Shown here: positions 1 to 64,000 of the stretch, in pieces
How the letters are laid out: each line of letters begins with the position of its first letter
Position numbering within the stretch: position 1 is the first letter of the stretch
Assembly (NCBI RefSeq): GCF_020804225.1
Contig: NZ_WJBI01000018.1
Location: 8,818-72,817, forward strand
DNA length: 64,000 nt
Source: Methanosarcina sp. DH2
GTDB lineage: Archaea > Halobacteriota > Methanosarcinia > Methanosarcinales > Methanosarcinaceae
Direction of reading: 5' to 3'
Notes under the pieces: generated by a model
Database searches by the model: none
Told to the model about the DNA's origin: nothing
What the model saw: the letters and a program-made list of their open reading frames with translations, nothing else
Made by a program: the position numbers and the translations under genes

Positions 1-417
1 CAGTTTGATTTTTACATCTCCAATTTTGGAAAGACTTAACGTATTTCCATTTAAGGAGAATCCAGATTGCAGGTAAGTAATGCTATCATACCAACCTTTA
101 CCTTTAAATCTAGGATAACCTGCTTTTTCTCCGGTTTTTACTCTTCGGAAAAAGGCTTGAAAAGCAAGGTCAACACGCATAGTCACATCTTGAAGAGTAT
201 GGGAGTGAACATTTTTTAGTTCTGGTTTGTCTTTCTTCCAGATAGGGATCATTTTCTTAGAATCGTAATAACTGATTCTTTTCTGTTCAGATTCCCAAGC
301 GTTCTTTCTTAATGCCAGAGTTTCATTATAGACCCATCTACATAGTTCCAAAGTAGAATTAAGCTTTGTAACCTGAGATTTTGTTGGATAGATTCTATAA
401 CGATTAACTTTAAGCAT
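1..417 (-). CDS. tnpB: TnpB (IS200/IS605-family, IS1341-type) N-terminal part, cut by window edge
   Basis: Reading the minus strand from the ATG at 417 gives 139 codons without a stop, running off the left edge. The start (MLKVNRYRIYPTKSQ), a WVYNETLALRK stretch, and the KAGYPRFKGKG segment are typical of the N-terminal region of TnpB/IS1341 proteins. The family members are RNA-guided nucleases carried by IS200/IS605 transposons. The catalytic RuvC residues and zinc finger would lie beyond the window, so activity cannot be judged. No tnpA is visible upstream (418-1258), which fits an IS1341-type element with tnpB alone. The fragment is not in a form where completeness can be told. Confidence 0.85.
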   Translation of the reverse strand, partial: MLKVNRYRIYPTKSQVTKLNSTLELCRWVYNETLALRKNAWESEQKRISYYDSKKMIPIWKKDKPELKNVHSHTLQDVTMRVDLAFQAFFRRVKTGEKAGYPRFKGKGWYDSITYLQSGFSLNGNTLSLSKIGDVKIKL

Positions 418-463
418 ATTACAGTATAATGTAATTTTACCTAAATCAAAGTTGCGCTGGCGC

Positions 464-715
464 ACCCCGCTGCAAGCAACGGGGTATGTTCGCGCCACCG
501 CTCCAAATTCCGTTAAAGGAGATAATATCCCTAAACAATTTAGTTTGAGCAGAAGTTAACAACCAAAAAATGGGATTGATAAATCATATTATCATTAACG
601 GTTACCGGGGAAGTTTTCCATCCCCGCAGCAAGCTAGCGGGGTATTCGACTGAAATAAAAGTTGTTATGTAGAAGTTGACGGCTGTATCCCGCCATTAAA
701 ATGACGGGGATTAGC
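464..715. repeat. Three hairpins upstream of tnpB
   Basis: Three inverted repeats lie upstream of the transposase start. The stems are ACCCCG/CGGGGT at 464-469/480-485, CCCCGC/GCGGGG at 622-627/637-642, and a longer one at 681-715 (GGCT plus TCCCGCCATT pairing with AATGACGGGGA plus AGCC, one mismatch). The first two share nearly the same loop (GCAAGC). Subterminal hairpins are the sites recognised by TnpA in IS200/IS605 elements, so these could be the left end of the element or remnants of earlier insertions. They could also be transcription terminators. No gene is seen between 418 and 1258. Confidence 0.5.
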
Positions 716-784
716 CTTAGACCTCCTAAAGCTGGAAGTTTGAATAAAAGTGGGATTTGTGGAGCTGGAAACTTCTCCGGCGGG

Positions 785-847
785 AGGGGATTTTTTAGGA
801 GATTTTAGGGGATTTTAGGGGATTTTTTAGGGGATTTTAAGGGATTT
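785..847. repeat. Short tandem repeat, GGGGATTTTA-type units
   Basis: About six imperfect copies of a 10-13 base unit (GGGGATTTTA with variable T runs) lie head to tail. The preceding stretch holds two copies of an AGCTGGAA motif (about 731 and 760) that recurs as GGCTGGAAGTTTC at 1865, suggesting small dispersed repeats around this locus. No coding potential was seen. Confidence 0.6.
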
Positions 848-1258
848 ATTATGTATGCAGCCTGCTAGTCCGGACATATCTGGAACGTGCAGATTACCTG
901 AACCTGACTTTACTTTATATCTCTACTTTACATTTCTAATAAAAACGAAAAACTTTAATCCAAAAGAAAGTTACTACTAACATTTATTGCCAGGAATGTC
1001 TGGATGTTTTCTGAAAGGTATAAATAAGACCTTCATGTTTCATCTTAATCCGCCCTGATTTATTTTTACCTGGCAGCCTTCGTCAAAATTCTGCAAGAAA
1101 TGTTGATTTTCAAAAAACTGTAGAATATGATGATCAATCATTTTTAATAATTTATTTTCAGAGACCAGTAATACCAGAAATAAGTACGATAACCAGTAAG
1201 AAAGTACAATAAATTAGGCATTAGAACTTAAAGGAAGAGAATTTTTGAGGGAATAGTT

Positions 1259-1801
1259 ATGAAGAAAATTTTAAAGATAATAGCAATGCTCCTTGTCATT
1301 GCTGCTGTTGTCTTTGCAGCCGGCTGTACCGAAGATGCAGAGCCAGCAGAAGATGAAACTCCTGAAGATTCCGAGCAGGTTACGCCTGAAACTCCGGAAA
1401 CGTCTAACGTGACAGGCGAAAATGTTACCGAAAATAACACGGCTGAAAATAATACAACCGAAGTCAATGAAAACGTGGAAACAGGGCAGGTAGTAACCGA
1501 AGCTGACAACGGAACAAGCATAAGTCTCAAAAATGGAGAGGATTTTACCCTTCAACTCAGGGAAAACCCGTCCACAGGCTACTCCTGGCAACTCAACCTG
1601 AGCGAGGGGCTCACTATTCTCAACGATTATTATACCCAGGATGAAGCTCCTGAAGATATGGCTGGTGTTCCCGGAACTCATTCATGGATAATCGAAGCCG
1701 CGAGCGAGGGCAGCCAGCAGGTAAGCGGCATATACAAACAACCCTGGGAGAATACAACCGGCACAGAGGATAACTTTACACTCACTGTCGAGGTTGACTG
1801 A
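1259..1801 (+). CDS. Chagasin-like (inhibitor family I42) secreted lipoprotein
   Basis: The 180-residue product starts with a lysine-rich, hydrophobic signal peptide ending in a lipobox (VFAAGC, Cys23), so it is probably membrane-anchored and extracellular. Residues 25-75 are a Thr/Glu/Asn-rich linker with many N-x-T sequons, probably glycosylated. Residues about 78-180 match the chagasin fold: the three inhibitory loops are seen as NPSTGY (103-108), GVPGTHSW (136-143) and KQPWE (160-164). Family members are tight inhibitors of papain-like cysteine proteases. Its target here is unknown, and no cysteine protease is encoded nearby. The gene stands alone, with a weak GGAAGAG-type ribosome site well upstream of ATG. 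Confidence 0.85.
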   Translation: MKKILKIIAMLLVIAAVVFAAGCTEDAEPAEDETPEDSEQVTPETPETSNVTGENVTENNTAENNTTEVNENVETGQVVTEADNGTSISLKNGEDFTLQLRENPSTGYSWQLNLSEGLTILNDYYTQDEAPEDMAGVPGTHSWIIEAASEGSQQVSGIYKQPWENTTGTEDNFTLTVEVD

Positions 1802-1971
1802 GAGGCATTTTTGCTTTTCAGATCTTATTTCCTTTTTTTCTTTTTTTAATTTGAAAAATTTTGGGGCTGGAAGTTTCAGGCGGCAGGAGATTTTCAAGAG
1901 TGTATTTTTATTTTTTGGCTGTGGTCGGCTGCTCAGAACTTAACCGGAATTGGAGGATTCAAAGAGAGAAA

Positions 1972-3345
1972 TTAAGCTAAATTTTCTACCTCGATTTTCG
2001 AGATATTTTCGATTATCAATTTTTTGAAATCATTTATCTTAGATTTCTGCATCGGAACGCCTACTAAGAGTATTTTACTTCCAATCTGAGAGAATGGAAA
2101 AAAATAATTTAATTCTGAGATGTACTGTTGACTATAAGGATAGCATAGAATCCCAATTTTATTTTCACTTCTAGTAAAAATGGTATATGCGAGTAACTGA
2201 TGCAGGTCTTTCCTATGCTCTTCCTTTAACTCTTCTGTAGTGCTTTTTAAGTTAAACAAGTGAGACTTATATTTTGCGTCAATTATTATATCAAGCTCAT
2301 TTTTCATGAGAACAATATCCGGCTCCAGATAACTTAAGCTCCAAGGAGGTTTAACACCGGGATATTGTCTAATTTTGTGATTGTTTAACTGAGTTGCTCC
2401 GATCGCTAAAGAAATTTGCCCAAAAAGATATTGAACATACCTTTCAAACAGAAGAGAAAAATCGATTCTCCAAGCAGTAGTTTCTTCAAGACTTCCATTT
2501 AAGATTTTGTTTCCTTGTTTTTTTAATTCCTTAATAACAGCAGGGTCTGAATAGCGAAGATAAAGCTCATTTGTGGATTTTTCGGAGAATTCGTATAAGA
2601 AGTCGTCTAAATGAGCAAAAATATCCTGAAATTGATACTTTATATGTTGAGGAGTTCTAACTGAATTGATTTCACTTTTTGCAATACTATACACATATTT
2701 TAGTTCGAAGAACTCACTATGCAATTTGCTTAGTATATTATCATGACAAGGAAAAAGTAGTTTTTTTGTCGGATCAAATTCCTTTTCAATGTATTTTTTC
2801 CAATCAACTTGAGACTTGGGATATCTATACAATTTGGTAGTTGTCTGGAATTTACGCCAATTTATTCTTATAGCTTTTTCTAGCAACTTTACAAACTTCA
2901 TAGCCTCTAAATAAAATGGTGGTTTCAGATAATTGTGAGATAAAAGAGAAATAGAATGTTTGAATTCAGGAGCTATTTCAGATTCCAATAAATTCACAAT
3001 TTCAACATATTCTAAAAACTGATCCGTTGCTGAAGTATAACGTGGTCTAACCACGAAATCTCCGATCTGTTTTCCATTATCAGGTGATCTTAAAGGAATC
3101 ACACCAATAAAGCGATCAGACCTAAAACTTAAGGAGACATTCTTGCCACTTCCTTCAATATACGGGACAACCCCTAGGAAGTCAAATAAATCTTTATTGA
3201 AATCAACGAATTTTTGTAAGGATTCGACTAGATATCTTCTATCAGCATTTTTAAACCATCTTTTCGCGAGAAATACGCCTGAAAGAGCTTGGGATTTTTC
3301 AGTAAGGCAAGGAATTTCAAGAAAAATATTATCTTGAGATATCAT
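1972..3345 (-). CDS. McrC-like nuclease subunit of a McrBC-type (type IV) restriction system
   Basis: A 457-residue protein whose C-terminal half carries a PD-(D/E)xK nuclease signature: EPDIV at 341-345 and DAKYK at 356-360, followed by a helix with HQLLAY at about 382-387. A FERYV segment (about 300-304) precedes it. These are the core motifs of McrC-family proteins, which supply the nuclease to the GTP/NTP-driven McrB motor that cuts modified DNA. The start ATG overlaps the stop of the upstream mcrB-like gene by four bases (ATGA), so the pair is translationally coupled. The N-terminal 200 residues are less conserved. The bacterial symbol mcrC is avoided because methanogens use mcr for methyl-coenzyme M reductase. 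The gene is visibly more AT-rich than its right-hand neighbours. Confidence 0.85.
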   Translation of the reverse strand: MISQDNIFLEIPCLTEKSQALSGVFLAKRWFKNADRRYLVESLQKFVDFNKDLFDFLGVVPYIEGSGKNVSLSFRSDRFIGVIPLRSPDNGKQIGDFVVRPRYTSATDQFLEYVEIVNLLESEIAPEFKHSISLLSHNYLKPPFYLEAMKFVKLLEKAIRINWRKFQTTTKLYRYPKSQVDWKKYIEKEFDPTKKLLFPCHDNILSKLHSEFFELKYVYSIAKSEINSVRTPQHIKYQFQDIFAHLDDFLYEFSEKSTNELYLRYSDPAVIKELKKQGNKILNGSLEETTAWRIDFSLLFERYVQYLFGQISLAIGATQLNNHKIRQYPGVKPPWSLSYLEPDIVLMKNELDIIIDAKYKSHLFNLKSTTEELKEEHRKDLHQLLAYTIFTRSENKIGILCYPYSQQYISELNYFFPFSQIGSKILLVGVPMQKSKINDFKKLIIENISKIEVENLA

Positions 3346-4748
3346 TCAAACAAAACCTCACCCACTCTGTCATAGAAGTACTTTGAGAACTCATCTTTTG
3401 AATTTGATAAAAGACCTTCAGCAAGATATTCTCTAATCAGAGGCAACAACTCATACTTAATCCGATCTTTCATCTCTTCTTCGGTTTTAGCTATAAAATA
3501 GGCTTGACCAGGTTGCAGTGACAACTCATCACTGCTCGCATATAAATTAAAAATTCGACCAAACTCTCTAAAATCATCTCTGAAAAATTGTCTTTCACCA
3601 ATAATTTCAATATCTTTAGGCTTTAGAGTATACCAAGCAAATCTTCTTCTTAGTGCGAAATCAACAACAGCTAAACTTCTATCTGCGGTATTCATAGTAC
3701 AGATTACATAATAATTTGAAGGAACCTTATTTACCCGATAGCCGCCACCAATGTCCATATCTATTGATTCGTCTTCATCTTCTAACTGATACTCGAAAAG
3801 ATAGAAAATTGGACCTAAAATGTTCGATAGGTTTGCTCTGTTGATTTCATCGATAATCAGAACAATGTTTTTTTCAGGATTTTCGTTAGCTTTTTTTAAG
3901 GATTTATAAAAAATTCCTTTTTGCTCAACATAAGAAACATTTCCAGCATCAAGGTTAGGCTTTATTCCATAAATGAAATCACTGTAACTAGTTTCTGCAT
4001 GAAACTGAGTGAAGAAAATTTCTGCATTTAGATCCCGAGCAACAATTTTTGCTAATCTAGTTTTTCCGGTTCCTGGTGCCCCTTGAAGAACCACAAATTT
4101 TCTATTCAGAACCAGTTTTAGTACTTCATTCTCTTCATTTACATCCTCTATTTTTGAGACAGCAGCAATTGCTTTAGAAACAGCTTTCCTTTGAGATGAA
4201 TTTCGCGGAAAATTTCTGAACTGAGCATAGGCTGCAACAAAGCCTGCAATAATTTTTTTCCCATTCTCGGATTCAGGATCCCAAATAATTTCATAGGCAG
4301 AAATGAGTTTAGAATAATTTTGTAAAGATTTATCCAGATTTGGGACCTTTAGTTTGATCTGTTTTAGTAAATTCGATTCAATATCCAAAAAAGAGGTTTT
4401 ACAGAACCCATCCTCACTAACAATCGAAGAAAATAATCTTCGAACTCCAGGCAAAGCTGCAAGTTCATAATCGTTTTTAAACCCTAACGAACCAACCACA
4501 AGGGAAATTAACCAAGGATTATCATCTTTATCTGGAAAGATAACAAGAGAAAAATCATGATAAGGACCAGATGCCTCTTCCTCTGGAGAAATTAAACCAA
4601 AAAATGCTCCACCTTGATTAAGTGCATCCTCCTTTGTGTTATTCCGGAAAGTGTAAGCATTTGGGATATCTTTATTTTTTGCTCCAAAATTCTCGGCTAA
4701 TTCTTTGACTAATTCAATAGTTCTTTCAATTTTGCTCATCAATATCAT
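3342..4748 (-). CDS. McrB-like AAA+ NTPase of a McrBC-type restriction system
   Basis: The 468-residue protein has a McrB-type AAA+ module in its second half: Walker A GAPGTGKT (223-230), a QFHAETSYSDFIYG segment (248-261), Walker B with the family signature DEINRAN (300-306), and MNTADRS (352-358). McrB rings hydrolyse nucleotide and drive the McrC nuclease. The first 200 residues replace the usual DNA-recognition module. They contain no motif I recognise beyond a pattern such as YHDFSLVIFPDKDDNPWLIS, and they probably set target specificity. The start could be the ATG at 4748 or the one at 4739, since no clear ribosome site separates them. It is the first gene of a two-gene operon, divergent from the peptidase gene at 5006. 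Confidence 0.85.
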   Translation of the reverse strand: MILMSKIERTIELVKELAENFGAKNKDIPNAYTFRNNTKEDALNQGGAFFGLISPEEEASGPYHDFSLVIFPDKDDNPWLISLVVGSLGFKNDYELAALPGVRRLFSSIVSEDGFCKTSFLDIESNLLKQIKLKVPNLDKSLQNYSKLISAYEIIWDPESENGKKIIAGFVAAYAQFRNFPRNSSQRKAVSKAIAAVSKIEDVNEENEVLKLVLNRKFVVLQGAPGTGKTRLAKIVARDLNAEIFFTQFHAETSYSDFIYGIKPNLDAGNVSYVEQKGIFYKSLKKANENPEKNIVLIIDEINRANLSNILGPIFYLFEYQLEDEDESIDMDIGGGYRVNKVPSNYYVICTMNTADRSLAVVDFALRRRFAWYTLKPKDIEIIGERQFFRDDFREFGRIFNLYASSDELSLQPGQAYFIAKTEEEMKDRIKYELLPLIREYLAEGLLSNSKDEFSKYFYDRVGEVLFE

Positions 4749-5005
4749 CTTGGTCTAAAAGCATGAGAAATAAGATCAAGATGAAATTATTTTTAGAGAA
4801 TAAATAGCTGCCTCTTTTTTTTGAGATTGTGAGACATATAATGAAATACATTTATGAAAAATGTCTTCAGCAGTAATTTATATAGATGATTTTGGAGATT
4901 AAATTTGATATTTCCCCCTCTCTCCCAAACTACACCTTTAAATCCCATACCTCCCTTTTCTATCCCACAATATAACTCTCATAACTTTCATCCGGTGACA
5001 CTTTT

Positions 5006-7879
5006 ATGAAATGTAGACTTTGTAAATATTATCCCGAGGATTTCGGGGAGCTTACTGTTGACGTTTTGCATATGCACATGGAGTTTGATATCTATGATGA
5101 CAGGACGAATGTGAAGTCCCTGTTAAGGGTCAGGACAAAGGATGCTCCTATTGAGAAACTGGAGTTGAACTGCAGGGACCTTGAGATCAGGGCTGTGAGC
5201 TGCATACAGTCAGAGGTTTCTTATAGACACAGACAGGATGATGCAATCCTTGAGATTAATTTCAGGGATGAGGTCCCGCCACATACTGAGATTGTGGTTG
5301 TTACGGATACGGTATGCAGGCCGACCAGGAATATCCTTGAGGGGCTGTACTACGACGAAACGCCTGCAGGAGCTCCTCCGCAGCAGATCACGCAGTGCCA
5401 GCAGTGGGGGTTCCAGAGGATCGTGCCTTGCATTGATGATATGACTGCAAAGTGCACTTACAAGACAACCATTATTGCAGATTCGAGGTACACGAACCTT
5501 ATCACAAACGGGGACGTGCTGGTAGGGAGGCATACCGTAAAGCCGGGAAGGGACAAGATTGTCTATGATAATTCGATAACGCCGATGGCAACCTATCTCT
5601 TTTTCCTCGGGGCAGGGACTTATTCGACTTTTGTAAGGGAGTTTGAATATCCGGACGGGGGCATTTTCACTCTCGAACTCCTGGTGCCGCCGGATTCAAA
5701 CGCCTGGGCTGCCGAAAAAGCGCTCGATATCCTGCACGACTGTGTAATGTGGGTCCACCTCTTTACCGGGCCTGAACAGTTCGACCAGGATAAGTTGTCG
5801 GTACGGGAAAGGCTCTGGGAGCTTGTCCGCAGGCGGGAGAAAATAAAACTTGAGGCAAAACCCGAATCAGGGCAGGAAGAAGGAGAACTAGAAAAGATCA
5901 GGAAAGAGCTTTCAGAGCTTGTCGAGACCATTACTCCGGGGTACAGATATACAGGGACAGTATACCGGGAAATAGGGATGCAGAACTCGGACTTCGGGGG
6001 CATGGAAAATGTGGGGAACACAACGATTACCACAAACCGTATTATGCCTTTTCCGCAGATAACGGACTCTGCTTTTGAGTACATGATAAGGGTCAAGGTG
6101 CACGAATATTACCACAACCAGAACGGGTCCGAGGTCACGGGAAAGAGCCCGTTTGAGATCTGGCTGAACGAAGCTGTGACCGTGCACGTGGAAGAGCAGT
6201 ACCATGCTTTCCTTTTCGGCGAGGATTACCAGAGGCTCGGGAGGGTGCTCGAACTGCTTGCACCGGCGTCCGGGACTTTTGCCCTGGACTCGGGAGCTGC
6301 TTCCATGCCTATTATCCCTGACGGTTTTAATGACCCCAATGACCTGATCACTGCGGTTACGTATGTAAAATCCCCTGAATACGTACGCATGGTCGAGACC
6401 CTCATAGGAAAGGATACTTTTGTCCGGGCTCTGGACCGTTATTTCAAAAAGTTCCAGCACTCCAATGCCTCTACACAGGACTGGATAGAGGTTATGGAAG
6501 AAGAGAGCGGAGTGCCTTTAAAAGAGATGGCTGAGATCTGGCTGAAGCAGACAAAGTTCCCTGTGGTCGAAGTCTCTGCCGAATACGACAGGCCTTCCCG
6601 GAAGTTCACTTTCTTCCTCAAGCAGCACTTCCCGGCTGGCGGAAAGCCCTGGGAGTTCCCGTTCAAAGCAGCCCTTGTGGATGAAAACGGAAAAGACCTT
6701 GCTGAGGTGCTGGTAAGGGTCAGCGGAGAGACTGCAGAGATTCCGGTTGAAAACGTGGACATGCCTGCCTTCCTTTCCCTGAACAGGGGGTACTCTTTCT
6801 ACGGGAAACTTGTTTACAGAGCAAGCCAGGAAGAGCTCCTGCTGCAGGTCAGAAAGGACAGCGATATCACAGGCAGGTTTACAGCATTCCATACCCTTGT
6901 GGACCGGGAAAAGCTGAGGCTCCTTAAAGTTTCGGGTTCGGCCCCCTCTGAAGACTTTATAGAACTTTACTACAGGCTCTTTAATGACCGGCAGCTCCTT
7001 GAAAGGGCAGGAGGGCAATTCCTGACCATCTTTGAGTCCGTAGAAGATGAAGAATTCGCCCACCGCTATCAGGCACTTTATGATGTAAAGCAGAAGCTAC
7101 TGAAGGCAGTTGCCTGGAAATACAAAAACTCCCTGATTTCTGCCTACCACTTCTTTGAAAATGTTTCAGTTCCCGGGGATGCGTCACTCGAAGAAACAGC
7201 AAGAGTAATCAAGAGCAGGCAGGCCAAAAATATCTGCCTTGGAGTCCTTGCGACCCTCGATACTCCTGACATCCACTCCCTGATAAAACAGCAGTTTGAA
7301 ACTGCAGCCTGTGCAACAGACAGATTGAGTGCATTTGCTGCGTACCTGAACAGTTCGGCTCCTGATAAGATAGGAGTCCTGAGAGCCTTTGAAGCGGAAT
7401 CAAAGCAGAACCTTATTTCCTGGGAAGCCTTCCTTGCAGTAATTGGAAACAACAGCAGTGTCGATGCAGTCGAACTGGTAAGGGAAATGGAAAGGTCAGA
7501 AGCCTTCAGGATTGAACAGACAAACGACCAGCGTGCCCTTTACGGAAACTTTGCCCGCAACCGCAAGAAGTCCCTCCAGACCGAAGAAGGCAGGACTCTT
7601 TTTACAGAGATCCTGAGAAAGCTGGCTCCCGTAAACGAATACAGCACAGTCAACCTGCTCAATGCCTTTGCAAACATAGACCTGATGGAAGCAGAATACC
7701 ATGCTCCGCTGGTAAAGATCCTAGCAGACCTCCTTGAAGAACTGGACCCTCAGAAGTTCCCCAGCGTCTACAACAGGACCAGAAAACTCCTTCTCGGAGC
7801 CCCAAAAGCTGTCGAAGCTTACGGAAAAAGATACGGAAAAGTCCCGGATCTACAGACGGAAAGCCCGGAAAAGAAATAA
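5006..7879 (+). CDS. M1-family zinc metallopeptidase (aminopeptidase N-like)
   Basis: A 957-residue cytoplasmic protein with no signal peptide. It shows the M1 zinc site exactly: HEYYH at 366-370 followed 18 residues later by Glu389 in NEAVT, and a GGMEN substrate-binding loop at 331-335 (GAMEN in most relatives). The N-terminal 200 residues form the beta-rich domain of aminopeptidase N. A beta-sandwich (about 510-600) and a long helical C-terminal domain follow. The likely role is to remove N-terminal residues from peptides downstream of the proteasome. The E. coli PepN length is about 870 residues, so this is slightly long. The charged insert at about 276-310 (KLEAKPESGQEEGELEK) is a local addition. 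The gene is monocistronic, with a strong hairpin after the stop. Confidence 0.9.
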   Translation: MKCRLCKYYPEDFGELTVDVLHMHMEFDIYDDRTNVKSLLRVRTKDAPIEKLELNCRDLEIRAVSCIQSEVSYRHRQDDAILEINFRDEVPPHTEIVVVTDTVCRPTRNILEGLYYDETPAGAPPQQITQCQQWGFQRIVPCIDDMTAKCTYKTTIIADSRYTNLITNGDVLVGRHTVKPGRDKIVYDNSITPMATYLFFLGAGTYSTFVREFEYPDGGIFTLELLVPPDSNAWAAEKALDILHDCVMWVHLFTGPEQFDQDKLSVRERLWELVRRREKIKLEAKPESGQEEGELEKIRKELSELVETITPGYRYTGTVYREIGMQNSDFGGMENVGNTTITTNRIMPFPQITDSAFEYMIRVKVHEYYHNQNGSEVTGKSPFEIWLNEAVTVHVEEQYHAFLFGEDYQRLGRVLELLAPASGTFALDSGAASMPIIPDGFNDPNDLITAVTYVKSPEYVRMVETLIGKDTFVRALDRYFKKFQHSNASTQDWIEVMEEESGVPLKEMAEIWLKQTKFPVVEVSAEYDRPSRKFTFFLKQHFPAGGKPWEFPFKAALVDENGKDLAEVLVRVSGETAEIPVENVDMPAFLSLNRGYSFYGKLVYRASQEELLLQVRKDSDITGRFTAFHTLVDREKLRLLKVSGSAPSEDFIELYYRLFNDRQLLERAGGQFLTIFESVEDEEFAHRYQALYDVKQKLLKAVAWKYKNSLISAYHFFENVSVPGDASLEETARVIKSRQAKNICLGVLATLDTPDIHSLIKQQFETAACATDRLSAFAAYLNSSAPDKIGVLRAFEAESKQNLISWEAFLAVIGNNSSVDAVELVREMERSEAFRIEQTNDQRALYGNFARNRKKSLQTEEGRTLFTEILRKLAPVNEYSTVNLLNAFANIDLMEAEYHAPLVKILADLLEELDPQKFPSVYNRTRKLLLGAPKAVEAYGKRYGKVPDLQTESPEKK

Positions 7880-7942
7880 GCTATTCTGAAAAGCAATCTG
7901 CCCGACAGGACCGGTTGCTCTGAACCCTGTCAGTCAATTCAG

Positions 7943-7986
7943 CCCGGAAGGAGCCAAAAACGAGTCTTTTTCCTTCTCCTTCCGGG
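7943..7986 (+). terminator. Stem-loop after the M1 peptidase gene
   Basis: An 11-base perfect inverted repeat, CCCGGAAGGAG (7943-7953) and CTCCTTCCGGG (7976-7986), encloses a loop ending in a T-rich run, 64 bases after the stop. It is followed by ATCTCTTTT. It is suited to ending transcription or protecting the 3' end of the message. Confidence 0.55.
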
Positions 7987-8027
7987 ATCTCTTTTGCACT
8001 ACTTCAATTGTGCTGGTCGACATGGAA

Positions 8028-8330
8028 GTAAGCTTTGCTCAAGAAGACTAAACAATATCTCTGCCCCTTGTAACGTCATTCGCTGTACCAAATCGCTTTT
8101 GTCACGCTCCACGCAGGAGAGCGGCTTTTCCGAAAAGAAAAAAAAGAAGAAAAGAAAAACTGGAAAGTGAAAATGACATAAAGTCTGTGGGATACAAACA
8201 AAACAGAATAAAATTCGATCTGAAAAATACTGTTTTCGATGTCTGCTTTTTGCTGCATTCAAACTTCTTCTTTCTTCTTTTTTCGAAGGGCCACAGAAAG
8301 GCTGGCGGTCTGGAGCCAGGACAACAGTTT
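8028..8330. repeat. Non-coding region with elements shared with 48.2-48.6 kb
   Basis: The 7880-8730 gap has no convincing gene. GCTCAAGAAGACTAA near 8037 resembles GCTCAAGAGGACTAA near 48285. TGTCACGCTCCACG at 8100 resembles TGTCACGCTCGACG at 48405, and in both places a GGAGARCGG segment, an A-rich stretch and later a CTTCTTTTTT run follow. The order is the same in both places, so I read this as two diverged copies of one intergenic repeat. The alignment was made by eye, so its limits are approximate. Confidence 0.45.
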
Positions 8331-8603
8331 TTATGCAGGATGACCGTTTCTCTATATTATTCGGTTTTTTATTCGTGTTCATGTATAAAGATTGTTTTTT
8401 TCTTAGATCGTAGAGTGCTGGCTATAGCCCCGTGCAGCACAAAAGAGAAAAACGGGAAATTCCGTTTTCGGATTCCCGGAATATATTAACCGGAAGATAA
8501 TGGACCACTATTCTATTTCATGTATTTTTCTCTTGAAGTCCTGTTGTACAGCTGCGTTTTGGAAAAAAAGAGTTTAGTCTCCATTGAAGTAGTTTCCAGA
8601 ATT

Positions 8604-8703
8604 GAATTTGAAGATTACGAACCGAATTTGAAGATTATAAACCCAATTTGAAGATTATAAACCTAATTTGAAGATTATAAACCGAATTTGAGGATAGTAG
8701 ACA
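8604..8703. repeat. 20-base tandem repeat, five units
   Basis: Four good and one degraded copy of a 20-base unit (core AATTTGAAGATTATAAACC) run head to tail and end just before the gene at 8731. The repeat would lie in the promoter or leader of that gene. Confidence 0.85.
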
Positions 8704-8730
8704 GGAAGAATATATATTCAGAAAAAATAA

Positions 8731-9120
8731 ATGCTATTGGGGCTTTTTACAGGATATAATGATTTAGATATCGGGGATGATAGAAGGACATTAGGGGACC
8801 TTGAAAATCTATTTCTGGACACATTCTCTTCCCTGTTCAATGTTGTAGGCTCAGTCCTTATAGTGTACGGAGGGCTCAGGGCGACCGCAGAGATAATTCT
8901 GCTTGAAACCTTTAAGAAACATTATAAGTACGAGCATATAAGAAGAGAGCTGACAAACAAACTCGTATTTGGGCTGGAATTTTTCATTGCAGCCGATGTC
9001 CTGAGAACACTGAGGGACCCCACTCAGGAAGAACTGATTGTGCTGGGAACTGTGGTGCTGATAAGGACAATTCTAGGGTATTTCCTGAGTAAAGAGGCCA
9101 CGATATATCATCTGGATTGA
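8731..9120 (+). CDS. DUF1622-family membrane protein
   Basis: A 129-residue protein with three hydrophobic segments, at about 37-55 (FNVVGSVLIVYGGLRATAE), 80-93 (LVFGLEFFIAADVLRT) and 103-119 (LIVLGTVVLIRTILGYF). This pattern and the FGLEFFIAADVLRTL signature are typical of the DUF1622 family of small inner-membrane proteins, whose function is unknown. The ATG at 8731 has only a weak purine-rich ribosome site. The gene stands alone between two long intergenic regions. Confidence 0.8.
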   Translation: MLLGLFTGYNDLDIGDDRRTLGDLENLFLDTFSSLFNVVGSVLIVYGGLRATAEIILLETFKKHYKYEHIRRELTNKLVFGLEFFIAADVLRTLRDPTQEELIVLGTVVLIRTILGYFLSKEATIYHLD

Positions 9121-9633
9121 AAACTGAACATAAGATAGTTAGACCACAGAGTACCCTTTCTTGCATGTCCTTGCTGCTGTGTAAAACAGAAAATAAAACA
9201 GAAAGAATAAATAAATGCCCTTAAAAACTATCGTACATTCTTTTCGAGAAACTTTTCAAAATATAGGATTCTTTTTATCAGAAGTATGTGATCCTTTTTA
9301 TAAACTTATCAGGAGATTCGAGTTACTTATTTTCCTTGAAATTCTCAGGAGATAAAAACCCATATATTTCTTTCACGGCTACTTGAGAGCAGGCACAACT
9401 TCAGGACGGGGAGTAACCTGAAAACAGCATAATTTAAAAGCAAGTAACGTGTTAAGGATACAAAATATTATTAAACTCTAATATTATACTAATCCGAAAT
9501 CCAGATTATTAACCTTAAAATTCTAAGTCCAGATTGTCAACCTGAAACTCCGGGTCGTGCCGATCTTAAGTTGGGTACCGTTTTAGACCCGGCATTAACC
9601 TTAAATCCAAAAATCAGACACAGGAGCAATTTA
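9121..9633. other. AT-rich leader/promoter region of threonine synthase
   Basis: There is no supported gene here. The stretch holds several TATA-like tracts (for example near 9480) and repeated TCCAGATT motifs (9500-9535). An open frame continues upstream of the threonine synthase start to 9571, but it lacks conserved sequence. Confidence 0.5.
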
Positions 9634-10851
9634 ATGTATCATTTGAAATGTATCGAGTGCGGTGCAGAGTATTCTAAAGATGAAGTAATCTATACCTGCA
9701 GCGAGTGTGATGGGCTGCTTGACGTTATTTACGATTATTCCTCAATTGAACTTGACATGGAAAAACTGAAGACCGAATGCCCTTCAGTCTGGAAATACGC
9801 AAAACTTCTCCCTATCGAAAGGGAGCCTGTGACTATAAAGGAAGGCGGGACTCCCCTCTACAAATGCGACCGCCTTGCTGAAAAAATAGGAATTAAGGAA
9901 CTTTATGTAAAACACGAGGGCATGAACCCGACCGGTTCCTTCAAAGACAGGGGGATGACAGTTGGGGTTACAAAAGCGCTTGAGCTCGGTATGAAGACCG
10001 TCGCCTGCGCATCAACCGGAAATACCTCAGCCGCCCTTGCGATCTACGGGGCAAAAGCAGGAATCCCTGTTGTTGTGCTGCTTCCGGCAGGAAAAGTTGC
10101 CCTTGGAAAGATAGCCCAGGCCCTGATGCACGGAGCAAAGGTCCTCAGCATCCGCGGAAACTTTGATGATGCACTTTCTCTTGTGCGCACACTATGTTCC
10201 CAGGAAAAGATCTATCTTTTAAACTCAATCAACCCATACAGGCTGGAAGGCCAGAAAACCATTGGCTTTGAAATTGCAGATCAGCTCGGCTTCAAAGTGC
10301 CTGACAGAATTGTCCTGCCCGTAGGAAATGCAGGGAATATTACTGCTATCTACAAGGGATTCAGGGAGTTTAAAATACTCGGAATAACGGATTCTCTTCC
10401 GAAAATGACCGGAATCCAGGCAGAAGGCTCCTGTCCCATAGTAAAAGCCATAAAATGCGGGGCTCTGGAAATTATTCCTGAAGAGCACCCGGAGACCGTT
10501 GCAACTGCAATAAGGATTGGAAACCCTGTAAACGCAACAAAAGCCCTCAGTGCAATCCGGGAATCCGGCGGGACTGCGGAGTCCGTTACCGACGAAGAAA
10601 TCCTTGCAGCCCAGAAAGACCTGGCAAGGCTCGAAGGCATAGGGGTCGAACCTGCAAGCGCAGCCTCGGTTGCAGGGCTTAAGAAACTCGTTGATATGGG
10701 TGTTATAGGCAGGGATGAAACCGTCGTTTGCATTACTACAGGGCATCTCCTTAAAGACCCTCAGACTGTGATTGATATCTGCGAAGAGCCGACTGTTGTT
10801 GATGCAAACATAGAATCCATCCGGGAAGCAATTTTCGGAAAGGCAAAATAA
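9634..10851 (+). CDS. thrC: Threonine synthase
   Basis: The enzyme converts O-phospho-L-homoserine to threonine using pyridoxal phosphate. The N-terminus has a four-cysteine zinc-binding pattern (CIECG...CSEC). The PLP lysine lies in GSFKDRGM, and ASTGNTSAALA and LPVGNAGN follow as the phosphate-binding loops. I chose the ATG at 9634 (405 residues) over the ATG at 9571 because AGGAG sits seven bases upstream and the protein then begins MYHLKCIECG, as in other archaeal members. The gene appears monocistronic. Confidence 0.93.
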   Translation: MYHLKCIECGAEYSKDEVIYTCSECDGLLDVIYDYSSIELDMEKLKTECPSVWKYAKLLPIEREPVTIKEGGTPLYKCDRLAEKIGIKELYVKHEGMNPTGSFKDRGMTVGVTKALELGMKTVACASTGNTSAALAIYGAKAGIPVVVLLPAGKVALGKIAQALMHGAKVLSIRGNFDDALSLVRTLCSQEKIYLLNSINPYRLEGQKTIGFEIADQLGFKVPDRIVLPVGNAGNITAIYKGFREFKILGITDSLPKMTGIQAEGSCPIVKAIKCGALEIIPEEHPETVATAIRIGNPVNATKALSAIRESGGTAESVTDEEILAAQKDLARLEGIGVEPASAASVAGLKKLVDMGVIGRDETVVCITTGHLLKDPQTVIDICEEPTVVDANIESIREAIFGKAK

Positions 10852-10935
10852 AGCCGGAAAAACATAGTCGATTAAAGGATCAGACTAATTAGGTTAATCT
10901 GATTAATTTAAAAATCTGATTGATTTAAAAATCAG

Positions 10936-10999
10936 ATTAATCAGAGAGTCAATTAATCAGAGAGTCAATTAATCAGAGAGTCAATTAATCAGAGAACCC
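10936..10999. repeat. 16-base tandem repeat, four units
   Basis: Four copies of ATTAATCAGAGAGTCA lie head to tail, the last with its final bases changed. They sit in the 355-base gap between threonine synthase and LeuRS, where no gene is seen. Partial TTAATCTGATTAA inverted motifs precede them. Confidence 0.85.
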
Positions 11000-11206
11000 T
11001 ACCAGTTAGATAAGAAGATAAGTATTTACGTGTCGGAACCGTAAGCAGTTGAAAGATTGATAGCCGGTGTTCGGTATCCCTCAATCCTTTAAATTTTTCC
11101 GGGATGTCTTATCAGCTTTCCTAACCGTTGCTATTATTATTCACATCTTATGATTCTATTTCAGATTCTTTTATACTATAATAATTATCTGTGGGCGTGA
11201 AAATGA

Positions 11207-14107
11207 ATGGAGCAGGACTATAAGCCTCACGATATCGAAGACAAATGGCAGAAAAAATGGAATGAGAGCCGGATTTTTCAGGCTGAACCGGATAAGCGGG
11301 AAAAGTTTTTCATAACAATCCCCTACCCCTACCTTAACGGAAACCTGCACGCAGGACATACCCGGACCTTCACAATAGGCGATGTGGTAGCAAGGCACAA
11401 AAGGATGCTCGGGTACAATGTACTTTACCCGATGGGCTTCCACGTAACCGGCACACCTATTGTGGGACTTGCCGAACTGATTGCAAGCCGGGACCCGCAG
11501 ACAATGGACGTCTATGAGCGTCTGCACGGGATCCCAGGAGATATCCTGCCTACGCTCGATACCCCCGAAAAAATTGTGGATTATTTCAAGCTGGAAGCCG
11601 AGAAAGCCATGCGCATGATCGGGTACTCCATCGATTGGAGGCGAAAGTTCACAACAACTGACCCTACATACAAAAAGTTCATAGAGTGGCAGTACATCAG
11701 GCTTGGAGAAAAGGACCTGATCGTGAAAGGTTCTCACCCGGTGAAATGGTGCCCGAACGACAACAACCCTGTTGAAGACCACGATATCCTGCACGGAGAA
11801 GAAGCTACAATCGTGGAGTATACTCTAATAAAATTCAGGCATAAAGACCTGGTCCTCCCCTGTGCCACCCTCAGGCCTGAAACAACATACGGAGTGACTA
11901 ATCTCTGGATCAACCCCGAAGTCGGCTACGTAAAAGCCAGGGTTGAGAAAGACGGAAACGAAGAGTTCTGGGTTGTCAGCAGGGAAGCTTTCAGGAAACT
12001 CACCTTTACGGACAGGACAGTTGAGTATATTGAGGATGTGCCTGCAAAATCCATCATAGGGATAAAACTTACAAACCCGGTAACAGGAAATGAAGTAATC
12101 TCCCTTCCAGCGTCCTTCGTAAGGCCTGAAAATGGAAGCGGGATAGTGATGAGTGTCCCTGCACATGCGCCATTTGACTACCTCGCCCTCCGCGACCTCT
12201 ATGACGCTGACCTGAGCGAGTACGGGATAACCGAAGACCTCAGGAGAATCGAACTGATTTCTCTGATCCGGGTGCCCGAATTCGGGGAATTCCCTGCAAA
12301 AGAAATCGTCGAGAGCATGGGAATTGCAAACCAGAAAGACCCTAAAGCTGAGGAAGCCACAAAGATCGTGTACAGGAGAGAGTTCCACGGTGGAGTCCTT
12401 AAGGACCTTACAGGGAAATATAAAGGATACCCGGTTTCCAAAATAAAAGACATACTGACCAGGGACTTAATTGCTTCAAACGCAGGAGAAGTCTTCTATG
12501 AATTCAGCGAACCCGTGGTCTGCCGCTGCGGGACTCCCTGTGTTGTAAATATGGTAAAAGGGCAGTGGTTCCTTAACTACTCAAATCCTGATTGGAAAGC
12601 AAAGGTTTACAAATGCCTCGACCAGATGCGGATTATTCCCGCAGAGTACAGAGTCGAGTTCGAAAACAAGGTTGATTGGCTCAAGGACAAGGCATGTGCC
12701 CGCAGGAAAGGGCTTGGGACCCGCTTCCCTCTTGACAAAGAATGGTTGATTGAGTCCCTCGGGGATTCGACAATCTACATGAGTTATTATATCATTGCCA
12801 GGTTCATAGAGAGAGGCGAGCTTGCCCTTGAACAGCTTACCCTTTCATTCTTCGACTATGTCCTTCTCGGAAAAGGCGATTCGGTAGCAGTTTCTGCGGA
12901 AACAGGCCTCAAACAGGAACTCGTGGAAGAAATTCGCAGCCACTTTAACTACTGGTACCCGGTTGACCTGCGCTCTTCCGGAAAGGACCTTGTCCCGAAC
13001 CACCTGCTCTTCTTCCTCTTCCATCATGTAGCTCTCTTTGAAGAGGAAAACTGGCCAAAGGCTCTTGCAGTAAATGGTTTTGTCTCCCTTGAAGGACAGA
13101 AGATGAGTAAGTCCAAAGGGCCTATCCTGACCCTGGAAAGTGCGGTTAGCGCTTACGGTGCAGATATAACAAGGATGTATATCCTCTCAACAGCCGAACA
13201 GACCCAGGACGCCGACTGGCAGAAAGCAGGAATCGATTCCGCCCGCAGGCAGGTAGACAGGTTCTATTCCTTTGCAAAGGAAGTTATCGACAGCGGAAAA
13301 AGGGCAGACCTCAGCACAGAGCTAAAGCAGATCGACCGCTGGATGCTTTCGAGGATGCAGAACTACATAAAAGAGACAAATACTGCCCTTGACTCCATCC
13401 AGACGCGGGAAGCTATCCAGAACTCCTTCTTCCTGCTCCTTAACGATATCAGGTGGTACCAGAGGAGAGGCGGAGAAAATCTGCTTTACTACGTACTGGA
13501 CAACTGGGTAAGGCTTATGACTCCTTTTACCCCGCACCTCTGTGAAGAGATCTGGGAAGCCATGGGGCATGAAGACCCTATCTCCCTTGCGCAGTACCCG
13601 CTCTACAATGAAGACCTTATAGATGATGGCGCAGAGCTTGCAGAAGAGGCTGTAAAGAGTACGTTGAACGATATTGAAGAGATCATAAGGGTAACAAAGA
13701 TGACCCCGCAAAAAGTCTACCTCTACACCTCGCCTGCCTGGAAAGCCGCAGCCATAAAGTGCGCCTGCGAACTGCAGGTAGAAGCTCCCCTTGAAGTAGG
13801 CACCCTGATCAAAACCCTGATGGCAAACCCTGACCTGAAGCGTTTTGGCAAGGAGATCCCGAAATTCGTCCAGAAAATAGTGCCCGAGTTCAAGAGCGGG
13901 GGTGCCGAGCGCTACGAGACCTTTGCCTACCTCGGCCTTGATGAACAGGCTCTCCTGAAAGAATCAGCTTCTTTCCTGGAAAAAGAAATTGGCTGCCCGA
14001 TTGAGATCCAGAGTGCTGATTTGCCGGAGTATGACCCGCAGAAAAAGTCCAGGTTTGCAGAACCTTTGAGGCCTGCAATTTATATTGAGGCAAAGAAGGA
14101 AGAGTAA
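11207..14107 (+). CDS. leuS: Leucyl-tRNA synthetase (archaeal/eukaryotic type)
   Basis: A class I synthetase of 966 residues that charges tRNA-Leu. The HIGH motif appears as HAGH at 48-51 after PYPYLNGNL, and KMSKS is at 632-636 in GQKMSKSKG. The large CP1 editing domain lies between (about residues 180-450, with LRPETTYGVTN). The length and the order of insertions fit the archaeal type. The ATG at 11207 is used because the overlapping ATG at 11203 hits a stop within seven codons. A TATA-like TTTATACTATA lies 30 bases upstream, so the leader may be very short. Confidence 0.95.
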   Translation: MEQDYKPHDIEDKWQKKWNESRIFQAEPDKREKFFITIPYPYLNGNLHAGHTRTFTIGDVVARHKRMLGYNVLYPMGFHVTGTPIVGLAELIASRDPQTMDVYERLHGIPGDILPTLDTPEKIVDYFKLEAEKAMRMIGYSIDWRRKFTTTDPTYKKFIEWQYIRLGEKDLIVKGSHPVKWCPNDNNPVEDHDILHGEEATIVEYTLIKFRHKDLVLPCATLRPETTYGVTNLWINPEVGYVKARVEKDGNEEFWVVSREAFRKLTFTDRTVEYIEDVPAKSIIGIKLTNPVTGNEVISLPASFVRPENGSGIVMSVPAHAPFDYLALRDLYDADLSEYGITEDLRRIELISLIRVPEFGEFPAKEIVESMGIANQKDPKAEEATKIVYRREFHGGVLKDLTGKYKGYPVSKIKDILTRDLIASNAGEVFYEFSEPVVCRCGTPCVVNMVKGQWFLNYSNPDWKAKVYKCLDQMRIIPAEYRVEFENKVDWLKDKACARRKGLGTRFPLDKEWLIESLGDSTIYMSYYIIARFIERGELALEQLTLSFFDYVLLGKGDSVAVSAETGLKQELVEEIRSHFNYWYPVDLRSSGKDLVPNHLLFFLFHHVALFEEENWPKALAVNGFVSLEGQKMSKSKGPILTLESAVSAYGADITRMYILSTAEQTQDADWQKAGIDSARRQVDRFYSFAKEVIDSGKRADLSTELKQIDRWMLSRMQNYIKETNTALDSIQTREAIQNSFFLLLNDIRWYQRRGGENLLYYVLDNWVRLMTPFTPHLCEEIWEAMGHEDPISLAQYPLYNEDLIDDGAELAEEAVKSTLNDIEEIIRVTKMTPQKVYLYTSPAWKAAAIKCACELQVEAPLEVGTLIKTLMANPDLKRFGKEIPKFVQKIVPEFKSGGAERYETFAYLGLDEQALLKESASFLEKEIGCPIEIQSADLPEYDPQKKSRFAEPLRPAIYIEAKKEE

Positions 14108-14322
14108 AAACTCATAGGGGAGATTTACTCAAACCCCTATAATCAAGGAACTCTATAAAAGCATGGAAGATACAGAGCATGGAAGATACGGAAAAACCTC
14201 TATAACCACGAAGATGAGGAAAACACCAAGAAACTATATTCCGTATCTCCTCTATTCTTTTTTGTATGCTTTAACTTGATTTAAAATTAGTAAGGAATCT
14301 TGCGCATGGCAATAAATAAAAA

Positions 14323-15240
14323 TCAATAAAGCTCGGTTCTCCGATCTTCAAAAACAGGAATTGCTTTTCGGATTTCATCTTTCCCGGACAGGTCAAGGTC
14401 GCAAACAATTACGCATTCTTTATCCCCTGCATCGGCTTTTACTTCACCCCAGGCATCGATAATCATTGAGTTTCCGAAGTAACTGCAGTCAGGAGCAGAA
14501 CCTGTACGGTTGCAGGCGACGTGAGGGATCTGGTTTTCGATTGCTCTTGCCTTTGCAAGAATCTTCCAGTGCTCGGACCTTGGGTTAGGAAAGGCGGCTG
14601 TGGTCACAAGCAGATCAGAGCCGGAAAGAGCCAGTTTTCTTGCAACTTCGGGAAAGCGAATCTCGTAACAAATCTCAAAGCCAATTTTCAGGTTTTGCTT
14701 TTTCAGGGCAATAGGCTCTATTGAACTGCCCTTTGAGAAATAACTATTTTCTTTTTTGAAAGGGTGAGTTTTACGGTAAGTGCCTGCAAGGTTTCCGGAC
14801 TCAAAACAAAAGCCGAGATTATAGTAGAGAGCAGAATTGTAGCAGAGAGCAGAATTGTAGCAGAGAGCAGAGCTTTTACTTTCCGGTACTTCCTTTTCTT
14901 CTCCGGAAAAATAATTTACCCTCTCTGTAAAACTGTTTTTTCCACCATCTCTTCCACTTTCTTCTCCAATATCTTCCCCACTATCTTTTTGAATAATTGA
15001 ACCCAGGATGATACAGTCGTTGGCTTCGGAAAAACATGCCAGGTTCTCAAGAACCGGGGAAGGAAAGCTTTCTGATGCATAATCGAGATTTTCATAGCAA
15101 AAGCCTGTGGAAAAGACCTCGGGAAGAACAACTAATTCGGCTCCTCTCTCAACGGCCTTGAAAGCCATGTAAAGGGCTTTTTCAAGGTTTTCCTGCTTCT
15201 TGCAGTGAAGCACATCCATCTGGATACAGGCAACTTTCAT
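14323..15240 (-). CDS. Nitrilase-superfamily C-N hydrolase with a repeat-bearing insert
   Basis: A 305-residue amidase of the carbon-nitrogen hydrolase superfamily. The catalytic triad is visible: Glu41 in LPEVFSTGF, Lys157 in GTYRKTHPF and Cys191 in FEICYEIRFPE. Relatives act on amides such as omega-amides of 2-oxo acids, but I cannot assign the substrate. Residues about 84-146 are an insert rich in Ser, Glu and Gly, carrying three near-identical 18-base repeats (SALCYN units). It lies between the beta strand holding the CIILGS segment and the lysine loop. The gene is downstream of and on the same strand as the 15358-16008 gene (117-base gap). Confidence 0.85.
   Translation of the reverse strand: MKVACIQMDVLHCKKQENLEKALYMAFKAVERGAELVVLPEVFSTGFCYENLDYASESFPSPVLENLACFSEANDCIILGSIIQKDSGEDIGEESGRDGGKNSFTERVNYFSGEEKEVPESKSSALCYNSALCYNSALYYNLGFCFESGNLAGTYRKTHPFKKENSYFSKGSSIEPIALKKQNLKIGFEICYEIRFPEVARKLALSGSDLLVTTAAFPNPRSEHWKILAKARAIENQIPHVACNRTGSAPDCSYFGNSMIIDAWGEVKADAGDKECVIVCDLDLSGKDEIRKAIPVFEDRRTELY
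14822..14875 (-). repeat. 18-base tandem repeat inside the nitrilase gene
   Basis: Three 18-base units (TAGCAGAGAGCAGAATTG type) sit in frame in the nitrilase gene and encode SALCYN, SALCYN and SALYYN. The unit length is a multiple of three, so gain or loss of copies keeps the reading frame. Confidence 0.9.
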
Positions 15241-15357
15241 ATTTGGACCAGCAGTATAAGGTATAGGTTAATATTTGCAGTTTGAGTCCTGCTTGTAATT
15301 TCTATCTGTGTAAAGGTTTACAGGATTGAATATCTCAGGATTGGTATTATTGGTCTT

Positions 15358-16008
15358 TCAGGGCAGCAGAGTGGTTTGCTTGCTTTTTGCTACGAGACCT
15401 TCGAGGTCTATCCTGTGTTTTATCATCCCTGCAAGTACTTCATTTGCAAGCTTTGTTACCTCTTCCCTGTTCTCCCGGATTTCATATGCAGGGTCATCAG
15501 GGGGGATCTCTATTTTAGTTATATCGGCTCTGGCCTTTTTCAGGTAAGAGTCGGGGGCTTCACAAACAATTCCGGGTTTTTCCATGTACTGGTCAAGGTG
15601 CTTCTGGGTGATCCCTGCAAGTTTTAACTCCCTGCGGAAACAGGGCCTTTCGAAAAGTCTGGAAATTACATACACGCCGACAGGAATCCGGAAGTCCAGA
15701 TCGATTTTAAGGAGTTGGGTCCTGAAAGTGAGGTAAATGTCATCAGGATTGGAGGAATCTGCTAGCCTGAGTTCCCTGCTTTTTTCTTGCAGAGGCTCCC
15801 TACCTTTTTCAGGCAGAGCATAGATTTTGGCAGGGGGGACTTCGATCTCCTCCAGAAGTTCAAGGTCCCTGAGTGCCCTGAGGTAGCCAGTAAGAACCAG
15901 CCTGTGTTCTTCTATTCCTCCAGCTTTCAGTTCCCGCGAGAGTCCGCTTATTGAGAGCTGCCTGCCGTCAAGCAGTTCTATAACTTTAAGGTTGAGTTTC
16001 TCTGCCAT
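15358..16008 (-). CDS. Winged-helix-like protein, function unknown
   Basis: A 216-residue soluble protein. The N-terminal 60 residues (LNLKVIELLDGRQLSISGLSREL..., then LTGYLRALRDLELLEE) look like a winged helix-turn-helix domain. The C-terminal half is helical with VISRLFERPCFRRELKLAG and a terminal VTKLANEVLAGMIKHRI helix. I do not recognise a named family. It may be a DNA-binding regulator. The ATG at 16008 follows a GGCAGAGAAA stretch. The nitrilase gene lies downstream on the same strand. Confidence 0.7.
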   Translation of the reverse strand: MAEKLNLKVIELLDGRQLSISGLSRELKAGGIEEHRLVLTGYLRALRDLELLEEIEVPPAKIYALPEKGREPLQEKSRELRLADSSNPDDIYLTFRTQLLKIDLDFRIPVGVYVISRLFERPCFRRELKLAGITQKHLDQYMEKPGIVCEAPDSYLKKARADITKIEIPPDDPAYEIRENREEVTKLANEVLAGMIKHRIDLEGLVAKSKQTTLLP

Positions 16009-16593
16009 TTTCTCTGCCTTTATATCGAGATCAGGGTTAATTAATAGTAGTTCTGTCTTCAGGCCTTAGGCCAGAAAAACACAATCTCCTGCTACAGTAA
16101 CGCATGTAATCAGGTCCGCACTTCCGAAAGCCTCCGGAAAAAACTGAATTTTTTCCCGATTAAAAAAACTGCGGACAGGAAAATTGCAGGGAGTAACACA
16201 CGATGTAATTATCCTGCATGATATAAAGCTTATGAGAGATTTTGATAAAGGGCTGGAAAGTAAAAGAATTTCGGTAAAAAGTATTAAAAAGAGAGAATAT
16301 CAGTAAAAATGCATAAAAGTAAAAAACTTTAGAAGTTACAGACAAGCTTTGAGCAAATCGAATTATTAACAGAGATGGATAAAAATAGAAGGACTTCAGG
16401 TTGAAAAAAACACGTTAAAATCTCCTGAAAAACTCATTAAAATATAATAGTATAGAAATGAATTTCTACAATCCACTAACATGTGAAGAAACACAAATCG
16501 GATTTCTGTCCAGCGAAATTGAAGGGCAACGCTTAAAAATAATAATTGCTATCTGATTTAAGCTTAAACTGGTGATATTTCAAGGATGTAAAA
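16009..16593. other. 585-base region without a gene
   Basis: This is a divergent promoter region between the minus-strand gene at 16008 and pdaD. It is AT-rich with TATA-like tracts such as AAAATATAATAG near 16440. I see no coding sequence, RNA gene or clear hairpin. Confidence 0.5.
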
Positions 16594-17091
16594 ATGATTG
16601 CAAAGTTAATTCCAAGAAAAGTATTTTTTACAAGCGGAGTCGGTACACACCCCGAACAACTGGAATCATTTGAGGTCTCACTTCGGGATGCAGGTATCGA
16701 AAAATTTAACCTGGTAACTGTAAGTTCTATCTTGCCCCCCAAATGTGAAATTGTGACAAAGGAAGAAGGTTTGAAAGAACTGAGCCCTGGAGAGGTAGTT
16801 TTCTGTGTAATGTCCAGAATATCTTCCAATGAGCCCGGGAGAACATTGAGTACTTCCGTAGGATGCGCACTTCCCGGGGACATTAGCAAGCATGGCTATA
16901 TTTCTGAGTATCATGCTTACGGGGAAAATACACAGGATGTAGGAGAACATGCCATAAAACTTGCAGGAAGCATGTACAGCACCTGGACAAATGAGGCACC
17001 TCTAAAAACCTTCAGTATTCCCAGATCATCCTTCTTACAAGAAAGCGGGAACTGGATGACAGTAATATCCGCAGCAGTTTTTATTATTTAA
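16594..17091 (+). CDS. pdaD: Pyruvoyl-dependent arginine decarboxylase
   Basis: A 165-residue proenzyme that makes agmatine from arginine, the first step of archaeal polyamine synthesis. The family cleaves itself between two serines to create the pyruvoyl group. Here they are Ser44-Ser45 in LVTVSSILPPK. KVFFTSGVGTHPEQLESFE at the N-terminus, the GEVVFCVMSR strand and the GYISEYHAYGE segment are the conserved features. The length fits the family. The neighbouring deoxyhypusine synthase, 530 bases downstream, needs spermidine, which is made from agmatine. Confidence 0.93.
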   Translation: MIAKLIPRKVFFTSGVGTHPEQLESFEVSLRDAGIEKFNLVTVSSILPPKCEIVTKEEGLKELSPGEVVFCVMSRISSNEPGRTLSTSVGCALPGDISKHGYISEYHAYGENTQDVGEHAIKLAGSMYSTWTNEAPLKTFSIPRSSFLQESGNWMTVISAAVFII

Positions 17092-17620
17092 ACAAGATGA
17101 GTTCCATACAGGGTTTCGAGTCTTACACGGACTCAGGTAATACTGTTGCTTCATATACATTATAGCAGTATTATACAGACATTATTTGTTTACAGATGAT
17201 GTATATTTACAGATAGTACATATTTACTGATACTGTCTGTTACAACGCTTTGTTTACCGATATACCCCCAAGATCACTCATCAGAGCGTTATTATCAAGT
17301 ATTCAGGTTGTTATCCAGCACCTGAGCATCATTGAAAGCTATCCAACCATTTACAACTATCTTAGAAACAATCTATTACACTCATTTCACTCTTAACTCA
17401 TAACCATAAATACAGCAAATCTGTCTTCCTTCGGAGAAGCCTGTATCTGTAAGGAGTCCTCAGGCAAGAGGGTCTGCATATATTGATATTTAATAAAAAA
17501 TATATAATCCTTTAACGTTATTTGCGTCTCTTACCGTTTATTGCCGGGCACCTGTAAGACAGGATGTTAAGGGTCACAGGCAAAACCTATCGCGATCTGC
17601 TTATTTATGTGGAGAATGGT
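17092..17620. other. Region between pdaD and deoxyhypusine synthase
   Basis: About 530 bases with no gene. Repeated TTTACAGATARTRYATATTTAC-like phrases occur around 17180-17235. An in-frame extension of the next gene reaches 17564, but a better start lies at 17621. Confidence 0.5.
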
Positions 17621-18658
17621 ATGCATCACAATGTATTTACAAACAACCCAACCGTTCCAATTGATGTAAAGGACAGGTCTGTAAGTGAATTAATGGACGG
17701 AATGCTAAAGACCGGCTTCCAGGGCAGGAAACTGGCTGAGTCGGTCCAGGCCTGGCATAACATGCTCAAAGAAAAGGACACGACTGTGCTTATGGGCTTA
17801 TCCGGAGCCATGGTTCCTGCCGGCATGCGCAGGGTAATTTCCTATATGATCCGGGAAAGAATGATCGACTGCCTTGTAAGCACAGGGGCAAACCTGTTCC
17901 ATGACTCTCACGAAGCCCTTGGCAGGAAGCACTATGTGGGTTCACATCTGGCTGATGATGAAAAACTTTTTGAACACGGTGTGGACAGGATTTATGATGT
18001 CTTTGCAGTTGAAGAGGAATTCAGAACTGCAGATAACCTGATTGCGGATTTTGCAGAGGAAATTGGAGAGATCACCTGTTCCTCAAGAGAGTTCATGTAT
18101 CTTCTTGGAAAGGAGCTTGTAAAGAGAGGAGCTGCTGAGGACTCAATAGTAGTAAGTGCATACAGGCACAACGTCCCGATATTTGTACCTGCACTGTCAG
18201 ACAGTTCTATAGGTATAGGGCTTACTATTGCAAGGAGAAGAGGGCTGAAACTTGAAATAGACCAGATAAAAGATGTTGACGAAATCACTCAGATTGTGGA
18301 AAAATCAGAACATACAGGTGTAGTCTATATAGGAGGCGGTGTCCCGAAGAACTTTATCCAGCAGACAGAAGTAATAGCTTCTATTCTGGGAATGGATATC
18401 GGTGGGCATGAATATGCTATCCAGTATACTTCAGATTCTCCGCACTGGGGAGGACTCTCAGGCTGCACTTTTGATGAAGCAGTTTCCTGGGGTAAGATCG
18501 CAGCTCAGGCAAAAAAGGTACAGGTTTTTGTGGATGCTACCATAGCCCTCCCAATTGTTGTCCATGCACTGCACGAGAAATCACGTGACCTGAAGCGTAA
18601 TGCCCCTGTTTTTTCCTGGGATGGCCCCGAAGGGCTTGATATTACTTATAACGAATAA
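17621..18658 (+). CDS. dys: Deoxyhypusine synthase
   Basis: The enzyme transfers the aminobutyl group of spermidine to a lysine of archaeal IF-5A (first step to hypusine). With the start at 17621 it has 345 residues. A GGAG ribosome site lies six bases upstream, and the product begins MHHNVFTNNPTVPIDVK. The internal lysine that carries the enzyme intermediate is Lys243 in GGGVPKNF. VSTGANLFHD, HYAIQYTSDSP-like (HEYAIQYTSDSPHWGG) and GLSG motifs make the NAD/spermidine site. An upstream ATG (17564) would add 19 residues with no conserved pattern. Confidence 0.93.
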   Translation: MHHNVFTNNPTVPIDVKDRSVSELMDGMLKTGFQGRKLAESVQAWHNMLKEKDTTVLMGLSGAMVPAGMRRVISYMIRERMIDCLVSTGANLFHDSHEALGRKHYVGSHLADDEKLFEHGVDRIYDVFAVEEEFRTADNLIADFAEEIGEITCSSREFMYLLGKELVKRGAAEDSIVVSAYRHNVPIFVPALSDSSIGIGLTIARRRGLKLEIDQIKDVDEITQIVEKSEHTGVVYIGGGVPKNFIQQTEVIASILGMDIGGHEYAIQYTSDSPHWGGLSGCTFDEAVSWGKIAAQAKKVQVFVDATIALPIVVHALHEKSRDLKRNAPVFSWDGPEGLDITYNE

Positions 18659-18722
18659 TCACATTACAAATCTTTATTATATTTGAAAGCTGATAACATA
18701 AGGCGAGAAGGAGAGGACATAA

Positions 18723-19244
18723 ATGGGTAAACGAACTCGAATAATTAACGATCCTTCCTATTTAGTACCATTACTCAGGACTTTTGGATCCAGAACCCAT
18801 AAAAGAATATTCGATGCACTTTCTAACAAATGGATGACAAGAACGGAAATCGATGAGTTTATAGGTTCGGACTCATCAAAAAGCCTTCATATTCTGAAAA
18901 AAGCCGGGCTCCTTGAAAGTCAGTGGAGAGTCCCCGAAGCAGGACAAAAACCCTCAAAAGAATACCACAGTTCTTATTCAAAGGTTCAGGTTAACTTTCA
19001 GTGCTCCTTTGAAGACCTCAGCGACATCATTATGCTGACCTTCAAGCCGTATGAAGAAGTTAAGGATGCTATGGAAGAACTGGAAAGACTGGTAGAAGAG
19101 GGCAACACCTCAATGAGTAACCTCACAAGGACTCTTAATAAGAATCCGTTCTATATTTGTGCTGTTGCCCGCAGGTCCGAAAGGCTTTCAGTAATGGGGC
19201 AAAGGCTAAAAGTAATTGAAGATGTTGAGGAGAATTACGATTGA
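18723..19244 (+). CDS. ArsR-like winged-helix regulator
   Basis: A 173-residue protein. Residues about 12-65 (LVPLLRTFGSRTHKRIFDAL, then TRTEIDEFIGSDSSKSLHILKKAGLLE) form a winged-helix DNA-binding domain of ArsR type. The rest is a helical segment that probably mediates dimers. The ligand is unknown. GGAGAGG lies eight bases before the ATG. The gene overlaps the next regulator by one base (TGATG), so the two are cotranslated, and it starts 64 bases after deoxyhypusine synthase on the same strand. Confidence 0.8.
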   Translation: MGKRTRIINDPSYLVPLLRTFGSRTHKRIFDALSNKWMTRTEIDEFIGSDSSKSLHILKKAGLLESQWRVPEAGQKPSKEYHSSYSKVQVNFQCSFEDLSDIIMLTFKPYEEVKDAMEELERLVEEGNTSMSNLTRTLNKNPFYICAVARRSERLSVMGQRLKVIEDVEENYD

Positions 19245-20032
19245 TGATTAAAATCCTCCAGACAAAGAGCGGAGTAACCAAGTTTCAGGTCCTTATTGAG
19301 ATCGCAGCCCACCAGCCCAATGTAAGGCAAAAAGAGATTGCCGCAAAGATCGGAATAACCCCCCAGGCCGTTTCCGAATACATTAAGGAGCTTGTAAATG
19401 ATGGACTGATTGTCACTGAGGGCCGCGTCCGGTACAGGATAACAAAAGAAGGCGTAGAATGGGTCCTTGAAAACGCCGCCGAAATGAAGCGATATGCCCG
19501 CTTTGTCATGGAGGACATAATCAGCCATGTCTCGACCTGGACAGCCATAACAAAAGAAGAGGTCAAAGAAGGCCAGCAGGTTTACCTGAAAATGGATCAC
19601 GGACTCCTGTATGTTAGCAGCACGGAAAAGACAGGAGCATCAGGAACTGTCATATCCGATGCCGCCCAGGGAGATGATGTGGGAGTAACCAGCCTCAAAG
19701 GTCTTATAGACCTGGAAAACGCAACCATAACGATCTGTAAGGTTCCCAGAGTTGAGCGCGGAGGGTCAAGAAAAGTGGACCTCGAGCGTCTGAAGACGCT
19801 TGCAAGTTCAAAACCCTATATAGCAGCAATAGGTGTGGAGTCGTTAATTGCTCTTCGCAAGATAGGCATAAGCCCCAATGTCATGTTCGGGACAAATGAA
19901 TCAGTTATCGAGGCTGCATATCACGGACTTTCATCCCTGGTGGTCTCAGTGGATGAACAGGTCTCTGCTCTTCTGAACAGGCTAGAAACTGAGAACCTTG
20001 AGTACGAACTTGTTGATCTTACACTTGAGTAA
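19244..20032 (+). CDS. HTH regulator with a C-terminal ligand-like domain
   Basis: A 262-residue protein. Residues about 28-57 (VRQKEIAAKIGITPQAVSEYIKEL, then GLI) are a clear winged-helix motif of MarR/IclR-like type. Residues 110-262 form an alpha/beta region (ASGTVISDAAQGDDVGVTSLKG, then VPRVERGGSRKVDLERL) that may sense a small molecule. I do not know the ligand. I use the ATG at 19244, overlapping the stop of the upstream gene, rather than the TTG at 19241. GGAG lies upstream at 19229. A strong hairpin follows the stop. Confidence 0.8.
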   Translation: MIKILQTKSGVTKFQVLIEIAAHQPNVRQKEIAAKIGITPQAVSEYIKELVNDGLIVTEGRVRYRITKEGVEWVLENAAEMKRYARFVMEDIISHVSTWTAITKEEVKEGQQVYLKMDHGLLYVSSTEKTGASGTVISDAAQGDDVGVTSLKGLIDLENATITICKVPRVERGGSRKVDLERLKTLASSKPYIAAIGVESLIALRKIGISPNVMFGTNESVIEAAYHGLSSLVVSVDEQVSALLNRLETENLEYELVDLTLE

Positions 20033-20056
20033 TTTTTTTCCTTATTTTTAATTTCC

Positions 20057-20108
20057 GGTTCGACAGTCCTAAACATATAGGTTTGGGACTCGAACCTGCT
20101 GTTTTTTC
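20057..20108 (+). terminator. Stem-loop and T run after the regulator pair
   Basis: GGTTCGACAGTCCTAAAC (20057-20074) pairs with GTTTGGGACTCGAACC (about 20083-20098, two bases skipped), and CTGCTGTTTTTTC follows. It lies 25 bases after the stop at 20032 and looks like a transcription end site. It is not a tRNA, despite the TTCGA-like arm. Confidence 0.65.
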
Positions 20109-20337
20109 ATAATTTTTATCAATAGCAGTTCTGGTAACCTGGTTGATGGTAACCTGGTTGGTAATAGATCTAAGATTAAATAAAGATTAAATAAAGATTA
20201 AATAAATTTCAAGTTTAAGCTTAACTTTCAATATTAAGCGTAAATTTCAAGTCCAGGTGTATCTCTCAAGTCTTACAGTTTACGCTGTACATTTTTATTC
20301 TCAAAAGGCATATTTTACGTTATAATGGAGGCTTCCC
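20109..20337. other. AT-rich leader with short repeats
   Basis: Three tandem AGATTAAATAA units (20170-20202) and repeated TTTCAAG/AAGCTT phrases lie upstream of the phosphoesterase. There is no gene. Confidence 0.6.
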
Positions 20338-20883
20338 ATGAAACTGATCGCAATTTCCGATACCCACCTTAAGACAGGAGAAATTCCCCTGCAACTCCAA
20401 AACATTCTTGAAAACTGCGACCTCATTGTCCATGCAGGGGATTTCAGTAACGTAGAGGCATATAAGGCATTCAATGCCAGTGGCAAGCTGAGAGCTGTTT
20501 ACGGAAATGATGATACTTTCGAACTCAGGCAGCTCCTACCCGAAAGGCTGAAATTTGAAGTTGAAGGGGTAAATATCGGGGTGGTGCATGAAGGAGGGCT
20601 TTCAGTTATGGATACAACTGCCCAGGGTTACCTCGCAAAAGAAATGGGAGTAGATGTCCTGATTTTCGGGCACCTTCACCGTCCCTTGATTGAAAAGAAG
20701 GATGTAATGCTTGTGTGCCCGGGTTCTCCGACAAAACCCAGAATGTCAAATCCGAGTGCTGTGGAACTCATAATTGAAAAAGGAAGTATTAAAGGCAGGA
20801 TACTTAATCTTGAAGGAGACAGCTGTGAATATATAAAATTCCGGGATGCCCTGAAAACACAAAAACAGGAAGAGAATAAATAA
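20338..20883 (+). CDS. Metallophosphoesterase (YfcE/MJ0936-like)
   Basis: A 181-residue phosphodiesterase-type protein with all the metal-binding motifs in order: SDTHLK (7-12), HAGDFSN, YGNDD, VVHEG and FGHLHRP. The family are two-metal phosphodiesterases of uncertain natural substrate. GGAGG lies seven bases before the ATG. The end of the gene lies in a purine-rich stretch. Confidence 0.9.
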   Translation: MKLIAISDTHLKTGEIPLQLQNILENCDLIVHAGDFSNVEAYKAFNASGKLRAVYGNDDTFELRQLLPERLKFEVEGVNIGVVHEGGLSVMDTTAQGYLAKEMGVDVLIFGHLHRPLIEKKDVMLVCPGSPTKPRMSNPSAVELIIEKGSIKGRILNLEGDSCEYIKFRDALKTQKQEENK

Positions 20884-20895
20884 AAAAGGGGCCTG

Positions 20896-21040
20896 AGCGC
20901 CTGAGGCTGACCAGCAAGTCTTAAAAAGGTAGAAACAGAACATGCTAAGGTTTTTGTTGTTAGAAATCAGGCACATGCCTCGCTAGGCGAGGTCTCCGGA
21001 ACTATGTATTTGACGAACTCCGTCAGTTCACATAGTCTCC
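20896..21040. other. Convergent intergenic stretch with two inverted repeats
   Basis: CCTCGC/GCGAGG around 20976-20990 forms a perfect six-base stem. ACTATGT (about 21001) pairs with ACATAGT (about 21030) around an inner GACGAAC/GTCAGTTC segment. They lie between two converging genes and could act as a shared terminator. Confidence 0.5.
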
Positions 21041-21249
21041 AGTTTGAACATTGAACCTGTTCCCTGAAGGCTCAGGTAGACTTTGTCCCCAAACTCGAGG
21101 ATCTTCTCTACACCGACATTGCTGTTCCAGTTATACACAAAGTCATAGCTGCCCTGCATGGGTTCGAAACCCAGGGACAACAGTCTCTGATTGACCTCAG
21201 ACGGGCGAACTCCTTCACTACTGAACCAGACCACAAGATATGTTTTCAC
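21028..21249 (-). CDS. Small conserved-looking protein, function unknown
   Basis: A 73-residue protein (MKTYLVVWFSSEGVRPSEVNQRLLSLGF..., ending in GTGSMFKLETM). Alternating hydrophobic and charged residues and a good codon pattern suggest a small alpha/beta fold of the ferredoxin-like kind. I do not recognise it. It converges with the phosphoesterase gene. The ribosome site is weak (GATGATCCTG). Confidence 0.65.
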   Translation of the reverse strand: MKTYLVVWFSSEGVRPSEVNQRLLSLGFEPMQGSYDFVYNWNSNVGVEKILEFGDKVYLSLQGTGSMFKLETM

Positions 21250-21682
21250 AGGATCATCCCATATACTAATTTACTAACTAATTTTAGCGTTAAATCTTAT
21301 TAAAACACTCGTTGCTCATTTTATATCATGTTTCGTTTATTTATCTATATTTTGCCTCTTATTGTTCTGATACCGTGAAAACTGGAAAAAACTTATTCAG
21401 TGAAGAATAATTTTGGAGTGAACTATATGGAAGAGAAGTAAGAAAAAACGAAACAAAAAGCAAAAAGAAACAAGAAGCAAAAAGAAACAAGAAGCAAAAA
21501 GAAACAAGCAAAAAACAAATCAAAACAATAAACGGAAGAAAAACAATAAACGGAAGAAAAGGATTCAGGACCATTCAGGAAGCAAAATGCATATTGATTT
21601 AAAAAAAATGAATTCAGGGTAAAAAACCCTGAGTTTCACGATTACTTAATTAGAACTTAAACTACAATTGCTTTTACAATAC
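21250..21682. repeat. Intergenic region with 17-base A-rich tandem repeats
   Basis: About 430 bases without a gene. Between 21455 and 21512 lie three copies of GCAAAAAGAAACAAGAA. Two ACAATAAACGGAAGAAAA copies follow (21525-21560). Confidence 0.7.
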
Positions 21683-22252
21683 TCAGACATTATCTTTAAG
21701 GGACTCGATAGCTTTTCTTACCATTTCACGATAAATTTCGATATCAGTGGAATAGTGTTCTTTTGCAAGCTTTGAGTTAGCATCTTCCTGTGCCTCAACT
21801 GCCCTTATCCGTTCGAGGGTCTGCTTTGCGGTATCGAGTACCCATAGATTTCTTGTCAGTTCATCTACCTGCTGGACAGATTCCGGGCGAATAGAGGTCA
21901 GGACATTTCCATCGTCTGTGGTGTATGTGCTGGTCTTGCCAATCACCGCAACAAAAGCTGGCAGTTCGCATTCGGCAAGGAATTGAGCGGCTTCTGGCTG
22001 GTACTGCCCTGCGTATATAAGGAAGGAACCTGTCGGGTCGGAAACCCTGCCCCTCCAGTATTCGGAGTCAGTGCCTATATCTTCTTTTTCGATAAGAGTG
22101 CCCACAATGAAAATGCGGTTTACTTTCGCCCCTGTCGGGGTAAGGAGATACTGCGGAGCATACTGGTCGCTTTCGTCCCTGGATGTGAGGTTCGAGTCTT
22201 TCAGTTCTTGGGCAAAAACTCTGCGCGATACTTCTCTGAAGAAACCTGCCAT
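21683..22252 (-). CDS. RPA-associated protein (COG3390-type)
   Basis: A 189-residue protein with an OB-like strand pattern in its first half (NRIFIVGTLIEKEDIG, then EYWRGRVSDPTGSFLIYAGQ) and a helical C-terminal half. Such proteins are encoded next to archaeal RPA and bind it. The start ATG lies directly after the stop of the RPA gene, so they are cotranscribed. Likely role: partner of single-strand DNA-binding protein in replication and repair. Confidence 0.88.
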   Translation of the reverse strand: MAGFFREVSRRVFAQELKDSNLTSRDESDQYAPQYLLTPTGAKVNRIFIVGTLIEKEDIGTDSEYWRGRVSDPTGSFLIYAGQYQPEAAQFLAECELPAFVAVIGKTSTYTTDDGNVLTSIRPESVQQVDELTRNLWVLDTAKQTLERIRAVEAQEDANSKLAKEHYSTDIEIYREMVRKAIESLKDNV

Positions 22253-23506
22253 TTACTCCACCTCCAGTTCAGCAAGCATTTCATCAAGAAGCTCCCTGTC
22301 CAGAGAAGCCATTGGAGTAATCGAATCCACAAGGATATAGCGGTCAAGCTTGTGTCCGCTGACAGTATAATATTTGCCAACAAGCTCGTGTTTCAATTTG
22401 TCCAGTACAACTCCGGGATCAAGGGCATCTGCAGCCATTGCTATGGCGCTGTCAAGGGATATACCTGCAAGCTCTTCGGTAAGCTCTCTGTTTATCAGGG
22501 CGTCCTGCGTGGAAGTCCCCGAGTCAAGGACTGCTTTTATCCGGAGGTCATATTCTCCTTTGACTTTCCCATGCTCTGCACAGGCGCCTTTAACCAGAGC
22601 CCGTTTGCATTCAGGACACCGCTTTATAAGTCCGGAACCGGTCTGAATGTCAATCATTGCCCCGACGTATGTAAATACGGAAGTTCTTACTTCAATATCT
22701 TCATCGAGAGTTTCTATAGAACTTGACTTGTTAAGCTGAACCTGAGCCTTGCCATTCCACTCGCTAACGACTACATTTTTCAGCATGTAACTTTTGCCTT
22801 CTTCCATATCCGGAAGTTCGGAACTTGCCCAGTTAGTGAATTTGATGACACCGGTTTCGTCTCCGATAAGCCCTGCCTGTTCTATAGATTCATGGGAATT
22901 TTCCCAGAGCTGGACAACTTTCCCTCTTACCGTAGCCCACTGGTTCCCAACAAGGTCTACAATATTTCTGAGTTCGGCTTCCCTTGCTGCAGGAGTGAAA
23001 TCGCCACCTCCGACTTCAACAGGCTCGGAGAGCTTCTCTATGGAACTGTTCTTATTGACCTGGACCTGGAACCTTTCGTTGTATTCCCCAACAACAACGC
23101 TTCGGAGAAGATAGCTCTCTCCCTGCTCAAGGGGAGGAAGTTCGGCATTTTTCCAGATGGTAAACTTTATGATTCCAGTCTCATCTCCAAGAAGCCCAAC
23201 CTGAGAGATGGATTCATGAGTATTTTCCCAGAGCTGAACAACCTTTGCCTTAAGGTTTGCCCACTGCCCATTTTCCGTAATATCCGCAACTTTGGTAAGC
23301 TGAGGCTCAGCCTGCCTGACATAAAATTCATTTTTAGGAATCGAATATTTCTTCAAAAAGTAGTTTGTTACGCTTCGCTGTGCTTCATTTGAAGGCACTT
23401 TGAACTTCTTAATCAGCTCGTCGAGTCTGCTTTCGATGTCCTCAACAGGCACATCGATACCAAGTTTCATAAACCGGTCTCTAATGGATTCTGCAGTTTG
23501 TTTCAT
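22253..23506 (-). CDS. rpa: Replication protein A (single-strand DNA-binding, two OB folds plus zinc finger)
   Basis: A 417-residue single-strand DNA-binding protein. After an N-terminal helical domain (1-70) come two OB folds that are clear duplicates: KAKVVQLWENTHES (87-100) and RGKVVQLWENSHES (194-207). A zinc finger follows, with CPECKRALVKGACAEHGK as a Cys-x2-Cys...Cys-x2-His pattern (about 296-313). Two-OB-fold proteins of this layout are known in Methanosarcina, which has several RPA versions. A GAGGTAGAAT ribosome site precedes the ATG. Its role is to protect ssDNA in replication, repair and recombination. It is followed immediately by its COG3390 partner. Confidence 0.93.
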   Translation of the reverse strand: MKQTAESIRDRFMKLGIDVPVEDIESRLDELIKKFKVPSNEAQRSVTNYFLKKYSIPKNEFYVRQAEPQLTKVADITENGQWANLKAKVVQLWENTHESISQVGLLGDETGIIKFTIWKNAELPPLEQGESYLLRSVVVGEYNERFQVQVNKNSSIEKLSEPVEVGGGDFTPAAREAELRNIVDLVGNQWATVRGKVVQLWENSHESIEQAGLIGDETGVIKFTNWASSELPDMEEGKSYMLKNVVVSEWNGKAQVQLNKSSSIETLDEDIEVRTSVFTYVGAMIDIQTGSGLIKRCPECKRALVKGACAEHGKVKGEYDLRIKAVLDSGTSTQDALINRELTEELAGISLDSAIAMAADALDPGVVLDKLKHELVGKYYTVSGHKLDRYILVDSITPMASLDRELLDEMLAELEVE

Positions 23507-23573
23507 CTTAATTCTACCTCAAGCCTCATGGTTAGTTTATCTTATTGAGAGGCACTCTAAAGTATCGCCGCAG

Positions 23574-23583
23574 AGGATATAAA
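23574..23583 (-). promoter_or_regulatory. Likely TATA box of the RPA operon
   Basis: The minus strand reads CTTTATATCC, a good archaeal TATA match, about 70 bases before the RPA start codon. Confidence 0.55.
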
Positions 23584-23589
23584 GTTGTG

Positions 23590-24295
23590 TGAAGCGGGGT
23601 GAAAGTATTCAACCTGCAGGAAGCGGCTGCCCCTGAAAGAGCCCTGACATGGAGAATTGCAAAGCCCGAAAAAGTATTTGCTCCGTACAATTAATCCGGT
23701 TTAGAGGAATGAGTTCATCCTTTCAAGGCAGTCTCACATATCCTCAAAGAAACTTTACCTGTCTTCCCCTGCCCTCTGCTTCGAAATTAGCCTCAAATTC
23801 CTTTTATATGCTTTTCTGATTGGTTATGTAACCGGATAGTTGCATTAATCATACAATTGCTCATCAGTAGACCTGTTGTTTTAGATTGCCAATAACCATC
23901 CAATAATCTGTCCACAAGGTACTTTGTAATAAAAAGTTATTTGCAGTGTTGATCGCACTGTTCGTAACACCAGTAACTTCATATGAAATTTTTTCTAGTA
24001 ACTTTAGAATAGATTGTGTTTTAATATTGATATATTTTGGGATGTCAGGCATCATCTGAGAACTGAAAAACATATAAAAAGATTTGTATTATATTCGATG
24101 CCCTAACTTTAAGAATTAAATATTTTTTACACTATACTATAGTTTTCCGGAAGTAAAAATGTACGGATCAGGATTCGTAATTTAGAATTTCAAACTCGCC
24201 ATTAATTTTTTACCAAAAAATAACTCTATAAAGGCGAATGGTCTCAGAGTGATTGTCAATTATTTTAATAGATGAACCTGTTTACCTTTTAAGGT
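23590..24295. other. Region without a supported gene
   Basis: Long AT-rich stretch between RPA and the broken transporter. A 69-codon open frame on the minus strand (23864-24073) has no motif and no ribosome site, so I do not count it. It may be the decayed remainder of the transporter locus. Confidence 0.4.
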
Positions 24296-24341
24296 ACTCC
24301 GGAGTAAGCCAGCGTTCTACTCCAGAGTAAGCCAGCGTTCT
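24296..24341. repeat. 23-base direct repeat, two copies
   Basis: ACTCCRGAGTAAGCCAGCGTTCT is present twice in tandem next to the 3' end of the broken permease gene, and may mark a recombination or decay scar. Confidence 0.8.
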
Positions 24342-24916
24342 ATTCTCAAGAAAGAAAAATCCAGAAAAAGAGCTATGCCTATCACAGGCAGGTCCTGCCA
24401 GAATTTGGTAGTATTGAAATTTGTAACCCTTCAAAAATCATGGACCCCAGATCTCCCCCACCTATAAGAGCTGTCAGAACTGCAATACTGTTGGCAAGGA
24501 TGACGGCAAACTTAGTTCCTGCAAATATGACAGGATATGCATTCGGGAGCCTTATATGCCTGATAATCTGAAATTCTGTCAATCCAACTCCTTTTGCAGA
24601 CTCGATCAGAAAAGGGTCGACATTAAAAAGTCCTATATAAGTGTTTTTTATGATCGGAAGCAGTACTCTCAACATAATGGCAATAACTGCAGGGGTAAAG
24701 CCAATTCCAATGAAAAGCACAACTATAGCCACAGCCGCAAAACTGGGGACTGCCTGAATAAGGTTGGAAAACCTTGTAACAAGTGAGGCAAGCTTTGCAT
24801 TATACAAGGGAAAGGAGTATGAGAGGGATAGAAACAAGGGTTCCGATAAGAAGAGCTGTATAAGCAAGAAAAAGATGCTCAAGCGTAGCCTCCAGGATTT
24901 CCGCAGTTATGACCAT
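24342..24916 (-). pseudogene. Broken OpuB/ProW-type osmolyte ABC permease, second copy
   Basis: The N-terminal piece reads from the ATG at 24916 as MVITAEILEATLEHLFLAYT and then ALLIGTLVSIPL, before the frame is lost. The main body is in another frame (KLASLVTRFSNLIQAVPSFAAV, then PAVIAIMLRVLLPIIKNTYIG and FAGTKFAVILANSIAVLTALIGGGDLG). A second shift near 24400 replaces the expected C-terminus, and DNA beyond the shift still codes a hydrophobic helix (VIGIALFLDF). These are the conserved permease features of the glycine-betaine/choline importer family. At least two frameshifts make it non-functional. Neither an ATPase nor a binding protein of this importer is seen next to it. Confidence 0.8.
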
Positions 24917-25196
24917 GTCCCATACCTGCTTTAAGACTGCTTTCCAGTATGCCTGCAAATCCGTCCAGGAGCAACGCAAGCAGCCTCATCCAGGCCCCGG
25001 TAACAAGAAAATCGTCCCCCATATAATAGAGCTGAATCCCGTTCTGAAGGGCAGCCCCAAGCCCGCCTGTGGCAATCAGCCCGCCAAGGGTTACGACTCC
25101 CATTGTAAACACAACTGCAATCCTGATACCGCCGGCAATAAAAGGAAGAGATAAGGGAAAGGAAAACGGGCTAAGTTCCCCCACAGTACCCGATAA
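24879..25196 (-). pseudogene. 5'-truncated OpuB/ProW-type permease, first copy
   Basis: Only the last third of a permease is left: LPFIAGGIRIAVVFTMGVVTLGG, GGLGAALQNGIQL and the final hydrophobic segment WMRLLALLLDGFAGILE. It ends by overlapping the start of the second permease (as in normal two-permease operons). Upstream of about 25190 no permease sequence remains and stops appear. The ATG or GTG at 25184 is probably not a real start. Confidence 0.75.
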
Positions 25197-25351
25197 TTTA
25201 TTCGGTATCCCTGTCCCTTATAAAATCATCTGATTTATTTTGTAAATTTACTGTCGATAATAGTTATAACTTTTTATGACCAAAAACGTTATAAAGTGCT
25301 GCAAAAACAGGAGCGTTTGAATTATATTCTTTGCCTACTTTAAAGGACGCC

Positions 25352-26299
25352 ATGGACTTGCTTTTGATCTTTCTTTTTCTACTCAGCCTTGCCATGATAA
25401 GCAAAGGTTCGGACTGGTTCATTGAAGCTGCAGTTGCAATATCAAACAAAAGCGGGATCCCGAAAATGCTTATAGGGGCTACGATTGTGAGTTTTGCAAC
25501 TACGGCTCCGGAGTTTGCAGTTTCCGCAACAGCGGCTTATATCGGGCATACGGATGTGACAATAGGAAATGCTGTCGGGTCGGTCATATGCAATACAGGG
25601 CTTGTATTGGGCTCTATTATACTTGTCAAAGCAATCCCTATGAAGGATGATACATTTCCCATTAAAAGCGGGCTCATGCTCCTTTCAGGAATTGTCCTTA
25701 TCATAATTAGCCGCGATGGAAATGTTAACCAGCTTGATGGAGTTTTACTTCTGCTTGTGTTTTTTGCTTTCCTGTTCCATGCTTCAAAAACCCAGCGCGT
25801 ATTATTTGGAGATAAAGAAACAGGTAGAGAAAAGCTTAGGATCAAAGAAATTCGGAGAGACATAGCTTTCTTTGTTCTTGGCTCCCTTTCCGTAGTTATA
25901 GGAAGCAGAATCCTGGTAGATTCCGGGATAAAAATAGCCGAATGGATAGGTATCCCTGAAGTAATTATAGCCCTGACAGCGGTTGCAATAGGAACATCCC
26001 TGCCCGAACTTGCAACTGCAATTACTTCCCTCAGGAAAGGGCACCAGGATCTCTCCATAGGGAATATTCTCGGGGCAAACACAATGGACATTGCCATGAT
26101 CCTCGGGGCATCATCTCAGATCAGGGTGCTGCCCGTTTCGGAACAACTTTCAGGGTATGATTTCCCATTCATGTTCCTTATATCTCTCGCCCTCATAATC
26201 TTCGGAATTACTGGAAAAAAGTTGGAAAGGTGGGAAGGAGGCGTAATTCTAGGGGCATATCTTGCGTATGTGGCAGGACTTTTTATCTTCTATGTGTAA
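25352..26299 (+). CDS. CaCA-family sodium/calcium (cation) exchanger
   Basis: A 315-residue membrane protein with about ten hydrophobic segments and two inverted alpha-repeats. The first is SFATTAPEFAVSATAAYIG with GNAVGSVICNTGL. The second is AIGTSLPELATAITSLRKG with GNILGANTMDIAMILG. These carry the acidic residues that coordinate the ions. The product exchanges sodium or protons for calcium across the cytoplasmic membrane. I use ATG at 25352 with AAGGA five bases before it, not the TTG at 25331. Confidence 0.9.
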   Translation: MDLLLIFLFLLSLAMISKGSDWFIEAAVAISNKSGIPKMLIGATIVSFATTAPEFAVSATAAYIGHTDVTIGNAVGSVICNTGLVLGSIILVKAIPMKDDTFPIKSGLMLLSGIVLIIISRDGNVNQLDGVLLLLVFFAFLFHASKTQRVLFGDKETGREKLRIKEIRRDIAFFVLGSLSVVIGSRILVDSGIKIAEWIGIPEVIIALTAVAIGTSLPELATAITSLRKGHQDLSIGNILGANTMDIAMILGASSQIRVLPVSEQLSGYDFPFMFLISLALIIFGITGKKLERWEGGVILGAYLAYVAGLFIFYV

Positions 26300-26436
26300 G
26301 CCTGTATTCCAATTTTAAAGCAAATGTGTGACCTCTTCACTTTTTAAATTTTAAATCTTCACTTCTTATATATATTTTTTCTTTTTTTATAGATCATCCT
26401 TTCATTGCCATATATTATACAATGTTTTTGAACACT

Positions 26437-26449
26437 TTTTATATATAAA
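26437..26449 (+). promoter_or_regulatory. Likely TATA box of the UDP-GlcNAc gene block
   Basis: TTTTATATATAAA lies about 75 bases before the ATG at 26522 and is the best TATA match in the gap. Confidence 0.5.
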
Positions 26450-26521
26450 CATATTTTTATAATTTTGACCCGCGGGTTCTGAAGGCAATGTATAAATTCT
26501 AAAAAAAGATTCTTTAACTCT

Positions 26522-27739
26522 ATGAAAGCTATTATCCTCGCAGCAGGGGAAGGACTGCGCTGCAGGCCTCTTACTCTTACTCGTTCCAAAGTAATGCTTC
26601 CTGTGGCCAACAGGCCTATTCTGGAACATGTTATCTCTTCGCTTGAGAAAAATGGAATCAATGAGATCATCCTGGTTGTCGGATATGAAAAAGAACGCAT
26701 AATGAACTATTTTGAAGACGGGCTGAATTTCGGGGTCAATATAAAATATGTCGAGCAAAAAGCCCAGCTCGGGACAGCGCATGCGATTGAACAGGCAAAA
26801 AAACTAATAAATCCCGGGGATTCCGAATTCCTTGTCCTGAACGGGGACAACCTGGTAGAGCCAAAAACCATAGCTGATCTCCTTAATAATTATGAGGGGG
26901 ATGCGAGCCTTCTAACCGTAAGAATGGAGGACACGGCAGGTTATGGAGTGGTATTGAAAGAAAAGAAGAGAGTCACACGAATTCTGGAGAAAAGGCCTGG
27001 AGGTCTAAGCCATATTGTAAACACCGGAATATACATTTTTACACCTCAGGTCTTTGAAACCATTGAAAAGACCCCCATATCCGAAAACGGGGAATATGCG
27101 ATAACCGACACTCTCCAGCTTATGATTGATGAGGGAAAAGTAGTTACTTCAATCCCGACCGAATCAAAGTGGCTGGATGCAGTCCACGCATGGGATCTTC
27201 TGAAAGCAAACGCGATTGTGTTAAATTCCTCCAGAAACCTGAAACAGGAAGGAGAACTTGAGGAAGGAGTGATAATTCGCGGAAAGGTTGCAATCGGGAA
27301 AAACACAAAAATCCGTGCCGGAACTTATATTGTAGGTCCCGTAGTAATCGGGGAAAATTGTGATATCGGACCTAACGTAGTAATTTTGCCCTCCACTACT
27401 ATAGGAGATAATGTATCCATACGGTCTTTTACCGAAATCCAGAACAGTATTATAATGAATGACTGCAGGATTTCTTCCCATGGACAAATTTCGAACTCCA
27501 TAATTGGAAGCAATAATACCCTTGGTCCTGGTTTTACTGCAGAAGAAAAAGAAAACCTTGAGATAAACATTAACTGCAGGATTCACAAAGCCCCGAAGCT
27601 CGGCACTATACTTGGGGACGATAATCGGATAGGAGGCAAGGTGCTCGTGAAAGCAGGAGTAATGATTGCTGTCAACTGTCAGGTAGAGTCAGGAAATACC
27701 ATTTACAGAGACCTGCCCCGCGATTCGGTGGTCCTCTGA
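26522..27739 (+). CDS. GlmU-like bifunctional sugar nucleotidyltransferase/acetyltransferase, first copy
   Basis: A 405-residue protein. Residues 1-230 are a nucleotidyltransferase (LAAGEGLRCRPLT, NRPILEHV, LNGDNLV), and residues 245-400 hold hexapeptide repeats forming a left-handed beta helix ([18 protein letters not shown]). In archaea such proteins make UDP-GlcNAc from glucosamine-1-phosphate or activate hexose-1-phosphates. The gene starts a colinear block with glmS and glmM, which supports the UDP-GlcNAc role. A second copy ends the block. The two may differ in substrate. Confidence 0.85.
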   Translation: MKAIILAAGEGLRCRPLTLTRSKVMLPVANRPILEHVISSLEKNGINEIILVVGYEKERIMNYFEDGLNFGVNIKYVEQKAQLGTAHAIEQAKKLINPGDSEFLVLNGDNLVEPKTIADLLNNYEGDASLLTVRMEDTAGYGVVLKEKKRVTRILEKRPGGLSHIVNTGIYIFTPQVFETIEKTPISENGEYAITDTLQLMIDEGKVVTSIPTESKWLDAVHAWDLLKANAIVLNSSRNLKQEGELEEGVIIRGKVAIGKNTKIRAGTYIVGPVVIGENCDIGPNVVILPSTTIGDNVSIRSFTEIQNSIIMNDCRISSHGQISNSIIGSNNTLGPGFTAEEKENLEININCRIHKAPKLGTILGDDNRIGGKVLVKAGVMIAVNCQVESGNTIYRDLPRDSVVL

Positions 27740-27762
27740 GCTCTTAAGAAGGAGATAAAAAA

Positions 27763-29619
27763 ATGTGTGGAATTGTCGGATATGCAGGGCGAAATGCTGC
27801 TGCACCGGTTCTTATAGAATCTCTTAAAAAACTTGAATATAGGGGATACGACTCTGCAGGGATTACGGTTCTTGGCAGTGGAATTGAGACTTACAAGGCA
27901 GTCGGGAAAATCATAAATCTAGAATCCGAAACCCCGAAAAACCTCGGAGGAACTGTAGGAATCGGACATACACGCTGGGCAACCCACGGTCGCCCAAGTA
28001 CGGAAAATGCCCACCCTCATAACTCGGGGGGGAATCCGGAAAAAATATCGATTGTACATAACGGGATTATTGAAAATTACATGGCATTAAAAGAGCGGCT
28101 TATTGGAGAAGGTTATGTATTCAAATCCGAAACCGATACCGAGGTAATTGCACATCTTCTGCACAAACACATCTATGGAAGGCCGGATGGAAAGGAAGCT
28201 CAATGCGAACTTCTTGCAGGGCTCAGAGAAGCCTTAAAAGAGATTGAAGGGTCCTATGCTCTTGCAATCCTCTCTGCTGACGAACCCGGAAAACTCGTAC
28301 TTGCCCGCAAAGACAGCCCTCTTGTTATAGGATTAGGGAGAGGGGAAAATTTTGCTGGATCTGATGTAACCGCTTTTCTGAACTACACAAGGGATGTTAT
28401 CTTCGTAAATGACTTTGAGACAGTGGTGCTTAGCCCTGTCGGTGTAGAGATATTTGACAGAGAAGGAAATCTCAGGGAAAAGAAGATAGAAAAGATAGAA
28501 TGGGATTTTGAAGCCGCAGAAAAAGCAGGTTATGAACATTTCATGCTGAAAGAGATTCATGAGCAGGTCAGCGCAATTCATGACACTCTGGTAGGCAAAG
28601 TCTCTGAGCTTGAAGGGGCCATACACTTAAATGAACTGAACCTCAGTGAGGATGAAATAAAGAAGCTTTCAAGGGTTCAGATTCTCGCCTGCGGAACCTC
28701 CTGGCATGCAGGTTTGCTTGGAAAATACCTTTTTGAACAGTTAGCAGGAATTCACTGCGACATTGACATCTGCTCGGAATACAGGTACAGAAACCCTGTT
28801 ATGAACGATGGAACCCTTGCAATTGCGATTACTCAATCAGGAGAAACCGCAGATACCCTTGCAGCCGTGCGGGAGATTATGTCTTACAACTGTCCTACTC
28901 TTGCAATTACAAACGTTGTGGGGAGCACCATTACAAGAGAAGCAAATAGTGTGCTTTATACACGGGCAGGCCCTGAAATAGGAGTTGCTGCTACAAAGAC
29001 TTTCAGCACTCAGCTCACCCTTCTGTATCTTCTCGCTGTAAAGTTTGCTCTTGTAAGAGGCAAGCTAAGCCCTGATTATGTAAAAAGTTTCATTACGGAA
29101 CTCCGGAAAGTCCCGGGAGAAATCCAGCAGATTCTCAACCAGAAGGAAGCGATAAAGGAATGTGCTGAGAACTTTGCCCGTTCAAATAGCTATTTCTTCC
29201 TTGGCAGGCACCTTAACTACCCTATAGCTCTCGAAGGAGCCCTGAAGCTCAAAGAGATCTCATACGTGCATGCCGAAGGCTTTGCTGCAGGAGAACTGAA
29301 ACACGGCCCAATTGCCCTGCTTGACGAAGGGACTCCTGTAGTTGCGATCGCTACAAGGGGGCAGACTTATGATAAAATGCTTAGCAATATAAAAGAAGTA
29401 AAAGCCAGGGATGCTTATGTAATAGCTGTTGCCGACAGTAAGGACACGGAAATAGGAAAATATGCAGACATTGTCCTCAGGGTTCCCCAGAGCAATGAAT
29501 TGCTGGCTCCTCTTCTGAGTGTTGTCGTGCTTCAGCTGCTTGCTTACTACACTGCTCTTGCCAGGGACTGCTCTATTGACAAACCCCGTAATCTTGCAAA
29601 GAGTGTTACTGTCGAATAA
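27763..29619 (+). CDS. glmS: Glutamine:fructose-6-phosphate aminotransferase
   Basis: The enzyme makes glucosamine-6-phosphate from fructose-6-phosphate and glutamine. The catalytic Cys2 of the glutamine amidotransferase domain follows the start Met (MCGIVGYAGRN). GHTRWATHG and the NHGII-like HNGIIENY motif bind glutamine. Two SIS sugar-isomerase domains follow (residues about 290-420 and 465-600), each with the typical serine/threonine loop (CGTSWHAG, QSGETADT). The length of 618 residues fits the family. An AAGGAGAT ribosome site precedes the start. Confidence 0.95.
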   Translation: MCGIVGYAGRNAAAPVLIESLKKLEYRGYDSAGITVLGSGIETYKAVGKIINLESETPKNLGGTVGIGHTRWATHGRPSTENAHPHNSGGNPEKISIVHNGIIENYMALKERLIGEGYVFKSETDTEVIAHLLHKHIYGRPDGKEAQCELLAGLREALKEIEGSYALAILSADEPGKLVLARKDSPLVIGLGRGENFAGSDVTAFLNYTRDVIFVNDFETVVLSPVGVEIFDREGNLREKKIEKIEWDFEAAEKAGYEHFMLKEIHEQVSAIHDTLVGKVSELEGAIHLNELNLSEDEIKKLSRVQILACGTSWHAGLLGKYLFEQLAGIHCDIDICSEYRYRNPVMNDGTLAIAITQSGETADTLAAVREIMSYNCPTLAITNVVGSTITREANSVLYTRAGPEIGVAATKTFSTQLTLLYLLAVKFALVRGKLSPDYVKSFITELRKVPGEIQQILNQKEAIKECAENFARSNSYFFLGRHLNYPIALEGALKLKEISYVHAEGFAAGELKHGPIALLDEGTPVVAIATRGQTYDKMLSNIKEVKARDAYVIAVADSKDTEIGKYADIVLRVPQSNELLAPLLSVVVLQLLAYYTALARDCSIDKPRNLAKSVTVE

Positions 29620-29641
29620 TGATAAGGTTGAGAACCTCAGA

Positions 29642-29657
29642 ATTTTAAGCTTAAAAT
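29642..29657. repeat. 16-base perfect palindrome between glmS and glmM
   Basis: ATTTTAAGCTTAAAAT is palindromic and is followed by a second AAGCTTAAAAT copy (29669-29679) and by AAACTTAAAA. It lies in the 148-base gap and could be a regulator site or a short stem-loop. Confidence 0.5.
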
Positions 29658-29767
29658 CTTAGATTTCAAGCTTAAAATTTCAGGATCTAAAACTTAAAAC
29701 CAGATTAATTAACCAGATATGGGCTTTCAGAACAGAAATGAACTTCATGAAATATGGAGTGGGATTT

Positions 29768-31072
29768 ATGAAACTCTTTGGATCTTCAGGAATTAGAGGC
29801 ATAGTAAATAAGGAAGTTACGCCCGAACTTGCGCTGCAGGTAGGGCTTGTGCTCGGAAGCCGGAAAAAAACTGCGGTCATCGGGAGGGACCCCAGAGTTT
29901 CGGCGCCTATGATAGAGCACGCTCTGGTTGCAGGGCTCACTGCAGCAGGCTGTAACGTTACGAAAGTGGGCATGGTAACTACCCCGACCCTGGCATATGC
30001 AGCTAGAGAATACGAGTGTGGAGTAATGGTTACAGCCTCACATAACCCTTCGGAGTATGTGGGGATAAAGCTGTGGAACCCTGACGGCATGGCTTTTGAC
30101 TCAGCCCAGCAGGAAGAGATTGAAGACGCTATCGAAAATGAAAATTTTTCACGGGTTACCTGGGACCTTATAGGGAAAATTGCTGAAGACGAAAATGCCA
30201 TTCGGGACCACATGGATATGATAGAGGGGCTTGTAGGAAGCTCCGGGCTGCGTGTGGTTCTCGACTGCGGATGCGGAGCAGGAAGTACAATTACCCCTTA
30301 CCTTCTGCAGGAACTCGGCTGCCAGGTAATAACCCTGAATGCCCAGCCTGACGGACATTTCCCGGCAAGAAACCCTGAGCCTAACGACCAGAACCTTTCC
30401 CTGCTCAAAAAAGCAGTTGTGGCGTTCGGAGCTGACCTTGGAATAGCCCATGACGGGGACGCAGACAGAATGATGGCAGTCGATGAAAGAGGCAGCTTCG
30501 TGTCAGGAGACGACCTGCTTGCAATATTCGGGCGTTTTGAGTGCGGAGATAAAAAAGGAGCCGTGGTCGTGCCTGTGGATACCTCCATGATGGTAGATGA
30601 CCATCTTGAAGGCTCGGAAATCATAAGGACAAGAGTTGGGGATGTCTACGTTGCAGAAGGCATAAAACAGTACGGCGCCATCTACGGTGGAGAACCTTCC
30701 GGAAGCTGGATTTTCCCGAAGATTTCCTACTGCCCTGACGGGATCTATGCAGCTGCGAAGCTTGTTGAGATTGTCAGGGAAAAAAAATTAAGCGAGCTCA
30801 GGGCAGAACTCCCTGTTTATGCCACAAAAAGGGGCGCCTTACCCTGTGCAAACGAAAAGAAAGCAGAGTTCATGGAAAGGGTAAAAAGAAGACTTGAACC
30901 CCTCGGAAAAGTTCTTGACATTGACGGGATCCGCGTGGAACTCGAAAACGGCTGGGTGCTTGTCCGCCCCTCGGGAACGGAAGCAAAGGTAAGGATTACG
31001 GCAGAAGCCCGGGAGAATGTGGATGGGATCTACGATATGGCAGAAAAAATAGTGAAGGAGGCGCTTAAATGA
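29768..31072 (+). CDS. glmM: Phosphoglucosamine mutase
   Basis: A 434-residue phosphohexomutase that converts glucosamine-6-phosphate to glucosamine-1-phosphate. The phosphoserine is Ser91 in the TASHNP motif, the metal loop is DGDADRM, the sugar loop is GGEPSG, and [11 protein letters not shown] lies near the end. The ATG at 29768 is chosen because GGAG precedes it and the protein then begins [11 protein letters not shown]. The upstream ATG at 29738 adds only ten unrelated residues. The end overlaps the next gene by four bases, showing coupling. Some family members also act on mannose or glucose phosphates. Confidence 0.92.
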
Positions 31073-32262
31073 AAGCAGTTGTCCTTGTTGCAGGCAAAGG
31101 CACAAGGATGGAGCCCCTCACCTCCGACTGCCCTAAAGTGATGCTTCAGGTTGCAAACAAACCGATACTTGAACATATCCTGAACTCAGCCGTAGAAGCG
31201 GGCATTGAAGGTTTTGTCTTTATTACGGGATACCTCGAAGAGCAAATAAAAGCCCATTTCGGGGACGGAAGCAAATGGGGAGTGAGCATAGAGTACGTGC
31301 AGCAGAAAGAGCAGTTAGGGACTGCAAATGCCATAGGTTATGCAAGAGGGCACGTTGAAGGGGCATTCCTGGTACTTAACGGAGACATGCTCATCGGGCA
31401 GGAGGACTTAAAAGCCCTGCTCTCAAGAAAAGAAGAAGCTGTTATCTGCGTAAAAGAGGTGGAAAACCCCTCAGACTTCGGGGTTCTTGAAACCGAGGAT
31501 AATAAAGTAATCAGGATAATTGAGAAGCCGAGAAACCCCCCTACCAACCTTGCAAATGCCGGAATCTATCTTTTCAGGGAGTCCATTTTTGACTTCATTG
31601 ACAAAACCCAGCCTTCCGTAAGAAAGGAACTTGAGATCACGGACTCTATTCAAATGCTGATCGATAGCGGAGCGCCTGCGGGATACAGCCCCCTTGCAGA
31701 CAGCTGGATTGACATAGGATATCCCTGGGATCTCCTGAAAGCAAACGAACACCTCTTAAAAGGTCTCAAGGGTAACTGCCAGGGTACAGTGGAGCCAAAT
31801 GCAACCATAAAAGGTGAAGTTTCAATCGGAAAGGGTACCCTCATCCGAAATGGTGCTTATATTGAAGGACCGGTGGTAATAGGGGAGAACTGTGATATAG
31901 GGCCCAACTGCTTTATCCGCCCTTCAACTGCAATAGGCAACCGTGTCAGGATAGGGAATGCAGTGGAGTTAAAAAATACAATTGTCATGGAAGGCACTCA
32001 TATAGGGCACCTGAGCTATGTAGGAGATAGCGTAATAGGGCGCCGCTGTAATTTCGGAGCCGGTACGAAAGTCGCAAATCTCCGCCATGACGGGAAAAAT
32101 ATAAAGGTAATGCTGAAAGGCAGGATTCTTGACTCCGGTAGAAGAAAACTCGGGGTAATTATGGGAGATGATGTGCACACAGGTATCAATACCAGTATAA
32201 ATATAGGTGTGGTGATGGGAAAAGGAAGAGCCACACTTCCCGGAGATGTGGTCAAGCATTGA
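31069..32262 (+). CDS. GlmU-like bifunctional nucleotidyltransferase/acetyltransferase, second copy
   Basis: A 397-residue paralog of the 26522 gene. It has the N-terminal [10 protein letters not shown] and NGDML motifs of a nucleotidyltransferase and C-terminal hexapeptide repeats. The initiation codon overlaps glmM (ATGA), so it is made with it. It is likely the main UDP-GlcNAc pyrophosphorylase/acetyltransferase of the pathway. The acetyltransferase function is inferred from family knowledge. A stem-loop follows the gene. Confidence 0.87.
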
Positions 32263-32295
32263 GAATCCGGATCAAAATGTGAAAAGAAGTCGGAA

Positions 32296-32325
32296 CCCTC
32301 CTTTTCCTTTATGGAGTAAGGAGGG
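32296..32325 (+). terminator. Stem-loop at the end of the UDP-GlcNAc block
   Basis: CCCTCCTT (32296-32303) pairs with AAGGAGGG (32318-32325). It lies 34 bases after the stop codon of the block. Confidence 0.55.
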
Positions 32326-32369
32326 AAATCTCCTGTATTATTATTCGGATTTATTATATTAACTGAATT

Positions 32370-32515
<146 letters not shown>

Positions 32516-32543
32516 TATTAGAACCCGTGGATTATTACCTGGA

Positions 32544-33074
32544 TTATGAATACAGCTGCTGTATACTCCAGAGCACGGTTTTTCGGAAGTAACCTTCGAT
32601 TTCCACATCTAAAGACCCCTCATTCATATTCTCTACAGCTTTCCTCAAAGGATAATCCGAATCAAGTATCTCTCTTATCGTATCTTCATCGGATTCAACG
32701 GTTATGGAAGGACCGAACTTCGAATTCGGGTCATTAGGAGTGTCATACCTGTAAAAGTCTTTTACTTCTCCACCGTTCATAAGTAAAGTTACATAGAGCA
32801 TTTCATTACTATTAAGCTCAATTCTTCCGGCAATTTCCTCACTTCCGACCAGTCTTTTAACAAGCGAGGGGACATTATCAATGTTATCATTATAAAGCGC
32901 CATCTGTGCGCTTAATTCGGAAAAAAGATCGTTCTCCGTACTGGAATTGACAGAAGTTGTAAAGGTGCTGGCTGCTGTAATATTACCCGCATTAGAAGCT
33001 GCACCTGTTATTGGGGCAAGCAAAAGCACAACTAAGAATAAACCCAGAATTCTATTTTTACTGTAAGAAGCCAT
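32544..33074 (-). CDS. Secreted protein, function unknown
   Basis: Reading from the ATG at 33074 gives a 176-residue product that begins MASYSKNRILGLFLVVLLL and so has a signal peptide, with cleavage plausible after ITGAAS. The mature part is Ser/Thr- and Asp/Glu-rich with N-x-T/S sites and a C-terminal region (DFYRYDTPNDPNSKFGPSIT and a WSIQQLYS tail) I cannot place. The ATG at 33113 would add 13 residues ahead of the signal peptide, which is less likely. It converges with the UDP-GlcNAc block over the TTTA repeat. Confidence 0.7.
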   Translation of the reverse strand: MASYSKNRILGLFLVVLLLAPITGAASNAGNITAASTFTTSVNSSTENDLFSELSAQMALYNDNIDNVPSLVKRLVGSEEIAGRIELNSNEMLYVTLLMNGGEVKDFYRYDTPNDPNSKFGPSITVESDEDTIREILDSDYPLRKAVENMNEGSLDVEIEGYFRKTVLWSIQQLYS

Positions 33075-33340
33075 AGTTGAAAATAAGAGTTGAGGATATA
33101 AAAAAGTTCTCAATATAAATTAAAGTTTCTAGGATATTAATAAAAGTAAAAAAATTAAATTTTCCAGGGACTAAAAATCCATGGCTTTCTTATATTCAAT
33201 AACTTTCCCGGCTTTCAGGGCTTTATTGAATTCTTGCTGGAGATCTATCGAAAGAAACAAAAAAGCGCAAAAAATAAGAAAAAAAGCAAAAATTAAAAAC
33301 TCACCGGGATAGGTTTTATCCAGCTATCCAGCGGCGAGAG

Positions 33341-33538
33341 TTAAAGTTTAAGAGAGGGTCTGAACACCTCAGTACAGTACCTGTCAAAGACCTGGTCTTC
33401 AACCTGCTCACAGATTTTCTTATAATCTTTCGACTTCGGGTCGTGCTTGCTCATAGTCTTTTTGACTTCAGCATTCATCTTATCAAGAGTTTTCTGGTCA
33501 AAACCTTCCGTATTCTCCATAGTAAACATATAAATCAT
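33341..33538 (-). CDS. Small charged protein, function unknown
   Basis: A 65-residue, Lys/Asp/Glu-rich helical protein (MENTEGFDQKTLDKMNAEVK, then KKTMSKHDPKSKDYKKICEQVEDQVFDRYC). It has two cysteines and no membrane segment. An in-frame ATG at 33520 would skip the first six residues and cannot be excluded. A TATA-like ATATATAAATATC lies upstream (about 33590, minus strand). Only length and composition support it. Confidence 0.55.
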   Translation of the reverse strand: MIYMFTMENTEGFDQKTLDKMNAEVKKTMSKHDPKSKDYKKICEQVEDQVFDRYCTEVFRPSLKL

Positions 33539-33559
33539 ACTCTAGAACTAACTTAGTTA

Positions 33560-34206
33560 GATGCTTAAGATTTTTTACGTTATTTAGATATTTATATATG
33601 TATATGGTATTACCAATAAATATGTTAATAGGTAACACGCTGGGTAATTAATTACCAGCTTTTAACTATTTTTGAAAATAGTTTTAATTTGATAATTAAA
33701 ATATTTATATTATTGACTTAATATATTAGCTTTCCCTTTTGATCGAATTTCATTCAATAAATGAGTGGACCTGAGGGATTTGCCAAAGAATTCGCCATGG
33801 ATGCCTCTTTACTCGAATAAAATATTTATCAAAGCTTGCATAAACGGTTATTCAAGCAAATTTTAAACAATAAGATCGTTATTCCTACTCCTATAAATAT
33901 TTTACATCCGGAAGAGATCTTACATCCTTGAGATGTTCTTCAGAAAATACATATCTGTACATTAAGTATCTGAATATATAATGGTTACCTGAAATTGAAT
34001 ATATAAGTTACCTCAAATCCATGTAATTTACTTACAGATAAACGACTGGAAATAATATCCAGAAAAAGTGATTTCAGGAAATTGGTTTTTTTCTACTGAG
34101 TCAGATAAGGCTTTCGCAATCGAATCTCAAGACTGGCTCATGGGTTAATTTTATTAGCTCTTCAGGTTACTATAGGGTATAGAAAAGTATTCGAGTTGAT
34201 AACAAA
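33560..34206. other. AT-rich region between divergent genes
   Basis: No gene is visible in 650 bases. It holds TATA-like tracts for both sides (near 33590 and 33980-34010) and no clear hairpin. Confidence 0.5.
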
Positions 34207-35325
34207 GTGCGACCGGTCTCACAAAGAGTGAACGCGAAAAAGACTCACGAGAGCAATACCGAGTTCGGGAAATCAACATCCGAACTTATCATCCTGAAGC
34301 CTGAAGGATATCCTCTAAGCGGCATGATGGAAGAATATCCTGTCATTGAAAACAGGGATGTTTTTGAATTCTATGCACGGGAACAGTGGAACGGATATGT
34401 TGCCCGCAAAGGAGATTATCTTTTTGACAGGAGAATGTTCCCTGACTTTGCATACCGCATTATAGATGTGGAACCTGCAGAATCCATAATAGGAAACTCA
34501 ACATCCATTATCGTAACCGAAGAAGAAAATGGAATTTCTTCCTCTGCAGAGATAAAAGGAGATGTTAGATTTGAAGATGTAATAGGGCAGGAACTTGCAA
34601 AACAGAAGTGCAGACTGATCGAACGCTTTCTGGAAGAGCCTGAGCGTTTCGGGAAATGGGCGCCAAGAAATATTCTGTTCTTCGGACCCTCAGGCACTGG
34701 AAAAACCATGCTTGCAAAAGCCCTTGCAAACAAGACCGACGTGCCAATCATTCCGGTCAAGGCTACCCAGCTAATAGGGGAATATGTAGGGGACGGAGCC
34801 CGTCAGATCCACCAGCTCTATGACAGGGCAGAAGAGATGTCACCCTGTATAATCTTCATTGACGAACTTGATGCCATAGCTCTCGACAGGAGATTTCAGG
34901 AGCTAAGAGGAGATGTAAGTGAAATCGTAAATGCTCTTCTAACAGAAATGGACGGGATAGTTGAACGTGACGGAGTCTGTACCATCTGCTCGACAAACCG
35001 TATCAATTCCCTGGACTCTGCTGTAAGAAGCAGGTTCGAAGAGGAGATTGAATTTGTCCTTCCTGGAGAAGAAGAAATTGTTCATATACTGAGATCAAAC
35101 GTGAAGACCTTCCCTCTGCAGGTAGAAGAATGTGACTTTGAGGCACTTGCGAAGAAGGCTAAAGGGCTTTCAGGCAGGGATATTGTCGAAAAAATCCTTA
35201 AAACCGCCCTGCATCAGGCAATTATTGAAGACAGAGAAACCGTCGCTGTCAAAGACTTTGAAAAAGCCCTTGCAAAATTGGGCAGGAAAGATTTCACTCC
35301 GGACCCAACCCATCTATATGTATAA
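34207..35325 (+). CDS. Single-domain AAA ATPase of the proteasome-regulator/CDC48 clade
   Basis: A 372-residue ATPase. The AAA domain (about 121-360) has Walker A GPSGTGKT (160-167), Walker B IIFIDELDA (DE at 219-220), sensor/arginine-finger region NRINSLDSAVRSRFEEE and the C-terminal helical lid. The 110 residues before it are a small beta-rich domain that replaces the long N-terminal region of PAN or CDC48 and could bind a substrate or adaptor. Function is not known from sequence, but protein unfolding or remodelling is the family role. The start is a GTG without a clear ribosome site, and the true start may lie later, for example at Met40. It stands alone. Confidence 0.85.
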   Translation: MRPVSQRVNAKKTHESNTEFGKSTSELIILKPEGYPLSGMMEEYPVIENRDVFEFYAREQWNGYVARKGDYLFDRRMFPDFAYRIIDVEPAESIIGNSTSIIVTEEENGISSSAEIKGDVRFEDVIGQELAKQKCRLIERFLEEPERFGKWAPRNILFFGPSGTGKTMLAKALANKTDVPIIPVKATQLIGEYVGDGARQIHQLYDRAEEMSPCIIFIDELDAIALDRRFQELRGDVSEIVNALLTEMDGIVERDGVCTICSTNRINSLDSAVRSRFEEEIEFVLPGEEEIVHILRSNVKTFPLQVEECDFEALAKKAKGLSGRDIVEKILKTALHQAIIEDRETVAVKDFEKALAKLGRKDFTPDPTHLYV

Positions 35326-35716
35326 ACCGAAAGAGAAAGTGCCTTTTATCCCTTTCCTTGAGATATTTGCAGCACCTCTCTTATGCATCATTTCGTTAAT
35401 GCAATACAGTTAATTCAATATTCATTGATGCGGTATTCGTTAATGAGATGCTTTATTTTCGACTGCTTTTGCAATTTTTCCCCATATAGATTAATTTTTC
35501 TGTCTAAGGAAACTTTTTTCCAGATTCTTACCATTTATATGAAGAATTTAAAAATTTGATAGGAGGGCTTCCTGTTAAGAGAATTTTTCCGTTAAAGAGG
35601 GTTCCCTGTTAAAGCCTCTGGGATAGTTTTATGTATAGAAATCATTATTCTTTATCAGAAGTCATATTTAAACAAGGTCTTAACCAGACCTGAAACAAGA
35701 TTTAAAAGGGATTCTC
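35326..35716. other. 390-base region without a gene
   Basis: No gene visible. A CATATTTAAACAAG TATA-like site near 35664 may serve the small gene that follows. Confidence 0.45.
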
Positions 35717-35977
35717 ATGAATGAAATACGTGAAGTCGACCGCTTTGAATGCAGCATTATAAACGTAATCCAGAACCTGGCCTGGAAAGGTGTGACAGTT
35801 GAGGAAAAAGACACCAAGGGGAGGGTATACTTCGGAAGAGTTAACGGTGAAATTGAAATCAACCCTGGAGATACTTTCTATTTAGGTATCAAGCAAATAT
35901 ATGAAATAGAAGACAAGACCATGAGGGTTACACTCTACGACGCTAAAAACAAAGCACTGGACTGGACACTTGTCTGA
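35717..35977 (+). CDS. Small protein, function unknown
   Basis: An 86-residue protein with alternating strands and charged residues (ECSIINVIQNLAWKGVTVEE, then KGRVYFGRVNGEIEINPGDTFYLGIKQIYEIEDKTMRVTLYD). The pattern suggests a small beta-barrel. I recognise no family. An AAGGGA site precedes the ATG. The gene stands alone. Confidence 0.7.
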   Translation: MNEIREVDRFECSIINVIQNLAWKGVTVEEKDTKGRVYFGRVNGEIEINPGDTFYLGIKQIYEIEDKTMRVTLYDAKNKALDWTLV

Positions 35978-36126
35978 ACAACCCGATTATACTGGATAAG
36001 GATTCTTTCTGCAGGTTTGTTTCCTGTAAAGAAGTTTAATCTAATTTTTAAACCTTGCTTTTAAGGGAAACTTCAAACCTTCCGCAAAAAGGCCTATCCG
36101 GCATCTGAAGGCTCAATCAAGTATGT

Positions 36127-37044
36127 TCAATCAGGTCTGTATGGTACTTCAAGTTCCATCAGGTCTTCAGCTACAACAACATTTTCAAAAACTTTTTTTG
36201 AATCTTTCAGAACAGGATCCGCATCATCGGTATAACGTGAACTTATGTGGGTAAGGACCAGTTTCCTGACTCCGGCTTCTTTTGCAAGAGCTGCAACCTC
36301 TCCGGCTGTCGAATGCATGGACTCCTCCGCCCAGTCTGCCATCTCATCGGCGAAGCTGCCGTCGTGGATTAAGAGATCAGCATCCCTGCTGGCTTCAAGA
36401 ACTGCTTCACAGGGCCTGGTATCCCCGGTGTATACAATTGTCCTTCCGGGTCTCGGAATTCCCATAACTTCCTCGGGTTTTACGATCTTTCCGTTCACTT
36501 CCACAGGATTACCCCTCTGCAGTTTCGCAAAAAGGGGGCCTGGAGGAACTCCAAGCCCGACTGCCTTTTCCCTGTTAAAACGTCCGGGGCGAGGATTTTC
36601 AATAAGGGCATAGCCAAGGCTCGGAATGCTGTGTTCGGTCTTCAGTGCCCGGACCACATAACCTTCCCCTTCCACGATGTCGTCAGGTCTCAGTTCGACA
36701 CCCCGGATTTCGTATTTAAGATTGCAATAGCCAAGGATCTTAAAAAACTCAGTAAACTCTCTTGTCCCTTCGGGACCGTAAATTGTCAATGGCTCACTCC
36801 TGCCAAGGAAAGACATAGTTTGAATAAGGCCGGGAATTCCAAGGAAGTGGTCAGCATGGAAATGGCTGATGAAAATAGAAGATAGGCTCATCATGCCTGT
36901 CTTTGCCCTCATCATTTGCTGCTGGGTGCCTTCTCCACAGTCAAATAGGATAAGCTCCCCTTCTCTATTGACCATTACTGCTGACGGATTTCTGTTACGG
37001 GTCGGGAGGGACCCTCCAGTGCCTAGAAAAGTTATGCGAAGCAT
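36127..37044 (-). CDS. rnz: Ribonuclease Z (tRNA 3' processing endonuclease)
   Basis: A 305-residue metallo-beta-lactamase-fold enzyme that removes 3' trailers from tRNA precursors. The zinc motif HFHADH lies at 61-66. Further ligands are in the HSIPSLGY segment, GDTRPC and LTHISSRYT. The phosphodiesterase flexible arm is GSLPTRNRNPSA-like at the N-terminus. The length is as expected for the short archaeal form. Confidence 0.92.
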   Translation of the reverse strand: MLRITFLGTGGSLPTRNRNPSAVMVNREGELILFDCGEGTQQQMMRAKTGMMSLSSIFISHFHADHFLGIPGLIQTMSFLGRSEPLTIYGPEGTREFTEFFKILGYCNLKYEIRGVELRPDDIVEGEGYVVRALKTEHSIPSLGYALIENPRPGRFNREKAVGLGVPPGPLFAKLQRGNPVEVNGKIVKPEEVMGIPRPGRTIVYTGDTRPCEAVLEASRDADLLIHDGSFADEMADWAEESMHSTAGEVAALAKEAGVRKLVLTHISSRYTDDADPVLKDSKKVFENVVVAEDLMELEVPYRPD

Positions 37045-37173
37045 GATTTACTCACTAATTATGATGAAATATTAACTGGGAAAATGAAATTATCAGTTAC
37101 AATAAACCATTAATTCTATCAGAGGTAATTAAATCGGAGGTATTTATTAATTACCAGTCGCTCTATACTCTTT

Positions 37174-37291
37174 GATTACATTCCCTATTACAGTCCCTAT
37201 TACAGTCTCTATTACATTCCCTATTGCACTCTCTATTACACCCCATCATACTCTCTATTACACTCCCTATTGCACTCTCTATTACATTCCC
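37174..37291. repeat. 12-base tandem repeat in the leader upstream of SUMT
   Basis: About nine imperfect copies of CTATTACANTCC run head to tail (CCCTATTACAGT, CTCTATTACATT and similar). They lie 360 bases before the SUMT start. No gene is visible in 37045-37653. A TATA-like TAATATATAAAAG lies at about 37371. Confidence 0.85.
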
Positions 37292-37653
37292 TTTTTCAAG
37301 AATCAAGCCATAAACAAACGTGTAACGTACAAAATAGGCATAAGAGATATAAAATAAGCATGAGAATTAATATATAAAAGTTACGCAATAAAATTGTATA
37401 AAGATAGTACATTATTTATTATAAAAGCTCTTTAAACTCTACAGATTTACATTTCTATCAAACCTCTCCTTCTTAGAAGATGGATTTCCCCTTCAGAAGA
37501 AACTATCCTGTTATGGAATTTCTCCATTCAGGTATCAGCTCATCTATCAGGATGTGAAGGAAAGGGACTGAAGGATAAAGAGAACTATTTAAGATAAGTT
37601 AGAGAGAATTATTTATCAACAATTGTAAAGGAAAAAAAAGGAACCGTCGTCAC

Positions 37654-38421
37654 ATGTCAGGAAATTACGGAAAAGTTTATCTTGTGGGTTCTGGTCCAGG
37701 CGATCCTGAGCTCCTTACCCTGAAAGCCCGCCGGCTGATTGACAGTGCTGAAGTCGTGATTTACGATCAGCTTCCGGGAAAAGTAATTCTGGACTCAATG
37801 CCGGAAACTGCAGAGAAGATCGATGTGGGGAAGTACGCGGGCAACCACACAATGACCCAGTCCGAAATCAACGAAGTGCTTGTGCAGAAAGCAAAGGAAG
37901 GAAAGATGGTAGTCCGGCTGAAAGGAGGGGATCCATATGTATTCGGAAGAGGAGGAGAAGAAGCCGAGGTGCTTGTAGCAGAAGGTATTGAATTCGAAGT
38001 CGTGCCCGGGATCACCGCGGCAATTGCAGTGCCTGCATATGCCGGAATTCCTGTAACCCACAGGGAAAGCACGTCGATGGTCACCTTTATAACAGGACAC
38101 GAGGACCCCACAAAGGAGGAGAGCGGACTGGACTGGGAGACCCTGGCAAAGTTTAACGGAACCATTGTAATTTTTATGGGCGTTAAAATGCTCGGGCGAA
38201 ATACCGAAGAGCTCATGAAGTATGGCAAAGACCCAAAAACCCCAGTTGCAGTCATAGAGAAAGGTACTCGGCCTGACCAGCGGGTAACCGTGGGAACCCT
38301 TGAAAACATCGCTGACCTGGCAGAAGAACGAAAAGTAAAAGCCCCTGCCATTACGGTTGTAGGAGATGTAGTCCGGCTGCACGATATCCTCGGAGAACAG
38401 CTGACTGGAGTGGAGTTTTAA
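37654..38421 (+). CDS. cobA: Uroporphyrinogen-III C-methyltransferase (SUMT)
   Basis: A 255-residue SAM-dependent methylase that makes precorrin-2 from uroporphyrinogen III. Family motifs in order: GSGPGDPELLTLKA near the start, VVRLKGGDPYVFGRGGEEAE, PGITAAIAVPAYAGIPVTHR and TIVIFMGV. Precorrin-2 is the branch to siroheme, cobalamin, F430 and, in methanogens, heme. It is followed 27 bases later by a uroporphyrinogen-III synthase, so the two form an operon. Confidence 0.93.
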   Translation: MSGNYGKVYLVGSGPGDPELLTLKARRLIDSAEVVIYDQLPGKVILDSMPETAEKIDVGKYAGNHTMTQSEINEVLVQKAKEGKMVVRLKGGDPYVFGRGGEEAEVLVAEGIEFEVVPGITAAIAVPAYAGIPVTHRESTSMVTFITGHEDPTKEESGLDWETLAKFNGTIVIFMGVKMLGRNTEELMKYGKDPKTPVAVIEKGTRPDQRVTVGTLENIADLAEERKVKAPAITVVGDVVRLHDILGEQLTGVEF

Positions 38422-38448
38422 CCCGCTGAAAGGACAGGAGAAAGGAAT

Positions 38449-39240
38449 ATGGCAGAAAATAAAATTCCCGTGCTTGCAATCATGAGGCCTGACAGTTACA
38501 GGGAAAAGTCCGAGGCAATTGCCAGAGACTGCGGTTTTGAGCCCATTTATGCCCCCATGATAAAGCTTGAAGGCATAAAAGACGAGGGTTTCGAGCCTTT
38601 TGTACAGAGGGTCATTAACGGGACTTCAGATTACGTTGTTTTTACAAGCGCAAACGGGATAACTTTTACACTGGACAAGCTCACGGAAACCGAAAAGGAA
38701 AACTTTATTTCGTCCCTCAAAAAGTGCAGAGTAATAGCAATCGGCCCCAACACAGAAAAAGAGCTTATAAAAATAGGAATTGAAAACTCCTTCCTGCCTG
38801 CAGACTACAGTTCCGAAGGAATCGTAGAAGCTCTCTGCCCCGAAGTAAAAGGGAAAACAGTCGACCTTGCAAGGAGCGCTTTTGGGGCAAAAGTCTTAAT
38901 AGAAGGGCTTGAAAAATGCGGAGCAACAGTCTATGAGACTCATGTGTACACCCTTAGCATTCCTGAAGGTGCAGCCCAGAAAGAGCTCATAGAACGCACC
39001 CTCGCAGGAGAAATTGATGCCTTCGCTTTTACAAGCTCGATGATGGTCAGAGGCTTTATGAGACATGCGGAAAAGTTGGGAGCAGGAGAGACTATAAAAG
39101 AGACTCTTAGCAGGGCTATTGTAGGCGCAATTGGGACCCCTACGGGAAATACCCTGAAAAAACACGGAGTCAATGCGAATGTAATCCCTGATGAGTTTAC
39201 CTTCGATGCTCTGATAAAGGCTATGAAGAAGGAGCTATGA
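38449..39240 (+). CDS. hemD: Uroporphyrinogen-III synthase
   Basis: The 263-residue protein closes the linear tetrapyrrole hydroxymethylbilane with ring inversion. Poor conservation is normal for this family. The FTSANGI, AIGPNTEKEL, LARSAFGAK and FTSSMMVRGFM segments are typical. It sits directly downstream of SUMT. Confidence 0.85.
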   Translation: MAENKIPVLAIMRPDSYREKSEAIARDCGFEPIYAPMIKLEGIKDEGFEPFVQRVINGTSDYVVFTSANGITFTLDKLTETEKENFISSLKKCRVIAIGPNTEKELIKIGIENSFLPADYSSEGIVEALCPEVKGKTVDLARSAFGAKVLIEGLEKCGATVYETHVYTLSIPEGAAQKELIERTLAGEIDAFAFTSSMMVRGFMRHAEKLGAGETIKETLSRAIVGAIGTPTGNTLKKHGVNANVIPDEFTFDALIKAMKKEL

Positions 39241-39383
39241 AAACCAGCTATGAAAAACCAGCTATGAAGAAGGTCATGCCGAGAGTTTATAAGAAAGAGT
39301 TACATAAGACAGAATCGGCTGGAAGTATGCTCAGAACCTTTAAAACCTTTCTCGGTAAACCTGTCTGAAGTTTAACTCAAGCC

Positions 39384-39450
39384 GTTTTTTTGAACCGGCA
39401 AGATAAAGGTGTGCTAAAAAGATTGCTCCTTAAAAGCCGGTTCAAAAAAC
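39384..39450. repeat. Inverted repeat in front of the AhbC-like gene
   Basis: GTTTTTTTGAACCGGC (39384-39399) and GCCGGTTCAAAAAAC (39436-39450) pair along 14-15 bases, with a 36-base spacer. It lies between hemD and the radical SAM gene. It could be a terminator of the first two genes on either strand or a regulator-binding site. Confidence 0.55.
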
Positions 39451-39493
39451 AATACTTAAAATTGCGGAAAACAATCTTAAATTAACGATCGAT

Positions 39494-40693
39494 ATGATAG
39501 GAATTTCAAAACTTTACTGCGGAACCGTGGAACCCTCTGACGCCCTTCGCTATGGAAGGGACTCAAAGAGGCTTCCCTCTCACCTTCTGCAGTTTTCAAA
39601 AGACAAAAAACCGGTAGTAGTCTGGAACATGACCCGCAGATGCAACCTTAAATGCGTTCACTGCTATGCCCAGGCAAAAGACATGGAGTTCAAAGACGAA
39701 CTTTCTACCGAAGAAGGAAAAGCCCTTATCGATGACCTTGCAGCATTTGGATCTCCGGTTATGCTTTTCTCCGGGGGCGAGCCCACAATGCGAAAAGACC
39801 TGCCTGAGCTTGCAGCCTATGCCAGAGAGAAAGGGATGAGGGCTGTAATCTCAACAAACGGGACTCTCATCGATAAAGAGCTGGCAAGAAAGTTAAAAGA
39901 GGTCGGGCTTTCTTACGTAGGAATCTCCCTTGACGGCGTAAAAGAAACTAACGACAGGTTCAGGGGAATGCAGGGGGCATTCGATGCAGCCCTAAGGGGC
40001 TTGCATAACTGCCAGGAAGAAGGCATAAAGGTGGGCTTGCGTTTTACCATCAACAAGCAAAACGTCAGGGACATACCTGCAATCTTTGACCTCCTTGAGA
40101 AAGAAAAGATCCCAAGGATATGCTTTTATCACCTTGTCTATGCAGGCAGAGGCTCGAAGATGGTAGACGAAGACCTCTCCCTCGAAGAGTCCAGGCAGGC
40201 TGTGGACCTGATTATGGAAAGGACGAAGGAACTGCACGAAAAAGGTTTCCCTGCCGAAGTCCTTACCGTGGACAACCACTGTGACGGCCCCTACATCTAC
40301 CTGAAAATGCTGAAAGAAAACCCGGAAAGGGCTGCCGAAATTTTCGAGCTCCTTTCCATGAACCAGGGCAATTCTTCAGGAATAGGAATCGGATGCGTTT
40401 CCTGGGACGGCTCTGTTCATGCAGACCAGTTCTGGAGACATTACTCCTTCGGAAATGTACGGGAAAGGCCCTTCAGTGAAATCTGGACCGACCTAAGTGA
40501 TGAACTGATGGCCGGACTCAAGTACAGAAAACCCCTCATCCAGGCCCACGGAGACCGTTGTGCAAAGTGCAAATGGTTCGATGTATGCAACGGAAACTTC
40601 AGAGTTCGAGCCGAAGCCATTTACGGGGATGTTTGGGCAGATGACCCAGCCTGTTACCTCACAAAAGAAGAAATCGGATATGACGAGGCCTGA
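39494..40693 (+). CDS. ahbC: AhbC/NirJ-like radical SAM protein (12,18-didecarboxysiroheme deacetylase type)
   Basis: A 399-residue radical SAM enzyme. The cluster cysteines are Cys50, Cys54 and Cys57 in CNLKCVHC, followed by the FSGGEPTMR motif. A SPASM-like C-terminus has CAKCKWFDVC and a later Cys for a second cluster. The N-terminal sequence KLYCGTVEPSDALRYGR is typical of the NirJ/AhbC family, which removes acetate side chains from 12,18-didecarboxysiroheme in the alternative heme route of methanogens and sulfate reducers. AhbD is similar, so the exact step is inferred. SUMT and HemD next to it support a siroheme/heme role. A hairpin with T run overlaps the stop. Confidence 0.85.
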   Translation: MIGISKLYCGTVEPSDALRYGRDSKRLPSHLLQFSKDKKPVVVWNMTRRCNLKCVHCYAQAKDMEFKDELSTEEGKALIDDLAAFGSPVMLFSGGEPTMRKDLPELAAYAREKGMRAVISTNGTLIDKELARKLKEVGLSYVGISLDGVKETNDRFRGMQGAFDAALRGLHNCQEEGIKVGLRFTINKQNVRDIPAIFDLLEKEKIPRICFYHLVYAGRGSKMVDEDLSLEESRQAVDLIMERTKELHEKGFPAEVLTVDNHCDGPYIYLKMLKENPERAAEIFELLSMNQGNSSGIGIGCVSWDGSVHADQFWRHYSFGNVRERPFSEIWTDLSDELMAGLKYRKPLIQAHGDRCAKCKWFDVCNGNFRVRAEAIYGDVWADDPACYLTKEEIGYDEA

Positions 40694-40713
40694 AATCTTT
40701 CAGGCCCTTTTTT
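40687..40713 (+). terminator. Stem-loop with T run at the end of the AhbC-like gene
   Basis: GGCCTGAAA and TTTCAGGCC pair across the stop codon. CTTTTTTTA follows directly, as in a factor-independent terminator. Confidence 0.7.
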
Positions 40714-41100
40714 ACTTTTGGATTTTACTTTTAGCCTTTTTTACCAGCTTATTTTACCTGTGAATTTATTTATAGACTGAAATAAGCGTTTTTTAGAGAG
40801 CGTCCAATTCTATTTTGTTTGCACCCGCCCGGCCTTTCCTATCCCTTTTATTTTTCGAGTCTCTACCGGTTACAGAGTAGATATTTTGGAGTCGTAATCC
40901 CGGTAGAGCCAGCTTTTTCGTTTATAATACTGTACACAGGCTGACTTAAACGGCACGAGGTGCTGAAAGAATAATTCGAGGATCCAACCATCTTTGCTGG
41001 AATAACTCTTCCCGATTCCTTGAGACAACAAACATTAAATTTCTCTCCTTTTTTGCGGGAAAGACCGCTCTCCTGCATCGAGCAGCTGTACCAATATTTT
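40714..41100. other. Region without a gene
   Basis: Nothing supported. Open frames on the minus strand here have no ribosome site and overlap the repeat at 41101. Confidence 0.45.
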
Positions 41101-41240
41101 TAAATTAGTCCTCTTGAGCGAAACGAAGTGGAGCGAAAAGGACGCGTACTCCCGAGGCGCAATTCGGGCGAGACGCAATTCGGGCGAGACGCAATTCGGG
41201 CGAGACGCAATTCGGGCGAGGCGCAATTCGGGCGCGACAG
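41101..41240 (+). repeat. Dispersed repeat element, copy 1, with 16-base tandem repeat
   Basis: A boundary segment (AATTAGTCCTCTTGAGCG, 41103-41120) is followed by a GAAGTGGAGCGAAAAGGAC part, and then by five tandem copies of GAGACGCAATTCGGGC (41154-41233). The same boundary and one or two units occur in reverse at 48163-48301. The frame through the repeat on the minus strand gives an Arg-Ile-Ala pattern with no real gene. Confidence 0.8.
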
Positions 41241-41343
41241 GAACGCTAGAAATTTTTTTTATAAATAATGATTTATTCATGTCGAATGCATATTTTTAGG
41301 AAAGAGCATTTAAGGAAAAGATTTGGGGAGGCAGGTTAAATAC

Positions 41344-42021
41344 ATGAAACAAATCCATTTACTCCTGATTATTTCAGTTGCTTTTACAGTCTTTCTTACA
41401 GCCTTTTCAGGCTGCGTATCCGACAGGGAAAGAACAGTAATCTATGATAACGAGACAGAAACTCTTTCGTACCAGGGCGAACAGTTAACTCCTATCGCAC
41501 AGCAGCGCAACAATGCTATCAGAGGCACTCAGTATATTGATAGGGAGAGTTACAGGCTTCAGGTTGACGGGCTTGTGGAGAACCCCAGGAATTTTACGTA
41601 TGAAGAAATAACCGGGTTACCTCAAACTTCGAAAGTTATTGACCTCAACTGTGTGGAAGGCTGGAGCTTTAATGCAAAATGGACGGGAGTAGAGATAGCT
41701 GAGATCTTTGAAGAAACAGGAGTTATGGAAAATGCAACAACCGTTATTTTTTACAGCACTGACGGGTATTCCACTTCTCTTGATAAAGACTATCTATTAG
41801 AAAACGACATCATACTTGCATATAAACTAAATGACGTAACCCTGCCGCCTGAAAGAGGTTTCCCTCTGCAGCTTGTAGCTGAAGACAAGTATGGGTACAA
41901 ATGGGCGAAATGGATAGTAAGGATCGAACTCAGTGACTCGCCTTATAGAGGGTATTGGGAAGAACGCGGGTACAATAACATAGCTGATGTCGGCGGGCCT
42001 GCTTTTGAAAGGCGGAGATAA
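41344..42021 (+). CDS. Sulfite-oxidase-fold molybdopterin-binding lipoprotein
   Basis: A 225-residue protein with a signal peptide and lipobox (FSGC, Cys24), probably anchored outside the membrane. Cys103 in LNCVEGWSFN is the expected molybdenum-coordinating cysteine of the sulfite oxidase/MsrP-fold domain. The RLQVDGLVENPRNFTYEEI and AYKLND...PLPER-like (PPERGFPLQL) segments agree. The substrate is not known. Most relatives act with a partner cytochrome or membrane subunit, none of which is seen here. ATG at 41344 lies 12 bases after GGGGAGG. TTG at 41323 is less likely. Confidence 0.85.
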   Translation: MKQIHLLLIISVAFTVFLTAFSGCVSDRERTVIYDNETETLSYQGEQLTPIAQQRNNAIRGTQYIDRESYRLQVDGLVENPRNFTYEEITGLPQTSKVIDLNCVEGWSFNAKWTGVEIAEIFEETGVMENATTVIFYSTDGYSTSLDKDYLLENDIILAYKLNDVTLPPERGFPLQLVAEDKYGYKWAKWIVRIELSDSPYRGYWEERGYNNIADVGGPAFERRR

Positions 42022-42373
42022 AAGCCCACACGGAACACCAATAATAATATAAGATACCCAGGCTATAGTATACTCTTGTCAGTATTGAAGAATCAAAATC
42101 AGAGAATCAAATCCTTAGCTACGTTTGATTATCACAGGATTTGATTATAACTACCTTTTACTAATTATCTTTCATGATAACTAAGTTTCATGAACACTCT
42201 AAATTTTAGAGTAGGTCTAAATTTCGTTATTGGCTTAAGTTTCATAACCAGAATTCACTGCAATACTCTTGAAATTAAGAGATATAGCCGTTTAAGTAAG
42301 AGATTTAAAAGAAATAGATCTGCGAGGCAAAGCATTGTTGAGATTGTTTCTGGAAAAATGGGGGTAATTTGAA
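42022..42373. other. Region without a gene
   Basis: About 350 bases. A 60-codon open frame (42190-42372) runs into the next gene but has no protein pattern. Confidence 0.4.
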
Positions 42374-43324
42374 GTGGCAAATCGCCATGTTAATACTTTA
42401 AACCCTGGAGACCCATTCAGGGACTGGCTTGTAGAAGAAGTTGTTGGAAATAGAATTCGCGATAAACAGTGCTATGTAAAAGTTTTTAAGTACAATTCAT
42501 CTCACACCGTCTGCAGGTACCAGTTCAAAGGAGAGCATTTCAGCGTAATGGCAAAATTTTTTGCCGAACCTACAGGGAAGCTGAAAGCATATAACTCTTA
42601 TAAAGGCATGATGAACGAGTACCGGAACCTGAAGAAAGCAGCTTCGATAATAAATGTTGCAAAGCCCCTTGCAGTAAATAAAGATTTTAATTGTGTCCTT
42701 GTTACCGAACACATACCCGGAAAATCTCTTAGCTGGCACCTTAAACGCGAAGAGAACCTTTATGAGAAACTTGCTGCGGTGGCTCACATGCTCAGGCAGC
42801 TGCATGATAATACACAGTCTTCCTACAACAAAGAAAACGAGTTCAGAAACTATCACGACGTTCTGGACCACCTGAAGCTTGACTATGACACGAGAGAGGC
42901 TTTCAACAAACTCCTTGGGGAATGGTGGTACAGTTCCTGGCTCGACAGGGAGTACGGCTGTATGGTCCACAGGGATGTTACCCCCTCCAATTATATTTTT
43001 TGCAAAGGAAAACCCTATGCACTTGATTTTGAAAGCTCCTGGTTTGAGGCACATCCTGTAAGGGACCTCGGAATTCTTACTGCAGAACTCAAGAACGAGT
43101 TTGAATTACACAAAGGTGGAGGCTGGAAAGCCGAACCGTATATAGGGAACTTTCTCTGGGAGTATAGCCACGGGGAAAAGGACTTTTTCCTAATTACCAG
43201 AATTTTGCCTTTTTTCATGGGTATAGGGCTGCTCCGTTCGGCAAGGCTCCACCAGGGCGATTACAGGAATTATCTGATAAGAGAAGCACGTGAATGTTTA
43301 GGTGCAATTAATAGAGGGAATTAA
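42374..43324 (+). CDS. APH/RIO-like kinase of unknown substrate
   Basis: A 316-residue protein with the kinase fold of aminoglycoside phosphotransferases. The catalytic loop is HRD (199-201) followed by Asn206 (HRDVTPSNYIF), and the metal Asp218 lies in DFESSW. The ATP-lysine region is about 60-62, and a RQLHDN helix lies near 141. Start is a GTG at 42374, with a GGGGGT stretch upstream. Two HAD genes follow on the same strand, so it may be involved in small-molecule phosphate metabolism. The product is clearly archaeal-type in codon use. Confidence 0.8.
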   Translation: MANRHVNTLNPGDPFRDWLVEEVVGNRIRDKQCYVKVFKYNSSHTVCRYQFKGEHFSVMAKFFAEPTGKLKAYNSYKGMMNEYRNLKKAASIINVAKPLAVNKDFNCVLVTEHIPGKSLSWHLKREENLYEKLAAVAHMLRQLHDNTQSSYNKENEFRNYHDVLDHLKLDYDTREAFNKLLGEWWYSSWLDREYGCMVHRDVTPSNYIFCKGKPYALDFESSWFEAHPVRDLGILTAELKNEFELHKGGGWKAEPYIGNFLWEYSHGEKDFFLITRILPFFMGIGLLRSARLHQGDYRNYLIREARECLGAINRGN

Positions 43325-43470
43325 GGAAGTAAAAGGGATTAAGGAACAGAAGGAATTAAGAAAATAAAGGGAATTAAGGAAATAAAGAGAATTAAGGAAA
43401 TAAAGAGAATTAAGGAAATAAAGAGAATTAAGGAAATAAAGAGAATTAAGGAAATAGAGAGAATTAAAAA
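43317..43470. repeat. 18-base tandem repeat at the end of the kinase gene
   Basis: Five close copies of GAATTAAGGAAATAAAGA (43371-43460) with degraded copies on both sides, beginning inside the last codons of the kinase gene. Every unit carries stop codons in at least one frame. Confidence 0.9.
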
Positions 43471-43578
43471 AGTCACTAAGGGGATACGGGAGGCAAGAAT
43501 ATTTCCAGGAACCATGAATCGGAAGCAGGTAAGGACACTATAGCCATTCTGGGCGATCCTGCCGGAGCAGGGGAAGAT

Positions 43579-44250
43579 GTATTTGAAAGCTGCCAGATAA
43601 AGGGGGTTATTTTTGACTGCTACCAGACGCTTATTGATATCCACACAGAAGAACACAGGATCGAGACTTATGAGACTGTAAGCGCATGGCTTGCCTACCA
43701 TGGGGTAAAAATAAAGCCGGAAAAACTGTGGGATATGTACACATTTAAGGTTCACGAAAGGATGGAAGACTCAAAGGAGATATACCCTGAGATAAAGGTG
43801 GAGGATATCTTTGCCGAGATCTGCGGGGAAAACTCGATATGGAAAATCGATGAAAAACTGCTAGGAATTGAGACCTCCAGGGTCTTTCGAGCAGCCTCCA
43901 TAAGGAAACTGCGTCCCTTTCCTCAGAGCGTAAAATTAATTGAGCACTGCATAAATATCCCCAAGTGTATAATCTCCAACGGGCAGAGGGTCTTTTCCGA
44001 ACTGGAACTCCGGTTCCTCGGGCTCTACGACTACTTTGACTTCGTGATCTTCTCGTCAGATGTAGGGTACAAAAAACCGGATCTCAGGCTTTTCATGACC
44101 GCACTCAAGAGGATGGGACTTGAACTTGAGCCCAAGTGTGTTATGTCCCTTGGGGACTCTTACGAAAACGAAATACTTCCAGCTAGAAAGCTCGGGATGC
44201 GGGCAATGACCATTGAAGAAGCCTGGAAACATTATGGGATCACTGACTGA
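43579..44250 (+). CDS. HAD-family hydrolase, start codon missing or unusual
   Basis: An open frame encodes a complete HAD domain with motif I as FDCYQTLIDIH (Asp at 43615), then the motifs SNGQRVFSE and VMSLGDSYENEI. Compared with the paralog at 44561 it should begin about here. But upstream to the in-frame stop near 43470 there is no ATG, GTG or TTG. The codon at 43579 is GTA. The first ATG is 43735, which would lose the catalytic aspartate. The gene may use a rare start, or be a recent pseudogene. Identity to the paralog is high over the whole domain. It follows the kinase gene after the 18-base repeats. Confidence 0.6.
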   Translation, partial: VFESCQIKGVIFDCYQTLIDIHTEEHRIETYETVSAWLAYHGVKIKPEKLWDMYTFKVHERMEDSKEIYPEIKVEDIFAEICGENSIWKIDEKLLGIETSRVFRAASIRKLRPFPQSVKLIEHCINIPKCIISNGQRVFSELELRFLGLYDYFDFVIFSSDVGYKKPDLRLFMTALKRMGLELEPKCVMSLGDSYENEILPARKLGMRAMTIEEAWKHYGITD

Positions 44251-44424
44251 TTTCCGTAAACCCGAGTATTTTATTTTTGTGAAGATAAATACAGACAATG
44301 AGAATTTGCGGTTCTTTTTTTAAGAGTTTTTGTTTCTGATTTTTAGAGTTTCTCTGAATAATTAGCTCCTGATTCATCAATTTTTATTTGGTACTAAAGG
44401 AATTTATATAGAAATGAGAAACTA

Positions 44425-44449
44425 TATATTGCTATTTGTATGCAATATA
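44425..44449. promoter_or_regulatory. Inverted repeat near the promoter of the second HAD gene
   Basis: TATATTGC (44425-44432) pairs with GCAATATA (44442-44449), next to a TATA-like AATTTATATAG at 44401. It may be an operator. The gap 44251-44560 holds no gene. Confidence 0.45.
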
Positions 44450-44560
44450 GATATTGTCGTAAAGACTATATAATAAGAGATAAATCTCAATAGTAATAAA
44501 ATAATAATATAGAATAATCAACAAACCTACAGAATTATAAAAATAAAGTGGAGAATCTCT

Positions 44561-45214
44561 ATGCTCCAAAACGGAAAAATTAAAGGTTTAATCTTCGATT
44601 GCTACAAAACTCTCATCGATATCAAAACAGATGAAGGAAGTCGGGAAACAAGTAAAAGGGTAAGCAAATGGTTACTCTATCAGGGAGTGAGGATAGAACC
44701 CGACCGATTTAGGGAAGAATACAGGTGGAAAGTTATAGGCAGGCTTGGAAACTCAGGCCAACAGCACCCTGATATCCGCATAGAAGAAATTTTTGCCGAG
44801 ATCTGTGCCGAAAATGCCTTTAGAGAAATCGATCCTTTCTGGCTTGGGATTGAAACTGCCAGGGTCTTCAGAACTGCGTCTTTAAAGAAACTGGAAGCTT
44901 ATCCTCAGAGCCTGCGCCTGCTTGAAAAATATAGAAATATCCCCAAATGCATTGTTTCCAATGCTCAGAGGGTTTTTACGGAGCAGGAGCTTCGATTCCT
45001 TGGCCTGTACGATCGCTTTAATTTCGTAATTATGTCATCGGACCACCGTATCAAAAAACCTGACACCCGGCTTTTCAGTATGGCTCTCGATGGCCTTGGG
45101 CTTGAGCCCTGGGAAGTTCTCTCTATCGGAGACACGCCGGAAAACGATATATATCCACCTCAAAGCCTCGGGATGAATGCAATGCACATTCATAATGCAT
45201 GGAAATATGCATAA
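44561..45214 (+). CDS. HAD-family hydrolase, second copy
   Basis: A 217-residue HAD hydrolase paralogous to the one before it. Motif I is FDCYKTL (Asp13, Thr17), motif II includes VSNAQRVFTEQE, and motif IV is SIGDTPEND. The pattern matches the haloacid-dehalogenase-type subfamily, whose members are mostly phosphatases. The substrate is unknown. The gene lies upstream of valS without a shared operon. Confidence 0.85.
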   Translation: MLQNGKIKGLIFDCYKTLIDIKTDEGSRETSKRVSKWLLYQGVRIEPDRFREEYRWKVIGRLGNSGQQHPDIRIEEIFAEICAENAFREIDPFWLGIETARVFRTASLKKLEAYPQSLRLLEKYRNIPKCIVSNAQRVFTEQELRFLGLYDRFNFVIMSSDHRIKKPDTRLFSMALDGLGLEPWEVLSIGDTPENDIYPPQSLGMNAMHIHNAWKYA

Positions 45215-45477
45215 GGGCATAAGAATACAGAAGAAAGCGTAAAGGAGAGGGACTGCACCATTAAATTCTTCTTTATAATTTTTACGGTTATTTATCCATT
45301 TACTCTTTTTTGTCTGCTCCTTTTTTGTTTGCCTTTAGACTAGCTGTTGTTAAACAATTATAAATATTTTCATTGCGGTTAGCCGGTTCCCCGGGCAAAA
45401 AAATGCAATCAACAAAAACTAAACATATAATCTGACAGTTCCTGCACAGTAAGAGATTTCTCTTCATCCAAAACCAG

Positions 45478-45490
45478 ATATATTTAAATA
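45478..45490 (+). promoter_or_regulatory. Likely TATA box of valS
   Basis: ATATATTTAAATA lies about 70 bases before the ATG at 45553. The gap 45215-45552 has no gene. Confidence 0.5.
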
Positions 45491-45552
45491 ATCGCAAGCA
45501 CTCTAAAACCCAAGAAATTCTTACACTTATTTCCCAATCATGGAGTGTCTTT

Positions 45553-48162
45553 ATGACAGAATCGGAAATTCCAAAAGAATATAATGCAAACGAGATCGAG
45601 GAAAAGTGGATGGGGAAGTGGAACCTCTCCATGTACCACTTCAACTGGGGAGAAGATACCCGCCCCCAGTATATTATTGATACTCCGCCACCCTATCCTA
45701 CAGGCAATTTCCATATCGGAAACGCGCTTAACTGGTGTTACATCGACTTTATAGCCAGGTACAAACGCATGCAGGGGTATAACGTAATGTTCCCCCAGGG
45801 CTGGGACTGCCACGGTCTGCCAACGGAAGTTAAGGTTGAAGAAACTCACGGGATTACTAAAAACCAGGTCCCCAGGGCAGAGTTCCGCAGAATGTGCAGG
45901 GAGCTTACGGTAGGAAACATCGACAAGATGCGCAAAACAATGCTGCGCCTGGGCTTTTCCGTGGATTGGAGCAATGAATTCGTCACCATGGAGCCCTCAT
46001 ACTTCGTAAAAACACAGAAATCTTTTGTCAGGATGTACAATGGAGGGCATATCTATCACGAAGACCACCCTGTCAACTGGTGTCCCCGCTGTGAAACTGC
46101 CATTGCTTTTGCGGAAGTAGAGTATGATGCCGGGCAGACAAAACTTAATTTTGTCCACTTCGACAAGGTGGATATCGCAACTACAAGGCCAGAACTGATG
46201 GCGGCGTGTGTTGCCGTTGCCGTAAACCCGAAAGATGAACGTTACAGCCAGTATATTGGCAAGGAAATTACAGTACCCCTCTTCGGGCAAAAAGTTGCTC
46301 TGATTGCTGACGAAGCTGTTGAGCCTGGATTCGGCACAGGGGCTGTGATGATCTGTACTTTCGGGGACAAGCAGGACGTGCGCTGGTGGGTAAAGTACGG
46401 ACTGCCCCTTGTAAAAGCTATCGACAAACAGGGCAAGATGACAGAAGCTGCAGGAAAGTACGAAGGCATGAGTATTACTGAATGCAGGGAAGCTGTCATT
46501 TCCGACCTCAAAGCTGCAGATTTCCTCTATGATCAGAAACCTCTTGAACAGAACGTCGGGCTCTGCTGGCGCTGTGATACCCCCATAGAAACTCTTTCCG
46601 GACCCCAGTGGTTCGTAAAAATAAACCATGAAGGTATCCTGAAAGCTGCAGACGAAATTAACTGGTACCCTGAATACATGAAGGTCAGGCTCCAGAACTG
46701 GACAGGCACAATGGAATGGGACTGGTGCATTTCCAGGCAGAGGATCTTTGCAACCCCGATCCCGATCTGGTACTGCAAAAAATGCGGGGAGGTCATGATT
46801 GCCGAAGAGAGCTGGCTCCCGATTGACCCGAATGAAAATGCACCAAAGAAAGCCTGTGCCTGCGGTTCAACCGAATTTGAGCCCGAGACAGACGTGCTGG
46901 ACACCTGGATGGACTCCTCGATTACTGCCCTGCATGTCTCAGGCTGGGAAAGCGAACACGAGCTCCGCCTGCCTGCACAGATTCGCCCCCAGGGGCACGA
47001 CATCATCAGGACCTGGGCTTTCTATACGATCCTGAGAAGCCTGGCTCTTGAAGGAAAGAGGCCCTGGGACTCTATAGTGGTCAATGGAATGGTGCTTGGA
47101 CCTGACGGGCATAAAATGAGCAAGTCTCTCGGAAACGTTATATCTCCCGAAGAAGTGACCGCACAGCACAGTGCCGACGCTTTCAGACAGTGGGGAGCTG
47201 TTGGAGGTTCCACAGGTTCGGACGTAATGTTCCGCTGGAAAGATGTAGTTTCAGCCTCACGCTTCCTGCAGAAAATGTGGAGCATCTACCGATTCTCGAT
47301 GTCCCACCTAAAGGAGTTTGAGCCTGAGAATGCTGCCAGCTTCCCTCTGGACTCTCTCCATACAATTGACAGGTGGCTCCTGAGCAAGCTTAACAGGCTT
47401 GTGGACACTGCCACAAAGGATCTTGACGGGTATCAATTTGATTCCACATTCAAGGCTATCCGCGGCTTTGCCTGGGAAATCCTTGCAGACAACTATCTGG
47501 AACTTGTAAAAGGCAGGCTTTACGGGGAAGATCCTGAGGGCAGGAGAGCAGCCCAGTATGTGCTTTACACAACAATTAAGACCCTCTCCCTTCTACTTGC
47601 TCCGTTCATACCTTTCTTTGCAGAAGAAATGTACTCAAGGTTCAGCAGTGACAGTGTACACACGAAAGCCTGGCCTGAAGTCAATGAAAGCCTGATAAGC
47701 GAAGAAGCCGAAACTGCAGGCGAAATGATCAAAGATATCACAGGCGAGGTCCGCAGATATAAATCAGACCTTGGAATGGCCCTGAACTCTCCCCTTAAAA
47801 AAGTAGAGATCTACAATGCAAGGATCGATACAGGGGATATTGCAGGTGCTACGAACTCTGAAGTGGAGGTTATGAAAGGTGCTCCTTCATTTGAGTACGT
47901 GCCTGTGGAAGTTAAACCCAACATGGGTTTTCTGGGACCGCGCTTCAGAAAAGATGCCGGAACCATCGTGAAAGCCCTTCAGGCAGAAGACCCTGCTTCA
48001 GTTGAGGCTCAGGCGGCTTCAGGCAAAATAACCGTTATCGTAAACGGAGAAAAAGTAGAACTCGAACCCGAAGCAGTCGAGATCCGGAAAGAAGTAATTT
48101 CCGGAGGCCGGGAGGTAGACGTTCTGGATGTAAAAGGCGCGGTAGTCGTTATTGTCAGGTAA
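45553..48162 (+). CDS. valS: Valyl-tRNA synthetase
   Basis: An 869-residue class I synthetase. The HIGH motif is HIGN at 54-57 in [11 protein letters not shown], and KMSKS is at 521-525. A CP1 editing domain ([15 protein letters not shown]), a zinc-type cysteine pair (CRRCET-like CPRCETA) and the RWGAVG-like [12 protein letters not shown] region agree with ValRS. The length is close to archaeal relatives. The GGAGTG ribosome site precedes the start by six bases. Confidence 0.95.
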
Positions 48163-48305
48163 GCTTTGGCACCCGAATTGCGACTCGCCCGAATTCCGCT
48201 TCGGGATCACAGGAAATCGGAGATTTTCTGGGAGTTGCACTGCAAGTGCAACAGCACGCGGTCCTTTTCGCTCCGCTTCGCTGCGCTCAAGAGGACTAAT
48301 TTATA
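48163..48305 (-). repeat. Dispersed repeat element, copy 2, inverted relative to 41.1 kb
   Basis: The minus strand from about 48301 reads AATTAGTCCTCTTGAGCG and GGAGCGAAAAGGACCGCGT. It then has a private segment and GAGTCGCAATTCGGG units near 48175-48200, in the order seen at 41101-41240. Over 40 bases only about four differences are seen. It begins just after the valS stop. Confidence 0.8.
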
Positions 48306-48990
48306 GGTTAGAGCAGTGAACTGAGCTCACTCGAACTGAGCTCACTCGAACTGAGTTACAATATATCTACCCGCATAGCCTCATAAGCTATACCGGATCT
48401 TTATTGTCACGCTCGACGATGGAGAACGGTCTTCCCCGTGAGAAAGAGGAAAAAGAAGAGAGCAGGTTAATAATAACCTGCGACTTCTTTTCCTTCTTTT
48501 TACTACTTTTCTGCTTTCCGAGCTTCTTTTTTGATGGACCGCCAGACGATCTGCAGAGGCGCTTATATTTGCTTGAATTGAAAAAGTGGGCTCCGGTTAA
48601 GAGTAACATTTATTGGTTGACAGACCCCTATCTATGTGCTAGCCGGGAAAAGAAAACTGAAAGGCTCTCTCCTGCTTCAGGTATAGATTAACCAATTAAT
48701 CAGAAACCACCTGATTTTAAAAGTTCATAATGCCCAAAGAGAATTATAGAAAGAGATAGAGAAATTAGAGGAAAGAAATAGCCTTGATTTTCACGACTTT
48801 AAATTATATTTAAATCCTGAAGGCTGTGTAAGACCCTGCTTACTCAATAACTCGTAAGAGATTGAGAGTAAAGATTAAAAAAATATAAAAGTAGAAGATT
48901 TCAATTAACCTGCAATTCTGGCAAGTCTCCAATGGAATTTACAACATGGCGTTTGATTGTACAGGTATTTCGAAATCCTCAGAAATATTT
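48306..48990. other. Region without a gene, with a repeat related to 8.1 kb
   Basis: TGTCACGCTCGACG at 48405 starts a segment similar to 8100-8300. The open frame at 48404-48691 runs through it and is not a gene. Three GAACTGAGCTCACTC-like units lie at 48318-48354. The rest is AT-rich. Confidence 0.5.
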
Positions 48991-49170
48991 TTAATTCGTT
49001 ACCGATGTTTTGCCTCTTACCAGCATCAGAGAAAAAGATAAGATCAGAAGTGCTGCATAAAACATTACACCGGAATCAAATCTATTATACAGGGACAGCC
49101 AGGTGTATACGAGCATTGATCCTGAAAACACTGCTAAAACTATAAGTCCGATATATTTTGCATCTACCAT
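48991..49170 (-). CDS. Small two-helix membrane protein, 59 residues
   Basis: The minus strand from ATG at 49170 encodes MVDAKYIGLIVLAVFSG, then a first hydrophobic helix to about residue 25. A loop with YNRFDSG follows, then a second helix (VMFYAALLILSFSLMLVR) and a charged tail ending in TSVTN. The stop is at 48991. The codons look normal and there are two clear membrane spans. A weak site (GTGATG) lies before the start. It lies 175 bases after the FlaX-like gene on the same strand. Function unknown. Confidence 0.65.
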   Translation of the reverse strand: MVDAKYIGLIVLAVFSGSMLVYTWLSLYNRFDSGVMFYAALLILSFSLMLVRGKTSVTN

Positions 49171-49283
49171 TTTTCATCACTCACTTTGTGTGTTATTGTA
49201 CAACTTAGTTTTGTTCTTTAAGTTTGGATCTCAGTTCAAGTACTGTAAATTTTTACCATCTTATCATAAACAGTCGAGAAATT

Positions 49284-49358
49284 ATGATTTTGAATAGATA
49301 AACTGTTGACCAGTTATAGTTTTGAATAGATAAACTGTTGATCAGTTATGATTTTGAA
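49284..49358. repeat. 32-base tandem repeat at the end of the FlaX-like gene
   Basis: Two copies of ATGATTTTGAATAGATAAAC followed by TGTTGACCAGTT, and the start of a third that runs into the last codons of the 49346 gene. The repeat probably arose from the gene end. Confidence 0.85.
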
Positions 49359-50314
49359 CCTCGCCTATATTTTCTCAGATCCCTGAGAACACATTCAAGA
49401 TCGGATTTCATCAGTTTCAGATCCAGGTCTTCCCCTTTCATATCATCCATGAAATTGATCCTTTTCTCTTTCGAAACTACGATATCATTCTTTAGTGAAG
49501 CTAATAGGCTGTCACTTTCGTCACCAAACTTTATCTCCGCAGAATTGTCGTTAAACGAGAAACTATCTTCAACAGGTTCATTGTCCAGTCCCTCAATTTT
49601 AATCTCAAATTCATTTTCATTAAACATTGAATCCTTATCAAGTGATACATCGATTTCTGAAGAGATCTCACCAAAAAACGGTTCTGCCATATTAGCTTCA
49701 AGACCATTGGTTTTTAAAGTGCCTGCAGTAGACATTTTAGTTAGAAGGTCGTCATCAAAATCTAACTCGTCTTTTTTGGATTCGACTACTTGATCAAGGT
49801 TGTTAACTTTATTAGTTAAGCCAAATTTTGAGTCTGTTTCTTCTTCATCAGATAAAGAAACAAATTTTTCATTATCATGCTTATTCCTGCGAGATAAAGT
49901 GGATGAAAGAGATGAAATTTTATTGCGTAAGTTAACAAAAAGCTTCTGAATAGCATCTTTTACTTTCAGGAATATTGTTTCCACTTTTTCAAGATTATTT
50001 TTGCTGGAGTTCTTATGGATTGAATTGGATTTTTTCTGGACTGCGCTGGATTTTTTCCGGCTTGAACCGGATTTTTTCTGGGATATGCCGCCAAGTTTTT
50101 TGCTGTACTCAGAAAAATGCTTCAAGCCCTCCGATCTTAAGGTTTTTATTTTCTGGTTCAGGTCCGAAAAAAGCTTAGCCTCTTCAAAATTAAATGAGGC
50201 TCCGCCTTTACTTTTATATCTATCGTATAGAGTTGTTGTTCCCATTACAGCCAGAGTTACAAAAATACCTATGAAGACCGTAAAATTTGTTTCGTATATG
50301 GTTTTTAAATCCAT
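49346..50314 (-). CDS. FlaX-like membrane-anchored protein, last large gene of the archaellum operon
   Basis: A 322-residue protein with one N-terminal membrane helix (about 10-28, NFTVFIGIFVTLAVMGTTTLYD). A region follows that is rich in Lys and Ser (KKSGSSRKKSSAVQKKSNS), then a helical, coiled-coil-like part (FLKVKDAIQKLFVNLRNKISS) and a long acidic tail. It follows flaJ with overlapping signals (AGGTG near 50320). The topology resembles crenarchaeal FlaX, a ring-forming scaffold of the archaellum, but sequence similarity is not evident. Euryarchaea use FlaC/D/E instead. No known family fits. Confidence 0.7.
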   Translation of the reverse strand: MDLKTIYETNFTVFIGIFVTLAVMGTTTLYDRYKSKGGASFNFEEAKLFSDLNQKIKTLRSEGLKHFSEYSKKLGGISQKKSGSSRKKSSAVQKKSNSIHKNSSKNNLEKVETIFLKVKDAIQKLFVNLRNKISSLSSTLSRRNKHDNEKFVSLSDEEETDSKFGLTNKVNNLDQVVESKKDELDFDDDLLTKMSTAGTLKTNGLEANMAEPFFGEISSEIDVSLDKDSMFNENEFEIKIEGLDNEPVEDSFSFNDNSAEIKFGDESDSLLASLKNDIVVSKEKRINFMDDMKGEDLDLKLMKSDLECVLRDLRKYRRGSKS

Positions 50315-50316
50315 AT

Positions 50317-51942
50317 TTATACACCTGCTGCTAAATTATCAAGTGCGCCATTGAATGAAAAGGCCATTTCCACTAAAGGAGGAGTTATAATCATCAGTAT
50401 CCCTGAGAGGATAAATATAGATATACCGTAATAGACTGCTAAGTACATTGGTCCCCCTTTTACAGCAACAATTGCTAATATGTTAGCAAGAGTTAGAATA
50501 ATAATTACTATTACAACAAACTGGCCAAGTAATTCGACAGGAACCCCGCCAAATATGCCTAAATTCATGCCACCCATTCCGCTGGGCATAAGATCTCCAA
50601 GTTCCCCGTTATTAGTCTCAAACTGGGCAAAAAGGGTCGATATGATAGTAGAAAAGATTGTCAGGATCTGCCCTATGAAAAGAAGAAGGGCAACCATTGC
50701 TACATGCAGAGGTATAACAAGACTGGTAAATCCTTTGGATACGCGTTCCCTTTTCATTCTTAGAAGAACCAGTTCAAGATTGGAAGAGCTCACAAGCTCT
50801 CCTACTACTCCTGCATTACCCCCGAAATTTACAGCATCTACAAAAACATTTGTAAATTTGTAGATCAAATAGCTGCCCGTCTCTCCGACAAATCTCTCCC
50901 AGCACAGTGTAGGGTCCAGCCCGGCTGCCAGTTTCTTATAGAGCTCCTGACTCATTTCTTTAAGCTCGCCAAGGTTTTTTGGATCGATCTTTATAAGCGC
51001 TTTCGGAACTGTCAGACCGGAACCACTTACAATAGATCCTAAGCTACTTATAAAAGTTGTATAACATTCATCCCTTTTGTTAATTTTATCAATATCTCTA
51101 TTTGCCGCAATTCCAACAGGCAACATAATAACTCCTGCAAGAATCATTCCGACTCCTTTAATATCAATGAAAAAATCAAATGAACCGATAAAAGCCGGTA
51201 TAATGGTAAATATTATAACAGCCAGAGCGGATAGAACAAGTGTAAGAGGCATCCACTTATGGATGTATGCCTGCTCTTTTGATTTTATGCTTAAATCGTG
51301 GACTTTAGAATCTTTAGGAGAAGATGAAAAGAGTAATCCTACCCCAAGAAAAGCCATAAAAAATATAATAAACATTGTGGAATAAAGCGTATCCGCCGGG
51401 TCACCAATATTGTATAAAATTACTGAAAGTAATATAATTATAGCTACAAGGGATGTAGAGACAAGCAATGCTGTGTAAGCGTTTGACCATTCTTTGGTGG
51501 TTTCAAGTTCTCTTTCGAACTCGTCTTTTCTTTTGGTCTTAAACAATTTCCATTCTTTGGTGAGAAATTCATTATCAGGTTCTCCTGCAGCTATAGCGTT
51601 TGATAACCTGTTAAGAAGTTCCCGCATTCTTTCGTGACTTACTTTTGTGGATATGAGTTCACATGCATTGGCGTAATCATAGTGCCAGTTCTGGGCCAGT
51701 TCTCTAATTTGACCAAAGTATTTACTTGGACAATATTCTTTCTTATCAGATATACTTGTGAATATTTTGTCTCTTGTCAGGTTGGCAGTTGAGATTGACG
51801 CCATATAAGTAAGAGAAAAAAGCAAATCATTACTCATATAGAGTTCTTTCTGGTAACTTCTGAGTTTACGAGAAAACCAGTCTAAAATGGAGTTCGAATT
51901 AGACCTTTTAGTTAAAACGTTTTTTGTTTCAGAGACTTCCAT
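50317..51942 (-). CDS. flaJ: FlaJ (ArlJ), archaellum membrane platform protein
   Basis: A multi-pass membrane protein of about 541 residues, homologous to TadC/GspF-type platforms. Two TadC-like regions with hydrophobic segments (about 145-210 and 230-280; then near 400-540) contain the conserved KALIKIDPKNLGEL and FVDAVNFGGNAGVVGEL parts. It anchors the FlaI motor in the membrane. I prefer the ATG at 51942, with GGTGAT four bases before it, over the ATG at 51954. Confidence 0.9.
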   Translation of the reverse strand: MEVSETKNVLTKRSNSNSILDWFSRKLRSYQKELYMSNDLLFSLTYMASISTANLTRDKIFTSISDKKEYCPSKYFGQIRELAQNWHYDYANACELISTKVSHERMRELLNRLSNAIAAGEPDNEFLTKEWKLFKTKRKDEFERELETTKEWSNAYTALLVSTSLVAIIILLSVILYNIGDPADTLYSTMFIIFFMAFLGVGLLFSSSPKDSKVHDLSIKSKEQAYIHKWMPLTLVLSALAVIIFTIIPAFIGSFDFFIDIKGVGMILAGVIMLPVGIAANRDIDKINKRDECYTTFISSLGSIVSGSGLTVPKALIKIDPKNLGELKEMSQELYKKLAAGLDPTLCWERFVGETGSYLIYKFTNVFVDAVNFGGNAGVVGELVSSSNLELVLLRMKRERVSKGFTSLVIPLHVAMVALLLFIGQILTIFSTIISTLFAQFETNNGELGDLMPSGMGGMNLGIFGGVPVELLGQFVVIVIIILTLANILAIVAVKGGPMYLAVYYGISIFILSGILMIITPPLVEMAFSFNGALDNLAAGV

Positions 51943-51954
51943 CCAGATCACCAT

Positions 51955-53799
51955 TTAGAATTGAATCCTCAGCATGCCATGTTTTGTAATCTTTGCGACC
52001 GTATTGAAAAAGTCGTAATAATTCACAATTCCTTCATTGCTTAATCTCTCCAGTATTTTTGCTCTTTTTTCAATTTCATCGTAAATTGCTTTCTTTTTCT
52101 TGCCAGGAATTCCAAGCCTTGTAGCGATTTTATTTTCAAGGATGTATGAACTTCCCATAGCACTGAAAATAAACGAGTCAGTAACAGGGTCCCAGGAAAA
52201 GGCTTCAATGAATGAAATTCCACCTTTATCCGGATTGTATCCGAGAACCTCATTTATACTGAGGACTCTTCTCACAAGTTTACCATCCGGTCTCCGGACC
52301 GCAGATTGGATTATGACAAAGTTAAGGTTATCCACATACGTTTTAGGAATGTTTATAGGGTCAGCTGTAAGTCTCTGGATCAATTTTTCTACGTTTGCAG
52401 CGTGGAAGGTTGACATGACAGGGTGTCCGGTCTGCATTGCCTGGAATGCTACATTTCCTTCAACGCCTCGGATCTCTCCTACGAGGATGTAATTTGGCCT
52501 CTGCCTCAATGCTGCTTTGAGGAGGTCGAACATTGTAACATCCGAACCGCTGCCTTCCCCTATTCCTCCACCCCTTGTACTTCCTCTTGTCGTTTCTCTG
52601 GTCCAGTTTTTATGAGGAATCTGCAATTCAGGTGTATCTTCAATTGAAACCAGTTTGGAATCAGGATTTATAAATGCGGTAATACCATTCAATGTAGTTG
52701 TTTTTCCACTTGCGGTTTCGCCGCAGATAAAACCGCTCATTCCTTCGGAGATCAGGATCCACAGGTAAGCTGCCATCCTGTAATCCAGGGTTCCACCTTT
52801 TATAACCTGAAGGATACTGAACGGAATGTCAGCGAATTTTCGTATGGTGAAATTACTCCCGTTTTTACTGATATCGTCACCAAAAACAATATTAATTCTT
52901 GACCCGTCCGGGAGTGTGGAGTCCACTATGGGGTTCTTGAAAGTTATGGGCTTTCCGATCCTTTCTGCAAGCCTGATGATATACTGGTTAAGTGCGTCAT
53001 TGTCATTAAATTCAATAACACTTCTCAGACCCTTGAACACCTTATGTTCAATAAAAATCGGCCCCAGACCATTGCATGTAATATCTTCAATGTGATTGTC
53101 ATGTATATAGGGGTCAAGAAACCCAACTCCGATTTTGTCCCTGAGAACTGAATATTTCAGCGCATCATACTGTTCTTTTGTCATGTACATACGATTTTTA
53201 TCAGGATCATCCTTAGATGGAAATAATCTGGACCCTAATAGTTTTTTGACACCGGAAGTAGAATTGTTAACCTGCTTTTTATTGCCTATTATGCAAATAG
53301 CATCCAGAGATTCTTTCAGTATCCTTTCTTTTTCATCCAGATTTTCAGGATCAAACTCAATCCCTGTAAGATGATCTACAAGTTTTATTTCTATTTCTTT
53401 AATGAGCCGCCCAACTCCGGTTAGAAGTATGGGCTCAATAGGAATATAGAAATCCCTTATGTCGTTTTTGTTTGGATAAATGTGCACATAGATCTGGTCG
53501 TTGACCTTGTAGATCAGATTGGGGTCCTCTATATCGCCGTGTTTTGATTCCAGCTTGGGAACATATCTGGGTATACCCATTGTGTCTATGGGCAGGATAT
53601 GAAGGTATTCCAGAAGATGAAGGTTGCTTTCAACCTCTTTTTTCATTTCCGGAGGGAGGAGCTTGTAAAGGTTGCATGTTTTAAGGTTTGAATGGTCATG
53701 CCCATCATATTTTTTTGGTTTAAACGGAAAATTGGTATATACCCCTGCATTAAGTGCACGGCCATCTTCAAGACTCAGCTTTTCTTCAATACTATCCAT
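51955..53799 (-). CDS. flaI: FlaI (ArlI), archaellum assembly and motor ATPase
   Basis: A 614-residue secretion-superfamily ATPase that powers assembly and rotation of the archaellum. The N-terminal half is the oligomerisation domain. The ATPase core has Walker A GETASGKTT, the Asp-box SIEDTPELQIPH, Walker B ILVGEIRG and the His-box MSTFHAAN. FlaI follows FlaH, its partner, and overlaps FlaJ. The length is slightly longer than most relatives. Confidence 0.93.
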   Translation of the reverse strand: MDSIEEKLSLEDGRALNAGVYTNFPFKPKKYDGHDHSNLKTCNLYKLLPPEMKKEVESNLHLLEYLHILPIDTMGIPRYVPKLESKHGDIEDPNLIYKVNDQIYVHIYPNKNDIRDFYIPIEPILLTGVGRLIKEIEIKLVDHLTGIEFDPENLDEKERILKESLDAICIIGNKKQVNNSTSGVKKLLGSRLFPSKDDPDKNRMYMTKEQYDALKYSVLRDKIGVGFLDPYIHDNHIEDITCNGLGPIFIEHKVFKGLRSVIEFNDNDALNQYIIRLAERIGKPITFKNPIVDSTLPDGSRINIVFGDDISKNGSNFTIRKFADIPFSILQVIKGGTLDYRMAAYLWILISEGMSGFICGETASGKTTTLNGITAFINPDSKLVSIEDTPELQIPHKNWTRETTRGSTRGGGIGEGSGSDVTMFDLLKAALRQRPNYILVGEIRGVEGNVAFQAMQTGHPVMSTFHAANVEKLIQRLTADPINIPKTYVDNLNFVIIQSAVRRPDGKLVRRVLSINEVLGYNPDKGGISFIEAFSWDPVTDSFIFSAMGSSYILENKIATRLGIPGKKKKAIYDEIEKRAKILERLSNEGIVNYYDFFNTVAKITKHGMLRIQF

Positions 53800-53835
53800 G
53801 TCAACCCCATGCGCAGTTAGTTGTTTTAAATTATT

Positions 53836-54552
53836 TTATACTCTGGCCTGTGATATTGGAATTATCTTTAAGCCGAATCCAGGCTGGACTTCAAAACTCA
53901 CTATATTGCCTGTGCTTTTCTTAGCCCCTCTTATTTTTGAAACTTCCATAACACTGATGTAGCGGTCAGTGAGCTGTTCTTTTCTCAGAAATAGATGACA
54001 ATCACATGAAGACCGTATTCTGACAAGTGTGTCCTCTTTGAAAGCGTGTTGATGCAAAGTGATGAAGATTGTGTACCCTTTGTCACACAAATTTTTCAAA
54101 CTTGTGAGGAATTCAAGTATATTATCCTCATCAGAGTAAGTCGTAAACATTGTGAGGGAATCAATTATAATTACTTTTTCTTTAATACTTTTAATATGAT
54201 TTGTAACAAGGTGCAGGGTTCCTTTCATTTGATCGGAAGTCCATTCGACACCTTCGAGATGAACCGGAAAAATCGTGAAATAGCCCCAGCTGTAAAAATC
54301 CGAGATATCGAGGCTCAGACTTTCCATTTGAGCCAGCATGCTCTTAACGGTATTCTCGGTTGAATAATAGGCTATCCTGTAAAGCTGATTCAATCCGCCA
54401 TACACCATTTGCTGGCAGAATACACTCTTCCCGGTATCGTTTTCGCCTTCAATGAGCACAAGAGAACCTAACGGGATGCCCTCACCTAATTTTTTATCGA
54501 TTTCATCATTGCCACTTGAAATAATGCCTTTTTTATCCTCTGTTTGTCCCAT
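53836..54552 (-). CDS. flaH: FlaH (ArlH), KaiC-like ATP-binding archaellum component
   Basis: A KaiC/RecA-fold protein of 238 residues that binds ATP and docks to FlaI and FlaX or FlaC/D/E. Walker A is GENDTGKS and Walker B is KVIIIDSLTMF. The catalytic Glu after Walker B of active RecA ATPases is absent (SLT), as in other FlaH. I take ATG 54552 (AGGTGA upstream); ATG 54570 adds six residues. Confidence 0.92.
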   Translation of the reverse strand: MGQTEDKKGIISSGNDEIDKKLGEGIPLGSLVLIEGENDTGKSVFCQQMVYGGLNQLYRIAYYSTENTVKSMLAQMESLSLDISDFYSWGYFTIFPVHLEGVEWTSDQMKGTLHLVTNHIKSIKEKVIIIDSLTMFTTYSDEDNILEFLTSLKNLCDKGYTIFITLHQHAFKEDTLVRIRSSCDCHLFLRKEQLTDRYISVMEVSKIRGAKKSTGNIVSFEVQPGFGLKIIPISQARV

Positions 54553-54553
54553 T

Positions 54554-55027
54554 TTATTCACCTGCCACATGTTCTGCGGAAGAGACGATACCGTTTTCCG
54601 TGATAATTTTTACAATAAAACTGTCATTGGATTCAAGCTCAAGTAATAATTCAATGTTAATGCTTTCATGAGGGTCCAGAATACGGGGGTTTAGAAGATC
54701 ATTATTATAGGTTATATCGTACTGAGATTCATTCAAATAAGACACCTGACCCTCTTTCACCAGGATAACATCCCATAGTCCGAAGTTACTTAATTTGGTT
54801 TCACCTGTATTTGCAACTGTGAAGCTGGTATGATTAGTTGAAACGTTAAACCGCATATTCTGTATTTCAATACTGGTTTGAAGCCTATCCATCATTGTTT
54901 GATGGGCTGAAACGTATCCGTTATAAGAAGATTCTACAAGATTATTAGCCCCCATTGTAATAGTACCTGCAACAACCAGAATCGTTCCGATCACAAAGAA
55001 CGCGACGATTATTGTATCAAGGCCCAT
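54554..55027 (-). CDS. flaF: FlaF-type archaellum periplasmic component
   Basis: From ATG 55027 the protein begins MGLDTIIVAFFVIGTILVVAGT, an N-terminal membrane helix, followed by a beta-rich domain (FNVSTNHTSFTVANTGETKLSNF, then WDVILVKEGQVSYL). FlaF proteins are anchored archaellin-like proteins that fix the filament to the S-layer. The ORF extends upstream to 55114 over the previous gene, but the extra residues are not conserved. Confidence 0.85.
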   Translation of the reverse strand: MGLDTIIVAFFVIGTILVVAGTITMGANNLVESSYNGYVSAHQTMMDRLQTSIEIQNMRFNVSTNHTSFTVANTGETKLSNFGLWDVILVKEGQVSYLNESQYDITYNNDLLNPRILDPHESINIELLLELESNDSFIVKIITENGIVSSAEHVAGE

Positions 55028-55031
55028 AATA

Positions 55032-55511
55032 TCACACCGAGAACGTGTCTGATGTTGATACCCCATTGTAAAGGAAAAAGGTAATTTTATAAATGTCACT
55101 CGGCAGGGCATCAAGCTCTATTGCTGCCTTAATAGTTTCTCCACGATTCCAGGTGTCCCCGTCCCCATTTTCAAGAGTGTATTCCCAGGATGGATTTGAA
55201 GCGGATTCAAATCCAGGATTCCAGTAGTTTGAAGAAGAAAGAATGAAGATGTCACAATATTGTAGCTGTGAAAGGGGCACATTTGATGACCCTACGTTTT
55301 TTATCCAGACGTAAACAGTACTGGTGTTTCCATCAGGGTAAATAAATATGATATCGATATCTGTTTTGAACTGATCTTCCATATTACGTGCAACGGAGCT
55401 ATAAGATTCTGATAGACCATATACAGAAGGAAGTATGGCATTAACAAAAGTCACTGCAGCTATAACACTCACTATTACGAGTATTGCTGAAGTTATGACT
55501 TCCTTTGCCAT
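55032..55511 (-). CDS. flaG: FlaG-type archaellum periplasmic component
   Basis: A 159-residue protein starting MAKEVITSAILVIVSVIAAV, an N-terminal helix of FlaG type. A beta domain with TSTVYVWIKNVGSSNVPLSQ follows. FlaG forms a filament-like subunit in the periplasm next to FlaF. The start overlaps the FlaD/E gene. It is followed by FlaF. Confidence 0.85.
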   Translation of the reverse strand: MAKEVITSAILVIVSVIAAVTFVNAILPSVYGLSESYSSVARNMEDQFKTDIDIIFIYPDGNTSTVYVWIKNVGSSNVPLSQLQYCDIFILSSSNYWNPGFESASNPSWEYTLENGDGDTWNRGETIKAAIELDALPSDIYKITFFLYNGVSTSDTFSV

Positions 55512-56194
55512 GCGTTCTTCACCGTATCATTTTCATTCAAGACATAATCCAGTACCTTTGAGTCAAGAGACAGATCATCCGGATTAAGTATATGATAAAG
55601 TCTGTACAGGTCCATTACTGCGTCATCAAGATTGTTGTTTTTGGCAAGGATCTCAATGACTCTAAGAATAATTTCCTTAATATCACCGGGAATATATCCC
55701 AGGAGAGAGAATACTTCAATTAATTCCTTTATGGCATCATGGTCATATTTCCCCACCATGTCCTTGCTCCAGACAATAGTCCTGTAAAAGGACAGGGGAT
55801 CAATAAGTTTTGAATCATTCCTTTTAGGCAGTTTCTTAACAGCCTGCCTCATATCTTCAAAAGGATTTTTTGGAATCTGCTCCATTTCCAGATCTTCATC
55901 ATCAGGTTCGTCTTCTATTATTTCTTCTTTTTTTGGCTCTTCTTTCTTACCATCATCAGCAGGTCTGGGATTTATTATGGCCCCGGAAATATTAGCAATA
56001 CCCTGAATATTCTGGAAAGGATTTTCAAGGACCCCCATCGTTTCCCTTATGTCCATAAGGAGATTTTTTATAGAGCCTTTGATCTCAGTTACCTCTTCTT
56101 CAAGATTTGCAACTTTGGATTCTATAGTATCGCTTTCAGCTGTAGCCACAATTTTATCAATTATTGACTGGTCAAAGGATTCCCCACTCATCAT
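55493..56194 (-). CDS. flaD: FlaD/E-type archaellum cytosolic component
   Basis: A 233-residue protein with an N-terminal coiled coil (IESKVANLEEEVTEIKGSIKNLLMDI), a low-complexity acidic linker, and the C-terminal domain (LSFYRTIVWSKDMVGKYDHDAIKELIEVFSLLGYIPGDI) shared by FlaC/D/E. Euryarchaeal FlaC/D/E link the Che system (via CheF) to the motor and form the ring around FlaI/FlaH. There is only one such gene in the operon. The start has GGTGAT directly upstream of ATGATG. Confidence 0.88.
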   Translation of the reverse strand: MMSGESFDQSIIDKIVATAESDTIESKVANLEEEVTEIKGSIKNLLMDIRETMGVLENPFQNIQGIANISGAIINPRPADDGKKEEPKKEEIIEDEPDDEDLEMEQIPKNPFEDMRQAVKKLPKRNDSKLIDPLSFYRTIVWSKDMVGKYDHDAIKELIEVFSLLGYIPGDIKEIILRVIEILAKNNNLDDAVMDLYRLYHILNPDDLSLDSKVLDYVLNENDTVKNAWQRKS

Positions 56195-56269
56195 ATCACC
56201 AAAGCTATAGCATTTTCAAAAAAATAAAAGACAATGGCACTCAGAAGAGTGTCCATTATCACTTCAATT

Positions 56270-56869
56270 TTAGACGAGTGTCATAATTGCACTAATCGAT
56301 GGAGGTGCCTGCCTGTGAATGGTATAGGAAGCGCCCTGAGGTGGCTTGATTTCAAGCTGGAACTCATCGTTAGGTCCTATAGATGCAGTAGCTGCAGCAG
56401 CCACAGCATCAAGATCAACTGTTATATCGAATTTTTCAGCTTTGTCTATAAGATCATCAGTATTAGCGTTATACTGGCCTGTTATAGCAAAGGTGCTTAA
56501 AGTAGCAGGAGCATCACCAAGTATCAATTCAGTTGGTGGGATATCCGGAGCGGAAACAACTATAAGAGTTTTAGCCATATCTACGGATGAACCGCCTGAA
56601 GTGAGTTGCAAGCACAAAGTGAGAGTATCAATTTTAGTAGGAGTGTCGGGATCGTCAGCTTTAGCAATCAAATCTCCACTTAATTCAACACTGCTGCTCG
56701 CCTGCTGTACACCTGTATGCACAACTTCCTGACTTTTCTGGGTTGTATAGAAACCTGCTCCGAGCATGACGTAGCTGAAGACTGCAGCCACGACCACAAA
56801 GGCCACCAGGACAATTGCTGCTTCAAGTCCAGTGAACCCTTTTTCATCTTTTACAAATTTGTTCCACAT
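56270..56869 (-). CDS. flaB2: Archaellin FlaB2
   Basis: A 199-residue filament protein with the archaeal class III signal peptide: cleavage by FlaK-type peptidase before the FTGLEAAIV segment (after DEKG), and a hydrophobic helix (FVVVAAVFSYVMLGAGF). The first 50 residues are nearly the same as FlaB1. The rest is a Thr/Ser/Asp-rich surface domain that differs. GAGGTGAT precedes the start. Confidence 0.92.
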   Translation of the reverse strand: MWNKFVKDEKGFTGLEAAIVLVAFVVVAAVFSYVMLGAGFYTTQKSQEVVHTGVQQASSSVELSGDLIAKADDPDTPTKIDTLTLCLQLTSGGSSVDMAKTLIVVSAPDIPPTELILGDAPATLSTFAITGQYNANTDDLIDKAEKFDITVDLDAVAAAATASIGPNDEFQLEIKPPQGASYTIHRQAPPSISAIMTLV

Positions 56870-56880
56870 TACAGATCACC

Positions 56881-57540
56881 TCAGTAAACCGGATAATAGT
56901 TGTCCGCGATAAGTGCAGCAGGCAATGTTCTTGAAAGAGTTAGAACTGCGCCCTCTGGGGGCTTTAACTCAATCTTGAATTGTTCATTTACAGTAGGTAA
57001 AGTCTTCTCAGTACTAGTCGAAATGAGTTGAGTCAAATCTATTACTACCTTATACTTTTCACCTTTTTCAAGCAAATTATCCTCATTGGTGGCAATCACA
57101 GTCTGATACACCCATCCATTTGTAATTGTCCAATCTGCAGGAATGGCAGCTACAGGCCCTTTAATATCAGGAAGTGGATCAGCTGGACTATTATCGGCAA
57201 CATATTCCTTTGTTACAAAATCATCGTCATCTGTATAGGTAAGAATTGTCTTATCCAGGTCTACAGCTGTTCCGCCGGCAGTGTTCGTTACATAAAATGT
57301 AATCTGACTTGCCTTACTGGCTGCAGCTCCTTTAACGATTATATCTCCTGAAGGTGCAATGCTGCTGCTTGCCTGCGTTACACCTGTGTGTACGACTTCC
57401 TGGCTTTTCTGAGTAGTATAGAACCCAGCTCCCAACATGACGTAGCTGAAAACTGCAGCTACGACGACGAAGGCTACCAGCACGATTGCTGCTTCAAGCC
57501 CCGTAAACCCTTTTTCATCTTTAATTAATCGATTCCACAT
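56881..57540 (-). CDS. flaB1: Archaellin FlaB1
   Basis: A 219-residue filament protein, the first gene of the operon. The signal peptide MWNRLIKDEKG is cut before FTGLEAAIVLVAFV. The C-terminal domain is beta-rich with many Asp and Thr. AAGGTGAT lies five bases before the ATG. FlaB1 and FlaB2 may form the core and specialised parts of the filament. Confidence 0.92.
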   Translation of the reverse strand: MWNRLIKDEKGFTGLEAAIVLVAFVVVAAVFSYVMLGAGFYTTQKSQEVVHTGVTQASSSIAPSGDIIVKGAAASKASQITFYVTNTAGGTAVDLDKTILTYTDDDDFVTKEYVADNSPADPLPDIKGPVAAIPADWTITNGWVYQTVIATNEDNLLEKGEKYKVVIDLTQLISTSTEKTLPTVNEQFKIELKPPEGAVLTLSRTLPAALIADNYYPVY

Positions 57541-57629
57541 TATAAATCACCTTAATATAGTGTGACTATTATAACAGTAAATAGAATATCAGTTAATATT
57601 ATAAATGTTTCGGCTGTTAGAGGGTTAAC

Positions 57630-57643
57630 TTTATATAAAATTT
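57630..57643 (-). promoter_or_regulatory. Likely TATA box of the archaellum operon
   Basis: The minus strand reads AAATTTTATATAAA, about 90 bases before the flaB1 start. It is the best TATA match in the region. Confidence 0.55.
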
Positions 57644-57649
57644 AAGTAA

Positions 57650-58413
<764 letters not shown>

Positions 58414-59226
58414 TTATACTTTTTTGAAAACTTTCTCTTTCACACTGACAGGAGTAAACAGTTCCCTTATTTCAACGGGTAAAGTTTCGGACTTGCCAAC
58501 AATTAGATAACCGCCATCTGAAAGAGAATTATAGAAATCATTTAACATTTTTATTTTTTGATTCTCGTTAAAATAGATCATAACGTTTCTGCAGAATATG
58601 GCATCAAAATGTTTTGAAATCGGAGGTTCACTGGTAAGGTCATGTCTCTGAAATCTGATCAATAGCTTCCGGATGCTTTTAACTTTGAAGTCTTCCCCTG
58701 CAGGCTCGAAATACTTGCGTGTAATGGAAGGGTCCATATTTTTTAGTTGCTCTTTACTGTAGATTCCCCGGGAAGCTCCTTTCAGGCACTTTTCGTCAAT
58801 GTCCGTTGCATAGATGGAGACGCTCCAGTCTTCCGGCAGAACTTCTTTTGAGCAGATGCCAATTGAATAGGGTTCCTCTCCATAAGAGCAGGCTGCACTC
58901 CAGAACCTGACTATATTGCTTCTGGACTTTTTTTTCCTTTCCATTATATCAGGCAATATTTCTTCCCGGAAAAACATAAACGGAGTTTTATCCCGCATAA
59001 ACTCTGTAACGTTTACCGTAAGGGAATTTATAACCTCTTTCATCTCGCTTTGATTTTTTTCCAGAAGCCCGGAATAAGTTGCATAGTTATCTGCACCTAC
59101 AATTTTCATCCTCAGGTCGATTCTTCTTCTAAGATAAGTATCCCTGTACCCGGTCAGAATAATACCCGATGATTTCGAAATTTTTCGTACAAGAAAGTTA
59201 AAGTCATCGTCAATATTTACAACCAC
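58414..59226 (-). CDS. cheR: CheR chemotaxis protein methyltransferase
   Basis: A 270-residue SAM-dependent methylase that methylates glutamates on chemoreceptors. The N-terminal helical domain (RRIDLRM, SLTVNVTEFMRDKTPF) is followed by the SAM domain with WSAACSYGEEPYSI and YATDIDEKCL, and FCRNVMIYFN near the end. It overlaps CheD by ten bases and is the last gene of the che operon. Confidence 0.93.
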   Translation of the reverse strand: MVVNIDDDFNFLVRKISKSSGIILTGYRDTYLRRRIDLRMKIVGADNYATYSGLLEKNQSEMKEVINSLTVNVTEFMRDKTPFMFFREEILPDIMERKKKSRSNIVRFWSAACSYGEEPYSIGICSKEVLPEDWSVSIYATDIDEKCLKGASRGIYSKEQLKNMDPSITRKYFEPAGEDFKVKSIRKLLIRFQRHDLTSEPPISKHFDAIFCRNVMIYFNENQKIKMLNDFYNSLSDGGYLIVGKSETLPVEIRELFTPVSVKEKVFKKV

Positions 59227-59879
59227 AGTACTTCCCCTTTAGTATATTTGACAATCATGCTGCCGTCTGCCGGATTAAAAATAACATTCCTGCCGACTTC
59301 CCCACCCACATCTTTTGCAAGAATCGGGATATTTCTTTTAATCAGAGTTTCTTCAACGGATATTGCATTTCTATCGCCAATTTTGAGAATGTCCAGGTTC
59401 ATATGCTTAAAAACCTGGGCTCCTCCTGCAAACTTTGCAGTAATCCTGTTTTTCCTTGCCCCCATTTTTACCATATCTTCAAACATTTTTTCTATGGCTG
59501 TTTCTGCATACTTGGTTTCGCCGTTATTTGAAGCCCCCGGGAGCAGCACGTGCGCTATTCCGCATAGGCCTGTTGAAACATCGGAAAGAATAACGCCAAT
59601 ACAGGAGCCCAGACCCATTACTTTTAAGAGGACATTTTTCCCGATCTTGTATTCTCCTATCCCGGCAGATAGTTCTCCGTCCAGGTTTTTAATGTTCAAA
59701 TTTGATCTGGTGCCCATCAGGTGACTTTTTGCAGCATCAACCATATCACATGACCGGCAAGAATCCTGAAATGAGCAGGTATTTGAAAGTGAACAAAAAG
59801 ATTTCACCAGTACATCCCTGCTGGTTAAAAAAATCACTTTCCCACGTTCATTCGAGACGAATAAAATACTGCTACTCAT
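59217..59879 (-). CDS. cheD: CheD receptor deamidase with an N-terminal Cys-rich extension
   Basis: A 220-residue protein. The CheD domain (about 70-215) has the catalytic Cys93 in GLGSCIGV and His110 in AHVLLPG, and deamidates glutamines on receptors. It also interacts with CheC. The first 60 residues are an addition not usual for CheD. Four cysteines (29, 35, 41, 44) form a C-x5-C-x5-C-x2-C pattern. ATGA overlap with CheC shows the upstream start is real. Confidence 0.9.
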   Translation of the reverse strand: MSSSILFVSNERGKVIFLTSRDVLVKSFCSLSNTCSFQDSCRSCDMVDAAKSHLMGTRSNLNIKNLDGELSAGIGEYKIGKNVLLKVMGLGSCIGVILSDVSTGLCGIAHVLLPGASNNGETKYAETAIEKMFEDMVKMGARKNRITAKFAGGAQVFKHMNLDILKIGDRNAISVEETLIKRNIPILAKDVGGEVGRNVIFNPADGSMIVKYTKGEVLWL

Positions 59880-60487
59880 AGCTGTCCCAGGATTTTCATC
59901 ATATCATCAAGCAGACAGGGTTCCGGAAGCATAGCCAAATAAATCTCTATATCCGAATCAGAGCTGAGAGAGGTCTCAAATAGAATTATATGATCGCTTT
60001 TCCTGGCCATTTGCGAAACTACCGAATCAATGACTGCCGTAGGTACGTCTACTGCGAAATTCGGAGGGGACGGGAGTAATATAATGTCCATAAAATCAGC
60101 TGATGCATCACAAAAAGAAGAGGATAAAATGTTCCCGACCTCCATAATTGTGGACGCATACATTTCCTCATCCAGCTCTTCCAGACCGAATAAATCGCCT
60201 GCAATTTTTCTTGCCGACTTTTCGGGGAACATAATATATAGATATCCGGACCTTTTTTCTTCGAGGTCCTGCAGTGCTATGATTACCCCTGCAACAACCT
60301 CGCCAATGAATTCACTGGAGAGATTTTTTATTTCTCCGATCTTAACCTTCGGAACTGAGAGGAAGACGTCCTTGTTAAGTAATTTAGAGAGAGATGTTGC
60401 AGCATGCCCGGTCCCGATATTCCCGAGTTCCTTTAAAACATCCAGTTCCACTTCACTAAGATTTTCCAAATCAGTCATCAATATCAC
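59876..60487 (-). CDS. cheC: CheC CheY-P phosphatase
   Basis: A 203-residue protein that dephosphorylates CheY. The two active-site motifs with ExxN are visible: Glu20/Asn23 in DVLKELGNIGTGH and Glu116/Asn119 in TIMEVGNIL. Its first residues overlap the end of CheA. ATG at 60487 or 60478. CheD is downstream and probably binds to it. Confidence 0.9.
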   Translation of the reverse strand: MILMTDLENLSEVELDVLKELGNIGTGHAATSLSKLLNKDVFLSVPKVKIGEIKNLSSEFIGEVVAGVIIALQDLEEKRSGYLYIMFPEKSARKIAGDLFGLEELDEEMYASTIMEVGNILSSSFCDASADFMDIILLPSPPNFAVDVPTAVIDSVVSQMARKSDHIILFETSLSSDSDIEIYLAMLPEPCLLDDMMKILGQL

Positions 60488-63245
60488 CCTTTATAAGCAT
60501 TGAAACATCTATAATCGGTATTACACGCCCATCACCCAGAATTGTGGCACCGATAAATCCTTTTGAATTTGAGAAAGTGGTTCCCAGTGGTTTAATGACA
60601 ATTTCTTGCTGGTCTATAATCGAATCAACTATGAGGCCAATTTCCTCATTTTCTTTTTCAACAATTATGGCGATTTCTTTATCTAATTTATCACATTCTA
60701 CATTGAAAAGTTCTTTCAGCCCTACAGTTGGTATCAGCTTATCCCGAATATAAAGCACAGGAGTTTCTTTAACGAGCTTATAATCACTGCTATCAACACT
60801 CAAAGCTTTCACAACGTTAGCAATCGGGATCGCGTACGTCTCGGACCCGACCTCCACTAAAAGAGATTTTATTATAGCAACTGTAGGAGGCAGATCAATT
60901 CGGATTCTGGCAAACTCTCCTTTCTTTGAATATACCCTGACCTTTCCTCCCAGTTTTTCAACAGCAGTTTTTACCGCATCCATGCCCACACCCCTGCCAG
61001 ATATCTCTGTTGGGGAATCCTTTGTCGAAAAACCCGGAGCAAAAATGATCATCCGAATTTCTTCTTCACTGAGGTTTTCTACATCAAATGATGATAATAA
61101 GCCCTTCTCAACAGCTTTCTTTTTTAATACTTCAACATCTATGCCTTTACCGTCATCTTCAATCTCAATTATTACGTTGTTTTTCTCTCTTCTGGCGGAA
61201 AGTTTTATGTGTCCCACTTCACTTTTTCCGGCTTTTTTCCGCTCATCAGGATATTCTACACCGTGGTCAACGGCATTTCTCACCAGGTGAACCAGAGGAT
61301 CACTAATTTCATCTAAAATCGTCCTGTCCAGTTCCGTATCCTGCCCTTCAATTTCAAACTCGATATTTTTGTTGAATTTTCTACTTAAATCCCTTACCAT
61401 ACGTGGAAACTTACTGAATACTCTCTCAATTTTTACCATCCTTATTCTCATAACTTCATCCTGCAGGCTTGAGATTGATTTATCCAGAGTCCCGGTTGCT
61501 TCTTCCAGTTCAGGCAAGTTATATTCCTGAGAGATCTGAAGCAAACGTCCTTTGTTTATAACAAGCTCACCAACAAGATTCATTATATTATCAAGATTGG
61601 AGGTCCTGACACGGATAGTTTCCTGTCTTTTTGTTTCCAGCGGTTCTTTTGAGGATGTTACCGATTCAGAGAAGTGATTGATTGGGCCTTTTTCCAATTC
61701 TCCGATTTCAGGGACCTCCTGTGTCTTTAATCCCTGAATACGGAGATCTTCAGAGTCCTCTACCAGAGATTGGATTTTATCTAATCGAAGCTCTTGATCG
61801 AAAATACTTTTATCAGGAATACTCTCATCAGAAATACCTTTATTAGAAATACCTTTATCAGAAATACCTTTATCAGAAATACCTTTATCAGGAATATCCT
61901 TATCAGGAATATCCTTATCAGGAATACCCTGGTCAGGAATACTCTTACCAGGAATACCCTGGTCAGGAATACTCTTACCAGGAATACTTTCATCAAGAGA
62001 TTTTTTAGAACTTTGCTCTGAGATCCGGTTTTCATCCAGTTTTGACTCTTGATCAGGAATTGCAGAATTTATTTCAGAGTCGTTTTCTAAAACATGAATT
62101 TCCTGTGAATTAGGTCCGTCAGGAGAAGAGCCCTTGCATTTTTTCTTTAGAAGTACTCCAGCAGATTCGGTTATTTTGAAACAGTTTATTGATTTACTTA
62201 TTCTGCTTAAAATGCAACGCAGTCTTGCTGCCAGACTGTATATACAGGAGTGAAATGTATCTAATTTGTTTGTGGATGAAACAGCTGTTTCTGACATCAT
62301 AGCTGGAGCTGAGGGGGCATCTGGTTGAGATTCCTCTGAGACAGAATTATTAAATTTGTCATATAAGACAGAACTATTAAATTTGTCATATGAGGCAGAA
62401 TTATTAAATTTATTATCAGAGAAAGAATAATCACATTTAGTTTCGTCATTACAGTCAATATTAAAGGGTTTAATTTCAGAAATATTAAATTGTTCAATTT
62501 CTGAAATTCTATCCATTAGCCCTTCAACCTCATCGCTTTCCCCTGAAAGGAATACTTTAAAGTGACCATCAAAGTTTTTATCCATCTCATTTTCATCTGG
62601 CTCTGTTTTAGCTAATTTACTTATATCTTTGAGAGATTCTATGATTAACGCTGCTCTCAAACCTTTCATGACACAGTCATTAGCAAGAATTATATCCAGA
62701 ACAAGATTGCAGTCATTCGGATCGCAGGCTTTCTTATTTTCTTTTTTTTCAGGGCATTCAGAGTTTGTAGAAGTATTTTCTTCTGATTGCTTCATGGATA
62801 CTATTTTAGGAGATAAGACCTTATTTTCCAATGGTAGTATACAAAGAGGCTCCTGTCCACTATCCTTCGTTTTTTCGTAACTTTCAAAAGCTTCCAGAAG
62901 GTCATCTATTTTTACACTATCATTATCTGCGTTTTCTATTTGTTTAACAATGTCCATGATTCGGTCAACTGTCGAAAGCAGAATGTCAACCAGTTCACCA
63001 TCTATCTCTATGTCCCCATTTTTTATGCCGCACAGGACCTCTTCCATGCTATGGCACAGATGTTCAAGTGATGTATATCCGAGAAATCCAGCCATTCCTT
63101 TTATTGTATGGGTTATTCTGAAGATTTCATCAATTGCAGCAGCGTCTCCATTTTCCAGATCCACAAAAGATTGATTAAATACATCGAGACACTCGTATAT
63201 TTCCTGAAGGAAATCGCTTTTATAGGCTGCCATATCACTTTCCAT
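60471..63245 (-). CDS. cheA: CheA chemotaxis histidine kinase with a repeat-bearing linker
   Basis: A 924-residue kinase that phosphorylates CheY and CheB. The HPt domain has His46 (RITHTIKGMAGF). The dimerisation and kinase domains (about 545-775) hold the N box HLVRNAVDHGVE, the DDGKGID motif and GRGVGMDAVK. The P5 CheW-like domain is near 780-920. The linker between the HPt and dimer domain is long, at 420-480 a tract of IPDKG/ISDKG units and near 275-301 three YDKFN(N/S)S units. GGAGGTG lies eight bases before the ATG, which overlaps the end of CheB. Confidence 0.93.
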   Translation of the reverse strand: MESDMAAYKSDFLQEIYECLDVFNQSFVDLENGDAAAIDEIFRITHTIKGMAGFLGYTSLEHLCHSMEEVLCGIKNGDIEIDGELVDILLSTVDRIMDIVKQIENADNDSVKIDDLLEAFESYEKTKDSGQEPLCILPLENKVLSPKIVSMKQSEENTSTNSECPEKKENKKACDPNDCNLVLDIILANDCVMKGLRAALIIESLKDISKLAKTEPDENEMDKNFDGHFKVFLSGESDEVEGLMDRISEIEQFNISEIKPFNIDCNDETKCDYSFSDNKFNNSASYDKFNSSVLYDKFNNSVSEESQPDAPSAPAMMSETAVSSTNKLDTFHSCIYSLAARLRCILSRISKSINCFKITESAGVLLKKKCKGSSPDGPNSQEIHVLENDSEINSAIPDQESKLDENRISEQSSKKSLDESIPGKSIPDQGIPGKSIPDQGIPDKDIPDKDIPDKGISDKGISDKGISNKGISDESIPDKSIFDQELRLDKIQSLVEDSEDLRIQGLKTQEVPEIGELEKGPINHFSESVTSSKEPLETKRQETIRVRTSNLDNIMNLVGELVINKGRLLQISQEYNLPELEEATGTLDKSISSLQDEVMRIRMVKIERVFSKFPRMVRDLSRKFNKNIEFEIEGQDTELDRTILDEISDPLVHLVRNAVDHGVEYPDERKKAGKSEVGHIKLSARREKNNVIIEIEDDGKGIDVEVLKKKAVEKGLLSSFDVENLSEEEIRMIIFAPGFSTKDSPTEISGRGVGMDAVKTAVEKLGGKVRVYSKKGEFARIRIDLPPTVAIIKSLLVEVGSETYAIPIANVVKALSVDSSDYKLVKETPVLYIRDKLIPTVGLKELFNVECDKLDKEIAIIVEKENEEIGLIVDSIIDQQEIVIKPLGTTFSNSKGFIGATILGDGRVIPIIDVSMLIKGDIDD
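61803..61995 (-). repeat. 15-base tandem repeat in the cheA linker
   Basis: About 13 copies of a 15-base unit that encodes (I-P/S-D-K-G/D)n sit in the cheA linker between HPt and kinase domains. The number of bases is a multiple of three. The last copies are the most alike. Confidence 0.9.
62340..62420 (-). repeat. 27-base tandem repeat in the cheA linker
   Basis: Three copies of 27 bases that encode YDKFN(N/S)S plus two variable residues. They lie in the region of cheA that corresponds to its P2-type domain. Confidence 0.85.
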
Positions 63246-64000
63246 TGCATTTCACCTCCAACCTGCTCACAATTTCTTCAGGGATCTCAAAAATGGGTTT
63301 CACAACATCAATAGCTCCAGCTTCTATTGCAGCTCTTGGCATCCCAAAAATAACACAGGTGTCTTCACTGCACGCAATTGTGGAGCCACCTGTATCTCGT
63401 ATTTTTTTAAATCCGGAAGCACCATCATTTCCCATACCTGTAAGGATAGAAGCAACTATATTTTTTCCATACACTTCTAACATACTTTCAGCCGTTACAT
63501 CAACCGCGGGCATTACAGCATGGACCGGCTGGCTTTTAATGAGCTTTATTCTTGTGACATCCAGAGCCTTTCTAACGGTCATGTGGTAGCCGCCCGGTGC
63601 CACATAAACAACACCTGCCTTTACTTTTTCATTATTTTTGGCTTCCTTTATTTCCAGTTCCGACAGAAAATTCAATCTTTCTGCCAGCTGCCTGCAAAAA
63701 TTACCTTCAGGCATGTGCTGGACAACAAAAACCGGGGCAGGCAAATCTCCGGGTAGCCTGGGTATCACCTGTTCAAGAGATGAAGGGCCACCTGTAGATG
63801 AGCCAATCAGAATTCCAAAATCCCCGGAACATTTCCATTTTCCCCTGACGACCTCTCCTTTAAATTTCTTCATATTAAGTAATCTTAAGATGTTCGGGTT
63901 TGATCTGTGGATATTTTTTATTTTTTCAATAATTTCGCTCTCTACTTTACTTACTTCATGGTGGGATTCGGATTTTGTAACAAAATCTATTGCCCCGAGA
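63235..64000 (-). CDS. cheB: CheB receptor methylesterase, 5' part beyond the window edge
   Basis: The frame is open from the right edge. Reading LGAIDFVTKSESHHE at the edge shows the end of a response-regulator domain, and a linker leads to the methylesterase domain. The catalytic residues are Ser in GSSTGGPSS, His in VQHMPEGNF and Asp in LTGMGNDGASG. It removes methyl groups from receptors. Its end overlaps CheA by 11 bases. The ATG at 63873 is an internal Met, not the start. The true start and the rest of the operon (CheY, CheW) lie outside. Confidence 0.93.
   Translation of the reverse strand, partial: LGAIDFVTKSESHHEVSKVESEIIEKIKNIHRSNPNILRLLNMKKFKGEVVRGKWKCSGDFGILIGSSTGGPSSLEQVIPRLPGDLPAPVFVVQHMPEGNFCRQLAERLNFLSELEIKEAKNNEKVKAGVVYVAPGGYHMTVRKALDVTRIKLIKSQPVHAVMPAVDVTAESMLEVYGKNIVASILTGMGNDGASGFKKIRDTGGSTIACSEDTCVIFGMPRAAIEAGAIDVVKPIFEIPEEIVSRLEVKCNGK

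Follow-up and report, generated by a model that had tools for sequence, protein, structure and literature searches.

The window analysed here, a stretch of 64,000 nucleotides from Methanosarcina sp. DH2, contains an archaellum operon on its minus strand. Read along that strand, two archaellin genes (56270..57540) are followed by a gene for an ArlDE/ArlCDE protein of 233 residues (55493..56194), which occupies the FlaX/ArlCDE slot and belongs to a family of which 10 of 11 examined members match Arch_fla_DE (PF04659), by a pair of stator genes in the crenarchaeal G-F order, the first arlG-like (55032..55511; NF052591, 43.4 bits) and the second arlF-like (54554..55027; NF052590, 36.9 bits), both scoring below the cut-off, and by flaH (arlH; 53836..54570; NF052589, 238.3 bits), flaI (arlI; 51955..53799; NF058587, 712.6 bits) and flaJ (arlJ; 50317..51942; 541 residues), whose start at 51942 is supported by the in-frame stops that relatives have immediately before it. 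Two further genes come after flaJ, namely ORF322 (complement(49346..50314), 322 residues) and ORF59 (complement(48991..49170), 59 residues), beyond which valS is found on the opposite strand, convergent with ORF59. The original prediction had the coordinates, strand and lengths of both genes exactly right, and its placement of them on the archaellum strand downstream of flaJ is borne out as well, since only 2 nt separate the flaJ stop from the start of ORF322 and ORF59 lies 175 nt beyond ORF322. The gap between the two (49171..49345) has no T run of at least 5 on the coding strand, neither here nor in general (15 of 16 genomes), and such runs are found downstream of ORF59 in 10 of the 16, a pattern that would be compatible with, and is no proof of, a single transcript. 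A 32-bp unit present 2.4 times (49282-49358) spans the end of ORF322 and part of the gap toward ORF59.

Some further features of the window should also be mentioned. A region of about 870 bp (57541-58413) separates cheR from the first archaellin gene; it holds no ORF of at least 100 residues and matches no Rfam family at the gathering threshold, and relatives show a similarly long gap at this position. The HAD-valS stretch is flanked at 41101-41254 and 48164-48303 by copies of a repeat element in inverted orientation (43 nt, 93% complementary); the copy at 41101-41254 contains 5.4 copies of the 16-bp unit CGAGACGCAATTCGGG, and an 18-bp unit, AATAAAGAGAATTAAGGA, is repeated 8.8 times at 43310-43467.

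ORF322 and ORF59 are real genes, and neither product matches anything in Pfam or NCBIfam, a sequence search of the PDB likewise giving nothing useful. ORF322 encodes a single-pass membrane protein, a proposed motor-base tether, in which an N-terminal membrane helix (residues about 11-33, 50216..50284 on the minus strand) is followed by a long linker and a C-terminal module, and because basic residues follow the helix, the positive-inside rule predicts a cytoplasmic tail. Residues 38-145 of the linker are Lys/Ser-rich (pI 10.5, 25 K+R against 8 D+E, 20 Ser), residues 146-265 are acidic (pI 4.1, 33 D+E against 10 K+R), and the C-terminus (266-322) is helical and of mixed charge (pI 8.2). The predicted layout of one membrane helix, a Lys/Ser-rich part and a helical part thus stands, while the acidic tail that went with it is really an acidic middle. 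Alignment of the family reveals three conserved motifs set on a variable linker: motif A (residues 180-196, KKDELDFDDDLLTKMST, 49727..49777 on the minus strand), conserved in 17 family members, a less sharply defined motif B near residues 226-236, and motif C, the conserved C-terminal module of about 50 residues (265-315, 49370..49522 on the minus strand); the variable linker of the window copy furthermore contains a 21-nt internal repeat. An AlphaFold model of the monomer (mean pLDDT 50.6) puts residues 3-35 and 299-321 in helices, where block means reach as high as pLDDT 83, leaves most other regions below pLDDT 70 and shows no confident folded ring domain. Between 10 Methanosarcina genomes dN/dS is about 0.34. 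The N-terminal membrane helix, motifs A and C and linkage to flaJ, by which we define the family, are all found.

The distribution of ORF322 follows that of one type of motor. Among 31 Methanosarcina genomes it is present in 10, exactly the 10 with a flaJ of the type found at this locus (75-91% identity to the window copy in the nine others), and absent from the remaining 21, and a second flaJ type (about 39% identity), present in 16 Methanosarcina genomes, is not followed by ORF322. Among 81 Methanosarcinaceae genomes ORF322 is likewise found in exactly the 10 that have this flaJ type, always directly downstream of it, and not in the other 71. The naive probability of such coincidence is 2e-8 for the genus and 5e-13 for the family, figures that shared descent makes too small, and the distribution is patchy. 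A profile made from the family reached distant relatives; a closer alignment matched genome contigs of Methanosarcinaceae only, whereas out of 393 genomes in the phylum about 93 were positive with a wider profile, a count that excludes N-terminal-only matches; weak matches of that kind in one genus (g5, e.g. locus L192) were attributed to other membrane proteins and discarded. In the 20 diverse loci fetched, drawn from many families, ORF322 directly follows flaJ in all 19 that have flaJ on the contig and directly precedes cheF in 15, and in three more loci it sits directly between the two; a CheF gene adjoins ORF322 in L190. In another set of loci ORF322 is adjacent to flaJ in most, with one intervening gene in L178, and in one lineage (G232, locus L186) it is found between flaH and flaI. 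The expectation that both genes would be conserved beside flaJ in relatives is supported: their association with it is far beyond chance, and ORF322 directly follows flaJ in 10 of 10 Methanosarcinaceae and 19 of 19 further loci. From size, gene order and the literature the family f8 appears to be Archaeoglobaceae and f7, f15, f18 and f24-f26 Methanomicrobiales, and the large genomes with several CheF copies are probably haloarchaea. The phylum-wide profile search did not detect the family in the latter, and it is therefore not universal to euryarchaeal motors. Presumably the locus is also carried by Methanosarcina acetivorans (G001), an organism in which genes have been deleted.

ORF59 is under strong purifying selection (dN/dS about 0.10 in 10 Methanosarcina genomes and six relatives from other genera, third codon positions accounting for 65% of the differences), and its identity to the window copy is 72-94% across the Methanosarcinaceae. 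The two membrane helices predicted for it are recovered by AlphaFold as a hairpin (4-28 and 33-57, mean pLDDT 74). It is present in all 10 ORF322-bearing genomes of the genus and 9 of the 10 of the family, and in f8 the small form occurs together with ORF322 in 12 of the 12 genomes that have it; the f8 loci examined have it in or beside the archaellum/chemotaxis region, on the strand opposite to that of the archaellum genes whenever the contig includes both. We can describe a family that has a two-helix core of about 53 residues and is linked to archaellum or che genes. A 3' fragment is all that remains of ORF59 beside valS, and convergent with it, in G010, which lacks such a flaJ, and in G020, where the contig ends at the remnant; these remnants are scars of deletion of the locus, and ORF59 is gained and lost together with the motor that ORF322 accompanies. 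Many f8 genomes also contain, away from the archaellum, a longer paralogue of 105-132 residues with a coiled-coil tail, which makes it probable that ORF59 is a shortened relative, dedicated to the archaellum, of a membrane protein with a more general role. Examples of these longer relatives, which have two membrane helices and a coiled coil and end in IERRMYR or similar, are L182 5324-5638, L194 6033-6377 and L197 6272-6589; they are not represented in Pfam or NCBIfam. A match of ORF59 to PF16491 (best E 0.011) is below the cut-off and was taken as chance hydrophobic similarity. Beside ORF59 in f8 there is also an unnamed family of about 205-209 residues (L181 6791-7420, L184 375-992, L178 5594-6211) with the motif ..ITFPDxYSFxxxSKxISE..WLLWTDA, for which the one member scanned had no Pfam match.

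The second archaellum operon of the genus likewise has a protein without family name encoded after flaJ (L045 3061-3987, G000:C34), which is conserved in the genus (240-340 residues). It differs from ORF322 in having a Lys/Glu-rich N-terminal part and no membrane helix by hydropathy, and in full-length profile comparison the two give no signal, the relation being confined to the C-terminal module, which forms the C-terminal end of the second-operon protein as well. There, hhalign scores 35.7 with a diverse alignment, against 9.8 +/- 2.0 (maximum 16.7) for 200 column shuffles, 11.0 on reversal and 5-8 for other regions of the second-operon protein. The common position and common module suggest that the module has one docking site in both motors.

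Since ORF322 accompanies the motor in many archaea, it is probably an overlooked part of it, and we consider the chances about even that it is a hitherto unrecognised motor-base subunit of the archaellum, widely conserved in methanogens and what are probably Archaeoglobi. It is inherited with the motor genes, and the membrane helix and the module of about 50 residues are kept as the linker drifts. The helix would serve as an anchor next to the ArlJ platform, from which a long disordered linker would extend into the cytoplasm, and the C-terminal module would dock on the cytosolic ring, with ArlH/ArlI or ArlCDE as putative partners; as the structure model is of low confidence, it is conservation only that speaks for such docking. 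ORF59, as a small membrane hairpin, is probably a minor accessory subunit that acts with this motor's membrane part. The ring that ORF322 may tether is in these archaea built of ArlCDE. According to reviews, ArlCDE takes the place in euryarchaea of crenarchaeal ArlX and has no membrane helix like that of ArlX (PMC8978795), and ORF322 could be a membrane-anchored partner for the helix-less ArlCDE. On a more tentative and less probable extension of this reading, ORF322 would provide the anchor that the ArlCDE ring is missing in euryarchaeal motors with the crenarchaeal gene order, and would keep the stator or switch ring in place; ArlX of crenarchaea would then combine in a single protein the roles divided here between ArlCDE (ring) and ORF322 (anchor). 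ORF322 and ArlC/D/E are alike in that both are encoded in a euryarchaeal archaellum operon and have a proposed role at the cytosolic ring, but ORF322 matches neither FlaC_arch (PF05377) nor Arch_fla_DE (PF04659), and ArlCDE has no membrane helix and is encoded by a separate gene of the same operon. The suggestion of a mixed motor base holds insofar as the gene order G-F-H-I-J of the operon is crenarchaeal and its ArlDE euryarchaeal, and finds no support with respect to a FlaX-like scaffold; the G-F order with euryarchaeal ArlDE (fla2-type clusters) was furthermore described already in 2007 for Methanosarcina, Methanospirillum and Archaeoglobus (PMC1914349).

The frequent position directly before cheF also fits a signalling role, and ORF322 might couple CheF/CheY or the receptor complex to the motor and so fit a crenarchaeal-type motor to euryarchaeal chemotaxis. 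This notion is supported by the 15 of 20 loci, and three more, in which ORF322 lies directly between flaJ and cheF, and from the presence of CheF in 85 of the 93 ORF322 genomes. CheF is archaeal and often encoded by the neighbouring gene, but ORF322 does not match the CheF profile (PF04283) and persists where CheF or CheA is lacking: two genomes assembled as a single contig each and 98-99% complete (G141 and G232) keep ORF322 with neither CheF (PF04283) nor CheA (PF02895), as do the less complete G403 and G103, and G420 and three g3 genomes have ORF322 and CheA without a CheF match. ORF322 is therefore not only a chemotaxis adaptor, and as 75 CheF genomes show no ORF322, it tracks a type of motor and not chemotaxis. 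A role confined to chemotaxis is weakened by these genomes, and by the position between flaH and flaI in G232, and the adaptor reading is on the whole unlikely, but in view of the usual gene position ORF322 may act at the interface of motor and chemotaxis.

Alternatively ORF322 may be a factor for assembly, positioning or turnover, which brings the motor to the pole or acts as an escort of ArlJ and is not a lasting subunit. A long disordered linker with short conserved modules would be typical of tethers and escort proteins, but the tight linkage to core genes, in one lineage even inside flaH-flaI, is more usual for a structural part, and we regard this explanation as rather unlikely.

The original prediction compared ORF322 to FlaX, and a scaffold of this type would oligomerise into its own ring around ArlI/ArlH. 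A member of the ArlX family would be expected to form a ring of about 30 nm with its cytosolic domain. ORF322 resembles crenarchaeal ArlX/FlaX in being encoded in an archaellum operon and in having one N-terminal membrane helix attached to a cytosolic part (PMC8978795 for ArlX), its orientation being assigned by the positive-inside rule. However, none of 19 diverse ORF322 members gives a match at E 0.5, either to PF24151 (ArlX) or to NF058591, the FlaX model of NCBIfam, and ORF322 is located after flaJ and not between flaB and flaG, where the 233-residue ArlDE protein (55493-56194) takes the slot. Homology to FlaX is rejected by these profile scans, and a FlaX-like scaffold is likewise improbable in view of the different gene position and the slot taken by another gene, and since ArlX has a folded ring-forming domain whereas the linker of ORF322 is predicted to be disordered and its model contains no such domain with confidence. 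That both genes are mere passengers placed after flaJ by happenstance, as might be argued for ORF59, which lies 25-273 nt downstream and on the opposite strand in f8, is very improbable, being already contradicted by the exact co-occurrence and adjacency across families.

We found no description of the ORF322 gene in the literature outside supplementary arCOG tables, where an unnamed entry may exist, and the main text of the 2016 census does not mention it (PMC4858521). Although the archaellum is treated as a machine whose parts are almost all known, the gene that usually follows flaJ in methanogens has no Pfam or NCBIfam family name. If ORF322 is indeed a motor subunit, it has to be included in every model of how the motor of these archaea assembles and generates torque, and would offer an answer to the question of how a soluble ArlCDE ring stays at the membrane.
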